Shown: in pieces, positions 1 to 64,000 of the stretch
Layout: every line of letters begins with the position of its first letter
Position numbering within the stretch: the first letter of the stretch is position 1
Assembly (NCBI RefSeq): GCF_018143015.1
Contig: NC_054758.1
Coordinates: forward strand, 21,606,501-21,670,500
Source of the DNA: Lytechinus variegatus
Taxonomy: Eukaryota > Echinodermata > Echinoidea > Temnopleuroida > Toxopneustidae
Length of the DNA: 64,000 nucleotides
Reading direction: 5' to 3'
Translations under genes and position numbers: made by a program
Notes under the pieces: generated by a model
Seen by the model: only the letters and a program-made list of their open reading frames with translations
What the model was told of the DNA's origin: nothing
The model's database searches: none

Positions 1-599
1 AGCAGTGATAATCATAATTTTGATAGGCCTAATATTTATGATAAGTATGATGGTCAAGCATAATAAAAGGAATAAGAACTGTAACAATATTAATGATGAT
101 AATAATAAAATTAGTAACAATGATGGAGATAATCAATGCTAATGATAATTTAAAAAAATCATAGTAATGATTATAATGATATGATAACAAAATGAATACA
201 AATCACCATTGTAGATAATGCTTCTAGTATTCGATGTCGTTCTGATATTCAAAAATACAAAATATTAGAAATACAATTTTCAATACAATAACAAGCAGTA
301 ACAGTACAGTACGATACAGTGAAAAGCGGATGCGCCATCCGAATCCTTATCAATCAGTCATTTTTTGTGAGATGCACATAAATATTGCTGGAGCCCGTTC
401 AATTACAAATCACCGATGCATATAGGCATTACTTTACAGGTCTCAAACCAGTCCATCTGTTTTAATGGCCCACCCTAAGCAGGAAAGAGATTTGAAACGT
501 TCTTAGGGTATCAGAATCTAATGTGTCTTCAATCAACCAAATGGCTTTCGAAAGTTACTGAATATGTTGACGCAATAGACAATATAAAACAGGATATAT
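1..599. other. AT-rich stretch without a recognised gene
   Basis: This stretch is AT-rich, with runs of GAT/AAT-like triplets in the first 200 bases. No splice-bounded coding segment or recognisable repeat end was seen. Confidence 0.5.
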
Positions 600-775
600 T
601 TGTTATTTCCTTCAGTAAGAAATTGATCCACAATGTGCTGCACTCCACCCAGGTGAGGTAAATGGGTACCGGTAGGAAGTAATTCCTAAGCTGTGTGCGC
701 TCTGAATGCCTATAGCTTAGCCTGGTAATATAGAAGCGTCTTGAGCAGCGAGGTGGATATGTGCGCAATATAAAT
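600..775 (+). repeat. 5'-truncated tRNA-derived SINE tail
   Basis: The body matches the 3' half of the better preserved copy at 9284-9515: a TGCTGCACTC-ACCCA block, then GGTGAGG, AATGGGTACCGG and AATTCCT blocks in the same order. The tRNA-like head is missing. Small open frames here are shadows of the repeat. Confidence 0.65.
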
Positions 776-2340
776 ACCCTATATTATTCAACTGAAATTA
801 CCGATCTAAAATCAGGAACAAAAAATCATAACTAAAATCTGATTATCCTAAGAAATAATTCATAGGAATATTAATCATGTCTATTATCTATTTTTGCTGA
901 CCCTCCAATGTCAATATCAGTCAAACATCATTTGCACTTTAAAAGATACGAGCAACATGAGCAAGGGGTAAAAAGGGAAGGATGCGACGCCCCACCTATT
1001 GCGTTTCAAGTAGTGAAAAAAGACACAGGGGAAAAGAGGAAGAAGAAAGAACAGTATTACTATGATTACAAAAAAAGTTCTATGTTGTGTAATAATATCT
1101 ACATGTTTATAATTCCTATTATTTAATTAAGAAAATAAGTGAGCCCGTCCTATCAACTATCCAAATTGGTTTTGAAAATACATTCTCCCTCATTCCTTTT
1201 GGGCTAGGTCAACCGTGAAATATCGGTTACAGAAACTTGTCTAACTTGGTTAAATAATACGCCCCTTTGCACAACGGGAAGCCACAATACAAAATAACGT
1301 CGCCTTTTATATTTGTTCATTTATTGTTGTATCGTTGAATGACATGATATAATAACCCTTCGATTATTGAAAGTCGGATTGTTTTCTTTTCGCTTTGTAT
1401 TTCGTTCGACCCTTTGCAAATCCAAGGCTAGATTTTGTGAAATCGCATTATTAGTGTTAGTCTTTCACAGTGTTTCAATTTTGGTTTCACTTTGAATTAT
1501 ATTATCCGAAACACTACCTGAGCTAATGACGCAATTGTATACAAGGTTTATAAAAGGTAATAAATTTGTATGACCCAGATCCAGCTATCAGTATCATTGT
1601 TATCTGAATTTTATTGACCCCTCATAATTTTCTGAAAATAATAAGTGCCGGTCGATAGTACGTTGTTGTCGCGGTTTTTTTTTCTGAAATAGTTACCCGC
1701 AGGTTTAAAAATTACTGACCTTTAAATATGTTTTCTTTTTGTTAATTCCTATATAAATTATCTCTGAATCGTAATGGAATTCCAGGTTGTTGGGTTACGA
1801 AAACTCTCAAAGAGTTAATGTTAAAGGGCGGAGCGAAATAACCAACACTTTGTGTGGTCTATTATTGACTGTATCCATTCCATTCCTTGTTTTTATTTGG
1901 CAATAAGTCATAATTGACTAATTTTGCCACACACTAGTTGAAAAGAAGGATAGAAATGTCTTCAGTATTATTTTCGTTTCCTTTTTTAATAAGTAATAGC
2001 TTATGTAATAATAATAATAATAATAATGATAAATAGCTAGTCTTAAAACATACATTTTAGATAAAATATACATGTATATAAAATACAGAGAAGAATTACC
2101 CTTTATTTTTATTTTTTTGTAGACTAAAGTAATAACAATATTTCAGATGAAAGTTCCTGTGTTGGCACTTAGACATAATTACTTCAGAAGGGATTTACAG
2201 ATTAGTGAACTAGCACGTTAACATCAATTGGGCTTAAATTGCAAGACTATATAGTGCTTGACTGATTAGAATGTTGCATTATGGGTGAGAAGCCTTGCCA
2301 TGTTTGAGTAATTGAGGGCGCCAGGTGGTGCTATGAAAGG
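776..2340. other. No gene or clear repeat seen apart from a short (AAT)n
   Basis: The stretch is AT-rich and non-coding in appearance. A short AAT/AAT microsatellite sits at about 2006-2034. A 72-codon frame at 908-1126 is lysine-rich and low in complexity, with no family resemblance, so it is not called. Confidence 0.5.
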
Positions 2341-2490
2341 AAGCGCCGTGGTGTAGCGGTTCTGACTCTCGCCTTGTAATTAGAGGGTCGTGTGTTCGAA
2401 TCCCAAAATGGCCTAGCGCCCTTTGGAAAGGCGTCAATCCATACTTTGCCACTCTCACCCAAGTTCTAATTGGGTACCGGTAGGAAACAA
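2341..2490 (+). repeat. tRNA-derived SINE, family 1
   Basis: A tRNA-like head with A-box-like GTGTAGCGGTTC and B-box-like GTTCGAATCCC is followed by the body block CTAGCGCCCTTTGG and the GGTACCGGTAGGA tail. The same order recurs, reversed, at 19200-19556. Confidence 0.8.
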
Positions 2491-2772
2491 CCGTCATTGT
2501 CATGATTGTGGTTGATCCAATCAATCATAACTCTATGGAAATTCATCAGTGTCATAAATTTTTCTACAGAAAATTTGCACGATGTCCTTTGTAAGCAAAG
2601 AGAAGCACAGTGAATTTTCAAGAAAACAATAGATGCATGAATATACATCATTGTTAGAAAATATTTTGAACAATAGATGCATGCAAGCCATGATAGATGT
2701 TGACGTTCATGGTCGTCAATAGTTGTGATTGATCAGATCAATCGCAACTCTTTGTAAGACGGGGCCTAGATG

Positions 2773-3406
2773 TTAAAGGGGAATCCAGCCATGGCCATAA
2801 AATGTTGTGTTGGGAAGGACAAAAAAAATAATTAAAAACAGAATGGTAAAAGTTTAAAAGAAATCGGACAAGCAATAAGAAAGTTATAGCTGCTTTAAAA
2901 TTGAGATCACTAGTACTGTGTAGATTTCAAATTGGCAACTGGGTATGTAAATTATGACACGGGGCAAGGACAACTTTCCCATAGGCCATGTACTTTATTA
3001 TCAGTTATTTGCGGTTTTCTTCTAAGTACCCATTCTCCCGGGGTACTTTGAAATAAAACTTTTGGGAAAAATGACATTTTAGCCATAATATGTATTGGAG
3101 TACACGGAAGAGTAGTCCTTGCCTTACATCACTATGACATCCCATATGCGGCCAATTTGAAGTCTCCATGGGTATAGTGATTACCAATATTTACAACTTT
3201 TAAAAATCATAAATTTCTTGTTGTTTTGGGACCAATTGATCGCAAACGATCGTACGAGCAATTGTGAAAGCCCCTTACCAAAATGGTGAAAACTTTTGAC
3301 AATTCACTGTTTTGTTATCCTAACATAATGAAATGCCCATTGCTTTGCTTATTTTACTTTATTTATTAAAATAAAATAATTTTCCGACCTGGATATATCC
3401 CTTTAA
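2773..3406. repeat. TTAA-flanked fold-back element (about 634 bp)
   Basis: The element starts TTAAAGGGGAATCCAG and ends CTGGATATATCCCTTTAA, so the termini are inverted and carry TTAA. Its architecture matches the elements at 7953-8557 and 23221-23797. TTAA ends suggest mobilisation by a piggyBac-type transposase, which is inferred from the target sequence only. No coding capacity is seen. Confidence 0.65.
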
Positions 3407-3564
3407 ACATTCAGGCTGTTTGGAAGGATAAAATCACTTTTTATGTATCAGAACCCGAGCTGTAGTGTTGGTATTCGAAAGGAATGAGGTCGATATCACA
3501 AGTCCCTTCGGCGACGTCACTTTTAATTTCGTGATCGGCTCTTCAAATTCTACCAAAGAATTCA

Positions 3565-4072
3565 ATAGTATTACGCTCAGTCATACCAATGAAACCGACT
3601 CCAAACCGATCGATGGTATGTCATTGGTCATAACGTAATATATTTGATCGGTCGGCAGTCGGTTTCCGTATCTGCAGCACATACCGGTCACAGCAACATA
3701 TCCGACTCCAATCCGATCGATGGTATGTCATAGGTAGTAATTAATGTAATAGATTTGATCGGTCTGGAGTCGGTTTTCGTAGTGAGACTGCGGTACAATG
3801 CTCGGTCACATCAATGAAACCGACTACAAACCGACATATGATATGTCATTGGGAATAACGTAATATATTCGATCGGTTCGGAACCGGTTTGACTGTGACC
3901 ATAAATTCTACAATCACACCAATGAAACCGGATTCAAACTATTTCCGTATAGTGTGGCTACAGCACAATGACGGCCACACAAACATATCCGACTCCAAAC
4001 CGACCGATGGTATGTCACTGGAACCAATGTTAGTAACTTTGACCGGTCCGGAGTCGGTTTTAATCAAGGTAT
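3565..4072. repeat. Tandem array of palindromic 'CCGACTCC' units (family C), about 4 units
   Basis: Each unit of about 110-140 bp reads inward from GAAACCGACTCCAAACCGA, through a TATGTCATTGG-N-ATAACGTAAT centre, to CGGTCTGGAGTCGGTTT, so every unit is itself an imperfect palindrome. Related copies lie at about 14966, 24490, 28690-29445, 37750 and 40140. Some of its open frames are by-products of the repeat. Confidence 0.8.
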
Positions 4073-4105
4073 GAAAAGTAAGTTTTGTGAAACAGGGTAC
4101 TAGTA

Positions 4106-4344
4106 AACTGTAAAAACTGTGGTGTTAAAACTGACACCAATTGGTGTTAATAGAGGACCACACCCTGAGGTGTTAAAATAACACCCTAGAGATTGAACAT
4201 AACTCCAAAGAGTGTAAATGTAACAACCATAGGTGTTAAAATATCACCTATAGGTGTAAAACTAACACCACCAATTTAACACCGGTGTAAAATAACTGGT
4301 ATGGTACTCTATGTACACCGGTTAACACCACAGATTTTGCTGTG
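4106..4344. mobile_element. TA-inserted fold-back MITE (family D), copy 1
   Basis: The arms are inverted: ACTGTAAAAACTGTGGTGTT on the left, and on the right AACACCACAGATTTTGCTGTG. A TA dinucleotide flanks each end (4104-4105 and 4345-4346). An unoccupied version of the surrounding sequence lies at 4585-4665, which fixes the boundaries. Copies 2 and 3 are at 29701-29939 and 33096-33367. Confidence 0.88.
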
Positions 4345-4346
4345 TA

Positions 4347-5176
4347 TGTGTTCTTGTATGATTCTTATCAAGGCATTGATATTTTATGTGTCGGATATTT
4401 CGCGGGTTTAACTATTGTTAAATGTGAGGCCGATAATAAACGACAAGAAAAAAAAGATAGAGAATTGTAGGCCTATTTCAACAAGATAGGGCTCTGAACT
4501 CAAAGCATCAACCTGCCAAGTTGCAGAAAATTTTTAATTTTAACCTGATTAGGAGACCGTTGGGGTGAGCAGCCAATCCAAATTAAGGTATAAATAGCAA
4601 GTTTTGTGCAACAGGGTACTGATATGTGTTCTTTTATGAGTCTTGGTAAGGCATTGACATTATTTTCTGTTGGTTATTATTAAATATTCAGGGGCCTGCA
4701 TGTTTGAAAAAAAGATACAAACAAACAAATCAAACGCTTTCGTTCCAAAATGAAGGTGATTTGGGGTAAAATTTCTAAATTTTTATCACGCCAACCTTAC
4801 TTTAGGAGACTCTGCCTGTGGTGTAACATACGCAGCAACCACAGAGAGGTCGGGCGGGGGGGGGGGGGCTTCAGGAGGGGCTACCCGCTTCCAATTACCT
4901 TCAGTTGACCGTGTAAACATGGCATTGTTGCCTACAACATCTCGGAAACCGGCTCGAATTTTATTTGTTCGTTTTTTGTTTTATTTCAAATACTCTGAAG
5001 AGAAATGCATGGGATGATAGGATAACCGAATGCAACTTATTCTGAGTCATATTCGACGATTTTCTAGTCAAATCTGAGAGGAACTGAGTAGTTTGTGATT
5101 ATGATAATATTACTAGACTTATCAGTTGCACATAGATGACTGTACTTATTTTACGAGCTTGTTTTCAGTAAGACTG
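4347..5176. other. Diverged local duplication, G-run, no gene
   Basis: The segment at 4585-4665 repeats the sequence that flanks the element at 4106-4344. A run of about 15 G lies at 4854-4868. No exon-like segment was seen. Confidence 0.55.
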
Positions 5177-5396
5177 TACACTCTTAAAATAGTTGGACAA
5201 AAATATGCCCAACTTATAAAAACAACCCTGGGAAACATACTGTCCACATAACTGTTGGTTAAAAGGTAACAAAAACTTATAATTGGGTAATAAATGTGCT
5301 AAATTGGATAATAATTGCCCAGGATTTATGTAGTTTTTCCCAACATACATTACCCAACACAGTGGACAGTATGTTGCCCAGCATTTTAAGTGTGTA
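5177..5396. mobile_element. Fold-back MITE (family A), copy 1
   Basis: The left end (CACTCTTAAAAT) and the reverse complement of the right end (ACACACTTAAAATGCTGGGC) match, and both arms carry the block ACATACTGTCCAC in inverted orientation. TA lies at both flanks. Related copies are at 28749-29111 and about 43180-43350. Confidence 0.8.
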
Positions 5397-5734
5397 AGGT
5401 ATATTCAGAGACAAGAAACAATAATTTGCAAAGTACCAACAGAAAATGAAACTTTATAAGTTTTGATCATTTATTCATAGATGAAATTATATTCTTAGAA
5501 ATATGTAACATAATAAAGAACAATTTGTTGATCATGTTACCGATTGTTTATAAATACAGTACTAACTATGCATTTTATACGGTTTTAAGTGCATTTAAGA
5601 GTTTGAATTAAAGAAATTATGTTGCTGAATAATAGTTGGTAAATGAAAATCACGAAAAATTCTTAACTTAGCTCATCAAAGAAAAGATTATGTTGCCTTG
5701 AAATAGTTGCCGATTGACAATGAGCTAATAAGTA
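5397..5734. other. AT-rich stretch, nothing recognised
   Basis: No coding segment, splice pair or repeat boundary was identified. Confidence 0.5.
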
Positions 5735-5915
5735 GAGGTGTTGTGGCTCGGTGGATAAGTCTCCGGATCGTGAACCACGAGGTCCGGGGTTCAAATCACA
5801 CAGTAGCACGAGCGTCCTTTTGGCAAGGCGTTTATCTACATTTGCCACTCTCGACCTCCTTGAATGTTCGATGCGCCCGATAGGGTAGCCGTGCTAAAGC
5901 TGGGGGTAATAGTAT
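5735..5915 (+). repeat. tRNA-derived SINE, family 2
   Basis: The head reads TTGTGGCTCGGTGGATAAG with a B-box-like GGGGTTCAAATC, followed by the CCTTTTGGCAAGGCGTT body block. The head resembles the copy at 9284-9515 and the body resembles family 1. Confidence 0.7.
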
Positions 5916-6477
5916 GTAAAGCTTACACACATTTGTACTATCAACTATATAAATATAAAGCTATATATTTTGCATATCATTAGCTTTTAGATCAAGTAAT
6001 TTTAAAAACATTTGTATATAACAATTGACTGCAAATGATTAAAGCGTATGAGAGGAGAAAATGATGTGTTCAATAGAAAGTTTACTAAGCTGGTATATCA
6101 TGTATTATCGTCTTCTGATTATATATTAATCAACATTTTTAAACATTTTTTTTAAGGATTCTATGGTACAATTTAGTCAGATCGACAAAGAAAATGAATA
6201 CGTTTATAAGTCAACCATATACTCATTAAAAGCCACTCTAAAGAAAACTATCATTCAATCTTATCAACCCCACCCTCCAAATTAAATCATTCACTTAAAT
6301 ATTCACATTCGCTATTTAATATTCTGATTTTACTCAACTGCTATACACAGCACAAGCACCTGCACTTGCAATGCATGCACCCACTTGGTCAGTAAATATC
6401 AATCTTAGTCACGAATCTTTTATGAGGCCGCCATCATTTCAAGCCTAACCGCTGAAGATGGCGGTCTCCTGTGTTCA

Positions 6478-6483
6478 TTTATT
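6478..6483 (-). terminator. Possible poly(A) signal of the TIGAR-like gene
   Basis: An AATAAA hexamer on the minus strand lies about 280 bases past the stop codon at 6761. It is the nearest canonical signal I found downstream. Cleavage there is not shown. Confidence 0.4.
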
Positions 6484-6760
6484 ACATTATATGCATATGT
6501 TTACATTTATAAAAAAATAATTTATACTCACATCCTTATTTGTATTTTTTATGTAATATGACCACATTGTTTATATTATGAATTATTTTGTATTTGGTAA
6601 TTATAAATAATTTTGTATTGTGTTTTTGAACGCAGAAATAAATGCAAACAAACAAACAAGTCCACAATCTATCTTGTGATAATTATATTTCCGAAGTTGA
6701 GCGTGTACTGCTCTGAAAAAACATGTAGGTCGATATTCATACATTTACAAGAACTATGTT

Positions 6761-7102
6761 TCAATATGCTTTACTCGGCAATGCCTTTTGCATGTCTTCA
6801 GGCAAATGACTGTAATCGTAAATGAATTTACACACTATTTTCGGGGTAACGTTGGGGGCGTACTCGACCTCGAATCTGGACAGATTACTGTTCGCGCTGT
6901 CCTTCATGACTCGGTCTTTTCCGCCGGGGATCTCGACGTGGAGTTCCTCGATGAAGTAACAAAAGAGTTCTTTGAACAGCAGACCGTGTCCCACAACGAG
7001 GACGTGGATGAGGCGGTCATTGGTCGTCGTCGTTTCGTTCTTCTCGAGCTCAACCTGCTTCTTGCAGACGTCGTAAAAGGCTTTCACGACTCGTTGTCTT
7101 GC
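6761..7102 (-). CDS. TIGAR: TIGAR-like terminal exon 6
   Basis: The acceptor AAACCACAG opens 113 codons and a stop. The exon carries the second catalytic histidine in HVLVVGHGLLFKEL followed by FCYFIEEL, matching human [22 protein letters not shown]. A long insert that human TIGAR has before this motif is shorter here (a run of four threonines). Confidence 0.95.
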   Translation of the reverse strand, partial: ARQRVVKAFYDVCKKQVELEKNETTTTNDRLIHVLVVGHGLLFKELFCYFIEELHVEIPGGKDRVMKDSANSNLSRFEVEYAPNVTPKIVCKFIYDYSHLPEDMQKALPSKAY

Positions 7103-10100
7103 CTGTGGTTTGTAGGAATGAAAAATGAATGAGAATTAAAGATGATTATATATTATATACATAATAAAAATGATGATGTATGAATATTCATGTATTGTGC
7201 AAATTTTATCTCTCCCAACATGCAAAAGACCCAGACCACGTTTTATAGCTAGTCTGTTGTGCAAACCGTTTCCTCGAGTAAAGTGGTCTGAATTCGTAGC
7301 CTACAATGACTAGTGTATTGAAGACCCTCTCTTTTTAAAATAATTCTAGTTTGGTAAAACCATCTCATACGTATACGGAGTTGTCATAGCAACACACTAT
7401 TTCATAATCAAGTGTATAATATCAATATAATATACAATTTCACTGTACACTATGGATCAATAACTTTTTGATAAAAACTACTTAAAACAACGAGAACAAA
7501 AACATAGAAAAATAAACAATAGAAAGATTGCCTAAATTACCATGAACTTAAAGATTCCATTCTAGAACAAATCTACGCATAGTGGTGCTCCTATAAGCAA
7601 TTATGTTTAAGTTTGGTAGACTTGCTTTAATTTGGTAATAAACAAGTCAAAACATGGCCCTGAAGGCAGGATATTGATATGTCATTAGATATGAAGTTTT
7701 CTTTGCTAAAATAATACAATTTTGATAAGTTTTCTTTGCTACAATAATATAATGATTTAACAAAACGTGTTTGTTTAAAGACACTCTCGCTCAGAAACTG
7801 AAACAGCAAATTTTACATTTCTAAATCAATGTGTAATATTAGTAGCTAAAAGTAACGTTAATATTTCGAAAGTAATAAACCTAGTAATTGAACTCATCAA
7901 ACTCAATGACTGAAGTGGTATTAGGATATGAATGTTTGAAGTAGGCCTATATTTAAAGGTGAAGTCCACCTCAGAAAAATGTTGGTTTGAATTAATAGAG
8001 AAAAATCAGACAAGCACAATGATGAAGATTTCATCAAAATCGGATGTAAAATAAGAAAGTTATGACATTTCAAAGTTTCACTTATTTTAAACAAAATAGT
8101 TACATGAACGAGCCAGTTACATCCAAATGAGAGAGTCGATGATGCCACTCACTCACTATTTCTTTTGTTTTTTTATTGTTTGAATTATACAATATTTCAA
8201 TTTTTACGAATTTGAAGATTAGGACCTCCTTGCCTGAAGAACAAAATATTAAAATAATGGAATTCCACGTGTTCAGGGAGGAATGAAACTTCATTTCACA
8301 TGAGAATGACGAGAAAATAAAAATATTTCATATAATAAAATACAAAAGAAATAGTGAGTGAGTGATGTCATCAGTTCCCCCATTTACATACAGACCGAGA
8401 TGTGCATATAACTGTTTTGTGAAATGAAGCGAAGCTTTAAAATGCCATAACTGTCTTATTTTACATCCGATTTGGATGAAATTTTCAGTGTAATGCTTGT
8501 TGAACTTTTCTCTTTTTATTCAAATAATTTTTTTTGTTGGTGGACTTCTCCTTTAAACTAAGTTTCTTTCAAAACTTAGTGTGTAGTATTAGTAGTGTAG
8601 TAGTTAGAGTAAACTAAAAATAAAAATGTATGTTTCGAAAGTGGCAAAGTAAGTATCACATGATCGACCCATAACACACAAACAAACAAACAAACAGTTA
8701 CTTGCTTTTTTGAAAAGCATGAAATAACTGAACTCTTTAATCTGGATTAATCAGACATGTCAGAAATGATTTCAAAGTAGTTGATAGCAAAGGAACGACT
8801 AAAATTAACTCAAATTGGCTTTTCATTATATAGTAAGGGAAAAGCGTTGTCATATCGGACAGGACCTGCAAAAGCCCCAGCCCATCCACTTAAAGAGTGT
8901 ACAAAAAAGTAAAATAATTACCATCTGATTGCGAAGTTGATCAGCAACCCCCCCCCCCCCACCTCCCTTCAACACCCGGACTGCATGCAGTAAAAAAATG
9001 TATTTTTTTCCAGAATCATTGTGATTTATGTCAGACCAAAATTTTACTAGTAAAAATAAGAGCGGGGGTATTTTCCTGCGTAGACAAGATGTATTCCACT
9101 TGCAAAAAATAAAATAAAAAAGACTCTCAAGGGGGAGGGGTTGACAATCCGCCACTGTAGGCAAAAAATGTTGTTGTTTTTTTCGTTTTTTTACATGTTT
9201 TAGGGGCTACTTTTTACTACTTTTAACTTTCCTAAATATATACAAAATATTGGATAAGCTAAACATTAAAACGAAAGGGAATCGTGGAGCATTGTGGCCC
9301 AGTGGATAAGTCTTCTGACTTTGAAACAGAGGGTCGTGGGTTCTAATCCCAGCCATGGCGTAATTTCTTTCAGCAAAAAAATTATCCAAGTTGTGCTGCA
9401 CTCGACCCATGTGGGGTGAATGGGTACCCGGCAGGATTAATTCCTTGAATGCATGAGCGCTGAAAGGCAGCTCGAGCTAAAGCCTGGGTAATAATAATAA
9501 CAACGCTCCTCGGAATAGAATATTTCTAGATAGATGGCGGTATCTAAATGCCTATTATTATTATTATTATTAATCCGGGCTTCAGTTCCTTTTTAGTTTC
9601 CGGGGCTAAATGGCCCCGGGGCCCCCTGTATTTTTCCCCTGATATACATGCTATCTTAACCAATCATTTGAAAGAATATACATTTCATTTTCAAGGTTGC
9701 TGCAACTAAAACATTGACACATGGCAGAGACACTGAGGGGCCAAATAGGGCTACTGAAATTCCACAAAGACCCCTTCGCATCTCAGAGATGATAATAATA
9801 CGTTCATTTATATAGCACAGTTTATATGTGCATATATACTCAACTGCGCTTTGATACTTGGTATCATATTATTAACCCGGCTGTAGCTGAGCCGCCATCG
9901 GCCTGCGCTAAAGCGTTCAAGGAATGAATCCTACCGGGTATCCATTCACCTCACCTGGGTCGAGTTCGGCACAATGTGGACAAATTTCTTGCCGAAGGAA
10001 ATTACGCCATGGCTGGGATATTAATTATTTGTTTTTGTCTCTTTGAAAGTCAATTGGCGTTTGAAGTGGTACTTTCCGTTCCTATAATTGTTCACAAGAG

Positions 10101-13100
10101 ATTTGGTTTCTTTATATGGTCCTTCAAGTTTAATATATAGTGTTCATTGAATATAAATACATCTTTATATATTCTCATTTTACTGCTAATGAGTCAACGA
10201 TTCTGAAACCTAATCGAGATATGTGATATCGAGCGCATGGCGCTCGATAAAGTGTTTTGGGTAAGGAAACAAGTTAAAAAGGTAAAAGATATTTTCAAAT
10301 CAATCTTCTCAGCTGAAGTCCATGTGCTGTTAATGATTTACATCTACTTTTATCCAAATAACTATTTTCAAGTTTTACGCAAAACATTTCTCATGAACTT
10401 TTCAAAAGTAAGTGTGGTGCTCACTCAAGCGGAAAGATTTTTTCGACAGTTATATCGTTATTAAGAGATCTGTACCAACATGACCAAGTTATAGATGTGA
10501 AATAAGTTTCAGGATATTACAGATATATTATTACAAAGGATCATTTGCTAAGTGTAAACTTTATGTTTGAGACGTACTGTAGATTCATATGAAATTCATA
10601 TGATGGAAAATCGAACAAAGAAGAAGATAGACTCTGGAGCTTCTTACCTCTTCAAAAGATTCACCGCCCAGTGGAACATGGGAACGGAATGTCAGGCCTT
10701 CCGAAGACAAAAAGCTTCTATACTCAGAGATCTTGATGCCCTCTTTATCACCAAAGCTCTGTCAATATAAGAGAGGAGAGAATCATGAATATCATGTCAT
10801 TTGATTTCGAACAAAATCAAGATTAGATCATCTAGCCGATTTAATACAGATTGATAAGATTGTGTAATCGTCACAGTTAAGTTAAATATATAGCATGGAC
10901 GTTAAAGAACTGAAGAATATTAGATCAGAACGGTGTCACTGGGTGTGTTCACACTTAGGAGTACGTCTTTTGCACTCTTAGTTACCAAGAATGAGTATAT
11001 TATGATTTCAATTCATTTGCATGCAGGATAAAATAGCAAGTAATTGCCTTGCTCAAGGGCATAAGAGCCTGTTAACATGTGGTTCAGTGTCAATACGATT
11101 CCAAACTGCGTACACCTCTGCAGTCTGGATGTAGACAGTGTGTTTAGACAGTGGACTTTTATTGTGATTCACATTCTTAAAACGCTCAAAGTCAACGGTG
11201 TAAAGATTATATCAAACTGTGGACACTGGATATTTGGATATTATTGAATCCTAAAAGCAAATGAAGATACAGGAATTTGTATAGAAAATCGCCACCAGTA
11301 ACTCGAATTAGTGGCGGATCCAGGGGGGGGGGGGTGGGGACGGCCGGCCCGTGCCCCGCCCTTTTGAGAGGCACAATTAAAACGCAAATTTTACTCTGGA
11401 GCGGAAAATTGCCCGCCCCTCACTCCTCACAAAATAACTTGTGCCCCCTCCCCCGTTGAAAGTGAAGGCTTTTGTCTTATGCTTGTCAATTGTTACTCCG
11501 GAAAATGTCCCCCCCCCCCTTTCCAAAAAGCCTGGATCCGCCCCTGCTAGAATGATCTGTATTATCAAAATTAGTAATGATAACTGAAGATGTAAAAACA
11601 AGAAAAATCAATTGTTTTAAAACACTCACCCGCTCTCTCAAGTCAACTTCCTTTACAACATCGAGTGGGGGCGTCCTTAAAGATTTGAGAATGAGCTCGG
11701 TTGTCTGAGGTGGGAAAATAAACATAATTATAAGCTTGTTCGTAAATACGACACAATAATTAGGGATCGCAGAACGGTTTGGAAAGTGTATGTGGGGGGG
11801 GGGGGGGGGAGAGGGCTGACCACGCAAAAATCACAATCAGATGATCATTTTAACGCTTTTGTAAATGGTTTTGGAAAAAAAGTGATAATTGTGTTGCTGT
11901 TTTTTTTTCGTTGTTTCTCCCGCATCCATATTTTAAAGATCAATAATATATTTCATATTTTCAATTCCACATCTATTGATACTGCATGATGACTTGCTCT
12001 TAACATATTTTATTAGTTAAATCATGAAGAGAGAAAAAAATATGTCGGCCATTATACCTGGTTGCATTCAAGTCAAGCAAAGATTTATTTCCCTAATATG
12101 GAAATTAGAATAGAGGTAGTGAATGCGGATATAGTTTTTTAATTTGAATTACGATTGTGCACGGAAAAAAGGCACAAACCAAGAGACTTTTGATATATTG
12201 TGACAGAAATGAATAATAATAATGATAATAGTAGCTGGATTTATAAAGCGCTTCTTGCCTGAGGATACAAAGCGCGAATGAAGAGAACAATGGTAGGCGT
12301 AGCTTAATTCAAAGTTCCCCAGACATGCCAGACCTATCTGCCATTCGGAAAAATTGGTGATGCCCAAAAAAAGTCTCCGCCGGGAATCGAACCCGGGCCC
12401 CCAGATTTTAACACGGGTGTCTTAACCACTAGACCACAGAGACGGGTTGGTTGTTATGGCGATACCAAAGCGATTGACCGTCATCAGATAAACAGAGTTT
12501 TGACACCACCAAACCAATGTCCTTTGTCGGGTGTAGATGAGTTTTGAACAATGTCAAGCCGCCATGCCTCAGCTGGATCAAAGCTATTGCTTTGATACAG
12601 TACACGTATGGGAGAAAGTATACAAAATGTGAGAAATTATACATGTACAATAGCTTTGACAACTCTTTTTATTTCAATATATTGTGAAAGAAATAAATGA
12701 AGAGAACAATGGTAGGCGTAGCTTAAATCAAAGTTCCCCAGAGCTATCCGCACTCATCTACACCCGACACCCGAAATTTGCTTGGTGGTATCGAAAATCT
12801 GTTTATCTAACGGTCAATCGATTGGGGTCGCCATAGCCACTAACCCGTCTCCTTGGTCTAGTGGTTAAGGCACCAGCGTTCAAAGCTGGGGGCCCGGGTT
12901 CGATTCCCAGCGGGGACATTTTTCCGGCTTCAACAATCTTTCCAAACGTTGTTTTGAAATTATTCTTTTTTTAAGATTTCCTTGTCTCACCTGTGCTGCT
13001 CTCAGGAGGTCGCTCGTGTAAACATAATCAATCTTCTCATTGGCTAAACGATGGCCCAAACTCTCCGCTTGAAGGACGCCATCTCCCGATAGGGGTGAGT

Positions 13101-14827
13101 CAGTTTGTCCTGCGGTTCGTAAAATGATATTTATTTTTACCATGATTACATGCAATCAGCTCAAAGGATATCTTAATTAAACGATGAGATAAAGAGATGC
13201 AACGAAAGGGAGAGAAACAGCAAGGAAACAAAGAAGAAATGAAAAGGACAGATAGATAGAAAGAAAGAAAGATAGATAGATATATGGATGGATGGATGGA
13301 TGGATGATAGATAGATAGATAGATAGAGGGGGGGGGGTGAGGAAGAGAATAGGAGAGAGTGGGTGGGGTGAGAGAGAGAGTCTGACAGAGAGAACAAGGG
13401 ACACACAGAGACACACTTAGAAAAATATAAGGAAAGACATTGACGAGAGGATGAAAGAGAAAAAATAAACAAGAAGACATACAGAAAGAGAGAGAGAGAA
13501 CAAGAGAGAGAGACTGACAGAGAAAGAGAGACAATTATCATGATATTAATCGGTAGCAGGCTGATTCGTTGCCGTCCTAAAATAGGAACGGTCATTTAAA
13601 AAAAAACTAAACAAAACAAGAGCGTAGAATATGGAGCTTGCACTATTCCCCAATGAGTCATTAATAAGTTCTTATTACCTTGTACAAGTTTTGCTTGGTT
13701 GAATGTGCTCTCTCCGCTGTAAAACAATAAAAAAAGGAAAATATAACATAAAAATGAAACAGAAATGTCAAAGGCAATTTCACTGAATTTGTAACACGTA
13801 TTTGCTGACATTTAGCAACGACATTTGTTTATCTCATTTAGACATTAATGATGCACGTTTGCAACCTTGTTTTGTCGAAAAAAAAACAATTTTTATCATT
13901 TTGAAAATGAACAACAAAAATACGCTTCTTTTGCAAAAAAATGTTCTTAATTTTTATGTTTCATATTCTTAGTATACTACTTAAAAAACAAACATGACAA
14001 ATATGCAAGCAAATATTGTTGTTGATATTGTGTATATGAGTGTGTGTATGGTGTGTGCGCGCGGATAACTAACATACTAGTTTTAGTTCTGTCAACCCAT
14101 GGTCAACCTTACTGGTAATGAAAATCATATGGACAAAAATATAAACGATAAAGAAGAAAAATGTGTTCATTGTAGCCTTGTCAAAGACTTTTTAATTCAT
14201 AATTGCCTAGGAAGTATAAATAGATGATTGTCTTCACCAATGAAGAATCAGGAAAGAGCACAATAAATAATATAAATGAATAAAAAAATATGACACTTTT
14301 TGCTTCACATAAAGCTGGCATTATATAAAAGATGGAATTATGAATATATTTTGGGGGGCCTGGAGCTAAACTTTAAAATCTAAGATCTTCATTACAAATA
14401 TGATATAAATTAAGCATCACTTTTTAGATGGCATCTCACACACAGCACCTGCTGTATTATATATTATTTCAGGAATGCTAATAAAATAAACGATTTTTTA
14501 TTCAATGAATGATTTTACACACATCAGTGCATACAATTAAACAGAAAATACACACTTAAAGACAGTTGATTCGATTTGAAACAATCGATTATTTAAAAAA
14601 AAATGAAGCTTAGAATCAAAAGTACTAAATTGTATAAGAGAGGCACAATGAATGACAGAATAATTAGGGGCAATCTCATTACCGGAGAGATCTATACAAA
14701 GGCTAAATACCTACGTTCTCAGAAAATTTCTAGATCAACAAAAACAGAGTTTGATGCCTTTATAGAGGTAAGATAAAATAGTAGTATATACTTACTGTCG
14801 AGCGAGGCTGAGAATGAATTTCACCAT
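6761..14827 (-). CDS. TIGAR: TIGAR-type fructose-2,6-bisphosphatase (histidine phosphatase), six coding exons
   Basis: Joining 14827-14796, 13716-13679, 13109-12991, 11704-11630, 10758-10648 and 7102-6761 gives 717 nt and a 238-residue cytosolic-type protein; human TIGAR has 270. Every junction is GT-AG and phases agree. The RHG motif of the histidine phosphatase superfamily is R10-H11-G12 (phosphohistidine). It is followed by PLSGDG, a conserved LRER (about 85-88), LGGES (about 119-123) and the second catalytic histidine in VVGHG (H164). Family members hydrolyse fructose-2,6-bisphosphate and related phosphoesters, slowing glycolysis and feeding the pentose phosphate pathway. Order and spacing follow human TIGAR throughout (RHGET, PLSETG, RLRER, PGGET, VVSHG). 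The start ATG at 14827 places the histidine at residue 11 as in human TIGAR. The introns hold SINEs, MITEs and microsatellites. A broader phosphoglycerate-mutase-like specificity cannot be excluded. Confidence 0.92.
7953..8557. mobile_element. TTAA fold-back element, sea urchin type (copy 1)
   Basis: The left arm reads AAAGGTGAAGTCCACC then ATCAAAATCGGATGTAAAAT; the right arm repeats both as reverse complements and ends TCTCCTTTAA. It is about 600 bp, nearly symmetrical and non-coding. The copy at 23221-23797 is closely similar, and a fragment lies at about 41510-41650. Confidence 0.85.
9284..9515 (+). repeat. tRNA-derived SINE, family 2 (well preserved)
   Basis: The head is TTGTGGCCCAGTGGATAAG with a B-box-like GGGTTCTAATCCC. 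The body contains TAATTTCTTTCAGC, GTGCTGCACTCGACCC and GAATGGGTACCCGGC, and ends near a TAATAATAA tract. Confidence 0.85.
9790..10020 (-). repeat. tRNA-derived SINE, family 2, antisense copy
   Basis: The order is reversed: a TATAGCAC/AAGCGC-type 3' end first, then CTACCGGGTATCCATTCACC, CGAGTTCGGCACAATG and GAAATTACGCCATGGCTGGGA. The tRNA-like head is truncated at about 10020. It faces the SINE at 9284, so the pair could fold together in the intron transcript. Confidence 0.8.
10648..10758 (-). CDS. TIGAR: TIGAR-like coding exon 5
   Basis: The acceptor ATTGACAG and donor GAG|GTAAGAAG bound 37 codons starting SFGDKEGIKISEYRS and ending LGGESFEE. These match human KYGVVEGKALSELRA and PPGGETLDQ. 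A plus-strand frame over the same bases is a shadow. Confidence 0.9.
11311..11547. repeat. G/C-tract fold-back element (family Z), copy in TIGAR intron 4
   Basis: It begins GTGGCGGATCCAGG followed by a G run and ends with a C run, a CTTTCCAAAAAGCC-like block and GGATCCGCCCC. The order of internal blocks (CGGCCCGTGCCCC, GAGGCACAATTAAAA) matches the copies at 44569-44826 and 54884-55127. Confidence 0.8.
11630..11704 (-). CDS. TIGAR: TIGAR-like coding exon 4
   Basis: The exon lies between acceptor CCACCTCAG and donor CGG|GTGAGTG. It encodes 25 residues starting TTELILKSLR and ending DLRER, the counterpart of human SRLRER. In this superfamily that conserved LRER glutamate is a proposed acid/base residue (here E87). 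Confidence 0.9.
12160..12443 (-). repeat. tRNA-derived SINE with tRNA-like head (family 3)
   Basis: On the minus strand 12443-12373 forms a 71-nt tRNA-like head: the acceptor halves GTCTCTG and CGGAGAC pair, the A box is TGGTCTAGTGGTTAA and the B box GGTTCGATTCC. The anticodon stem has two mismatches, so it is not a working tRNA. The body carries TTATAAAGCGCTTCTTGCC-like sequence. It lies in TIGAR intron 3. Confidence 0.75.
12435..12860. repeat. Inverted pair of SINE-linked segments in TIGAR intron 3
   Basis: The segment 12435-12550 is matched in reverse complement by 12740-12860 (blocks CTCATCTACACCCGACA, CTGTTTATCT and ACGGTCAATCG). A block GAAGAGAACAATGGTAGGCG is directly repeated at about 12280 and 12700. 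Together these form a composite inverted structure bounded by two tRNA-like heads. Confidence 0.7.
12847..12917 (+). repeat. tRNA-like SINE head with anticodon-like TCA
   Basis: This 71-nt segment folds like a tRNA. The acceptor has six of seven pairs. The A box is TGGTCTAGTGGTTAA. The anticodon stem CCAGC/GCTGG is perfect around the loop GTTCAAA. The T arm has one mismatch. The loop would place TCA at the anticodon. The high similarity to the antisense SINE head at 12373-12443 argues for a SINE or pseudo-tRNA rather than a functional gene. Confidence 0.6.
12991..13109 (-). CDS. TIGAR: TIGAR-like coding exon 3
   Basis: The exon runs from acceptor ACCGCAG to donor CAG|GTGAGACA. It encodes QTDSPLSGDGVLQAE and the following segment to SDLLRAAQ (about residues 25-63), matching human VDEPLSETGFKQAA and SSDLMRTKQ. 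It starts phase 1 and ends phase 0. Confidence 0.92.
13195..13540. repeat. Purine-rich GATA/GGAT/GA microsatellite block in TIGAR intron 2
   Basis: Tandem GATA, GGAT and AGAG runs lie around a G8 run near 13328. Long frames on the minus strand are serine/leucine-rich artefacts of the repeat. Confidence 0.9.
13679..13716 (-). CDS. TIGAR: TIGAR-like coding exon 2 (38 nt microexon-sized)
   Basis: The acceptor TTTTACAG is followed by one base that completes the histidine codon, then GESTFNQAKLVQ, then a donor CAAG|GTAATAAG. It aligns with human HGETRFNKEKIIQG. At 38 nt it is short enough for many gene finders to miss. Confidence 0.92.
14796..14827 (-). CDS. TIGAR: TIGAR-like coding exon 1
   Basis: The exon encodes MVKFILSLAR plus the first two bases (CA) of the catalytic histidine codon, then a consensus donor, CA|GTAAGTAT. 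It ends in phase 2. The sequence aligns with the human N-terminus (MARFALTVVR), and the frame was too short to appear as an open frame on its own. The start of transcription is unknown. Confidence 0.88.
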
Positions 14828-14965
14828 CTTGATCAAGATATGTCTTTGTTGTTTCCTCAAAATGGTTGAAATGATCAGTTCAACTTGGTTTAACGTACCT
14901 CTTATCAGTCCTTGTTGCAATGTAGTCAGTGAGTATGGAACAATGACTAAGACATTCTCGATGTT

Positions 14966-15075
14966 AGAAGTTTTTACGTGCAGTCACACGAACGATACCG
15001 ATTCCAAACCGATCAACGATATGTCACTGGTAATAACGTAATTGCTTTGAACGGTCTGGGGTTGGTTTCACCTGT
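14966..15075. repeat. Family C palindromic unit, 5' flank of the TIGAR-like gene
   Basis: A single unit with GATACCGATTCCAAACCGATC, a centre TATGTCACTGGTAATAACG and a degraded right arm. It lies about 140 bases upstream of the TIGAR-like start codon. Confidence 0.7.
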
Positions 15076-15194
15076 GAGACTGGGGCATTGACGGTGATAC
15101 CAGCATTAAGTTTTATTATTATCACGCGTAAAAAAAACAGGGGGAAAGGGTTTTATCTCTCTCGCGCTCTCTTTTATCCGGGTGCTATGATCTG

Positions 15195-15330
15195 GAAAGA
15201 ATACAGTGTAACACAGTGTGTTCAAAGTGTGTACTGTGTTAAGATGTGATTCACACTAGAATGCTTGTATGAAGATAATTTCACACTGTGGATACATCTA
15301 CATTGATAGTGTTCACAGTGTGTTCACTCC
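15195..15330. repeat. ACAGTGTG-rich short repeat
   Basis: CACAGTGTG and its inverse recur several times (AACACAGTGTGTTC near the left, GTTCACAGTGTGTTC near the right), as in a small decayed fold-back. Confidence 0.5.
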
Positions 15331-15377
15331 AGAAGGAGCTATATTGCTCTCTCTAACGATGTAAATCCCATTCCAAA

Positions 15378-15925
15378 ATGAATGGTCCCTCGTCTCCCCG
15401 GGGGAGAGGGGGGGGGGGGGCAGTCAAATGTATTGCTGTACACATGCGTGACCAAAATATTTCCAAACACCCCTTCTGTGTGCAAAATAACCCCGTAAAC
15501 AAGTTTTTAGTGGGATTAATTTACACATTTTGGCCCCTAAACAAGTTATCGCCAGAACATAACCCCCGGGGGAAAAACTTGGGGGAAAAACATACCCTAA
15601 ACACGTTTGGCAAGTCTTTTAAAAAAAATTAGGTAAAAAAAACATACCCTAATTACGTTTCACCCCGCTATTAACCATTGACCAGTCTTTCGAAACCACC
15701 CTTTTTCTTGAAAATCGGTGTTTTTGATACCCTTTACGAGTCCACGCGCAGCCAGCGTCCAAAACTGAAAAAAACAACACCCTTGACGTGACGTGATAAT
15801 CAGAAAATAACATGACATTTCACCCTTCTCTCTTTCTTTTTTTTCTCGGTAATTGTTCTCCTCTTTTTTTTGGGGGGATGGGGGGGGGTAAGCTCCCCAA
15901 GCCCCTCTCTGTACTCCACTGTCCA
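15378..15925. repeat. Dispersed repeat with G-run and CCCCGGGGG blocks
   Basis: The order is G run, GCAGTCAAAT, TGTACACATGCGTG and TTTCCAAACACCCC. The same order recurs at 63909-64000, where the window ends inside the second copy. A further G/C-tract segment lies at about 15868-15905. Short frames here are repeat-derived. Confidence 0.65.
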
Positions 15926-16449
15926 ATTGTAGTTTCGGAAGTTTGTCTCATCTAGTTCTATAAGTTTTGCTTTATTAATGAAATCACAATGTCATTTCGT
16001 TCTTTTTATTTTACTCTAAAGAGATGCTAAAAGTGATAACGATAAGGTCAACCCAATCTACTCGAAGCGAGCTATAAGCTATTCCTTTTTCTCAAATTTC
16101 ATTTGAAAAAAATCGGCCGTGCTCTATGAGTTCCGTTAGTTTCACGAGTAAGCAACGCTGTTCTTCTTTTAAAAATTATATATAATGAGAGGAATTTTTC
16201 CTTTTCTACAAGAATTCTTGAATATTCAAGATAGTATAACATAATGTGATCAAAATACACAGGAAGAGCATTTAATATACTGGTATCAATCACAATGATA
16301 AAGCTTTCTGGCTAATCTTTTTTAGTATTCAGTTCATTTTTACTGGTATAGAGCTCACTTTAACAACATCTTTTAATGATCCTGCCACACAATAATGAGT
16401 CTGATGATTTTTATTTCGGTACTGATTATCTTATCCATAATATACCTGG
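15926..16449. other. AT-rich stretch, nothing recognised
   Basis: No exon, repeat end or regulatory motif could be supported. Confidence 0.5.
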
Positions 16450-16797
16450 TGGGTGTTTCATAAAGCTGTTCGTAAGGTAAGAGTGACTTTAAGAACGACT
16501 GGTTACCCTTTCTTACGCACGTAACAAAAGCCAATGAATAAATCATTTACTACAATAAAGGATCACTAGTCGTTCTTAAAGTCGCTCTTAACTTACGAAC
16601 ATCTTTATACAACGGCTCCCGGGTGTGTGTTTCATAAAGCTGTTCGTAAGTTCAAAGAAGACCGGTGTACCTTTCTTACGCGCTATAAATAATCACCAAT
16701 GGACATTTAATGGTGAATATCATTTACCACAAGAAAGGGTCACCGGTCCTTCTTAAAGCCGCTCTTAATCGACGAACAGCTTTATGAAATGGCCCTC
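16450..16797. mobile_element. Two adjacent fold-back MITEs (family E)
   Basis: Copies at about 16450-16617 and 16620-16797 each begin GTTTCATAAAGCTGTTCGTAAG and end with the inverse (CGAACAGCTTTATGAAA in the second). Internal arms carry GACTTTAAGAACGACTGG-like blocks inverted. A third copy is at 58899-59070. Confidence 0.85.
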
Positions 16798-16934
16798 TTG
16801 TACAGACTGGTTGGGGTTTTATAAGTTAAGTCATTTACCATTCCATCAAATATTGATTACATGATCAACCAATGAAGGACTAAAGTCAAGAATAAATGAA
16901 TAAATCAAATGAACTTTTGACCACTCATCCATAT

Positions 16935-17350
16935 GAAGAGCTTACTTGCAAAAGGGATTAGGTCAATTTTTCATCAAATTTGATTTTTATGTCTCAGTGT
17001 ATAGATTTTAGCAGCTCTATAAGATGATACCAAAGAAAGTTGAAATTCCTGTAAAAAGTGAAACTAAATTGGCAAAGAAAAATCACTTTTTTTCAAAATG
17101 GGTTAGGTCCATATTAGTTTGGTTTCAAAAGGGGTTAGATCCACACATAGCTCTTTTGGAAAAGATTATCTTAAAAAATATGAAGACAGGTAGATTTTCT
17201 TTCATACCCAATTTTATGTTCACATGATAAGGTAGTACATCATGACAATTTAGTTTCTCACATGAATATTGCAATAAGTGAGAGTAAAAAACATTCTTTT
17301 TCTCGGAATGCTCCAAAGTAGATCTAACCCCTTTTGCAACTAAACTCTTT
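16935..17350. mobile_element. Fold-back element (family F), copy 1
   Basis: The ends are inverted: AAGAGCTTACTTGCAAAAGG on the left, and CCCCTTTTGCAACTAAACTC on the right. The element is about 416 bp. The copy at 38823-39245 lies in the opposite internal orientation, and a partial one is at 41835-42173. Confidence 0.8.
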
Positions 17351-18476
17351 ACACACTCATCATAATTATGACAAAGACACAAATCCAATTAGATACGAAA
17401 GACCGTTTTAAGTATGCCATTCTTTATTTTTCTATCAAATATTTTTTTGGGACAGACGGGGAAAAAATAAAAGTGAGAACAAGGGAAATGTGAAATATCT
17501 CTCATAGGTGACTTATCACATGAGCACCACATATTTTACTACATATATCAACATTCTTTTGTAAAGAATATACTTAATTAAAAAATATCAATGTGAAAGT
17601 TCAAAACTATTTAACCTGTTAGACACGGCATATTACTTTTCCACTTTTATGGGTTTTCCTCTTTAGGTGGGCTTTTAATAGCATCACGAACATGACGAAG
17701 CAAAACATATTCTGAATCAATTGATCTACTTATGAGAATCATTTTCATATTTCAACTGTTCTGTTTCCATCCTCCGATTGGGTCATACACAGAATACCCA
17801 TTCTGCTGATATGTCGGGTAATATTTCATAGCGGTCTAGGCGTAAATAACACATACACATTTTACTAGCTTTCTAGAGGATGTAACTTTCACATTTGTCT
17901 TTCTTTTGATATTATTCAAGAACATTAAAGGTGATAAATTTTCGCTTGTTTCCCTGAGGTACACCATTATTAATGTCATCTAGACTAAAAATTAAAGAGA
18001 AAGTGATCGCTAAAGAGTCCTTTAATTGGAAGTGAATCATCTTTAAATGAGAAGCAGTATATCAGCAAGTATTTTTATCATTTTCTTACAGATCTTAGAT
18101 AAAATACCTGACATTACAAGTTAAGTAAGTCGAAATTCGTGCTGTAATAAAAACTATAACTGAAGACTAAGCAAAGTGAACATCAATAGCTGCTTTAATG
18201 CACGCAAGCGTCCAAAAACAACAGTCAACTGACCGAAAGCCATCATTGCTTGTTTAGTTCATTAGTGAGAAATTACTTGATCACAACACGCGGTTCAAAT
18301 ACCGCTGCCAAACATTGATTCCAATTTGCGTCACTGGCCGACCCAGGTGTAATAAATTCAATTCAATTCATTTATTTTCTCTTTCGATCTTTTTACATTT
18401 ACAATGATCTGGCAAGAATATTATTCTTTGAAATACGGAAGTGGCGTATTGAAATTAGGAAAGCCAGTGTTAAATC
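17351..18476. other. AT-rich stretch, nothing recognised
   Basis: More than 1 kb holds no open frame of note, no splice-bounded coding block and no repeat terminus that I could match elsewhere in the window. Confidence 0.5.
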
Positions 18477-19101
18477 AGAACCGAATTCTCCCAATTAAAT
18501 TTGAACCGATTCTGCTCGAATATGGCCTGATTTGGTGGATTCGGCGGATTCGGAACGGAAACTATCCGTCTCTGATTCGTGAAGCTCCCCGAATCAGAGG
18601 CGAATAGGTCTGGAATATGTCCCGAATCAGAGCAGAGTCGCCAAGAATTAACTACTAGCCCGATCGTCACACAGAATCCAACCGAATACATCTCAAACAT
18701 GGCCCGAATAAAATTTGTCGTGGCCACATTCGGAAGTATTTTGGGAGTATTCGGATGGTTTTGAACATTTTCATCACGAGTCGAATCCATCCTCAAATGT
18801 TCCGGATCCCTCTGAAAATTTCTCGGATTCAGGGAGGGAGAACGGAATACGTCCGAATCCACCCGAATATGTGTATTCGGATGAATTCGCAGCTGATTCG
18901 GTTCCGATGTAAATCTGGGTTACACCGAAACCGAATCAGCTGCGAATCCATCCGTTAACATGTGTTCGAGTGCGTGGTTTCGGTAAAATTCTGTTCTCCC
19001 TCCGCGAATGCGAGAAAACTCGGCATTCCGAATCAGGCCGTATTTGAGCAGAATCGGTCCGAAATCATTCGGGTGAATAAATTCGGTTTGGAATTAAAAT
19101 G
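18477..19101. mobile_element. Fold-back element built of ATTCGG/CGAATC motif arrays
   Basis: The left end (AACCGAATTCTCCC, then CCGATTCTGCTCGAATA and GGCCTGATT) is matched in inverse by the right end (AATCAGGCCGTATTTGAGCA, then AGAATCGG and ATTCGGTT). Between them CGAAT/ATTCG pentamers recur every 10-25 bases. Overlapping frames on both strands are by-products. It has no coding capacity. Confidence 0.75.
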
Positions 19102-19109
19102 AAAAAAAA

Positions 19110-19137
19110 CCGGCTGGTTTTGACCAGCCGTTTTATT
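19110..19137. repeat. Short hairpin CGGCTGGT/ACCAGCCG
   Basis: An 8-bp perfect stem, CGGCTGGT with ACCAGCCG, encloses a TTTG-type loop and is followed by a T run. It lies beside the motif-array element. Confidence 0.6.
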
Positions 19138-19199
19138 TAATACCTCAATAATGTAACTGAGGTATTAATCGTGTTATGCTGCCCTTCCCGATCAGATTG

Positions 19200-19556
19200 T
19201 CGACGTATAATAATAATAATAGCCAATTTTCATAAAGCGCTTTTCCCAGAATGGCCCAAAGCGCGTTACAGCATATTATTACCCCGGTCATTTGATTCAT
19301 TTCAATCAAGCACGAAAAGTGCACAATTTCCACTCCATGGGGAGCATTCCTTGCATTCATCGCAGCCACATTATGGCGCTGGCAAAATCAAACATGCAAT
19401 ATCTTTCGCATCCTACCGGGTACCCATTTAGCACCTGGGTCAAGAGTGGCAGTGTGGATTAACGCCTTGCCAAAGGACGCTAGACCGCGGTGGGATTCGA
19501 ACACACGACCCTCTGTTTACAAGGCGAGAGTCAGAACCACTACACCACGGCTCTTC
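19200..19556 (-). repeat. tRNA-derived SINE, family 1 (long antisense copy)
   Basis: On the minus strand it reads: head GCCGTGGTGTAGTGGTTCTG with B box GTGTTCGAATCCCA, CTAGCGTCCTTTGGCAAGG, CACTCTTGACCCAGG, AAATGGGTACCCGGTAGGA, and a 3' end with AAGCGC and an (ATT)n tail. It is the best full-length example in the window. Confidence 0.88.
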
Positions 19557-21672
19557 CACAGGGGTATAGGGGTACTCGCAGTGATGTAAACTTATATAGT
19601 TATAGTTGGATACTCTGCACTATTGGATACATTTACATTTTTGCCCGTTGTTGTTACTCAGTCATTACTAAAAAGATTATGTGGTCCAAGACACTCCACG
19701 TTTGCCTTTTAAAATTCATATTCTTTTTTTTCAATTCAATTTATTCAATTCCATTCAATAAAAACACAAAATACAAAAAATAGCTTGTAACAAAGCAATT
19801 AAAGATACATAAACAAAAAATGAAATTTGGGAGACTTTAAAGGACTGAAAGGTCTTGACGAGGCAGACCCCGAATGCCATTTTGGTAATACATACATTGA
19901 CATGGGTTAAAATGATGACATGAAAAAAAATATCCGGATTCTCGAACATACCACGTATGGGATATTGAAAACAAAGTGTTTCATGAACATTTGGGGGGGA
20001 TCAAATTATGTATTTTCATATTTTGACTAAAATAAGTGTTTTACGTTGTGACACGAGGGAAATGTAATGCGCGTATGCATTGCGTAATGAAACATTGAAT
20101 GTTTTTTTTTCATCTGAAAATGTACTTATCACACAATGTGCGCATAACGACGAGTTAAACACGATAATTAACTCGTCTGGGAGCTGGCTGACGTATTTTT
20201 GTCACTTCTGACACAGTCTCTAAGGTTTGCTTTCTAGCCTAACCAACCCGTTGTATTTCGACGCCATATGTACGAACGAAGAAGCCAATGACATGAATGA
20301 TGTCAACATTTCAAATTTACAACTTTCATGAAGACAAGACTGGCCTCGATTTGATATATTTTTGACATGTTCACATCCAGTATTGTTACGGGCCTCGCCA
20401 AAGATTTACTGCAAGAAAATGGCGCGCAGGAGACTGACGTAAATCCTTGCGTCGCGGTTATTGTTAAGTTGGGGGGGATGATCTGTTGTTCCATCCCCAC
20501 TTGAATAGCTTGACCTCATGGATTTACGCAGGATGTCTAAAAGCTATTATTTTGACAATGGTCAAAGCATCATAGAGGCATAATCAAACTAAAAGTTAAA
20601 GCAGCAAAGTCACCACCTGAGGATGTCCAATATCTTAAAAATGAGGGGGTTTTTTTTCCTAGCTCTTTTCGAAATGACCCAGCGTAAGACCCACTGTGGC
20701 CATTTCAGTGTTGCAGTATTCCGGCTCATATATTTTTTTTTTACCTCGGGCTTTGCACAAAAGGACCTGATTCTTACTTTCAACGTGAGTCAACTTCTCA
20801 TTTATATATCATTCTTTGAGATTCCTTCTCACTTATGTAAATAATTTTATTAGATGACTATTGTTATAAAACACGATCATCTGTATGATATGGAAAAAAG
20901 AATGATTATATCCAAACGTATTTGTCACCAGTCACAAAACTTGGTAAACATTGTAAATCCAAATAGTTTGCAAAATTGGATTCCGTTTTTATTACACAAC
21001 TTTGTTGTCATATTTCCAACCATGTATAGCTTATAAACATTAAGGCTTACCTTACGAAGACATACAAAAAATATTTGACATTTCAGGACATTTGAATCAA
21101 ACGAAAGGGCGGAAATTTGAGTCACAAATAAGTCTGTAAGAGATGTCATCGCTTAAAGAGTTACAACTGTTTTTTTAAATATAATCTTTCATAACATACT
21201 GTATGTAATGAAATTAATGTTTGATATAAAACAATTTAATTAGGATAAACGTTATTTAGATAAGCACCCACGTAGTATACGAGCTGTGATATCTTTGACA
21301 ACTCTAGAACTATTGCTCAATAAAATTTAGACTCCTCCTGCCTCTCTTTAGATTGTATCAGACACATTTCGATTATTGTGATAGTAAAAATAATCATTCC
21401 ATACTCCCAAATTAGTTTTAATGAAGGCCCGGTCAATACATGGTGGGCATGGCTGCAGAAAAATAAAATCACAATGTGTTAAAGAAATATAAAATTGCGT
21501 TTCCTTAATAAAAAAAATACAAAGGTTGATCTAAAAGCCTTGCATGATCAGGTCCTGGCAAGTGGTCAGGAAACTTGCGAATCAACGGCGATTTTCATTT
21601 TAATGAAATAAAAGAAGAAACATTTAGACCTACAGTAGATATCGAACAGCTTAATACCTTGGTCAAATTTTA
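19557..21672. other. Intergenic stretch, no supported gene
   Basis: This lies between the TIGAR-like and relaxin-like genes. An A/T-rich CAATT repeat is at about 19730-19790. A somewhat GC-richer open stretch at about 20325-20510 was examined and not called. No repeat family was matched. Confidence 0.5.
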
Positions 21673-21789
21673 TCTACGGCGGCCGTACGGCGAGTCGATA
21701 ACAGCCGTTTTATTCAAACCACCTATTTGTAGCTGGTTAAAAAATGTTAAAACGGCTGTTTTCGACTCGCCGTACGGCCGCCGTAGAGC
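21673..21789. mobile_element. Short fold-back MITE (family I)
   Basis: The arms of about 38 bp, starting CTACGGCGGCCGTACGGCG, are inverted with one or two mismatches around a 40-base centre. A half copy with ATACGGCGGCCGCACG lies at 41474-41515. Confidence 0.85.
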
Positions 21790-22153
21790 AAATGTGACCA
21801 AGCTATTAGTTATTATCTTGCATAAACACAATGTTAATTCCGAAGAATGCACAATGTGCTCTTAAATCATATTTGAATGACAATAACATTGACTATACAT
21901 ATCAAAATGATTTCAATTGCACTAACAAAAAATAAAAACGTATTCTACAGTCTATTCCTGTGTGTGCATTCAACAACTTTCCTCTACCCGAAAAGAGACA
22001 CCTTGTAAAATTATTTCATTATTATTCCATTAGGAAGTGAGAGGTGAGAAGTGTAATTAGAAAATGATATTTAACAAGGGAAGGGATTTTTCTTCTTTTT
22101 CGCTGCTGTCCTTTTAGAGCCAAGTAAAATGTCTTTTCAAGCGTTTGTCCACA

Positions 22154-22335
22154 TCAGCAAACCGATGCAAGTTCTTGAGACGTACAGCCGGTCACACAGC
22201 AATGGCGACCCATCGGGGTGTTTGGACGAGCGAAAAGCGATCGCCTATACCGTGGAGCAAAAATGATATCGGATAGACTTGGACGCAGCCGTTCCTCTGC
22301 TTGTCCTGCGAGGTCGTACCATTCAAAGGGTGTGT
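22154..22335 (-). CDS. Relaxin-like precursor, exon with C-peptide end and A chain
   Basis: After the acceptor ATTACTGTTTGCAG, two bases complete a codon, then TPFEWYDLAGQAEERLRP, the cleavage site RYRR and the A chain, ending in cysteine and TGA at 22156-22154. The longer open frame over the same bases (22428-22192) is in another frame and is a shadow. Ending at the last A-chain cysteine is typical of the family. Confidence 0.9.
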
Positions 22336-25026
22336 CTGCAAACAGTAATTAATAACAAAACGGATGTTGCTTAAGTCAACCAAGAATGAAAAAAATATAC
22401 AGATTATAAATGAATTTAATGATGACATATAAAAGTATCCTTTAAATATTTATTTCGATGCCCCTTCCTCCAGAATTTCTAGTTGAAATAATATTTTGTT
22501 TAAACTTACAAGTAAACACAATTATAGTGGATATGTATTAGTTATGGAGCACACTTAAATACCCGGGAGAGGCTTTAAGTTTGGGTTGATGCATCAATTT
22601 CCTTTCTCCTTTGAGTACCTTTTTTTTTATTAGTCCATTAAGATTTTTTTTGGCCCGTGATAATTTTTCACTATACCAATTATATTAATTTTTTTCACTC
22701 TGATCATGAGTCTTTTTTTTTTTTGGGGGGGGGGTAAAATAAACTTCTAGCCCCCCCCCCCGGATACCTAATGTTTGTCCCTTAGGTTTGTAAGAAATGA
22801 GATTAAGATAAAATATATATTTAAACAAAATAAAACGTTCATTTATTTTTTTTCACTCTATAATGAGCACCTTCACTGGCAGAAAATGTTAGACAGGGGT
22901 GGAGGATGTAATCGCAAGGGACCTCATTAGAATGTTGATATGTTGTTTAAATTTGCACTTTGATATTTCGTATAAAAATAATGATGTACTTCGATTCCAA
23001 CATATCCTTGTCATTTGGATTGTTAGTTAAAAGTAGGATGTGGGAAGATTAAAAATAGTCTATGAGATGGATGGGGGTGGCAGTTTATCAAAGAAAAGTT
23101 CGTATGGTAAAAATGTAATGGTAGGTCGTATGGCTCCGCCTAGAGGAGGAAAGTATGGGAAGAGAAAGTTTGCATACATACTGACTCCTTTTACCGTGCT
23201 ACATATACATGCATACATTCTTAAAGGTCAAGTCCACCGTTCCCTAGAGAAATGCTGATTTAAATAAATAGAAAAAAAACTAGCATAACATTGAAAATTT
23301 CATCAAAATCGGATGTAAGATAGGAAAGTTATGACATTTCAAACTTTCGCTTATTTAACACAAAACAGTGATATGCGTAACTCAGTGACGCATTCTTTAT
23401 TTTATATTGTTTGAATTATACAATGTTTAATTTTTACAGAGATGACAGTAAGGACCAACTTGACTGAACCATATGATATTAAACAATGCTAATTCCACAT
23501 GTTCAAAGAGGAATAATCGTTGTTTCTCTTGACAAAGAGGAGAAAATTCCAATATTTCATATTTCAGATGATAAAATACAAAAAGAAAACATTGAGTGGA
23601 TGAGGTCATCAGTCTCCTTATTTGCATACCGACCAGGATGTGCATACTGTTTTTTGAAATTTAGAGAAACTTTAAAATGTCATAACTTTCTTATTTTACA
23701 TCCGATTTTGATGAAATTTTCAGTGCTACATGCATGCTAATTGGATTTTTCTCTTATTATTCTAATCAACTTTTGTAGGGGTGGACTTGACCTTTAAGAA
23801 ACTGTTTACACTTCAGGTTATTTAACATGCCTAATGGAATATCCAATCATTATTATCTATGGCATTCGTTCGTAATTTTCCTCGTAAGGGAATCATTTCC
23901 AACAAGTCATTTTTCTGTGTGTGCTGTTCATGATCCTCTCACCAAAGATATTTATGTTACCTTCAGTCTTTTCGTATTTTGTTCGTATAATAATATGTAC
24001 GTGTATGAGAAGTGGAAAACCAATAACGCCCCTTTGTTGTTTAATTTATCATGTTGTAGAATTTTACACACCCCGAGCTTGTAAATGTTACCCAAATCAG
24101 TTATCAGGAGAGACCTGCGGGTCACGGTGATTCAGTTCGCTTTTCGCCTGCCAGGTTCTGGTGATACCAAAAGAATAATATATTAATAATTTTAGCCAGT
24201 GACGCTATTTATTTGATTATAGAAAGGGGAAAGAAATGAAAGAGACCTGTAGCCAATAAAAATATGTCGCTTAGACATGTTAGATGAATGATCTTATTAT
24301 CTATGATAAAAATTATTCGCAAATGCGGGATCTTTAGGGAGAAAAACAAAAATCTGACCATAATGTCTTCAAGTTTTCTTCATACCATTTATTTTTTTAA
24401 GGAATTCAACATGTTCAAACTAACAGGTAAAAACCCAGATTGTGAGCATTCAGAATAATGCATCTATTCTATGATCAGTGCAGTGACCTTAGTCATAACA
24501 TAGAGACCGCTTCCTGACCGACCGATGATATGTCATTGATAATAACGTAATAGCTTTGACCGGTCTGGAGTCGGTTTCTTTGGTGTGACTATAACCGGCA
24601 CCGATTCCTAACCGATCGATGATATGGCATTGGTAATAACGTAATAGCTTTAATCGGTCTGTCCAGTCGGTTTCGTTGGTGGGACTGTGGTATATGCATG
24701 AGGTCAATGTGTAAGAGTGTGACAATCAAAGGTGTTTATCAATTGGTGTATCCCATGCGGTTGCTATGGCAACTTCACAAACCTTGTACTTGACCATATC
24801 CGGTGTCACGTGCTAAATATCTGTCAGCCAATGGTATATCACTGATGGTGCCTGGATCGGAACGTTTGCTGGCCCGTGAGCAGTGGTTGTAGACAGCCCT
24901 GGCGAACTCAAGACCACACAGCCTGACGCGGGTGAGGTGCTGCCCCTCGGCCGGGGCTGCTCCGATGAGAATGAGGACGGTTGTGACTGCTGCAGCTGCT
25001 GCGACGAGATTGGTCGTGTGAGACAT
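22154..25026 (-). CDS. Relaxin-like gonad-stimulating-peptide-type prohormone, two coding exons
   Basis: Joining 25026-24783 and 22335-22154 gives 426 nt and a 141-residue secreted precursor. Residues 1 to about 28 are a signal peptide (alanine/valine-rich core). The B chain has C37 and C49 (LCGLEFARAVYNHC), and KR at 54-55 is a likely processing site. The C peptide ends in a furin-type RYRR (110-113). The A chain (114-141) carries CCVTGCTSQELASVC. There are exactly six cysteines: B chain C-x11-C and A chain CC-x3-C-x8-C, the insulin/relaxin superfamily pattern. The intron falls in the C peptide in phase 1, the family's conserved position. The A-chain end GCTSQELASVC resembles starfish RGP (GCTPSELSVVC). 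RGP triggers gamete release in starfish. In the B chain only the second arginine of the relaxin RxxxRxxI motif is present. Another insulin-like class (gonadulin, ILP) is possible but less like it. Confidence 0.9.
23221..23797. mobile_element. TTAA fold-back element, sea urchin type (copy 2)
   Basis: It starts TTAAAGGTCAAGTCCACC and ends GGTGGACTTGACCTTTAA (one base differs in the arm). Inner arms repeat CATCAAAATCGGATGTAA in inverse. It is 577 bp and sits in the relaxin-like intron. Confidence 0.9.
24490..24690. repeat. Family C palindromic units (two)
   Basis: Two units with CGATGATATGTCATTG, TAATAACGTAATAGCTTTGA and CGGTCTGGAGTCGGTTTC. The first unit has lost most of its left arm. Confidence 0.75.
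24782..24784 (-). promoter_or_regulatory. Splice donor deciding the C-peptide junction
   Basis: CAAG|GTTTGTG on the minus strand. It yields a GAC (Asp) codon across the junction with the exon at 22335 and keeps the frame open through the A chain. Confidence 0.75.
24783..25026 (-). CDS. Relaxin-like precursor, exon with signal peptide and B chain
   Basis: The ATG at 25026 follows an acceptor at 25043 (TTTCTCTGTCTTTCCAG) and 16 non-coding bases. The exon encodes residues 1-81 plus one base and ends CAAG|GTTTGTG. The chosen donor gives phase 1, matching exon 2. A weaker donor 12 bases upstream (ATG|GTCAAG) has the same phase and would remove four residues. GC content is higher than in the surroundings. 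Confidence 0.9.
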
Positions 25027-25401
25027 GGCTGATTTGGTGAAACTGGAAAGACAGAGAAAGGAAAAAATAATGCTGACTGATTTTGGATTACTTTCACATG
25101 AAAAAGCACATAATAACCATCAAATCTTAAGTTTCTTTCACTTGAGATGGCACTACTAAAAGATTGCAGGAACTGTTCAAGAATACAAGGCAAAGCTGCA
25201 TGTACATGTATTAGCTATTAAAACACCCAGATGAGAACAATCTTTTTAACTGAGATTTTTCACTGCGATATGGCCAACTTAACATGCTTAAGGTTAACAA
25301 ATCTGGGGGAAGAGATTGAATACCTGGTCTGAACTTTACGATGTTCCTTGCCCTAAACCATAAAGTTTGAAGATCCCTATTTCTTCAGCGGACGTACATA
25401 C

Positions 25402-25480
25402 CTGTGAACTGTTAAGGAAAGGCCCATTGTTCTGTGAAATGATTGTCGTTCGCAGTCACCCACTCACACACCGCACATTC
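25402..25480 (-). other. 5' UTR exon of the relaxin-like gene (start uncertain)
   Basis: A perfect donor, CACAG|GTATGTACG, ends at 25402 on the minus strand and pairs with the strong acceptor at 25043, giving a 359-bp intron in the 5' leader. The upstream limit is arbitrary because no clear TATA box or initiator was found. Between here and 25610 lies the likely core promoter, with a GTGTATACC segment at about 25550. Confidence 0.6.
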
Positions 25481-25608
25481 GCACCTTACGTAAGTCTCCC
25501 ACCGACCATAACCCGACACACTCAATGACACGTGCTCGTACACACTCAGGTATACACACCCACTGACACTGTGGGTGAGGTTGAATGATATCTAAATAAG
25601 ATGTAAAC

Positions 25609-25928
25609 ACATTGGCCCGTATTCTGAAGTCAGGTTTAACTTAAGCTCAGGTTTAAAGTTGTGGTTTATGTATGGGAAGCCAAAAGTATCATTTTTTTTA
25701 AGAAGTTGTATTTTTCTAATGTTTACTGTGCTTTTTCCTGATTCATCGATGGTGAAGACAATCTTCTATTTATACTTCCTAGACAATTATGAATGATTTG
25801 AGAGCCAAATGAGCTGAAGTATGTTATCTCTACTGTTAGTGATTTATGTAACAATTGGCTTGCCATACTTAAACCACAACTTTAAACCTGAGTTTAAGTT
25901 AAACCCGACTTCAGAATACGGGCCAATG
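25609..25928. mobile_element. Fold-back MITE (family H) upstream of the relaxin-like gene
   Basis: The ends ACATTGGCCCGTATTCTGAA and TTCAGAATACGGGCCAATGT are exact inverses, and the arms extend about 75 bases (AGGTTTAACTTAAGCTCAGG against its inverse) around an AT-rich centre. The element is 320 bp and starts about 200 bp upstream of the 5' leader donor. Confidence 0.88.
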
Positions 25929-26231
25929 TCTCGAATTCAGATTTACCCCTTTTGCAGTGTTGCTCAACGCGTTTATTGTCACAAATACCATGTTCAGCCC
26001 AGCCATTATCCCGTATCGAAATTTTGTTAAGGAATAAATAGTATTCATGCCAGGCCCTCCCATTATATTTACCAAACCTGGGTCGACGTGCGGCTCATTA
26101 TGGATGTGTTTCTTGCTGATAGAAACGATGTGACTTGAATTCGAATGCACGACTCACTAACTCACTAATTGAAAGGCGTGGATCACGAGAAATATTGTAT
26201 GTCATGCCCCCACGACTCTCTGGTTCTGGAT

Positions 26232-26428
26232 CTTTCACAACATATATCAGGGGCCGCGGAGCCGGGGGGGGGGGGGGGCTGGGGAGGCTTCAGCCCCTAC
26301 TTTTTTTTCCAAAACCGTGTACAAAAACGTAAAATTATGATTGTGATTTTTAGCATGGTCAGCCCCCCCCCCACACTTTTGGCTCATCCCCCCCCCCCCC
26401 GTTTGAAAACCGTTTCGCGGCCCCTGTA
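26232..26428. repeat. G/C-tract fold-back (short type)
   Basis: GGGGCCGCGGAGCC then a G run on the left is matched by a C run, TTTGAAAACCG and CGCGGCCCC on the right. The interior has CCCCTACTTTTTTTTCC and GGTCAGCC, shared with the copies at 44352-44475 and 63353-63515. Confidence 0.8.
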
Positions 26429-28689
26429 TATTATATATTCATTTTTAAAACCTAATTTGTTTTACTTTTTAAAGAACCAAACGAAAAATAATTATTGACA
26501 AACAAATACATCTCAAAAATAATAATAAAAAATAATAGATCGATAGGGCCTATATATGAGCACTATAGTAATAAGTTGATGTAAATTGCTCTATTTGTAA
26601 GCTGAAATGTCAAAAGTTCCGTAAGAAGTATGGCAGAGCCCCCCCCCCCCCCCTCCTTCCGAAGAATATTTATCAGTCTTGCGTTTTAAAATCATATTCC
26701 AACTAAGTTGGCGCGATTTTGTCCCACCTTAATTCAATAATGTAAGCAACCATTTTTTTCTCTAAACAAAACTTTTAGTCTATACTCTCATCCTTACAAA
26801 TCTCCAAGGAGTAATAAATAATGCATGCAAATAATAGCAAATAATACATACAGTTAAATTGAAATCGGCTTCACATTTTACAGTGGCGTCAGTCTTGGCG
26901 TAAAAAACCCCGCCTATTCCATGAATAATCAGTAGGGTCTATGCTATCAATCTTATAAACCCACTGGCAAAGAAAATCAAATCGATGATTGATTTGCATT
27001 TTTCACTAAATAATAATCGAGGGAACAGAAGAAAATACATGGGGTCGGAAATCACACATTCTTAACCCCTTGGTTGTTTAGTACATCAAGTCGTCTGTTT
27101 GCGAAATGTCTTCTTTGTAGCCAGACGTACAGAATAATTTGAAAGAGATGAAAGGCAAAAACCCCTGAAGCTGAGGGGGTGATACGTACTACTTCGTTTC
27201 TGATTGTCAACAGTGCTAATTTATATGATGGAGTACTTTGCTTTTGTTTGAGCTTGTAAGCACCTGCACGAGTCATTTAAGACAAGAGGAGGTTATGGAT
27301 GATATTCATTTGCGACGGTTCCTAGCGGTTTCCTGACGCAGACGGGGGCGTGTGGGACTACTGGTCGATCCTGATGAAGAGGTCGCAATTGGAACAACTT
27401 TTAATGAACACATCTGCCAGAATTCGAGGCTCCTGACCTAAATAAAGTGGACAGGTTTATATTTCCGGCCGAAAATGAATTGTAAATGTGTTTACGATCG
27501 GATTTCATCGCAGATTGATCAAAATTAGGCGATCATAATAATCCAATAATTGCTCAGAGGGTCGTATAGATCACTCATTCGTAATATATATTGCTTGCAG
27601 AGACATGGTTGAGGACACAACACGTGATTAATTTGGGGATTGATGGTTGGTTAAGAAATCAGGAAAGGTGAACAATCATTAAAAATGATTTTCTTGCCAG
27701 TGAGGGCGCTAGAAGTTGGAGGGTAGAAAAATAATTATGGTTTTTTAAATTCATTTAGAGAAAAATGAAATATAGGAGGCCAAAAAGAGAGATTATTCCG
27801 AAAAGGTTATTTGGATTTATGAGTACACAACTATTGGGTGTCTGAACTGGTTTGTACTCGCAATTATCAAAGTATAATTTTAATTGTAGAACATACCCAT
27901 CTCTTTTTTTATGAACTTCCATGATAGCTTTCTGGTATGGATCATACGAGTTGCAAAAATATCTAGTTCAATAGGTATCAATTATGAAATATTCTAATGA
28001 GAGAAATGGCATCACCCTACATAGCTAAAAAATCCCCATGTTATATAAGTCATTTATATTTCATTATACCCATAAGATAGTTGGCCCACCTGTCAAGTAA
28101 ATTAACAATTAGGATATGTCACAATTTGCAGCTCTTGTGTATTTTGTAAACATTTTTTTATGCACTGGTCTCGGATGAAATGCCAAAGGTGATTTACCTC
28201 CTGAATCCCATGCAGACATTTCACTCAAAGACCCTATATTTATCCATGATATACTCATATCAACGAAAGCATTAGTTGTCTGATATTTTACATTTGTAAA
28301 ATAATTATTGATTGATTTACCAAATATAAAACACGGCCATAAATATTTGACAGCTATACGTCATCGTTTGGCACGAAAATGTGCTCGTGTCTTGCTCTTC
28401 AAAATAGCACATAACTTACATGACACAGTGGTGTGTATCAATAATAGATATATTCGTTTTTAGGCCCATAAGTAATTAAGACACAATGGCGACGGGCAAA
28501 TCTACAGTTGTTTAATGCGAAGAAAAATATATATGATCTGATCATTGAGAGGTGTTGAAAGTCGAGGAGTGTTTGACGATAGAACTGGCTGGTTATCGAT
28601 CGGAGCGATCGATAATTTAGCAAATAAAAAAGGTGATGATGATTATGATTCATGGGGTGCGTGAACTTAACAAACTGCTGCGACAGTCA
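26429..28689. other. Intergenic, no supported gene
   Basis: A C13 run is at about 26640-26652. A perfect 9-bp palindromic stem (TATCGATCG/CGATCGATA) is at 28594-28614. No exon-like segment or matched repeat family was identified in about 2.2 kb. Confidence 0.5.
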
Positions 28690-28748
28690 ATTCAACGAAA
28701 CTAACTCACAAGTGACAGATGATTCATGCCATTGGAAATAACGTAATA

Positions 28749-29111
28749 CACTCTTCAGTATATAGGTGGGCAAAAATGCCCATCTTTTAACCAACCCTGG
28801 GCAACACACTGTCCACACAACTATTGGTTAACATCTGTCCAAATCGGGTACACTCTAAAAAATGAAGTGCTAATTCAGCTCTTAAAGAGCGTGTATAGTG
28901 ACTGCACTTCGGAGTGCTGATTTTAGACAAATCAGCACTCCGAAGTGCAGTCACCATACACGCTCTTTAAGACCTGAATTACCACTTTATTTTTTAGAGT
29001 GTAATTAAAACTAATGATTGGGCAATTAATTTGCTCAATTATTGGATAATAATTGCTGAGAATATAGATATTTTTTTTTACCAACTTACATTTAACACAG
29101 TGGACAGTGTG
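28749..29111. mobile_element. Fold-back MITE (family A), copy 2, inserted in family C and itself interrupted
   Basis: The left end CACTCTTCAG and right end GACAGTGTG are flanked by TA on both sides (28747-28748 and 29112-29113). Internal blocks match the copies at 5177 and 43180. It is interrupted by the element at 28851-29001. Confidence 0.88.
28851..29001. mobile_element. Near-perfect palindromic MITE (family B), innermost of nest
   Basis: The element is 151 bp, with arms of about 73 bp differing at only a few positions around a 5-7 base centre. The ends are CACTCTAAAAAAT and ATTTTTTAGAGTG, with TA at each flank (28849-28850 and 29002-29003). It has no coding capacity; its short ends and TA target suggest a Tc1/mariner-type source, as inference. 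Confidence 0.9.
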
Positions 29112-29511
29112 TAGCTTTGATCGGTCTGGAATCGGTTTCGCTGATTTGACTGTAACCGAAACCGACTCCAAACCGACCGATGATATGTCATTGGAAATAA
29201 CGTAATAGCTCTGATCGGTCTGGAGTCGGTTTCGTTGGTGTGACTGTAACCGAAACCGACGAACTGACCGATGATATGTCATTGATAATAACATAATATA
29301 TTTGATCGGTCTGGAATCGGTTTCGTTGGTGTGACTGTAACCGAAACCGACGTACCGACCGATGATATGTCATTGGAAATAACGTAATAGCTCTGATCGG
29401 TCGGCAGTCAGTTTCGTTGGTGTGACTGTAAAATAACAGTCGAGATATCTGACATGTTCAAGTGAGTGCTCTTATTATAGAGTCATGCCAAAATGATAAT
29501 TTAGTATCTGG

Positions 29512-29698
29512 TATTTTCCCGGTTCAGTGGTTAGAGTATTGGACCCACAATCACAAGGTTGTGAGTTCGAATCCTCTTACTACCAACGTCTCCACTTTGA
29601 TAAAAAGGCCCGAGATTATTATGTCGTCTCTAAGGTCAGCCATTATGACTGATTAACCTAGACGTATAATGTGTCCTAGGTAACTGGTTATACCATTA
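29512..29698 (+). repeat. tRNA-derived SINE, family 4
   Basis: The head has CAGTGGTTAGAGTATTGG and the B-box-like GAGTTCGAATCC. The body contains AAAAAGGCCCGAGATTATT and CCTAGGTAACTGG. The 3' end abuts the TA of the next MITE. Confidence 0.7.
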
Positions 29699-29700
29699 TA

Positions 29701-29939
29701 CACAGCAAAAACTGTAATGTTAACCGGTGTACATAGAGGACCACACCAGTTATTTTACACCGGTGTTAAATTGGTGGTGTTAGTTTTACACCTATAGGTG
29801 TTATTACAACACCTTTGGTTGTTACATTTACACTCTTTGGTGTGATTTTCAATCTTTAGGGTGTAATTTTAACACCTAAGGGTGTGGTCCTCTATTAACA
29901 CCAAATGGTGTCAGTTTTAACACCATAGTTTTTACGGTG
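29701..29939. mobile_element. TA-inserted fold-back MITE (family D), copy 2
   Basis: The element is 239 bp, with ends CACAGCAAAAACTGTAATG and ACCATAGTTTTTACGGTG flanked by TA at 29699-29700 and 29940-29941. The arms carry ATAGAGGACCACACC and its inverse. Confidence 0.9.
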
Positions 29940-29941
29940 TA

Positions 29942-31115
29942 TATTATTGTATACCAGCTTGACGTTTACCAGCAAAACGCTCTCCTGCCGAGTTCCTATA
30001 CGGGAGTTACCATAAACAGAAACAGAAAACAAGATAATAATGCTGATTTGAAATTATTTGAAAAAGAAAGAACCCAACAATAAAATGCCTGATTTTTTTA
30101 TTATCCATGAGAGCTTCAATAATTGGTTGACCCTCAAAGTCAGAATGATGGTTATCAGTTTCAAATGTTAAGGTTCAATTCTATCGATACAAAATGCAAT
30201 TTAAAGCATGTTAAGTAAACCCTTAATTGATTTGGGTTGGATAATTTTGTTCACATTCATCAGGCTTTTTCCACATTAAGTCTGCAAAAGTAGACATGGA
30301 AAGTTCTAATTATCAAGAATTCATTAATGTTCAATTAGATAATTATAGTCTTTGAGAAAGAAATCACCTGCAATCTGGCTTTTCACCTCTGAAAACCCTT
30401 CAATAATGTATCGAACGCGTTTCCAGATAAATATATATATCAATAATGACTAGCATTGATGTAAGAGGGATCAAAACTGGAATCTGCGGACAACTAAAGT
30501 CATTAATCAAGAGATTTTATTAAGACTAGCAGCAATTACCCGTGGCAGCACAGGGGGTAGGAGTCATTTTTCTTTATCAAAGTGTGTGGGGGGAGGGGGA
30601 GGGGGTGACAATCTTGTATGTACAGCTAGACTGCATGCCTATTCACACTGAAAGCCAAGCAGTTTATTGATGAAATATATTTAGACAACTGATTCATAGC
30701 AGACTTCTCTTTCAATATAGATAGGAGGTTCAATTAAGTTAAGCATCTTGGGTTGAACTGGAGGAAGAACTTTAATAATCATTACAGAGTGAAATCCAAA
30801 TCTAACTATAAAATGGAAGAATGTATTAGAACACGGTGTATTCAGTAAGCAGTCAAGAGGCAATTATTGTGAAATAGAAATGTTATGATTACATGTATTG
30901 GGTCAGAAATAAATATGTAAGTACATTGCACATGTACCTTACAATGTACATTAGACTGCGGTTGTTTGTACTTTTTAAATTAAAGGTTGCTCAATCATAT
31001 ATAAGTATGGCAGGATGTCGAAAAGAAGTGAGAATGAGAGAAGGGGGGGGGGTGATAAAATGAGAGAGACAGTCTTTAAAATCATTTTACCAATGCTTGT
31101 TTATTACGATCACAC
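29942..31115. other. Intergenic, no supported gene
   Basis: A segment at 30001-30025 (CGGGAGTTACCATAAACAG) matches the flanks of the MITE at 58899-59070. A G-rich run is at about 30585-30605. No exon was recognised. Confidence 0.5.
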
Positions 31116-32341
31116 TACATTAGTATTTTGTTAATCACACAGAAATAAAGTTTAACATATGAATTGGCGAACATAATACTAAATATAGTTCATTTATATT
31201 TGTAAATGAATTTTAGAGACATTAATTTTGTTGAATGTGTGTAGCAAAGAAAGAAAATGCCAGTGTTACCAATGTTCCGAAGAAAATCTGATCAAATTTG
31301 CCCTTAAATAAAAGGGTTAATAGCAAATCTATTAAGAATTTTTTAATTTTGGGTTTTGGAACTTAGCACCGAGTTGATTATCAGACTCAACCAAACAACT
31401 TCATCACATGTTTGAATTTAGATTTACTGTGGCATTAATCATTCAATATAAATATTATGTCTTACGTCAAAATACTAACCATGCACTGAACTGTGTGCGA
31501 CAGAGCACTGGCACAGCTTGGCCTTGGAGCATTGAGTGGCAGGTAGCTGAATCTGTTAAAATACAGGATTAAATAAAGGATGTTTTAATGAAACTGGGCA
31601 GAAACATTAGATCTAGACCCCCCAGCATATAGGCGCCGGAAGGGGGGGGGGGGGGCTGGGCAGTCGCCCCCCAAAACAAAAAAGTGGGGGGGGGGCAAAA
31701 CATATTTTCGCCCGCCCCCCCCCCCCCAAAAAAAAAGTAGTAGTAATAGTATCATTGTTATTATTATTAAAAGTAGTAGTTGTAATAGTGTATATATAAA
31801 GTGTTCAAACTCTTACTTTACCTCACAGGTTTTTATGTTTAATAGAAAGAATTGTATTTTGTTAATCACACAGAAATAAAGTTTTACATATGAATTGGCA
31901 AACATAATGTTTAAATATAGTTAATTTATTTGTAAATGAATTTTAGAGACATTAATTTTATTGAATGTGTGTAGCAAAAAAAGAAAAAAATGCCAGTGTT
32001 GCCATTTTTTTTTAGAAGAAAATCTGATCAAATTTGCCTTTAAATGAAAGGGTTAATAGGAAATCTATTTCAGACAATTTTAATTTTGGGTTTTGGAACT
32101 TAGCACTGAGTTGATTATCTGACTCAACCAAACAACTTCATCATATGTTGGAATTTAGATTTACTGCGGCATCATGCAATCATTCAATATAAATATTACA
32201 TTTTACGTCAAAATACTAACCATGGACTGAACTGTGTACAACAGAGCACTGACACAGTTTGATTTTGGAGCATTGAGGAGCATGTAGCTGAATCTGTTAA
32301 AATACAGGATTAAATATAATGGATGTTTTAATGAAACTGGG
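31116..32341 (+). repeat. Tandem duplication of about 485 bp, copies 31116-31602 and about 31853-32341
   Basis: Both copies begin with TTTTGTTAATCACACAGAAATAAAG and run through TTTTGGGTTTTGGAACTTAG, GAGTTGATTATC and ACAGGATTAAATA to GATGTTTTAATGAAACTGGG in the same order, with scattered substitutions and small indels. A G/C-tract fold-back (about 31630-31730) and an AT-rich spacer separate them. No coding frame is shared. Confidence 0.88.
31630..31730. repeat. G/C-tract fold-back between the duplicated segments
   Basis: GGCGCCGGAAGG, a G14 run and GGGCAGTCGCCCCCC are followed by further G and C runs (GCAAAACATATTTTCGCC) and an A run. Confidence 0.7.
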
Positions 32342-32396
32342 TAGGTAGGTCATTGGATTGACCTAATTATCAAGAAAAGGTAATCTTCTCAAAGAT

Positions 32397-32555
32397 TCAT
32401 CATGAAGGTTTTATCTCCCGATTTCACTGATGTTGACATAGATTCTAGGCCTACAAATAATATTCTCACTTCATTCTCACCTGATCAGCAAGCAGGTGAC
32501 AGTGAAGTGAGAATATTGTTGACAAAGAAATCGGGAGATAAAACCTTTGTGATGA
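32397..32555. mobile_element. Fold-back element of 159 bp
   Basis: Left arm AAGGTTTTATCTCCCGATTTC and its inverse form 29-bp ends with two mismatches. A second inner inverted pair (AATATTCTCACTTCA with TGAAGTGAGAATATT) lies inside. An open frame across it is not protein-like. Confidence 0.8.
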
Positions 32556-33093
32556 AGTTTTGCAACATGTACCGTCGCAAGAAATACACATCGCTTGTGA
32601 GTTGTGTTACGCGTTTGCGATTACTGCTGCTGCATAGAGTACAAGTGCAAGTGACGCGTGTAGCGCGCGGTATCCTCAGCGGGGCATGCATGCTTTGTAT
32701 TTCGCTGACCCGAGAGAGGTATAAAGGGACTGGGAACTTCGAAGCTATACTCAGGGCTGCGAAAAGGAATGCCAAATAGTTACGAATTGTAAAAAAAACT
32801 TTAAATAATGGGACCAAAATACCACAAACAACCCCCTCATGACAATCTGTGAACAATTTAACCATGTTTAGAAAAAATTACAGCTCGATTGAGTGAAAAA
32901 CCACGGAGAAAAGCTGCTTCAAACAAACGGAAGGACACACAAGATTAGCCAAATTATAGTAAGGATTCTAATCGAAATTGTATCACTCGGTCAACTAATC
33001 TGAGCATAAATAAAGTTGGATGAAGATATTGATCTAAATAACAAATGTGAAATATTTAAGAAAGGGTAAAAGTCAACTTATTTTAAGAAATGG
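32556..33093. other. No gene recognised
   Basis: Open frames of about 125 codons on both strands cover 32402-32865, but neither shows a domain or signal, and half of each lies in the preceding fold-back. Confidence 0.45.
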
Positions 33094-33095
33094 TA

Positions 33096-33367
33096 CACTG
33101 TAAAAATTGTAGTGTTAAAACTGACACCATTTGGTGTTAATAGAGGACCACACCCTGAGGTGTTAAAATTACACCATAGAGATTGAACATAACACCAAAG
33201 AGTGTAAAATTACAACATAGAGATTGAACATAACACCAAAGAGTGTAAATGTAGCAACCAAAGGTGTTGTAATAACACCTATGGGTGTAAGCACCAATTT
33301 AACACCGGTGTAAAACAACTGGTGTGGTCCTCTATGTACACCGGTTAACACCATATTTTTTGCTGTG
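33096..33367. mobile_element. TA-inserted fold-back MITE (family D), copy 3, with internal duplication
   Basis: The ends are CACTGTAAAAATTGTAGTG and ATATTTTTTGCTGTG, and TA precedes the left end. The block AGAGATTGAACATAACACC occurs twice about 36 bases apart, so this copy has an internal tandem duplication that copies 1 and 2 lack. Confidence 0.88.
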
Positions 33368-33429
33368 CAAATGGTGTTCATTTTTACTTTTTTGCTAAGA
33401 AAGCATGAATGCTCGTAAGCAAGCAAGCA

Positions 33430-33560
33430 ATCAAAAGACCGACGCCTTAAGGCCTTACCCGGGGACGTGGACCTAATAAGAACCAATGCCTTACCAAAGG
33501 GCACTAGCGCACCAAGTGGGAATCGAACCATAGTCATCGGAATCCGAAGGGCGATTCCAT
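33430..33560 (-). repeat. tRNA-derived SINE fragment, antisense
   Basis: On the minus strand a B-box-like GGTTCGATTCCC is followed by GCGCTAGTGCCCTTTGGTAAGG and TTCTTATTAGGTCC, a body like family 1. Confidence 0.7.
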
Positions 33561-33739
33561 ACGTGTCGTCGGGTCATATTGACAACAATTTCTACTTTCC
33601 TATAGCCGAAAGCTTGAGCAATAAAATAGTCTTTTTTTAAGTGATAAAGCTATAGTGGGTAGTAATGTGAAAAACTAATAACCAACACACACAAGAAAAA
33701 TTATTATTGGTAAATTAAAGGTGAAAACGCTGTGTGTCG

Positions 33740-33911
33740 TACGGGACGGAGAAATGTTCCGTACGACATGCGACATCTTGAGCTCTAATTCACCTATATT
33801 TGCATGGCTTCCCAGAGTACTATAATTACCAAAAAGCAAATTTAAGTTCTATGTTCGTTTGGACAGCATGCTAGAAAATTTTGCGAAAATGGCTGATTTT
33901 TCTAGCATGGA
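33740..33911. repeat. Two small inverted repeats beside the RPL24 fragment
   Basis: TGTCGTACGG with CCGTACGACA (about 33740-33770) and CATGCTAGAAAA with TTTTCTAGCATG (about 33868-33910). Confidence 0.75.
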
Positions 33912-33959
33912 ATCGCCCCGAAACCGCAGCGCCACCGACTTAGCTATCACACGTTGTGC

Positions 33960-33997
33960 CTTGCCTTTTGTGCCTGCTCTCAGGCACAAAAGGCAAG
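33960..33997. repeat. Perfect 17-bp hairpin at the end of the RPL24 fragment
   Basis: CTTGCCTTTTGTGCCTG and its exact inverse are separated by only CTCT. The stem interrupts the ribosomal protein homology and supplies its stop codon. Confidence 0.95.
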
Positions 33998-34117
33998 TGG
34001 AGTTGCAGCCTTCTTCAGGGCCTTCTTTGCCTTCGTTATTTCTTTGGCAGCCTTGATGGCTTGCTCACGCTGGGCTTTCCTAGCCTCTGGTTTCTGGTTC
34101 CTCTTGGCCATGATGTC
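33980..34117 (-). pseudogene. RPL24: Ribosomal protein L24 (eL24) fragment
   Basis: Minus-strand codons from 34117 give [20 protein letters not shown], then [19 protein letters not shown], close to the C-terminal third of eL24 in animals ([20 protein letters not shown]). The homology stops there: the next residues come from a perfect hairpin, with TGA at 33982-33980. Upstream lies an A-rich run with no acceptor-like pyrimidine tract, and the N-terminal two thirds (the zinc-finger part) are absent. It is best read as a truncated retrocopy, not a functional exon. Direct repeats of about 20 bases (GCGACATC with CTCTAATTC) lie on both sides, at about 33770 and 34166. Confidence 0.8.
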
Positions 34118-34379
34118 TTTTTTTTTATATAAGATGTTCTTTTTTTGTTCCATGAAATTTGCTTCGGCGACATCAATTGCTGCGCTCTAAATTCCACACA
34201 CTTAAAGTGACTAATGGACAGCCAACTTTATTCCTTGGATTACCACTACAGGTATATCCTACCCTAATTCTAATCCTATAAACATAACATAAACCCTATC
34301 GAAACCCTAACCTTATATCTTAAGCAAAATTAAGCCCGAATCGATTGTCGCGGGAGCAATTGTCGTGTCACCTCACGAC

Positions 34380-34667
34380 TTGTTTTATCGTGAAAAGGAG
34401 AGGATAGAGAGATGAGAACTATAAATAGAGAAATAAAAATAGAAAAAAGGGGGAAGGGGAGGGGGGAAGAGATGAACTGCATTTTTATAAAGATATGATA
34501 GTTTACTAAGAATCAGAAGGTCTGTGGGTACATGGGTGTGTATAAAGTCGAGGGGAAAAGGAGAACAGAGAGAGAGAGGGGGGGGGGGGGGGAGAGAGGG
34601 GGGAGAGAAAGGGGGAGGGGACGTAACGAATATATTAGGAATATTAGGAGAGAAAGATTGAGAGAGA
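34380..34667. repeat. Purine-rich low-complexity block
   Basis: GA/GGAGAG-rich sequence with a G14 run at about 34580-34593. Minus-strand frames here are proline/serine/leucine artefacts. Confidence 0.75.
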
Positions 34668-34998
34668 TAGAAACAGAGGATATTTGCGTACGTAGGTGTA
34701 TATAATTTTCAAGAATAAATTTACAAAGAAAAAAAGGGATAGAGGGATACAAATTAAAACACGGAAAGGGACAGATTGAGAGCTCTTTAGACAGAAACAT
34801 AGAGGATGTTTGCGTGTGTGGATTTGTATTCATAAATAACATTTCAAAGAATGAATTTACAAATAAGAAGAAGGGATAGACGTATACATATCAAGGGACA
34901 TCCAGAAACAGAGGATGTTTGCGTGTGTGTGTTTAGAAATAAAATTTCCAAGAATAAATTTACAAAGAAAAACAAGGGATAGAGGGATACCAATTAAG
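34668..34998. repeat. Tandem minisatellite, three units of about 110-125 bp
   Basis: Each unit starts GAAACA-GAGGAT-TTTGCG and contains a TTTACAAA-AAGGGATAGA block. Starts are at about 34671, 34793 and 34904. Confidence 0.75.
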
Positions 34999-35150
34999 AG
35001 ACTATGTTTGTGTGTCTGTGCGAGAGAAGAGGAAGTTTAAAGAGGGGAGAGGAAGGGAAACATAAAGAAGACATTTCGAGAGGAAGAGAATGGAAGAGAA
35101 AAAGAAATCTACAGAAATGACTTAAAGAGAATGATATATATAAACTAACA

Positions 35151-35396
<246 letters not shown>

Positions 35397-35902
35397 CAAA
35401 ATATGCTGAAGATAAATGGTAATGCTTTCAAAGCCAATATAGTTTTTATTTCCTCGAATTTTCGACGGACCTCCGTCTTCTTCAGGAGTATATACAATGT
35501 GTGGTATCAATCAGAGAGCGCATCCTCAGACAGATGTTGTTATGATGACTTGCTTGTTACGTAACAATTAATATTGCGCAATAACATTTCTTGTTGCGCA
35601 ACAATAAGAAATTTAAGAGATGAGATAAATTTCTTATTGTTGCGTAACAAGAAATGTTATTGCGCAATATTAATTGTTACGTAACAATTAGATAATAACA
35701 AACAAGCGTTACTAAGTATGTTTCTGTGAAGGGCGCGCATCCTCAGCAAGTCATCATAACAACATCTGTCTGAGGATGCGCTCTCTGATTGATACCACAC
35801 ATTGTATATACTCCTGAAGAAGACGGAGGTCCGTCGAAAATTCGAGGAAATAAAAACTATATTGGCTTTGAAAGCATTACCATTTATCTTCAGCATATTT
35901 TG
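35397..35902. mobile_element. 506-bp palindromic element with 158-bp identical arms
   Basis: Bases 35397-35554 and the reverse complement of 35745-35902 are identical as I read them. A second inner pair of about 60 bp (TGTTACGTAACAATTAATA and inverse) has one difference around a 12-base centre. The right side carries an extra 58 bases (35687-35744). The ends are CAAAATATGCTGAAG and its inverse, joined on the left to (TA)n. No protein is encoded, though the arms are open in places. Confidence 0.95.
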
Positions 35903-36939
35903 TTACTATTAGAGAAGCCAATACGTGAAACTTTAAGATATATATATATATATATATATAAAGATAGAAAGATTGAGAGAGGTAGATAAATTGAGAGAGA
36001 GAGATGAGGAATGCATACGATTGAAAGTAGTACGTCAGTCGTCACCTGTCTCTGTAAATATACATCAGAAGCCCATGAATTATTTCCGTATACATATTCC
36101 TGACCCAAATCAAATTGTAATCGGAAAAAGAATCGTTATCTCATTCAATTGTGACATCATCATGATCGTCATTCGTTCCGACCGGGGTTGGTGACGTTGA
36201 TACAATATTCTTGAATAGTTTTCGTACGAGTAGGATTTTCCGTTTTGAAATAGATTCTTATTTTTGTCATTAAACAAAAAGTTTAAATACAACGAACTAT
36301 GCGTATTAATTATAATTATGATTTAAATTGACCTTGTATCGATTGCCATTATTTAGTCAATATAATCCCTTTTAAAGAAGTAAATGTAATTTTTTTTTAA
36401 ATGATAGAACCCCCCCCCTCTACCCAAATTAAACAAACAAACAAACACAATTAATGTGACGAAATAATTCAAGCACATGCCGAAATATCGGTATTTGTCA
36501 TGTTTGTTATTGTTATTATCATTTTTTTGTTTTTAAATGCAATATATATCCTGCATCTTTTTCTTTGCTTCACATTATACATCTTTGAAGAAAGTCAAAA
36601 GATTATTGTAGGAATGTATAAAGTTATTTCAAAGTAGGACACCGCGCTGTTTAAGGAGCAACACAGTTCTTCCAAGAACTTTTTTCAATAATCTACTTGT
36701 TTGATATCTATTTGTCTATTTATTAGTTTGATCCAGTTATCCTATATACATTATCTACTTTATTTGTTCTACGCATTATTTGATTCACAGCTTTTACCTT
36801 CGACTCCAGAAGTGGATGAATATATCACATTCTGAAATTAAACTAAACTAATGAAAGTCTTGCGGGTTCAAAGACTTGCGATCGAATCGAGAAATAAGGA
36901 CGGTCGCAATTATCACCGGAGTCATGATATTATGCGAAG
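35903..36939. other. No gene recognised
   Basis: A short (TA)n is at about 35938-35960 and a C8 run near 36411. The remaining kilobase is AT-rich with no supported feature. Confidence 0.5.
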
Positions 36940-37150
36940 AAAAGGCGTGGTCACAAAGCCCGAATGTTGTTGGAGCGGTCGTGGAGCGGAGAGAAAAAAA
37001 TCATCACCGCTCGCTACCGTTAACCATTTTCTATTTCGATTGTTGTTTTTTTTTTTTTTGATTTATTTTGGGGGGAGCGAAATTCGACCTTCTTTCCCTA
37101 CCGCTCCACGACCGCTCCAACAACGCTCGGGCGGTGTGACCAGGCCTTAA
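36940..37150. mobile_element. GC-rich-ended fold-back MITE (family J)
   Basis: The ends of about 48 bp contain TGTTGGAGCGGTCGTGGAGCGG and the inverse CCGCTCCACGACCGCTCCAACA, with GTGGTCACA and TGTGACCA-like outer parts. The centre is T-rich. Confidence 0.88.
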
Positions 37151-37339
37151 CAGAAGGGACCAGAGAATGAAGGGAAAGGAGAAAGTTTCGTGTCCGTTCA
37201 TGATAGTTTGCACACGTTACGAACGTGTCTTCTCTATTTTCAAATCTTTTCGATTTCGTTGCGGATGAATTTGAGTTCGTTTCGCGCTTACTTTTCATCA
37301 CCTCTGGCAGCGTAATGAGCAAATATGTTTTAGGGGTCA

Positions 37340-37605
37340 GACATGCGGGGGCAAAATTTCTCCAAAGTTGCGCGCGAGTGAAGGGAGCGAGCAAAAAATC
37401 AGACCTTTATTTAATAAAAAAAAAAATGTCATTGAAATCGAGACAAACATATATCATATTTCACCCTTTTCATTTCTTTTCTTTTTGTTTTCTCCTGTTT
37501 CCCCCCTTGGTTGTGAACCATTTTTTTATAGGGGGGGGGGGGGGGGGGTCAAGCCCCCCCCCCCCATTGAACGCAATTAAGCAAAGTTGAGTCTGCCCCC
37601 TGTAG
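37340..37605. repeat. G/C-tract repeat with GAGCGAGC block
   Basis: GAAGGGAGCGAGCAAAAAATC is followed by AT-rich sequence, a G18 run and C runs, and ends GTCTGCCCCCTG. It resembles the segment at 52130-52465. Confidence 0.65.
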
Positions 37606-37749
37606 GTCTACATAAGATGTGAATATAATTCTATTGCAGACGACCCAGTGACAAATTTTTAAAAGTGACATTTCTTTGAAAATATCAATATCTATGACAA
37701 AATAAAAACTAATCGATCCCCCTCTCACATGGAAGAATGATAAAACATC

Positions 37750-37870
37750 CGTATGGCACTAGTCTCACCAACGCAACCAATTCCAAACCGAACGATGGCG
37801 ATCATTGGAAACAATGTAATAACTTAGGATAGGTCTTGAGTCAGTCTGGCCGGTGTGTCCTAACACTGTT
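37750..37870. repeat. Family C palindromic unit (decayed)
   Basis: CTCACCAACGCAACCAATTCC, CCGAACGATGG, ATTGGAAACAATGTAATAAC and GTCTTGAGTCAGT are recognisable family C blocks. Confidence 0.65.
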
Positions 37871-38822
37871 AGAGGTGTTTATTTTTACTTACGAGTTCAT
37901 ACACATGTCATACGGGATATGACAGTTGTCCTGACGACACCATTATGGTGATTGTGATTCCATTTTAGTCATATCGAGGCAAAAATAGTAATAAAGTATA
38001 CAGCCCATTTGGCATGATAAAGGTATTCCATTAGTTTGATATGGCATATGGCTCAACCTTACTGCTTAAGGTGACATACGTAGCACGTAATAGTGGGCGG
38101 CTCATATAGGCCCTATCTTATCTTAAAATGCTAAGAGCGCATTATCCAAACTCCATAGGTTGAAGAAAGGGTAAGGTTGGTTCGAGAGCAAACTTATTGA
38201 AAATATCAATCAGCGGACATTCGGAAAATGTAAAATTGGGCTCTCAAAATAAATCACGTGACATCATCATCATCGTCGTAATCACCAAGGACTTTGAGCA
38301 CGGCTCTTCACCGAAATGAGATGATTCCTGACTATGTTTCGGGCATTGTTGCGCCACAAAAGATGTACACGCCAAGACAGTTCTTGCGTCATAATTGAAT
38401 AAGACAAGATGTGAGATAATCGGCATATCGGGTGACCCCGATCAGGCTGTCATGTTACTCGTTGAATTCATAGTGAAATATTACCTCCTTTATCCGCGTT
38501 ATCCCCCCCCCCCCGCTTCACGACCTTCCCAATAGCATAAAATTTCTTCTGTGATAAACATAAAGGCCCAATTTTGTAATCTGAGTATGCAACATATTCA
38601 AATGCATTGTGCTCAATCCGTGCAATACATGAAAACGATGAATGTACACAAGCGTGATATAACATTAAAATATGATATTATGAACGACGTTAAGCCCCCC
38701 CCCCCCTCCCCCTAGGCCCAGTCTATCCACAATATTGTTCCACAAACCATGATGTCTGAAAGTAATTAATTAATCTACAACTATATAACTGTCATGACTG
38801 TAGGGGCTACATTTCTGTATAT
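37871..38822. other. No gene recognised; C runs
   Basis: C runs of about 10-12 are at 38502-38513 and 38694-38706. No exon or repeat end is supported. Confidence 0.5.
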
Positions 38823-39245
38823 GAAGAGTTTAGTTGCAAAAGGGGTTAGGTCCACTTTGGACCATTCCGAGAAAAACCGTGTTGTTTTATTCTCACTTAT
38901 TGCAATATTCATATGAGAAACTAAATCGTCATGATGTACTACTCTATCATGTGAACATAAAATTGGGTATAAAAGAAATCTGTCTTCATATTTGTTAAAA
39001 TATTATTTTCCAAAAAAAATATGTGTGGACCTAACCCCTTTTGCAAACGAACTGAAATGTACCTAGCCCCTTTAGAAAAAAAAGTAATTTTCTTTGCCAT
39101 TTTAGATCATTTTAATGTGAATTTCAACTTTTCTTTGGTATTATCTTATAGAGCTACTAAAAATTTATACATTGAGACAAACAAAAAAGAAAATCAAATT
39201 TGATGAAAAATGGACCTAACCTCTTTTGCAAGTGAGCTCTTCGTA
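38823..39245. mobile_element. Fold-back element (family F), copy 2
   Basis: The ends AAGAGTTTAGTTGCAAAAGG and CCTCTTTTGCAAGTGAGCTC are inverted. Internal blocks (TCACTTATTGCAATATTCAT, AATTGGGTATAAAAGAAATC) match copies 1 and 3. Confidence 0.85.
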
Positions 39246-40139
39246 TGGCTAGAAAATAATGAATTTTATTCAGACATTCATCAGCAATACGGAAGATCGA
39301 AATGAACTGCGTGATAAACGCGCGTATTGAACGATAAAATTCTTGAAATAGACCAACAAAATTCTATCATGCTTTTCCTAATTTAGCCTTAAAATTACTG
39401 ATTGTAATAGGCAAAACATGGGGTTGACTTTTTGAGGAACAGGCAGTTTCGTCAAATTCTAAAGCTGTCTACTATTACATGATTATTATGGGATGAAAAA
39501 GACATTTTAATTCTATATTGTGTTGATTTTGAGGAATCGTATGGGAATATATATATAGGTTTGAGAGAATATGTACGTGTTTGGAGGTGTGTCAACGTGT
39601 ATTTGGTTTTTTAATTATAATATTATTACGGTCGTATTTATCATTATTGTATTCGTATCCATATATTGCATTGGTCCAAAAATTGTCAACGATTGTACGA
39701 TAATAATCAAGCTATACGTCCCCCCCCCCCCCGCTCCGCCATCCACCAAGCATCCCAGAATAAAAACTTATCCAATCCGACGACCTTCACACTTGGTATT
39801 TTCTAAATTCAACCAAGCCGAAGGCGGGTGGCAATTAACCTTCTTTACAAGTTACGCTGTTGCCCAAGCAAGTTTGAGAATGAAACTAATAACAAGGGGT
39901 GAGTAGGCAACACGCTCTAACTAAATGTGATAATCGATGTAATTTTGTGACTGGCAGGAACGTTAATGGCCCTTCTTCCTCTTACGAAATTGAAAGACAC
40001 CGTTTAAGATTGAATCAAGATGACCAACGTATTTTGGGGTGATTTTCACGAAGGGGGGGGGGGGCGGAGTTGTCATTTAAGACATGTGTAAAACTATGAT
40101 TAAAGGGAGTAAAATGGATGTCTTGAGACTTATGACATA
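39246..40139. other. No gene recognised; C and G runs
   Basis: A C12 run is at about 39721-39732 and a G11 run at about 40056-40066. An open frame at 39571-39906 spans the C run and shows no family signal. Confidence 0.45.
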
Positions 40140-40255
40140 TTACAGTTACACCAATGAACTTCGAACTTAACCGATTATATGTCATTCAAAATAACGCAAT
40201 AGCCTTTGATTGTTCTAGGGTCGTTTACACCTTTGTACCTGTCATATCATACTCG
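40140..40255. repeat. Family C palindromic unit (decayed)
   Basis: TACACCAATGAACTTCGAAC, TATATGTCATTCAAAATAACG and TTCTAGGGTCGTTT preserve the order of family C blocks. Confidence 0.6.
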
Positions 40256-40719
40256 TAATATAATAGGTTCCTGTATTATGTCAAAGAGTTTTCGCATCGC
40301 GACGCAGAACACTTTAAAGAACATAGCAAATATATTGCCAAGTGCCCTTCATGACGATGAGGAACCAAGATGCCTTTGTCGAAACTCATGACTCATAACA
40401 AAAGTTTCGTCCTGGACTCTGAACGACATAATAATTGTAATTTTTCGTCAACTCCGAAACTTAGAACGAACCGTTGTTCCGTCCGGTTCACAAATTTTCG
40501 ACAAAGACCTCCCAGCTGTTCATTGTCATTTGACGGGAATTTTGAATACATATACTGTGATCTTGAATCGGTTCTGCGTGCATGGTTGCGCGAAATATCG
40601 CTGTTGTATTATCGTGCAGATACACTTCGATCTGAAATCATGCAGCAAACAAGGATGTTATGTATCTAGATGTAATTGAATTACCGGATAAGCGATGAGG
40701 AAGAGAAGAGAGATGGTGT
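40256..40719. other. No gene recognised
   Basis: A 99-codon plus-strand frame (40370-40669) has no recognisable domain, no clear splice sites and no neighbouring exon, so it is left uncalled. Confidence 0.4.
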
Positions 40720-40927
40720 TGCTAGTGATGATGATAACGATGATGATGATGACAATGATGATGATGTTGATGATGATGATGATGAAATTGATGATGAAGA
40801 TAATTACGACGACGACGATGATGAAAGTAATAATGATAACAAAGATATTAATACTAATACTAATAATAGTAATGATAATAACGATATACATGTACTACTA
40901 CTACGACTACTACTACTATATACTACT

Positions 40928-40977
<50 letters not shown>

Positions 40978-40978
40978 T

Positions 40979-41016
<38 letters not shown>

Positions 41017-41035
41017 ACTACTAATACTACTACTA
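40720..41035. repeat. Compound (GAT)n / (CTA)n microsatellite
   Basis: GAT-rich repeats run to about 40870, then CTA/TAC repeats from about 40893. Poly-Asp, poly-Tyr and poly-Thr frames are artefacts. Confidence 0.95.
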
Positions 41036-41473
41036 TGTTGCTGGACAACGCCTAGAATAATATAGAACGATTATTATGAATACTACGAGATGATCCGAAA
41101 TTGCAAGGTCGTGAAAATATTATTGAGTAATATGATAATGCTATGCTATATTCATATCAACATGTTTAAACGATAATTGATTTGATGAATAACCACACAA
41201 TTTTTAATTCGTTGACACTTTGACAATTGTTGGTGCAGATGTTGTAATAAAAAAAAATGATATGCATGTACTCATCTTTTTGCCAGTGTTTTCTTTTCTC
41301 CATCAAGGGTTGATCTATACCCTCAAATTATTGCCACATAAACTCATATGACTGTGTCAGGCGTAATTTAAACCTGCTGTTGCATTAATAATAGTGACGA
41401 TAAATACAAGTATTTGTGATATGGTGTCAAAGATCGCACTTTTGAAGCAGTACCGCCTCTGTCACAATTCCAC

Positions 41474-41515
41474 TATACGGCGGCCGCACGTGAGTCGGAA
41501 AGAGCCTTTTAAAGG
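41474..41515. repeat. Half copy of family I MITE
   Basis: ATACGGCGGCCGCACGTGAGTCGG followed by an AGCCTTTTA block corresponds to one arm of the element at 21673-21789. Confidence 0.6.
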
Positions 41516-41650
41516 AAAATAACATCCCAACAAAAAGATGATTTTGATAAAAGAGACAAATCCAACTAGCGCAACACTGAAAATATCATCTAAATCGGAT
41601 GTAAAATAAGAAAATTGCGACTTTTTACAGTTTTGCTCATTTTCGCATAA
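41510..41650. repeat. Fragment of the TTAA fold-back family
   Basis: Only the left-arm blocks are present (AACACTGAAAATATCATC, AATCGGATGTAAAATAAG, ACAGTTATATGCAC), with point changes. Confidence 0.75.
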
Positions 41651-41654
41651 CAGT

Positions 41655-41775
41655 TATATGCACAAAACTTTTGCCATAAAAACTCTGGTAAATTTTGTGC
41701 CAGAGTTTTTTAAGTGTGATTTTCAATGGCATAATTGTGTTTGCCAGAGTTTTTGTATAGCAAAAGTTTCATGCA
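41655..41775. mobile_element. Small fold-back with AAAACTCTGG arms
   Basis: GCACAAAACTTTTGC, AAAAACTCTGG and their inverses (CCAGAGTTTTT, GCAAAAGTTTCATGC) surround a short centre. Confidence 0.7.
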
Positions 41776-41834
41776 ACGGGCCCCTTGTCGGTATATAGAG
41801 ACCCAAGCATAACGTCAATCACTCACTGCTTCTT

Positions 41835-42173
41835 TTGTATTCCGAGAAAATCAATTTTTGTTATTATCCCATATTGCAATATTCTTATGCGAATTACTAA
41901 ATTGTCATTATATACTTCCCTATCATGTAAGTATAAATTTGGGTATAAAAGAAATCTACATGTCTTCATATTTTCTATTTTTTCCAGAAATTACCATGTG
42001 GATCTACTCCCTTTTGCAAACAAAATTTCAATGGATGGAACCCACTTTCATCTATGTGTTGATGGTAATTTCTGCTTTTATTAATTGGTTGAAGCAGAGC
42101 GACTGAAAATTGAGACAAAATACAAAAAAATATTAAAAAATGATCTAACCCCTTCTGCATTTGAGCTCTTCAT
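41835..42173. repeat. Family F element, partial copy 3
   Basis: ATATTGCAATATTCTTATGCG, TTGGGTATAAAAGAAATC and the right end CCCCTTCTGCATTTGAGCTC are present. The left end is lost. Confidence 0.75.
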
Positions 42174-43179
42174 ATATTGGTTAGAATAAAGGATAATAAC
42201 ACAGCGAGTCGAAATGTTACTGAGCTATTTTGAGAAGTACAGAGCATAATAATCAAACGAATTCGCAATAACGCAACAACATGATAACTAGTATTACGTA
42301 ATAAAATGTATCATGAAGGTCTAATGGAGAAAGTGAAATAAGGGACTAAGCCGATAACAATAACGTTTTGCATGAAATTTGATGAACGAAAATCGGGAGA
42401 ATACGAGAGGGCGACCAAGATTTACTGTCTCGTTTAATCAAGCCCCCTTTTTCGGGTTAAGTTATTGCCTAGGAATTTCGTAAACATGTGGCGCAAAATT
42501 CAAACCGTGGCAGCAAAGTTTTGACCCAAGACTATATATGAAACAATAAAATTGTTTTGATTTTCCATAGCCTAACAATTTCACATAAAATATTTTATGT
42601 ACAATATATGATAGAAATTAATTCGGAAACAGAGAATCTAAAATTCATTCAATGTATTAATGCAATAGCTGAAACACAACACTTCCAATAAATGACGGAA
42701 CCATTCACGGTGTTATCATGGTGACATTTCATTTAGTAACAAATCTGACGAATAAATTACATCTTAATATTTCCAAACAGCTGCAAGGCGGCAGTTGAAG
42801 GTATTTTATTCTCCTATTAACATGTTCAAGGCTGTGTAATATTCATAGTGATTCGTACATTGGAAATATTATACTTTCTCGGGGGTATTTCACAAAACTG
42901 GTCGTAAACAATCAATGGAAGATGATCTGCTAATGATCTGCTAAAAGGAATATGATGTGCATTATACAGTGTGACGATTCCATCGTAAATTTGAAAGTAA
43001 TTCGGCCCAAAACAATTTGGAATCTGTGTTCATTGGGGGGGGGGGGGAGATGAGACTCTATGCTTCAAAATGAAGTTTATCTCATTACAATAACCCATTT
43101 GAATGCTCCATTCATTATATAGAGAAGAATGATAGGAAAAGGTAGACGTGTTTATATTTAGACCTAAATAGTCTAAACG
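42174..43179. other. No gene recognised
   Basis: An AT-rich kilobase with a G11 run at about 43036-43047. No exon or repeat end is supported. Confidence 0.5.
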
Positions 43180-43350
43180 TGCACACTTAAAATGTTGGGC
43201 AACATACTGTCCACAGTAGAGTAATGTATGTTGGTATATATATATATATATTCTTGGCAATCATTATCCAATTGAGCAAATTCATTACCCAATTTCGACA
43301 GATTTTAACCAATAGTTGCAATATGTTGCTCAGTGATTGTTAAAAATTGG
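43180..43350. repeat. Family A MITE, decayed copy 3, with short (TA)n
   Basis: CACACTTAAAATGTTGGGC, ACATACTGTCCAC, ATTGAGCAAATTCATTACCC and AACCAATAGTTGC match family A. A (TA)8 tract at about 43236 replaces part of an arm. Confidence 0.75.
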
Positions 43351-43443
43351 GCCCTTCAAGATTGTAATAACAATAATAATCATAATAATGATAACAACAA
43401 CACAGTTCTATAGCGCCTATCACATCATGTCATAACGTCCCTA

Positions 43444-43727
43444 CACTGTTAGAAAATTTATCCTTAAAATAAAAGAAGTTCCTGCAGCAGAGTCTCGAGA
43501 TCATCTGTAATCTTATTGAATTGCGTAATCTTACAGGAATTTGGTATTTGGTGTATGGAATCTTACAAATTTCCTTGAATAAAACACCCTTTTCCCTTTT
43601 TTTTAACAGACCTGTTATGTTAAATTTCAGAAAAATTCCTGTTTTATGAATTTACAGAATGATTCTGTTATTGCTTTCTGCAAAATCTTCTGTTTATTTT
43701 CTGTAAAATCACGGGTTTTTAACAGTG
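43444..43727. mobile_element. TA-flanked MITE with CACTGTTA ends (family L)
   Basis: The left end CACTGTTAGAAAA and right end TTTTTAACAGTG are inverses flanked by TA (43442-43443 and 43728-43729). The interior is T-rich with repeated TTCTGT blocks. Confidence 0.8.
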
Positions 43728-43764
43728 TATGCGCTTCTAAAGTGCTTGTATATTATGACCCTGG

Positions 43765-43955
43765 CTAATTAGTCCCGCAGTATTTTACAGCGCGGTGGCA
43801 TTTCAAGCAATAAATTCCAGCCTGGGTTGAGTGCAGCACAATTTGGATGAATTTCTTGCTGAAGGAAATTACGCCATGGCTGGGAATCGAACCCACGACC
43901 ATCTGTTTCAAAGTCAGTAGACTAATCCACTGGGTCATAACGCTCCACGTATTGT
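43765..43955 (-). repeat. tRNA-derived SINE, family 2, antisense copy
   Basis: On the minus strand: GTTATGACCCAGTGGATTAG, GTGGGTTCGATTCCCAGCC, ATGGCGTAATTTCC and GTGCTGCACTCAACCC, in family 2 order. Confidence 0.85.
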
Positions 43956-44351
43956 GTGTGTGAGAGTGTGTATGAGATTGGGGTATACTTGTAATCAGAT
44001 GCACAATGTTCGCTAATATAGGGTAGAGGGCTTGGGGCCTTCCCCCATTAACAAATAGATTTAAAAAAAATACCGATTAAGAAAAAAAGGGAAAGAAATA
44101 AAAGAACAAGAAATGGTTTATGTGTAATACTATACTATGTATGTTACTTAAACATCTATCTAATCCCCCATTAAAGTTTCCAAAAATTTGCTCACTCGCT
44201 TAGCTCACTAGAAGCTTTTAAGGAATGTCTGCCTCATACGTCATGTCACGCCCTTATAAATTGTTTGGGACATCACGATAATACAAAAAAAAGTGAGTAT
44301 GAGACAGCAATGGCTCTCTTGTCGCATACTGACCATAGCAACAGAGGCCAA

Positions 44352-44475
44352 GGAAAACGGGTAGGGGAAAGCTTGGTGGGCTTCAGCTCCCCCCACCCTC
44401 TTTTTCAAAACCGATGGTAATTTTTGGCATGGTCAGCCCCCCCCCCTACCCATTTTCAAAACCGTTGCGGGACAT
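44352..44475. repeat. G/C-tract fold-back (short type)
   Basis: GGCTTCAGCTCCCCCCACCC, TTTTTCAAAACCG, GGTCAGCC with a C run, and TTTTCAAAACCG again. The same order is seen at 26232 and 63353. Confidence 0.7.
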
Positions 44476-44568
44476 GTCAATGAAGCAATAAAACATGCTT
44501 CCGTTAAGATTGAAATTGGATGCCGTCTTAAATAAAAAAAATTCTGGATGGAACTAGTGATCTATATA

Positions 44569-44826
44569 ATTGGCGAATCCAGGTGGCACAGCCTACCCGT
44601 GCCCCCCCCCCCTTGGGAGGCACAATTAAAATTTGTACTGTAAAATGCCGTTAAAACACGAGTGTGCCCCACCCCTTTGAAAGTGAAGACTTTGTGTGTG
44701 TGTTTTTGCTTGTCAAATTTTAACGTGGATGAAAATGTCCTTTATTTTGGGAATTTTTTTTTTTGCTTTGTCAAATTTTCCTCGGGAAATGTGCCCCCCT
44801 GGAAAATTCTGGATCCTCCCCTGCAT
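44569..44826. repeat. Family Z G/C-tract fold-back, copy 2
   Basis: It runs from TGGCGAATCCAGG through CCGTGCCCC with a C run, GAGGCACAATTAAAA, TTTGAAAGTGAAGAC, GCTTGTCAAATTTT and GGAAAATTCTGGATCC. Confidence 0.85.
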
Positions 44827-45111
44827 GTCAGGGTAGGTATTAACAGGCATATGTTATCAACAACAACAAAATGATGATCAAGAACTTACATGACCTATGC
44901 GTGCTAGAAACAATTTGATTAAAAACACCTTACTTTTATGAACAAGGGAGACGAAGATGATTCGCTCCTTTATACCGTAAACATGGTAAACAGGTACCGT
45001 AAAATTCCACGGACCACTTTAATCGGAAAAGGAACATCCGTAATTTGTACGGATCGAAAAGGAAAGGAACAACGCCCCTGTTCAACAATAAAATTCTCGC
45101 GCCCAAGAGAA

Positions 45112-45300
45112 TGATAAGGATGATGATGATGAAGATAATGATGATGATGATGATGATGAAGTTAGAAGAAATAGAAGAAGAAGGAGGAGGAGGAGGAGGA
45201 CGGAAAACAGGAGAAGGAGAATTAAGAAAAGCAACAAGATGATGATGAAAAGAAGAAGAAAGAGATGATGATAAAGAAGAAGAAGAAGAACATGAAGACT
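45112..45300. repeat. (GAT)n/(GAAGAA)n microsatellite next to the LINE 3' end
   Basis: ATGATGATG repeats pass into GAAGAAGAA repeats and end a few bases before the A tail of the LINE. The hydrophobic minus-strand frame is an artefact. Confidence 0.95.
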
Positions 45301-45713
45301 TTTTTTTTGACTTTTCAAAGTAAAACTTTATTTACATTACATATAATAAATAATACAAATAAAAATATATACAGACATTGATGCACTTAATATGTCAAGT
45401 GTTTGTGAGCTAAACAATAGACAAAACAATCAATAAGTAATACATAAAGCGGAAGACATTAAACAATTCATGAACAAGCAATAAATTTAACAATAGAAAA
45501 CAAGAATTTTTTTTAAATGTACTGAATACTGACGACAGATGATTACAGAACTACAGTATCATCAGTATTTAAAACGATTTTACTGTGGGAAGTTATTAAT
45601 TTCCATAAAGAGCTTTGCTCAAAAAAATTAATCACAAAATACCGAAGGAGGTACACAAAATCTTAGGCATAACATAAAAATAGCAAAGAAAATATGTGAT
45701 CACGTCAAAACAA

Positions 45714-48602
45714 TTAAATCAACCATGTGAGACTATCGTTATCCAAAAGAAAGAGTACATTATTGGGTGACCATGTTTTAAGAAATAAAGCCAAATTGCT
45801 TTGTAATTTGTGGAATTCATAATCAATAATGACTCTGTTTTTAATTCTAAATTTCCAAAACGGAAGCGGATCAAAAAAACGAGAGGTTCGGTAAAGCCAA
45901 TATAATGTGCTTTTAAGACTAACAATAAGAAAGTTGGATAGGCGCACGGCTTCCCTGCTACGACCTCTTGCATGTGGAACCAAGGTCCAGTAGAGGTCAA
46001 AGTCAATGTTCACTTCGGGCAAAAGACATGAAAGGAGGTGGTGAAGAAGATCCAAGGCTGGTTGAATAGAAGTGCACTCGATAAAGAGGTGTAATATAGT
46101 TCCTTTCTTGCCACACCATCCACATGAAGAGGAGATGTCGGAATTAAGGTGATGAAGAACGGCAAGCGACGGAAGGACATTATGTAATAGTTTGTACTGA
46201 GTGTCCCCATCTTTCTTAGACGAAGGATAGTAGTAGATTTCAGTCCAGTTGATTAGTGTAGGTGGGGAAAGTATCCCAATCTCGTGCCAATGAGTAACTT
46301 GAGTTCTAGGAAGAAAGTTAATAGAACGGTTGAGGATTCGATATATCGATTTAGTGGGTGTGGCAAGAATGTTCTTGTTGTCCTTAGTTATAATCGAGAA
46401 CGGAGAGTTGATAGGTTCAGCCAGATTGTGAAGATGAGTTGAAACTATTGACAGTCTAAGTCCGCTATTTAAAAAGAATCTGGGAAACAAACTGGAAATC
46501 ACTTTGTGAAGTCGAGAGAGGTCAAATTCCAAGAGCCGTAAAGATGGACGCTGCAGGGTGGATGTGATGGCGACCTCGTCTGCTCGGAGCCAGGTACCGT
46601 TGTTCGGGTTTACAAGATGTTTGACGAGTTTGATTCCACATGCAAATAATCTAGCAGGGAAGATCTTGTCGCCATCCAGTGTGTAATGAAGAAAATTATA
46701 ATAATTCAAAGGAATATTGAACACATGGTTGACAGTGAAGGACGATGTCTCGATGCTGGCTCCAGAGATACCCCAAGCACGCAAAATTTCCGAATAGAAA
46801 CAAGGAAGACTGGTATAAAACTTTGGGTCTAATTCAGTCAGAAACAAAGAAAAATCAAAATTTAATTTCTTATATCTCCGAAGATTATAAGAACAAAAGG
46901 TATACGCGGGATGAGAACAAAGATTGAGATAACGCTGTAAAAAGGCAAAACGAAACGTGAGTGTTCGTGCTTGGAGACATACCAAACCAAGTCCACCTTT
47001 GTTAGGTTGTTGAAACAGAATTTGCTTTCTTAAAAGATGTCGTTTTCCGGACCAAACAAAATTAATAAGCATTTCTTGGAGTTCATCCAGTATTTGCTGA
47101 GGGGGAGATAAAACTGCAAGGCAATGAAACAGTTTAGATGCAGCTAGTTGATTAGCAATAATGATTCTGCCTTTGAAGGATAGACAAGAAGAAAGAGAAC
47201 TCCATCGAGATAGAGTCTTATTTAATTTTTCTTTACACTTTATCCAGTTGTTGTATACAAAATTATTGTTATTACCCAGATGAACTCCAAGAAAAAGGAG
47301 ACCATCACAATTCCATTTGAAATCAAGGGGCCTGTCAGTACGTTTCGACCATGATCCAGCCCACAGTCCTTGAGATTTTACATGATTAAGGCAGGCGGCC
47401 GAGGCCTTACTAAAAGTGTTATATGTATCAAGAATAATATCAAAGCCTTTGTCTTCAGTGACAAAAATTGATATATCATCTGCATATGCAGAGACTGAGA
47501 CATTCATATCCGTGTTAGGAAAAGAAAAAGAACATGAAGCAAGATTAACTTTTAACTTGTGCAGCAAAGGTTCTATGGCTATCGAGTACAGAAGGCCAGA
47601 CAAAGGGCAACCTTGGCGTATGCCTTTTTGAAAAGGAAAAGGCGCAGTGAGGGATCCACACACTTTGACTAAGCCCTCGGCATCATTATACAAAAGTTGA
47701 ATACAAGAAATGAAAAATTCTCCAATACCCATAGCTCTCATAGTGTTAAAGAGATAATTATGATCTACATTATCAAAGGCTTTCCTTTGATCCAAATTTA
47801 CTACTGCAAGAGGGGTATCATTACAATTAGAATAGTGTACAATGTCTCGGATCAAATTTAAATTATCATAGATTGTTCGATCTGGAACACAATACGTTTG
47901 GTCTTCTGAAACAATATTAGAGATATAATGTTTTAGTCTATTAGCAAGTACCTTGGCAAAAATTTTGTAGTCATTATTCAGAAGAGAGACTGGTCGCCAG
48001 TTGGCAATGTCTGCCAGGTCTCCCTTTTTAGGAATCAGTGTAATCACTGTCCTACGAAAAGTATGTGGAAGGGTTCCAGTACTTATGGCATATTGTAATA
48101 CAGAAAAAAGATCATTTTTTATCAATGGCCAGAAAGTCTGATAGAATTCAGAAGAAAGTCCATCTAGACCAGGCGTTTTATTTTTCCCGAGCAGTTTAAC
48201 AGCATTATCAAATTCATTAAGTGACAAAGGAGCATTAAGACTTTTTGAATCTTCAGTATCAAGTTTCAGTAAGTCAGATAAAATATTATCAACCGCATTA
48301 TCATCAGTTGGCACACGACTGTACAAACTCTTATAGAAATTCCGAACGTGAATTTTAATATCACTCTGATCCTCTGTAATGTTACCCGAAGGGAGACGGG
48401 TACGAGAGAGTGATTTAAAAGTGGAGTTCGATTTTTCAAGACCGAAAAAATAAGCTGAGCTAGTGTCTATCTCATTTGCATATTGAAAACGTGACCTTAC
48501 AAGAGCACCCTTGGCTTGATTCTTAAGAAGAATGTTTAATTCATTTCTTTGTTCAGCAAGGGCCTGCTGAATATCAGGCGTGAAGTCAGGCGAAGATTGC
48601 AA
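45714..48602 (-). CDS. LINE ORF2, reverse transcriptase part
   Basis: This frame has 962 uninterrupted codons. Reverse transcriptase motifs are in order: KTPGLDGLSSEFY (about 142-154), LIPKKG, NWRPVSLLNNDYKIF, DQRKAFDNVDH (271-281), GIRQGCPLSGLLY (327-339) and the catalytic AYADD (372-376). Near the C-terminus a CGWCGKKGTILHLFIEC motif matches the cysteine/histidine motif of L1-type ORF2. The first codons overlap the endonuclease frame, and the continuous protein requires the frame change noted there. With the endonuclease it would be about 1,300 residues, the usual size for the group. Confidence 0.96.
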   Translation of the reverse strand: MQSSPDFTPDIQQALAEQRNELNILLKNQAKGALVRSRFQYANEIDTSSAYFFGLEKSNSTFKSLSRTRLPSGNITEDQSDIKIHVRNFYKSLYSRVPTDDNAVDNILSDLLKLDTEDSKSLNAPLSLNEFDNAVKLLGKNKTPGLDGLSSEFYQTFWPLIKNDLFSVLQYAISTGTLPHTFRRTVITLIPKKGDLADIANWRPVSLLNNDYKIFAKVLANRLKHYISNIVSEDQTYCVPDRTIYDNLNLIRDIVHYSNCNDTPLAVVNLDQRKAFDNVDHNYLFNTMRAMGIGEFFISCIQLLYNDAEGLVKVCGSLTAPFPFQKGIRQGCPLSGLLYSIAIEPLLHKLKVNLASCSFSFPNTDMNVSVSAYADDISIFVTEDKGFDIILDTYNTFSKASAACLNHVKSQGLWAGSWSKRTDRPLDFKWNCDGLLFLGVHLGNNNNFVYNNWIKCKEKLNKTLSRWSSLSSCLSFKGRIIIANQLAASKLFHCLAVLSPPQQILDELQEMLINFVWSGKRHLLRKQILFQQPNKGGLGLVCLQARTLTFRFAFLQRYLNLCSHPAYTFCSYNLRRYKKLNFDFSLFLTELDPKFYTSLPCFYSEILRAWGISGASIETSSFTVNHVFNIPLNYYNFLHYTLDGDKIFPARLFACGIKLVKHLVNPNNGTWLRADEVAITSTLQRPSLRLLEFDLSRLHKVISSLFPRFFLNSGLRLSIVSTHLHNLAEPINSPFSIITKDNKNILATPTKSIYRILNRSINFLPRTQVTHWHEIGILSPPTLINWTEIYYYPSSKKDGDTQYKLLHNVLPSLAVLHHLNSDISSSCGWCGKKGTILHLFIECTSIQPALDLLHHLLSCLLPEVNIDFDLYWTLVPHARGRSREAVRLSNFLIVSLKSTLYWLYRTSRFFDPLPFWKFRIKNRVIIDYEFHKLQSNLALFLKTWSPNNVLFLLDNDSLTWLI

Positions 48603-49621
48603 TTTGTCGATGGTTTGGTAATATTTAATAACGTTTCTCTCTTCTCATTGGCTAACTTGGAGCCGTACATTTGAGTGAGCGATTTAATGTGGTATTTACC
48701 AAAGTCCCACCATGATAGAATGTTAGGAAAGTTGGCTTTTTTATTTTGCCAGTCCGTCCAAAATTGATGAATGATATTTCTGTAGTCGTTATCATCGAGA
48801 AGAGAATTATTAAGTTGCCAAAAAGCACTTCCTCTTGGCTTCTGTGGGGGGATTTTAATTTTCAGGGAAATTGCACAATGATCAGAGAGAGTGCAAGGCA
48901 GAATACGACAAGCGTGTATTGAAGGTATTAGAGGGAAAGACACATAAAAACGATCAAGTCTGGCTTTAGAAACACCATATACACTGTGAGGATTGTTTCT
49001 ATGCCAAGAGAATTTCTTTTCACGTGGGTGAAGTCTTCGCCACGCATCACATAATTTATTACTTTCAATCACTTTCTTGAGGGCAGATGATATCTTAGGT
49101 CTATGCTCATTAGGCATGCACAATCTATCCAATGTTGGAGATAGGGTACAGTTAAAATCTCCCCCAATTAAAAAAACACCGTCGCTGCACTGATTAATAT
49201 GATGCGCAAGAAGACGAATGGCCTTAATAGCAAGGTTATCATCCTGTGGCATTAAAACATTATATAAATGATACATGCCACTATCAAACTCAATTTTAAC
49301 ATATAAGATATGACTATCAAGTATAACTAAGGAATCTGTGATGCTACAATGGTTATTCTTTACAAGGGTAGCAACTCCAGATCCTCGATTATGTCCGGGG
49401 GCACAAAAAGGTTTATAGGATGACCATAAATCCCAACAATGAGAATGCTGGGAGAGGTCATTTATTTCTTGTAAAAACACAATATCAGAATCAAAGGCAA
49501 TGTTATCAACATAAGTAAAAACTGAGGCATTCTTCATGGCATTGGAGCAACCTCCAGTGTTAAGGGTGAGCAACGACAGAGTCATAAAAAAGGAAAGAAA
49601 GGCATGCATGTCTACGTTCAT
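48536..49621 (-). CDS. LINE ORF2, endonuclease part
   Basis: The ATG at 49621 opens 361 codons. APE-like endonuclease motifs are visible: FLQE (residues 49-52), the RGSGVATLV segment, GGDFN (153-157), LDRFYVS and LSDHC (about 245-249). This domain nicks target DNA to prime reverse transcription. The last 30 or so residues before the stop are out of frame: the true path shifts at about 48633-48642 into the reverse transcriptase frame. Confidence 0.93.
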   Translation of the reverse strand: MNVDMHAFLSFFMTLSLLTLNTGGCSNAMKNASVFTYVDNIAFDSDIVFLQEINDLSQHSHCWDLWSSYKPFCAPGHNRGSGVATLVKNNHCSITDSLVILDSHILYVKIEFDSGMYHLYNVLMPQDDNLAIKAIRLLAHHINQCSDGVFLIGGDFNCTLSPTLDRLCMPNEHRPKISSALKKVIESNKLCDAWRRLHPREKKFSWHRNNPHSVYGVSKARLDRFYVSFPLIPSIHACRILPCTLSDHCAISLKIKIPPQKPRGSAFWQLNNSLLDDNDYRNIIHQFWTDWQNKKANFPNILSWWDFGKYHIKSLTQMYGSKLANEKRETLLNITKPSTNCNLRLTSRLIFSRPLLNKEMN

Positions 49622-49644
49622 ACTAAAAAAGAAAGAGGGTCATA

Positions 49645-51037
49645 TTAAAGATCTAGTTTTTTGATCAATTTGTAAATCCTCTGCTGTGTACTTTTCGTAA
49701 ACAGAGGACTGTTTCTCAAAGGTCTCAGTTGTCTAACAAGTCCTGGTATGTTGGAAGTGAATTTTTTTGCTACTTCTAGGGGTTTTTTCCGTGCTTTAAC
49801 AATTTTCAGAAATTTGCAAAGTTCCTTGGAAGAGAGGGGTCCTTGACTGGATGGGAATGAGGAAGCCCAGTCAAAGGATTCATCGTCAGTCTGTGCATCA
49901 TCCCATACCGTTACGTCATCAGTGTCGGTAGTGTCTACCGTGGAAGCGGGAGAGGGTGGGGTTGGTGATGTAGAGAGTAGGACGGGAGTTGGGGAGGGAG
50001 GTTCTGAGGTCATAGGAGAGGAGACTTTTTTCATTAATTTCCGGGGTGGGGTAGAGGAGGCAATTGAAATAAGTTTGGGGGAGTCTTCTACAGGAGGTAC
50101 GACAGGTTGTTTCCTTTTTGCGACAACATCTGCAAAGAGTCTGGAAGGGGCGGGCGGTGTTCCCCAAATGGTGTCGCAAGGGGTTTGGGTCAAAGGAGAG
50201 GTGGGGGCCTCGGGAAAAGGCATTTTGTCCCGGCTAATGCCCACGGAGTCGCTGCTAGTTTGGCTATTATTATTGCTGTGCAGATTATTCGCGCCCTGAA
50301 AACTAGCAGAGGCTCCTTCAGCAGTCACGGCAACATTAGAGTGCGGAGAGGCTGGCGTAGGACTGGGGCCAATAGAATTTTCTGTGCGTACTGGGGACGC
50401 CCTCTTCTCAGTGGTTTCGGGTACAGACCGTTGTGGTTTAGGTTTAGATACTTTAGGGGGATGACGTGGGTCCGATTTTCCTTTAGCTTGTGGGTTTTCA
50501 GACTCATCTTGACGGACTGATTTTTTGCAGTTCTTACTGAGATGGCCAGCCTCGCCGCACTCAAAGCAACGAGCCGCCTCAGTGGAAATAAAAACGCGAT
50601 AATTGATACCAGCATGAGTAAAATTAATGAAATCGGGTGGAGTGACATTCGGACTAAGTAGCACCTGAACTTGACGACGGAAGGACATGATGTGAGCTAG
50701 ATGTTTGTCCTTGAAACCAATAGGAATAGCTTAGACGGATCTGTGAGACTACTTTACAGAAAGATGAAATTTGTTTGACAAGAACAGAATTGGGAATTTC
50801 AGTGTATACATTAGACAGTGTAATACGGGTTGTCGGCAAAGCTAAGGGTGAGATCTCAATAAAAGCGCCTTTAAAGGTCAAGCCGTTGTTCACCGCGCTC
50901 AGCACATCTTCTTTAGAATTCAGGTACATGGCAATTCTTTGGTTACTGATGCGGGAAGCAGACACTATACAATGGGCTGGAATTGTGTCTGCGAATGCCC
51001 TTATGTAATCATGAATAGGAACATGTGCAGCAGCCAC
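49645..51037 (-). CDS. LINE ORF1 (RNA-binding protein with CCHC knuckle), one frameshift
   Basis: The first part (51037 to about 50730) contains ITLSNVYTEIPNSVLVKQIS, an RRM-like segment typical of Tx1-type ORF1. The second part (ending 49645) begins in the other frame just before SFRRQVQVLLSPN and has the knuckle CFECGEAGHLSKNC (C-x2-C-x4-H-x4-C, at 50568-50527), then a long proline/serine/threonine-rich tail. The shift lies at about 50727-50737. The first part opens with GTG and has no in-frame ATG after the upstream stop, so the true start is unclear. Such proteins bind the element's RNA to form the transposition particle. Confidence 0.85.
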
Positions 51038-51120
51038 AAAAGAGATACCATTGTTTCTGCTCCACGTATGTTCACGGCCTCAAATCAGGGGAGCGCGCCA
51101 TTGAAAGGTCTTCTCGCTTA

Positions 51121-52129
51121 GCCGTATTGTGAGAGACGTTCGTGAGCATCCCTTTTTTCACTCTCTAAAATGTCTGCGACATTAAAATCATAAAAACAGT
51201 AGAATCGTTAAATTTTAGTGAGGCTATGAATGTTTATCATTTACGTTAACTATCAGTTTACCAACATATACCAAATTTACAAGCACTGTGTGGGTAGACT
51301 TCGAATTATCAGTCATTTCGATGCAATCCCAAAATTGATGAAAATATAACAGAAATTTGATATAACATTGAAAAATCCTTATTTTCGAATCCCCTTAAAT
51401 TTTCATTTTCTTTAAAAGCATCTTAATACATTTTTTAGAATTTTTCATAAATGATAACGGCAGTGGATTTTGTGCTCCAGTTTTTTTAAGGAAAAGACAG
51501 GCATTTTAAATCAGGTAATTTTTTTTTATATTTTCAAAAGAAAATAGTTAGATTCGAACAACTTACTAATAGTTCTCCAAAAGAAGGGTTATATTCTATT
51601 TTTTGTGTGTAAATGATACATGACGCTAAATTTTACGAGTATATCAATGCATGGGGGATAACCTTTTCCACAATGAGTTTCGTAATTGGGAGAAAAATCC
51701 AGTTATTTCCTAGCACGCGAGCCGCAGAATGATAAATTTTAGCGTGCGCACACTGGCTGATCGCCGTGTCTGCGGGGACGGATATCTAGTCCCATACTGG
51801 TGTAAGGTCATATTTTCTACGTACCTTTTCCCTTGTAATGATCACTTAGCACTTTAATGCTTAATTTTGTCACTTAATCTGTGAAAATTGATGGCTAAAC
51901 GATTTTCGAAAATGCTCGGAATAAACCTGACACATGAATGATTTCATTTTCGAGAATTATTATTTCTTTCCTGAATTACTAAAAGGCAAATTTAAGTCAA
52001 GATTGCATTATGTAACATACTCACATTGGACTGTATACATAGCGCATATGTGTGCGTGGGGTGTCTATAATCATCTAAATTGTGATGTAAATATAATCAT
52101 ATTGTAAGCAAAAATCATGATGGGTGTCA
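51121..52129. other. No gene recognised
   Basis: AT-rich sequence follows the LINE 5' end. It may include LINE leader or old flanking DNA. No exon is supported. Confidence 0.5.
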
Positions 52130-52465
52130 TAGCAGGGGCGGATCCAGCTTTTTATAAAGGGGGGTTGGGGTGGTATGCGAGGGAGCGAAGCGACCGAGTC
52201 CAAGCGAGCGGACCGAGCGAGGGGAGAGGGTGTGGGAGGGGGGTGTCCCCCCCTCCCACAGGAGAGAAATTTTTTGAAAATCTGTGTGTGAAAATGGCGT
52301 TTTCTTGCATCTAAAACTCCACTATTTTTGGTATAGAGGTTAAATGAATACATAGAAATAGAATAAAATAAAATTAAAAAATGGTCCGCGGATTTTTTTT
52401 TTTTTTTTTTTTTTTTTGGGGGGGGGGTTGCAACCCCCCCCCCCCCCTCTAGATCCGCTTCTGCA
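52130..52465. repeat. G/C-tract fold-back with GAGCGAAGCGA block
   Basis: The left end AGCAGGGGCGGATCCAGC and right end CTAGATCCGCTTCTGC are inverses. The interior has GGGAGCGAAGCGACCGAG, GGTGTCCCCCCCTCCC, a T22 run, a G9 run and a C14 run. Confidence 0.8.
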
Positions 52466-53384
52466 TAGTCTGAGTTTTCTTTGTGTAAAAGAAACAAAAT
52501 ACTGCATGTATGTCATTGTATGCAATGCATGGCAATTTCAATCAGTTTATATTTTTCTTTTGTTTAGTCAGCGTTTAGTCTTCAATGTACATAATTGGTT
52601 TTTTCAAGCGGTGTTAATACCAAAGAGCTCGATTCCGGCACTTCGACTAAAATTGGATATGATACAAACTATTTATTTACTGCAGCCAACGAGTTCCTGA
52701 CACAATTTACTTCTTTGAATATAAACTACATTATGAATATCACCGGAACGGTTTTAAGATAAAAAAAGAATTACCTTTTTTTCGCAAATGAATATACTTT
52801 ACTACAGTTGTAGCTGTAAAATTACTTTGTCTTAATCCTTTCCTCTTATATATTAAGTCGCGCATCATAATTTCAAAAGTGTTTTTAATGTCCAGTTTTC
52901 AAGCCATAATACTAAAAGATTTTCACGGGCTCATTAGGCTTATTACATTAATAGATAAGATGTCAATTTAATAATTACTATGTCATTTTTAAAAATGGAA
53001 TATTGACAAGTTCTATTTCGCGCTTTGGAAGAGAAATATGAACATAGTCATCATTTTCATTTGATGACATAATGTTCTAAGGATGTCCGGGTGCTATATG
53101 TCAAAGCTCAAAGGAATATATTGAAACATATAAGCTTATTTCAAACTGTGATCCATATCCACCTATAACAATTTTCCCACAAAGTGCTTGAAATACAGAG
53201 CCTAAATTGTCCCTTTTACAGATAGGAATATCAAATATTTTAATCCCTTTTTGATAAGATAAATTGTCTGTTCGCGCTTCGCGCTGGCGGTAATTATTTA
53301 GTTGGTGGATACACATTGAGGATCACAAACATTGCCCAGAATATTTAAATTTTAGGACAAATACTTGGAAAAAAAGCTCGCTCT
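52466..53384. other. No gene recognised
   Basis: AT-rich sequence. Short frames have no splice context or family resemblance. Confidence 0.5.
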
Positions 53385-53489
53385 TTGGTGGTACCCTTAA
53401 ATATTTTTTTTGAATTTGAGTCAATATATTGCTTTGACCGCCACCCCCTTCACACACGATTTATATATCCCCGTCTACTAACAGCTCTT

Positions 53490-53585
53490 TATGGAGGGGG
53501 GGGGGACATTTTTTTTAATTGCAGCTCGATACTTTTATATTGCTCTCACCCCCCCCCCCCCCCCCCCCTCCCCCCCCCCCCCCGA
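53490..53585. repeat. G8 and C-rich homopolymer block
   Basis: A G8-9 run near 53497 and an almost pure C tract at about 53549-53583 (with two T) face each other, again as in the fold-back family. The poly-proline frame is an artefact. Confidence 0.85.
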
Positions 53586-54011
53586 TCAGATGATAACGCC
53601 ACTTGACATACGTGATTTCAATTGCCATATGCCCCAAGATCCACTGACTATTCATCTAGCTTACACATTAAAAAAAACCGGAGAGTTGTCAAACTCAACA
53701 GAAATATACAAAGAAATAACAACAAAATGACATACTATAGAAAGAAAGAATCAAAAAAATTGAGAACTTGGTAGAATAGAATGTTGAAATTTTTTACCCC
53801 CACCCCCACACCCGATCTATTACGTATTAGACAATGATATGAAATTAGGCTGATCTGCCTTTATTTGTGCACGATATTCTGAACTAAAGTCTTGATATGA
53901 CCATTGACATATGGTTTATAAATTTTCATAGTTTGATCACACCATATCCATTTTAAATTCCTGGAAATTCCAGCAACAATACATGTTGTCATGGGTACGA
54001 CACACATTTTC

Positions 54012-54017
54012 TTTATT
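54012..54017 (-). terminator. Poly(A) signal overlapping a stop codon
   Basis: AATAAA on the minus strand shares bases with the TAA stop of the small ORF. TGTGTGTCG follows within 12 bases. Confidence 0.45.
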
Positions 54018-54216
54018 AAAAAGTATCACGACACCAACGTTGAAACTGTGCAAAGGCCTTTAATGGCGAACTCCACTGGGTTGATACATAACCTATGGGT
54101 GATGAACATACGTGGCTCACGGACGTAAAAGGCTCGGCAGCAGAAACAGGAACGGCAGCCTGGGCCGAACTGGTTCCCGGCTTGTCCCGGGAGGCCTGTC
54201 CGGCTTTACTGGCCAT
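54016..54216 (-). CDS. Unidentified small ORF with coding-like composition (66 codons)
   Basis: From an ATG at 54216 (context CCACTATGG) the minus strand encodes MASKAGQASRDKPGTSSAQA and on to QFQRWCRDTF, then TAA. GC content is clearly above the surroundings. A CTTGTGTCAG acceptor-like site lies 16-20 bases upstream. The AATAAA at 54017-54012 overlaps the stop codon and is followed by a GTGTGT-type element, as at a real 3' end. I do not recognise the protein. It could be the last exon of a gene, a retrocopy end or chance. Confidence 0.4.
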   Translation of the reverse strand: MASKAGQASRDKPGTSSAQAAVPVSAAEPFTSVSHVCSSPIGYVSTQWSSPLKAFAQFQRWCRDTF

Positions 54217-54416
54217 AGTGGCCAAAAAATCCTGACACAAGGTCAACACAAAAATCCTTGAAAATACAAGTTATTAACAAGAAATAATAGGTGGACTTGG
54301 TTTGGTATGGGTATAAATGTGTACTAGTAGTACACTAGTTTAAAAAACTGTAAATAAAACAGTGTAAATTCAACAAAACTTACAAAAACTCTGGAGCTCG
54401 CTCGAGACACGTCCTT

Positions 54417-54690
54417 CTACAACAAAGATGAAGAAGAAGGAGAAGAAGAAGAAGAATCAGAAGAAGAAGAAGGAGAAGAAGAAGAAATGAAGGAAGAGAA
54501 TTAAAATAAATACGGGGAGAAGAAGAAGAAGAAAATAAGGCAAAGGAGAAGAATGAAGATGAGGAGGAAGAGAATATGAATATGACAAAGAAGGAAGATT
54601 ATGTAACAAGGAGGGGAAGAAGCAGAAGAACAAGGAGAAAGAAAAGGGAGACGAGGAGAATAAAATGTATATGTATAAACCGAAATATAT
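54417..54690. repeat. (GAA)n-rich purine tract
   Basis: GAAGAAGAA and GAGGA repeats run for about 260 bases. Confidence 0.92.
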
Positions 54691-54883
54691 ATAAAACGAA
54701 AAAGATAGAAGACAAATATAGGAAGAAGCTACAACTCCCGAAAAGGTACAAAGAGGGCCTTTCCGTATAAAGACGAGTGGGTATTATCAGATAATAGTAA
54801 AAAGCAATCAAAATTCAGTATTCAGGTGGGGTGGGGGCTCATAGTCCTATGCCCCATCCCGGATCTACATCTGTGTATGAGGC

Positions 54884-55127
54884 ACTGGTGGATCCAGGGG
54901 GAGGGGGGAGGCACAGCCGGCCCGCCAACCCACCCCCCCCCCCTTTCCCTCTTGAGAAGCAAAATCAAAATTTGTAATGTAAAAAATGCCGTAGAAACAG
55001 ACGTGTGCCCCCTTTTGCAAGTTGCAAGTGAAAACCTTTCTTTTCTTTCTTTCTTCATGCTTGTCAAATTTTTCCTCGGAAAAATGTGCCCCCCTCCCTT
55101 TGGAAAATTCTGGATCAGCCCCTGGTA
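54884..55127. repeat. Family Z G/C-tract fold-back, copy 3
   Basis: It runs from GGTGGATCCAGG through CAGCCGGCCCGCC, a C run, AATTTGTAATGTAAAAAATG, GCTTGTCAAATTTTTCC and GGAAAATTCTGGATC to AGCCCCTG, the same order as at 11311 and 44569. Confidence 0.88.
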
Positions 55128-57039
55128 TGAGGTATATAATACTGAAGGGGAATCCGTTAGACAGTATCACAGTGTATTGGGATGCGAGGAACTTCACATC
55201 TAATAAAGATGTTTAGCTGGGTTTTTTTTCAGTGTTTGCTGGAATTCAATTTACTTTCTAAACAAAACGCAAATATGAATTGAATGTAGTCACGTTATAT
55301 ATTATAATAATTATGAATAATCCATGATAAAAAGCAACCCTACAGTAGTTTGAGATATAAGTAGCTACTAAATGGAGGGGTGATAAGGCTAACGATTGAA
55401 TAATGCGGTGCATAATGTAGCGCAATTAAAACAACAAAAAATGACGAAACTTTTAATTTGATGATCGATAATGAAATAATTTGGCGTTTACGAATGCCAA
55501 ATCGTTTTTTTTTAGGTGAAATTCCGTGAATGTCTACAATGCTGAGAAATAAATTGCATTTTAATCAAAGTAAACAGAAAATGATAAAGCAGATTTTTTT
55601 TTTTTTTTTTGGGGGGGGGGCTTTCCTTCAAAAAATGATCTGTGAATATCTTTGCTATTGCTTCTCTCTTTGCTTTCAATGTAAAATTACATTCAACAAA
55701 GATTTGAATCGTAATTTGACCATCTAACATGATGACATAATCATGACAACTCTTGCACAAAATCAAGACGTTACAAATTAACAAATTCTATTGCATGAAG
55801 TGAAACTTTACTACTTATTGTGTTACACTCACCCGATGGATAGAATCTATAAAAGCCTCTCAATTCTTGCTAATCACCACCCCTTCTCCTTTGCCTGCGC
55901 CGTAGCTCCGGGGCTCTCTGACCAATCTCAGCCGATCTTTATCCACCTGTTGCGTAACCGTCTTTCAACTTTTCCCTTCTACTGCTCTCTCTTTTTTCTC
56001 TCGAAACCGTAGATTTTATAGGTAAAAAAGCAATCAGACGTCGAGATAATCTAGCCCAGACCTTTGATGTTGAAGTTTGTGATGGAGTTTCATTAGCGGC
56101 TTGTCAATGTGTTGAAGTTACCCAAGCTGGCTTGCTTTTATATAACTCTCTTTAGTGCAAATACAAAAGGAAACTTCCCCAATATCAATCATTTAATCGG
56201 TTGGATTGATCGCGTTTTGCGTTCGGTGGCGACACTTGCATGGGCGCAAAGTGATACATGTATTTTCACTCACACCTGCTGCTGTTTGATGCCGTAATCA
56301 CCTGCCCTTCGAGCCGGGTCCGCCGGGAGAGAGAGAGATGGAGAGGAGGGCGTGAGGACAGTGACGGTTGACGAACATAGCTGACATATTGATCGGCAGT
56401 GAGAGAAACCGAATGTGGGCGTGGCCTCTATGAAAGAGTTTTTAATATACGAAACCTTTTGTTTACATTAATATATAACAATCAATCCGCAAGACAGTCA
56501 ACCTGACGACTAAGTCATTACTTGAACAAGTTGGAAAATACCACAGGCACTGTTTTTATATTTAAACAACCCTTATTGGATAAAATTAGTAAAATGGGCA
56601 TGGGAGTGCCCCCATACGGCAAGTTCATTTTATTTTCATTCATTTGTACACATAAACATGTGGATTCCTGTATATATGAATTATTGAATATCTATTTTGA
56701 TCTATCCCATTGGTTTGGGTTTTTTTTTTCATGGCCACCTCCGACCCAAACAGCCTGTATTTTTCAAGTTTTGAAAATTAAATTCCCCTCTATTAAAAGT
56801 GCCCTGAGCTAATTTTTTTTTTCAAACTGCCCTTGACTTTGACCCTTACATTGTTGGTGAATGGAGCCTCAAGCAGGGGCGCACCAGACCCCACCAGGAC
56901 GTAATCAGAAATTTATATTACTGATTCAAAATTGTACTTGTAGTAAAGATATCTTTGTTGACTTCATTTACATTCATATATGTATTTTTGTATATGTATT
57001 TATCATAATTATCCGAAGGAATGCGCAGCTATATAGTAG
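55128..57039. other. No gene recognised
   Basis: Abutting T and G runs lie near 55593-55620. The 56270-56420 segment is a little richer in GC (GAGCCGGGTCCGCCGGGAG) but without a supported exon. Confidence 0.45.
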
Positions 57040-57230
57040 TCTGCTATGCAGACTCTGAATGGCTCGTGAGGTGGGATCTAGCCTGAAAGGGCTGCAGCCT
57101 CAGTAGACCTAGTCTGCCATGCAGACTCGTTGAATCAGCTGAGGTACACACACTGCAGAGGTGGGTCTTCATTTGTAGACTAGCTATATAGTGCCATGAG
57201 CGTCTCTGGACGCTGTCTGCGCTCAATAAG
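57040..57230. repeat. Cluster of small hairpins around TGCAGACT
   Basis: AGTCTGC and GCAGACT recur at about 57040-57055 and 57110-57126. GAGCGTC and GACGC pair near 57198-57215. Confidence 0.5.
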
Positions 57231-58898
57231 ACATCACAATCATTATTATCACCTTATAATAATGATAATAATGATGAATGTTTTTATAGTAACGATAATG
57301 ATTAATCAAATTAATGCTAATGCTAATAATAAAAAGAATAGTTGTGAATGCATATATATTGCCCTATTTCCTTATGGATATTTTGGATGCTAAACTGCAA
57401 ATTACTATACATGTATATAATAAGGCCAGGTACAGGGTTATAAATAATTTATAATAATATAATATGATATAAAGGACATCCTGTTTTTTAATCTAAGCTT
57501 CCACGCATCACCCCCAGGCATCACCTCAGCTTATTAATATTGACCTTGTGATTGGTCTTATTTCCCACATCTATTCATCCTTATAATGGAAAAAATAACT
57601 CATGTTTGTTCTGGAATTCCTCACCTTAAAAGATTCTACAATATTTCCCTTATCTGTATATTTCCTGTCTACTCTACACTATTGCATAATTTCTTTTATT
57701 TCCGAAGTCACCTATAATTATGTAAATCCGATCGTCCACAAATCTTGTTCAATATCCTCTCCCAGCCTTCCACACTTTAAAGATAAAACATATCTATGTT
57801 TCGGGGCCATTTTCAGAAGCTCGTTTTCTAAGATTTTAACCGATTACCATGAACTCGGATATTTGCATTATAATTTCCCTCATTTTGATGAATGGTGAAT
57901 ATTTGCATCCAACATCATCTTTTAGCATGTGGATTTGCCATGGAGTTAAAAACAATGGAGTGACAACGATATGCAAATAGCTTACAATTTCTAAAGAAGT
58001 ACAAAAGAAAAAAAAACAGGTGCAATGTAGCCTTTGGTGGCGACCTGTGGTGCCGCCAGTTTCATGGAAAACTGAAAAATGATTTGTGGCGAAAAGAAGA
58101 TAACTGGGATATTTCCATTTTCATTTGAGGAAAAACATATTTATTGAACATATGACGAAATATATATCAAAGGCGTTTTGTGTCCTGATAACAATTTTTA
58201 AAATGTGATAAAACCGAATAATTTGACATTTTTTAAATCAACATTTTACAAAATCCCCGCACTTCCACACTCTAAAAATGTTATGATTAGTCAATTGGAA
58301 TGTATAAATATGTGATGTTATGTGTCAGAACTGCGGCCAAATGCGGCCAGTCGAGTAATTTCAAATTACATTTCAAGAAACATTGCAACATTTAATTTTG
58401 CTGTCCCCTGTAAAAGTGAGCAATGTGTCTCAATGTAAAGTAATTATCATTATAAAATCATGTATCCTTGTGTAATTAGCCGTAAGTCTATAATAGACAG
58501 TAATCTTTTGTCTACAATCTGCAAGAAATATGCAATGAAACACGTGTCTAATATATTTTATCATTGCAGCATCAAAGTGGCTATAAAGGGGAAGTGTTGG
58601 ATGGTTCTCCATGTCTTAAAACTCCTTGGTTTAGCAGTGTTTCGCATAGTTGAGAGATGCAAAAAAAAATGAAACAGTCAAATTTTTTTTAGAATATCCA
58701 TTTGATAATATTGTTCAAAACAACTTTTCAAGCCTGTTTAAATTTGCATTTTGGGGTAAATAACTTTTGCCTTTCCTCTGAACTTTATTTTAGTTAGCAT
58801 TTAATTTCCCTCCCCCATCGCCTCTCCCCCCCCCCCCTCTCTTTCTCGTGTTCTCATGTCTGTCTCATATTATTCTGCTGCGGGAGTTACCATAACAG
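57231..58898. other. No gene recognised
   Basis: AT-rich sequence with an ATAATGATAA-type tract near 57250-57330. None of the open frames has a supporting signal. Confidence 0.5.
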
Positions 58899-59070
58899 GT
58901 GGGTGTTTCATAAAGCTGTTGGTAAGTTACGAACGACTTTACGCACGACTGGAACCTGGTCTTGGGTCATAACTCAATTACATATAGGGATATCACATAG
59001 CACAAAAAAGGATCACCAGTCGTGCATAAAGTCATTCGTATCTTACGAAGAGCTTTATGAAACACCCGCC
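58899..59070. mobile_element. Fold-back MITE (family E), copy 3
   Basis: GTGGGTGTTTCATAAAGCTG and its inverse CAGCTTTATGAAACACCC-like right end (one change) bound 172 bp. The flanks (GGGAGTTACCATAACAG and AGAAACAGAAAC) rejoin into a sequence found uninterrupted at 30001-30030. Confidence 0.88.
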
Positions 59071-59099
59071 AGAAACAGAAACAACCATAAAATGGATCT

Positions 59100-59335
59100 G
59101 TCTCCTCTGCATTTGCACTTTTCCGTTTCCTTCTCCCATTCTTCCATTCTCTCTCGTTTTTACCCCCCCCCCCCCTCTCTCTTCACTCTTCTAATCCTTC
59201 GTTCTCCTTCCCCCATTCCCCCCTCTCTACCACAAAGTCCATCATATACACACACACACCCTCACACACCATTATACCCACACGCATACCTTAACCCACG
59301 CAGGCACACACACACATACATCCCTCACACACCCC
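59100..59335. repeat. Pyrimidine-rich tract and (CA)n microsatellite
   Basis: TTCC/CTCT-rich sequence with a C12 run near 59164 passes into CACACACA repeats at about 59245-59330. Confidence 0.85.
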
Positions 59336-59999
59336 TTACGTATGATTCTTGGTAATTATCACTAATCATTTATATTTTTTGACAACTTCTATGTTAATGA
59401 TAGCCTTTAGCACCTGCACCATTGATTAATATCCAATCACAGATGAAGTTGTCAAAACCCAATTGATCATTATTTATAAGCCTTTTCACAAGTAAGTAAC
59501 AATCTGAAAATGAAAAATGGCGCTTTACTCTATGTCTGCCTATGACGTCACCATAATAATCAAATCAAGCTTTTGTTGAAATACTAAATGAGTAGTTCCC
59601 CCACTTTGTTTTTGCTGAGATAAATGAGCGTCCTTGCCATTAAACTGAAGAGTTTTTGCGATATGGACTTTTCGCTCAATCCTGCAAGCAAGTCAAATTA
59701 CAGAGACTGCATAACAGAATGCAGTCTTTGTCGAGGGTGGGTGAATATAACAGCAGTTTCGTCCGTGACGCTTGACAATCGACATATTTGTAATTTGTTG
59801 TCAGCTTTGAAACGTCGGATAAAGACATTTTTATGTAACTTGAATTTTCAGAGGAATAGGTGCGTTGTATATAGGATTTGTGTGAATAGTCCCTAATATA
59901 GTGTATAAATGGACAACAGTCCTAAAATAGTTTATTAATAATTGACATGAAATTGCTGTATATTGTAAAGCTTTCAGAACTATTTTAATTGCAGAAAGT
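59336..59999. other. No gene recognised
   Basis: A 90-codon frame at 59624-59896 has no identifiable motif beyond scattered cysteines and is not called. Confidence 0.45.
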
Positions 60000-60645
60000 G
60001 TAAAGCCCCTTTTACACCTTCACGGAAGCAACACGGATCATCCCGGATTGTCAATCCGGGGTCATCCGTGTACAGTCCGGGACTACCGTGTACACTCCGG
60101 CTACTCATCCGGCGCCATCCTTGATGTACCGGCATGTTGTCCGGGAGAAAAATTGAACATGTTTAATTTTTCATTCCGGAGTACACGGACTGATAATCAT
60201 CCGTGTTCATCCTTGTAGCCTCCTTAGTCCTTGTACATCCGTGTAGCTACCGAATGCATCCGGGAGGCTCCTTGTAAGAACCGGGTGATCCTTGTTGATA
60301 CCGGCTTTATCCAGGGTCAAATGTTTGTATTGTTTGCGTACATGAACAATAGTCCGTATTCATAACCAAGCACGAGCATGCTCCAGATGCTGCAAAAAGG
60401 GACGAAAATGTGAGCAACCGTGAAGGTCCGTGTAAAGACCCAGTAACATCCGTGATCATCCGGGTATTCCGTGTTGGCTCCGGGAGCATATCAAACAGGA
60501 TCCCTATTGCTACCTTGCCTATCCTTGTAGACTCCGTACTTTTCCGTACATATCCGTAACCAGTTAACTCCGTACTCACTCCGGGAATGCTAGGAAAATA
60601 CAAATCTGGCACCCCGGATCATCACGGACTGAGATCCGTGATATG
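60000..60645. mobile_element. Fold-back-like element built of ATCCGTGT/TCCGGG motif arrays
   Basis: ATCCGTG, ATCCTTGT, CTCCGG and CCGGG motifs recur every 8-20 bases. The ends show inverted blocks (CACGGAAGCAACACGGATCA against ATCACGGACTGAGATCCGTG). It is non-coding. Confidence 0.65.
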
Positions 60646-61484
60646 TAGGCCTTGAACACAAGTCTGTGCCTTTTTTTCCAGTGGGGGGGGGGGTATTATA
60701 AGATGATTTAGAAAATTACACAGTAATATATTCCCATGTCCCAATGGAAGACCCAAATACGATTATTCCCAAATCGGGTCGCAGAACAATCGTTAGGTGT
60801 GTGGTGCTTTAATAAGTAAAATGATAATTGGGGGAGGGTCTACCCCGTCCCACCCACCCCACCCCCATAAAAAAAGTAACACGTTATGATTATTCTCCAA
60901 AAAAGAAGTAATTAGAAAACGTTGTAAATGTATTAATGTCTGTAATATATTCTAGACATTGATACCTTGTTGATAAAAACTTACAAAACATAATTTTATC
61001 AAGCATAATTAATGTGATGTGCTTTGAAGCGAAATGTCAAGCGAACTTTCAAGTCTTAATACAACTTCGCGATTTAAAAATTACCACCCCCTCCAAATCT
61101 TGGTGAATTACAAATGCCTTCGCCGGAGCAAATATTGAGGATACTAATTATATCTGTGTCCCACTTCATTTCTTCCCCATCTGTATGCAAAATTGCTAGA
61201 GTGCTAAGCTTGTCCGTAAGAAAACTGGGTTAAAAACGTGTACTTGTAAAAGAAAATTCATGTTGGTTTTTTCCCCCCTTCTTCTGTTAAACTAAGGAGT
61301 CGTATCTAGAGATTTTCATCAGCTGACAGAATTCAAACATTGGGCATGTTGGGGAGAGATGAGAGGAAATGGAGGAGAATGGCAACGTTCTTGTTGCAAA
61401 CGTTGTCATGGAAGTGCGAAAAGGGAAAAGTAGGTCAGGTGAGAATATCTATGGCAATAATGATTCCCAAGAGAATGGGAGTTT
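60646..61484. other. No gene recognised
   Basis: A G10 run is at about 60683-60692. The rest is AT-rich without supported features. Confidence 0.5.
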
Positions 61485-61912
61485 GTAGGGGAGGGGAGGG
61501 GTTTATTTCCGATTCGTCGAATGCCAAGTCGTCAAATTGCCAACTCGTCTACTATCATTTGGTCTACCATCAGTTCGTTCACTATCCACATGGTCCCATT
61601 GCCAATTCGTTCACTCACCATTTCGTCTAATAACCAGTTGGTCCAATAGATATTTAGTCCATGTAACATTTGGTCTAATTTGACTAAGACTTTTGTGCAA
61701 AATGAATGAAACTAAAACGGATATTAGACCAACTGGTTATGAGACAAAATGGTCATAGACGAAATGGTGATTAGACGTAGTGATGGTTATTGGACCAAAT
61801 GGTGGTTAGACGAAATGTTGATAGACGGAATGGCATTAGATTAAATGAAAGTAGACCATGTGGTGAGTGGACGAGTTGGCAGTAGACGAATTGGTAATTT
61901 ACCAGGGGAGGG
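61485..61912. mobile_element. Fold-back element built of TTGGTCTA / TAGACGAAATGG arrays
   Basis: The left half repeats TTCGTC, TTGGTC and CCAT words about every 10-21 bases on one strand. The right half repeats the inverse words (TAGACGAAATGGT, GGACCAAATGGT). The halves meet near 61690-61710. The outer ends carry AATTGCCAACTCGTCTAC and GAGTTGGCAGTAGACGAATT in inverse. Confidence 0.85.
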
Positions 61913-62280
61913 GCTCCCAAAATTTGGAACCATGAGGGGAGACAATGGGGTCGCTATGGAGAGGGAGAGGGGCGACTTCCCCTTCTGCTTCTCCAATAGT
62001 GGATGACCACGAGAGGGTCATGAAGGTAGGAAGAAGGAAAAGGTTATGAACATTAGGTTTGGGCGTTGCACCATTCAATTGGGGGAATGTGACGTCATCC
62101 TACCCGACCCAACACCACCAAAGTTTCCTAGAGCCGCCACTAAGGGAATGGGCTTTATACCTTGGTATAATCAGTTCTGTAAATGATCTTAATTATACAA
62201 TATTAATATGTAAAATTTAAGGTATTCAATTTTTGTGATGGTCACACCATGTACATTGTCATGACATGCAGAAACGAATA
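61913..62280. other. No gene recognised
   Basis: Nothing beyond short AT-rich sequence was seen. Confidence 0.5.
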
Positions 62281-62281
62281 G

Positions 62282-62362
62282 ATAAGCAAATAAATGAATG
62301 AATGAATAAATAAATAAATAAATAATGAATGAATAAATAAATAGATAAATAAATAAATAAAT
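62282..62362. repeat. (AATA)n/(AATG)n microsatellite
   Basis: AAATAAATGAATGAATG and AATAAATAAATA repeats run about 80 bases. Confidence 0.95.
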
Positions 62363-63352
62363 GTGTAGAATTATTGTAGGGGGTGTGGGATTGAATAGGG
62401 AGGGGAAGCGGTGGAGGGAGCAAGAGAAAAATTCGACCGAAAAAAAAGTTGTAATAGATTCTTTGATATGTTTGATTTTCGAAATTGACAGAAAGATAGG
62501 GAGCGGTAAGAGCATTAGACAGGTAGGGATGTGCGTGTGTGTGTGAAATCAAAATCAAACTCTAAGATTAATTTGAATTTTTTTATAGTGTGAAAAACAT
62601 AATCGAAGACAATCTATCAATATGTGTATTATGATGCTTTTTTAATTAACTGTTCGATTTAAAAAAATGAATAGATTTAAAAGAACCAAATCTACCAATC
62701 TATGAATATCAAAAGTAAGTAACGTATCAACAGTAACGTAGCTCGATCACAATTTATCTCATTTTTAGAAAATAAAGCAGAATATCAAATAACTTTTTAT
62801 TAAGATGTGTTATTGTTGCAAACGTGAAGCTATTAAGCATTTTTGTACCTAGACCGTATAAGAAAATATGGGGGTATATCAACGGGAAATATAACAAACT
62901 ATCGCATGTTATTCTTTATTGAAAAGTACGCACTAAGGGGGCGGGGAGGAAATAGATCCGATATAGACATGTTTTTCGCCATCTGAATGAAGAATAGATT
63001 TTAAACATATGCTCTGGTGACATATCGGGTGAAAACATTCTAGCCCTACAAAAGAGCTGTTTGCTTTATTATTAACGAGAGGGTGACGTCAGGCTCCGAT
63101 CGCTGATAAAAACAACATAACAGGTGAAAATGGAAACGCCGGTATCTCGAAATGGCTATGGAATTATGGGTACCATGGAGACTCGTATTTCGGGGTGATA
63201 GGTGGGCGATGGTCAGCGACTGCGGAGAGGGGTTAGGTGATTGAAGTAAACCGTAACATTTGTTTCTGAGTGATCGAGGGGCGGCTCCTGGGTGAAGGGA
63301 GGAAGGGGGGCATGCCAATGAGCGGCCGTCTCTGTGACTTTATTAGTTAGGG
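62363..63352. other. No gene recognised
   Basis: The segment 63045-63320 is somewhat richer in GC, with a 90-codon minus-strand frame that has no domain or splice support. Confidence 0.45.
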
Positions 63353-63515
63353 GCCGAAAGTGCGGGGGGCTGGATGGGCTTCATTCCGCCACTATTTTCC
63401 AAAACCATGTACAAAATCGTCAAACTGACCATCTGATTGCGATTTCTGCATGGTCAGTCCCCCCCCCCACTTCCGGTTCCGCCCCTCCTATCAAGGCCGT
63501 TCCGCGGCGCCTGTA
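63353..63515. repeat. G/C-tract fold-back (short type)
   Basis: GGGGCCGAAAGTGCGGGGGGC, TTTTCCAAAACCATGTACA, GGTCAGTCC with a C run, and CCGTTCCGCGGCGCC. Close in order to 26232-26428. Confidence 0.8.
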
Positions 63516-63908
63516 AGTGATTAACAAAAAAAAGAAGAGAATATGGATGGTGCGGAAGAAGAAAAGAGAAAAGAAGGGCTTCATTATGGGCCATGAAAAC
63601 CATATACTTAACCATATTCCTAAATAGAGAAATATGAAGATTTCTAAGGGATCGTGGGGGTGCGTCATGAAATATACAGCATTTCGTTTGTCATTATAGA
63701 CAAAATATGAGACAGAGGCTATGTTAGCACGATTTGGAGAGGTAACATATGAATTGTAACAGGTAACATCAGGTTATAGTAATCACATAAACTAATGATG
63801 TCAAAAGGGGACCTAGCTAGAAACGAACCTTGAACGCCAATCAATAATATTACACGATTTACGGGATAACTAGAAAAGGGGATTCTTAAATCAGTTCCAA
63901 AGATAACA

Positions 63909-64000
63909 AATTCCCCGGGGGGCAGTCAAATTCATTGATGTACACATGCGTGCCCATTTTATTTCCAAACATCCCCTAAACGATTTTTTTTCTCTGTGTG
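63909..64000 (+). repeat. Partial dispersed repeat cut by the window edge
   Basis: CCCCGGGGGGCAGTCAAATTC, TGTACACATGCGTG and TTTCCAAACATCCCC repeat the order seen at 15395-15475. Confidence 0.75.

Follow-up and report, generated by a model that had tools for sequence, protein, structure and literature searches.

On the minus strand of the window, which is the whole 64,000-nucleotide stretch of DNA that was analysed, lies a gene modelled from the sequence as two coding exons (25026..24783 and 22335..22154). The exons are joined in phase 1 across a GT/AG intron, and the join of 426 nt comprises 141 codons plus TGA, thus giving a predicted prepro-hormone of 141 residues. In order, this precursor contains a signal-like N-terminus, a B chain with the spacing C-x11-C, a KR site, a C-peptide, an RYRR site and an A chain with the spacing CC-x3-C-x8-C. 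Coding exon 1 (24783..25026, minus strand, like all features described below) matches the genome and carries the N-terminus, the B chain, the KR site and the first part of the C-peptide, followed by a phase-1 donor after 24783. If the signal is cleaved before Gln-29, the B chain would be QHLTRVRLCGLEFARAVYNHCSRAS (24942..24868), with the KR convertase site (residues 54-55; 24862..24867) on its 3' side. The phase-1 intron (22336..24782, GT..AG, 2447 bp) interrupts the C-peptide, contains repeats and has the splice contexts ACAAG/GTTTGT (donor) and TTTGCAG/ACAC (acceptor). Coding exon 2 (22154..22335) supplies the remaining C-peptide, the RYRR furin/convertase site (residues 110-113; 22241..22252), the A chain SLFARPNTPMGRHCCVTGCTSQELASVC (22240..22157) and the stop codon TGA (22156..22154). 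The convertase sites therefore flank the C-peptide on both ends. The model has six cysteines, at residues 37, 49, 127, 128, 132 and 141, and the A chain terminates on the last of them, without a D/E extension and with the stop immediately 3' of its codon. The nearest polyadenylation-like AATAAA 3' of the stop (21709..21714) may be a chance occurrence in AT-rich DNA.

Upstream, a splice to a leader with an in-frame ATG is plausible. The contexts in the sequence are a donor CACAG/GTATGT after 25402 and an acceptor CTTTCCAG/TTTC before 25042, which would delimit a leader intron GTATGT..CTTTCCAG (25043..25401) and the end of a possible leader exon (25402..25427, with the ATG at 25427..25425). This join would add 14 residues via a phase-2 intron, so that the true start codon may be the one at either 25026 or 25427. 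The phase-1 intron in the C domain is the only coding intron in the model; the leader intron would be a second one if translation began at 25427.

An earlier note on this DNA, made from the sequence, had described a two-exon gene with B and A chains, KR and RYRR sites, six cysteines, a signal peptide and a phase-1 intron. All these elements were found where it had placed them, the N-terminus is indeed signal-like, and the leader splice that it had suggested has credible donor and acceptor contexts. Its remark that the A-chain exon is masked also holds, since the 64-codon frame of this exon is overlapped by a frame of 85 codons.

It is extremely improbable that the gene is a pseudogene or a chance juxtaposition of open frames. 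What speaks for such a reading is that the gene model was derived from the DNA sequence, and that its Pfam score is below the cut-off. Against the 23-bit cut-off of PF00049 (Insulin), the precursor scored 13.4, the two chains 18.2 and the pro-hormone 14.6. The chains of the starfish hormone RGP from Asterias rubens also fall under the PF00049 cut-off (13.3), the best row being nematode Ins_beta (20.0 of 21); PF00049 therefore appears to cover the RGP group poorly. Against a chance origin stand the intact frames, the canonical and phase-matched splice sites, the correct order of the processing sites and the exon-like GC content, which amounts to 57% and 53% in the coding exons compared with 34% in the intron and 0.33-0.43 along the window in 2-kb steps. 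The motif CC-x3-C-x8-C occurs once across the six frames of the window, at this gene. In 300 dinucleotide shuffles, the A-chain motif appeared in 11 and the motif followed by a stop in 1, while a gene-like pair of B exon and A exon appeared in none; such a pair, defined after the candidate had been seen, comprised a signal-like B exon, a phase-1 GT, a phase-1 AG and the A motif.

The genome-wide search returned two matches at E <= 0.001, one per exon, and thus one copy among the best candidates scored. The gene lies at 21.63 Mb of chromosome C19, which also carries IGF1 (2.90 Mb) and IGF2 (3.06 Mb), about 18.5 Mb away. An octinsulin-like A exon at C19:3.106 Mb scored below the profile cut-off; it has one extra Cys directly after the last canonical Cys and is probably octinsulin. 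Ten of the 36 open reading frames of at least 110 aa in the window were scanned with Pfam, and among these only the three open frames of a LINE-like element exceeded a cut-off. Searches of viral contigs and genome contigs with the 141-aa model gave 4 and 97 pattern matches, respectively, none of which was confirmed by tblastn; this is as expected for an animal gene.

Gonad-stimulating substance (GSS), which is the same as RGP, is a relaxin-like hormone and triggers spawning in starfish and sea cucumbers. Its gene has been described by Veenstra (2021; PMC8286064) in Strongylocentrotus and Lytechinus. According to this account, GSS is unduplicated in Echinoidea, has a phase-1 intron in the C domain as its sole coding intron, and resides on the chromosome of the IGF and octinsulin genes but megabases apart from them (6 Mb in S. 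purpuratus, 28 Mb in L. pictus; PMC8286064). The gene in the window shares these traits, being found in one copy, on the IGF/octinsulin chromosome and at a megabase distance. The earlier note had proposed it, on condition that the DNA is from a sea urchin, as a candidate for the spawning hormone of that class. The evidence supports the RGP/GSS identity, but not the novelty of the candidate: sea urchin genes of this kind were described before, under the name GSS (PMC8286064). The DNA very probably comes from a sea urchin, most likely of the genus Lytechinus, given a bindin gene in the genome (E 4e-66) and its 19 chromosome-scale contigs; starfish also possess a bindin, so this gene taken singly does not establish the class. 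If the genome is that of L. variegatus, the published L. variegatus GSS would be the very same gene.

The mature chains were compared with the RGP chains of A. rubens, which had been identified by mass spectrometry and whose letters were taken from the same source (PMC5396301). BLASTP gave 34.3 bits with 19/51 identical residues and an E value of 9e-10 in this single comparison; the A. rubens sequence carried an inserted KR linker, on which 1 of the 19 identities falls. Two markers have been reported to distinguish RGP from IGF, namely Gly before the third A-chain Cys and a C-terminal Cys (PMC6389678). Both are present here (CCVTGC; terminal Cys), and the IGFs of the same genome have neither. 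A core score, the BLOSUM62 sum over the aligned core, served as an insulin control for BLASTP. It was 98 with A. rubens RGP and 86 with the RGP of P. pectinifera, compared with 65 for insulin and 55 for IGF1; with one further column, the genome's own IGF1 and IGF2 reached 61 and 66, and A. rubens RGP 99. In a small tree (34 columns and 11 sequences, 7 of them entered by hand), the window peptide grouped weakly with the starfish RGPs (ultrafast bootstrap 77). Insulin, IGF and the two IGFs of this genome formed one group (support 95) outside of which the window peptide fell, so the phylogeny did not yield the placement within insulin/IGF that the earlier note had named as a refutation. The anatomy of the gene, its intact frames, the one copy found, the chromosomal linkage and the RGP-type residues were all seen directly, and the gene is very probably the ortholog of echinoderm GSS in sea urchins.

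The closest competing reading is that of a true relaxin/INSL ortholog of the vertebrate relaxin type, independent of starfish RGP, which we consider quite unlikely. The earlier assignment to the RGP type is qualified here by the B chain, which taken alone is nearer to relaxin-3 (10/15 identical) and INSL5 (9/15) than to A. rubens RGP (6/15); the BLASTP result and the residues separating RGP from IGF support it. In the PDB, the best rows were INSL3 A chains, and the B chain alone retrieved INSL5 and relaxin-3. The core scores with four human relaxin/INSL peptides ranged from 84 to 107 (relaxin-3 98, INSL3 107), the highest thus exceeding that with A. rubens RGP; by this measure, the window peptide is about equally close to RGP and to relaxin/INSL. 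However, starfish RGP itself matches relaxin/INSL A chains in the PDB, the A chain is identical at 9/18 positions to RGP and to INSL3 alike, and the tree places the peptide, with weak support, beside the RGPs. The relaxin cassette RxxxRxxI/V of vertebrates (PMC4772807) is reduced to LxxxRxxY, in which one of three positions agrees and the first Arg and the last Ile/Val are missing, and the B-chain AVY is common to starfish RGP.

Membership of the insulin/IGF family, which would imply a growth factor with a metabolic or growth signal via a receptor tyrosine kinase (RTK), is largely refuted by the terminal Cys, the missing D/E extension and the tree placement, and we regard it as very unlikely. 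The B-chain RLCGxE is common to the genome's own IGF2, each IGF of this genome shares 13/34 core identities with the peptide, and when the PDB was searched with the two chains together, an insulin (E 0.059) ranked above INSL5 and relaxin-3, 5 of the 12 rows being insulins. GSS has also been derived from an IGF duplication and argued to act on an RTK (PMC8286064). Against this, no Asn follows the last Cys, Gly precedes the third A-chain Cys, and two IGF genes are already present elsewhere on C19. A peptide of the dilp7 or octinsulin type instead of GSS is highly improbable, although sea urchins are described as having both of these further insulin-related types in common with other echinoderms (PMC8286064). 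There are six cysteines here, not the eight of octinsulin, and a probable octinsulin exon lies at the separate C19 locus mentioned above. For dilp7, which was compared by description, neither the N-terminal F domain nor the phase-2 intron is present in the model; the segment left ahead of the B chain after the likely signal cut is too short for an F domain, and the model has its one coding intron.

As GSS, the prepro-hormone would enter the secretory pathway and form three disulfides in the insulin/relaxin pattern. Cleavage at KR by a prohormone convertase and at RYRR by furin or a convertase would then remove the C-peptide. Splicing, processing and secretion are expected from the gene model, and the A-B heterodimer would be secreted by what are probably nervous or gonoduct cells and would target receptors of the gonad. 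In starfish, 1-methyladenine is the last-minute trigger. Sea urchin eggs complete meiosis before spawning; because the oocytes mature that early, the expected action would be on gamete release, on gonad somatic cells or on earlier meiosis in the ovary, and not that of such a trigger. We judge the chances of a gonadotropic role in sea urchins to be roughly even. The open-licence literature searched yielded no functional assay of GSS in a sea urchin, and spawning is described there as being forced with KCl or acetylcholine (PMC10216564).

The B chain may bear on the receptor. In asteroid RGPs, the B-chain motif D/E-xxx-M-xx-F/Y is a proposed receptor contact (PMC10216564); one of its three positions matches here, this being a class-level trait and not one that defines the family. 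The motif of the window peptide, L-xxx-R-xx-Y, is a hybrid of the middle Arg of relaxin and the aromatic end of RGP. Another receptor and another step could therefore be involved: it is a tentative and somewhat doubtful proposal that the sea urchin hormone has shifted to a different receptor contact and signals via an RXFP-type LGR or the insulin RTK, thereby controlling gamete release. The hybrid motif is thus relevant to the dispute over the GSS receptor, for which an RXFP-like GPCR (PMC7682835) and the insulin RTK (PMC8286064) have been put forward. Since sea urchins are both laboratory models and the object of a fishery, a correct gene model is of practical use, as it specifies the peptide to be made and the exons to be knocked out.

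Among known systems, starfish RGP shares with the window peptide the six-Cys two-chain layout, the A-chain Gly-Cys, the C-terminal Cys and the B-chain AVY (AVF in P. pectinifera). The two differ in the B chain, which reads RLCGLEFAR here and KYCDEDFHM in A. rubens RGP, the latter having E-xxx-M-xx-Y at the motif; the C-peptide has 54 residues here and 44 in P. pectinifera. With relaxin-3 and INSL5, the peptide has the B-chain RLCG-x-E-F/Y-x-R in common, and with INSL3 the A-chain Gly-Cys-Thr..Gln..Leu..Cys. The IGFs of the same genome belong to the same superfamily and lie on the same chromosome, but they differ by long charged C-terminal extensions, by an Asn after the last Cys and by the lack of the Gly (CCHNRC..YCN and CCDNEC..YCN). 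The likeness to echinoid GSS, as described for S. purpuratus, L. variegatus and L. pictus (PMC8286064), lies in the gene traits compared above.

The hormone gene, of the type called gonad-stimulating substance (GSS) or relaxin-like gonad-stimulating peptide (RGP), is modelled on the minus strand as two coding exons. The B exon (25026..24783) would encode a signal-like N-terminus, a B chain with C-x11-C spacing, a KR site and the initial portion of the C-peptide. The A exon (22335..22154) would supply the remaining C-peptide, an RYRR site and an A chain of the form CC-x3-C-x8-C, followed directly by TGA. Between 24783 and 22335 lies a phase-1 GT..AG intron of 2447 bp. Conceptual splicing gives a CDS of 141 codons with exactly six cysteines, and the joined frame is intact, which bears out the earlier note's reading of two exons, a phase-1 intron, KR and RYRR sites, six cysteines and both chains. 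Judged from its sequence, the gene is real, intact and useful as a gene model. By eye, the signal sequence may be cleaved between APAEG and QH, leaving an N-terminal Gln. A candidate leader exon ending at 25402, with splice signals that look good by eye, would add an in-frame ATG at 25427. The start codon at 25026 is the preferred, still unsettled, choice because the published GSS genes are described as having the C-domain intron as their sole coding intron (PMC8286064).

The gene is more than a product of chance. Across all six frames of the 64-kb window, the A exon holds the sole instance of its A-chain motif. Among 300 dinucleotide shuffles of the window, the motif appeared in 11, the motif plus a stop in one, and a gene-like B+A pair, by criteria set up once the candidate was already known, in none. 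The GC content is 57% and 53% in the coding exons, 34% in the intron and 33% in the sequence 3' of the stop; just 0.09% and 2.0% of equal-length window stretches, taken in 20-base steps, are at or above the respective exon values.

The intron also harbours an element of about 580 bp (23218-23800) whose 21-nt ends are perfect inverted repeats. It recurs as a 73% copy at 7953-8556 and as incomplete copies around 41.5 kb, which would represent a MITE-like or foldback family. A tandem unit of ~94 bp, also in this intron (24488-24692), has relatives at 3.6-4.06, 15.0 and 29.1-29.4 kb. A LINE-like element on the minus strand (45714-50730) shows open frames for reverse transcriptase, endonuclease and a CCHC-knuckle. 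Two tRNA-like matches with odd anticodons, Phe AAA and SeC TCA, at 12372-12443 (minus) and 12847-12918 (plus), are perhaps tRNA-derived SINEs or pseudogenes. An open frame at 6761-7135 (minus) resembles the end of PDB 3dcy (E 0.002), which we take to be human TIGAR, and is a possible exon or pseudo-exon.

A phylogeny grouping the hormone with insulin/IGF would, by the earlier note, have spoken against the RGP reading. In a tree of 11 sequences and 34 columns, insulin and the IGFs, both human and from this genome, form a split that excludes it (ultrafast bootstrap 95), which is good evidence against such membership. Scored position by position with BLOSUM62 over the cysteine cores, with the P. 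pectinifera letters checked by mass, the hormone reaches 98 against A. rubens RGP, 86 against P. pectinifera RGP, 107, 98, 90 and 84 against human INSL3, relaxin-3, INSL5 and relaxin-2, and 65 and 55 against human insulin and IGF1. Shuffles of the non-Cys residues attained the core score in 0 of 5000 cases for each of the two RGPs and four relaxin/INSL peptides, in 35 of 5000 for insulin and in 29 of 5000 for IGF1.

The choice between RGP and relaxin is less clear-cut. The same tree sets the hormone and the two starfish RGPs apart from the rest (ultrafast bootstrap 77), which is weak evidence for RGP over relaxin because the columns are few. A BLASTP comparison of the mature chains with those of A. 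rubens RGP, identified by mass spectrometry (PMC5396301), gave 34.3 bits, E 9e-10 for this single pair and 19/51 identities, one of them an analyst-inserted linker residue. Against the RGP reading count the top whole-core score, which belongs to INSL3, the B chain, which alone is closer to relaxin-3 and INSL5 than to A. rubens RGP, and the Pfam Insulin profile, which scores the hormone at 13.4 to 18.2 bits, under its 23-bit cut-off; A. rubens RGP likewise falls short (13.3 vs 23 bits). Matches to PDB sequences are all weak. The whole precursor returned four rows at E <= 5, led by the INSL3 A chain (0.023) and the INSL5 B chain, and the two chains returned 12 at E <= 10, led by INSL3 (0.004) and insulin (0.059), followed by INSL5, more insulins and relaxin-3, with five of the 12 being insulins and one unrelated. 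The B chain alone gave four rows (INSL5 and relaxin-3), and the A. rubens RGP chains gave five, which were relaxin and INSL3 A chains.

As implied by its layout, the precursor would be secreted, form three disulfides and lose its C-peptide at KR and RYRR, releasing a heterodimer. The starfish gonad is described as responding to the RGP-type dimer and not to single chains (PMC6442644 among the sources), and 1-methyladenine from follicle cells then brings about oocyte maturation. Sea urchin oocytes are described as having already completed meiosis within the ovary (PMC6442644); therefore, the downstream step must differ from that in starfish, and it may be the release of gametes or something earlier in the ovary. 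Published views of the receptor conflict: an RXFP-like GPCR is described for starfish RGP (PMC7682835), whereas the GSS receptor has been argued to be the insulin RTK (PMC8286064). At the aligned motif positions, the B chain reads L-xxx-R-xx-Y, whereas A. rubens RGP has E-xxx-M-xx-Y and relaxin R-xxx-R-xx-I/V. The B chain thus matches neither published motif; its mismatch with the asteroid motif counts against the RGP reading, and the residues are relevant to the receptor dispute.

Bindin, a sea urchin sperm protein of which starfish also have one, matches the genome at E 4e-66. Two loci lie 6.3 Mb apart on contig C13 (18.60 and 24.95 Mb) in a duplicated block covering ~17 of the 20 kb compared, with long pieces 94-98% identical and reading frames that diverge close to where the last exon ends; the block is either a segmental duplication or a misplaced assembly haplotype. 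Contigs C1 to C19 each measure at least 23 Mb, and the four inspected of the other 14 (C20, C21, C22 and C33) measure 5.8 to 15.7 kb. C33 looks mitochondrial, judged by 10,000 of its 15,693 bases, which contain frames that stay open when read with the echinoderm mitochondrial code. Mespilia globulus is described as having 21 chromosomes that correspond one-to-one to those of S. purpuratus, with two further fusions in each of L. variegatus and L. pictus (PMC13419447); 19 long contigs are in keeping with Lytechinus.

An Insulin profile search of the genome (869.6 Mb, 33 contigs) found seven places at E <= 10, five of them on C19, the contig of the hormone gene. The four over the cut-off are IGF exons. 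IGF1 (2.90 Mb) and IGF2 (3.06 Mb) carry long, charged C-terminal extensions, an Asn after the last Cys and the A-chain motifs CCHNRC and CCDNEC. A match below the cut-off at C19:3105797-3105904 (minus), some 42 kb away from the A exon of IGF2, is an A-chain exon in which an additional Cys directly follows the last canonical one; it is probably octinsulin, but may be dilp7 instead. The 200 kb of C19:3.0-3.2 Mb hold no A-chain motif beyond IGF2 and this exon, so a separate dilp7 gene is not located there. The matches on C2 and C3 are both under the cut-off, the former with internal stops. The profile search missed the hormone gene; a search with its protein recovered it, one match per exon, and revealed no second copy at E <= 0.001 among the best candidates scored. 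The gene thus shares a chromosome with the IGF genes, at a distance of ~18.5 Mb. In PMC8286064, GSS is placed on the IGF/octinsulin/dilp7 chromosome, at distances of 6 Mb (S. purpuratus) and 28 Mb (L. pictus), and echinoid GSS is described as unduplicated, with the phase-1 C-domain intron as its only coding intron. The gene type is thus already described in sea urchins, and, compared by description with the published echinoid GSS (Veenstra 2021), the gene in the window fits in copy number, intron and chromosomal linkage.
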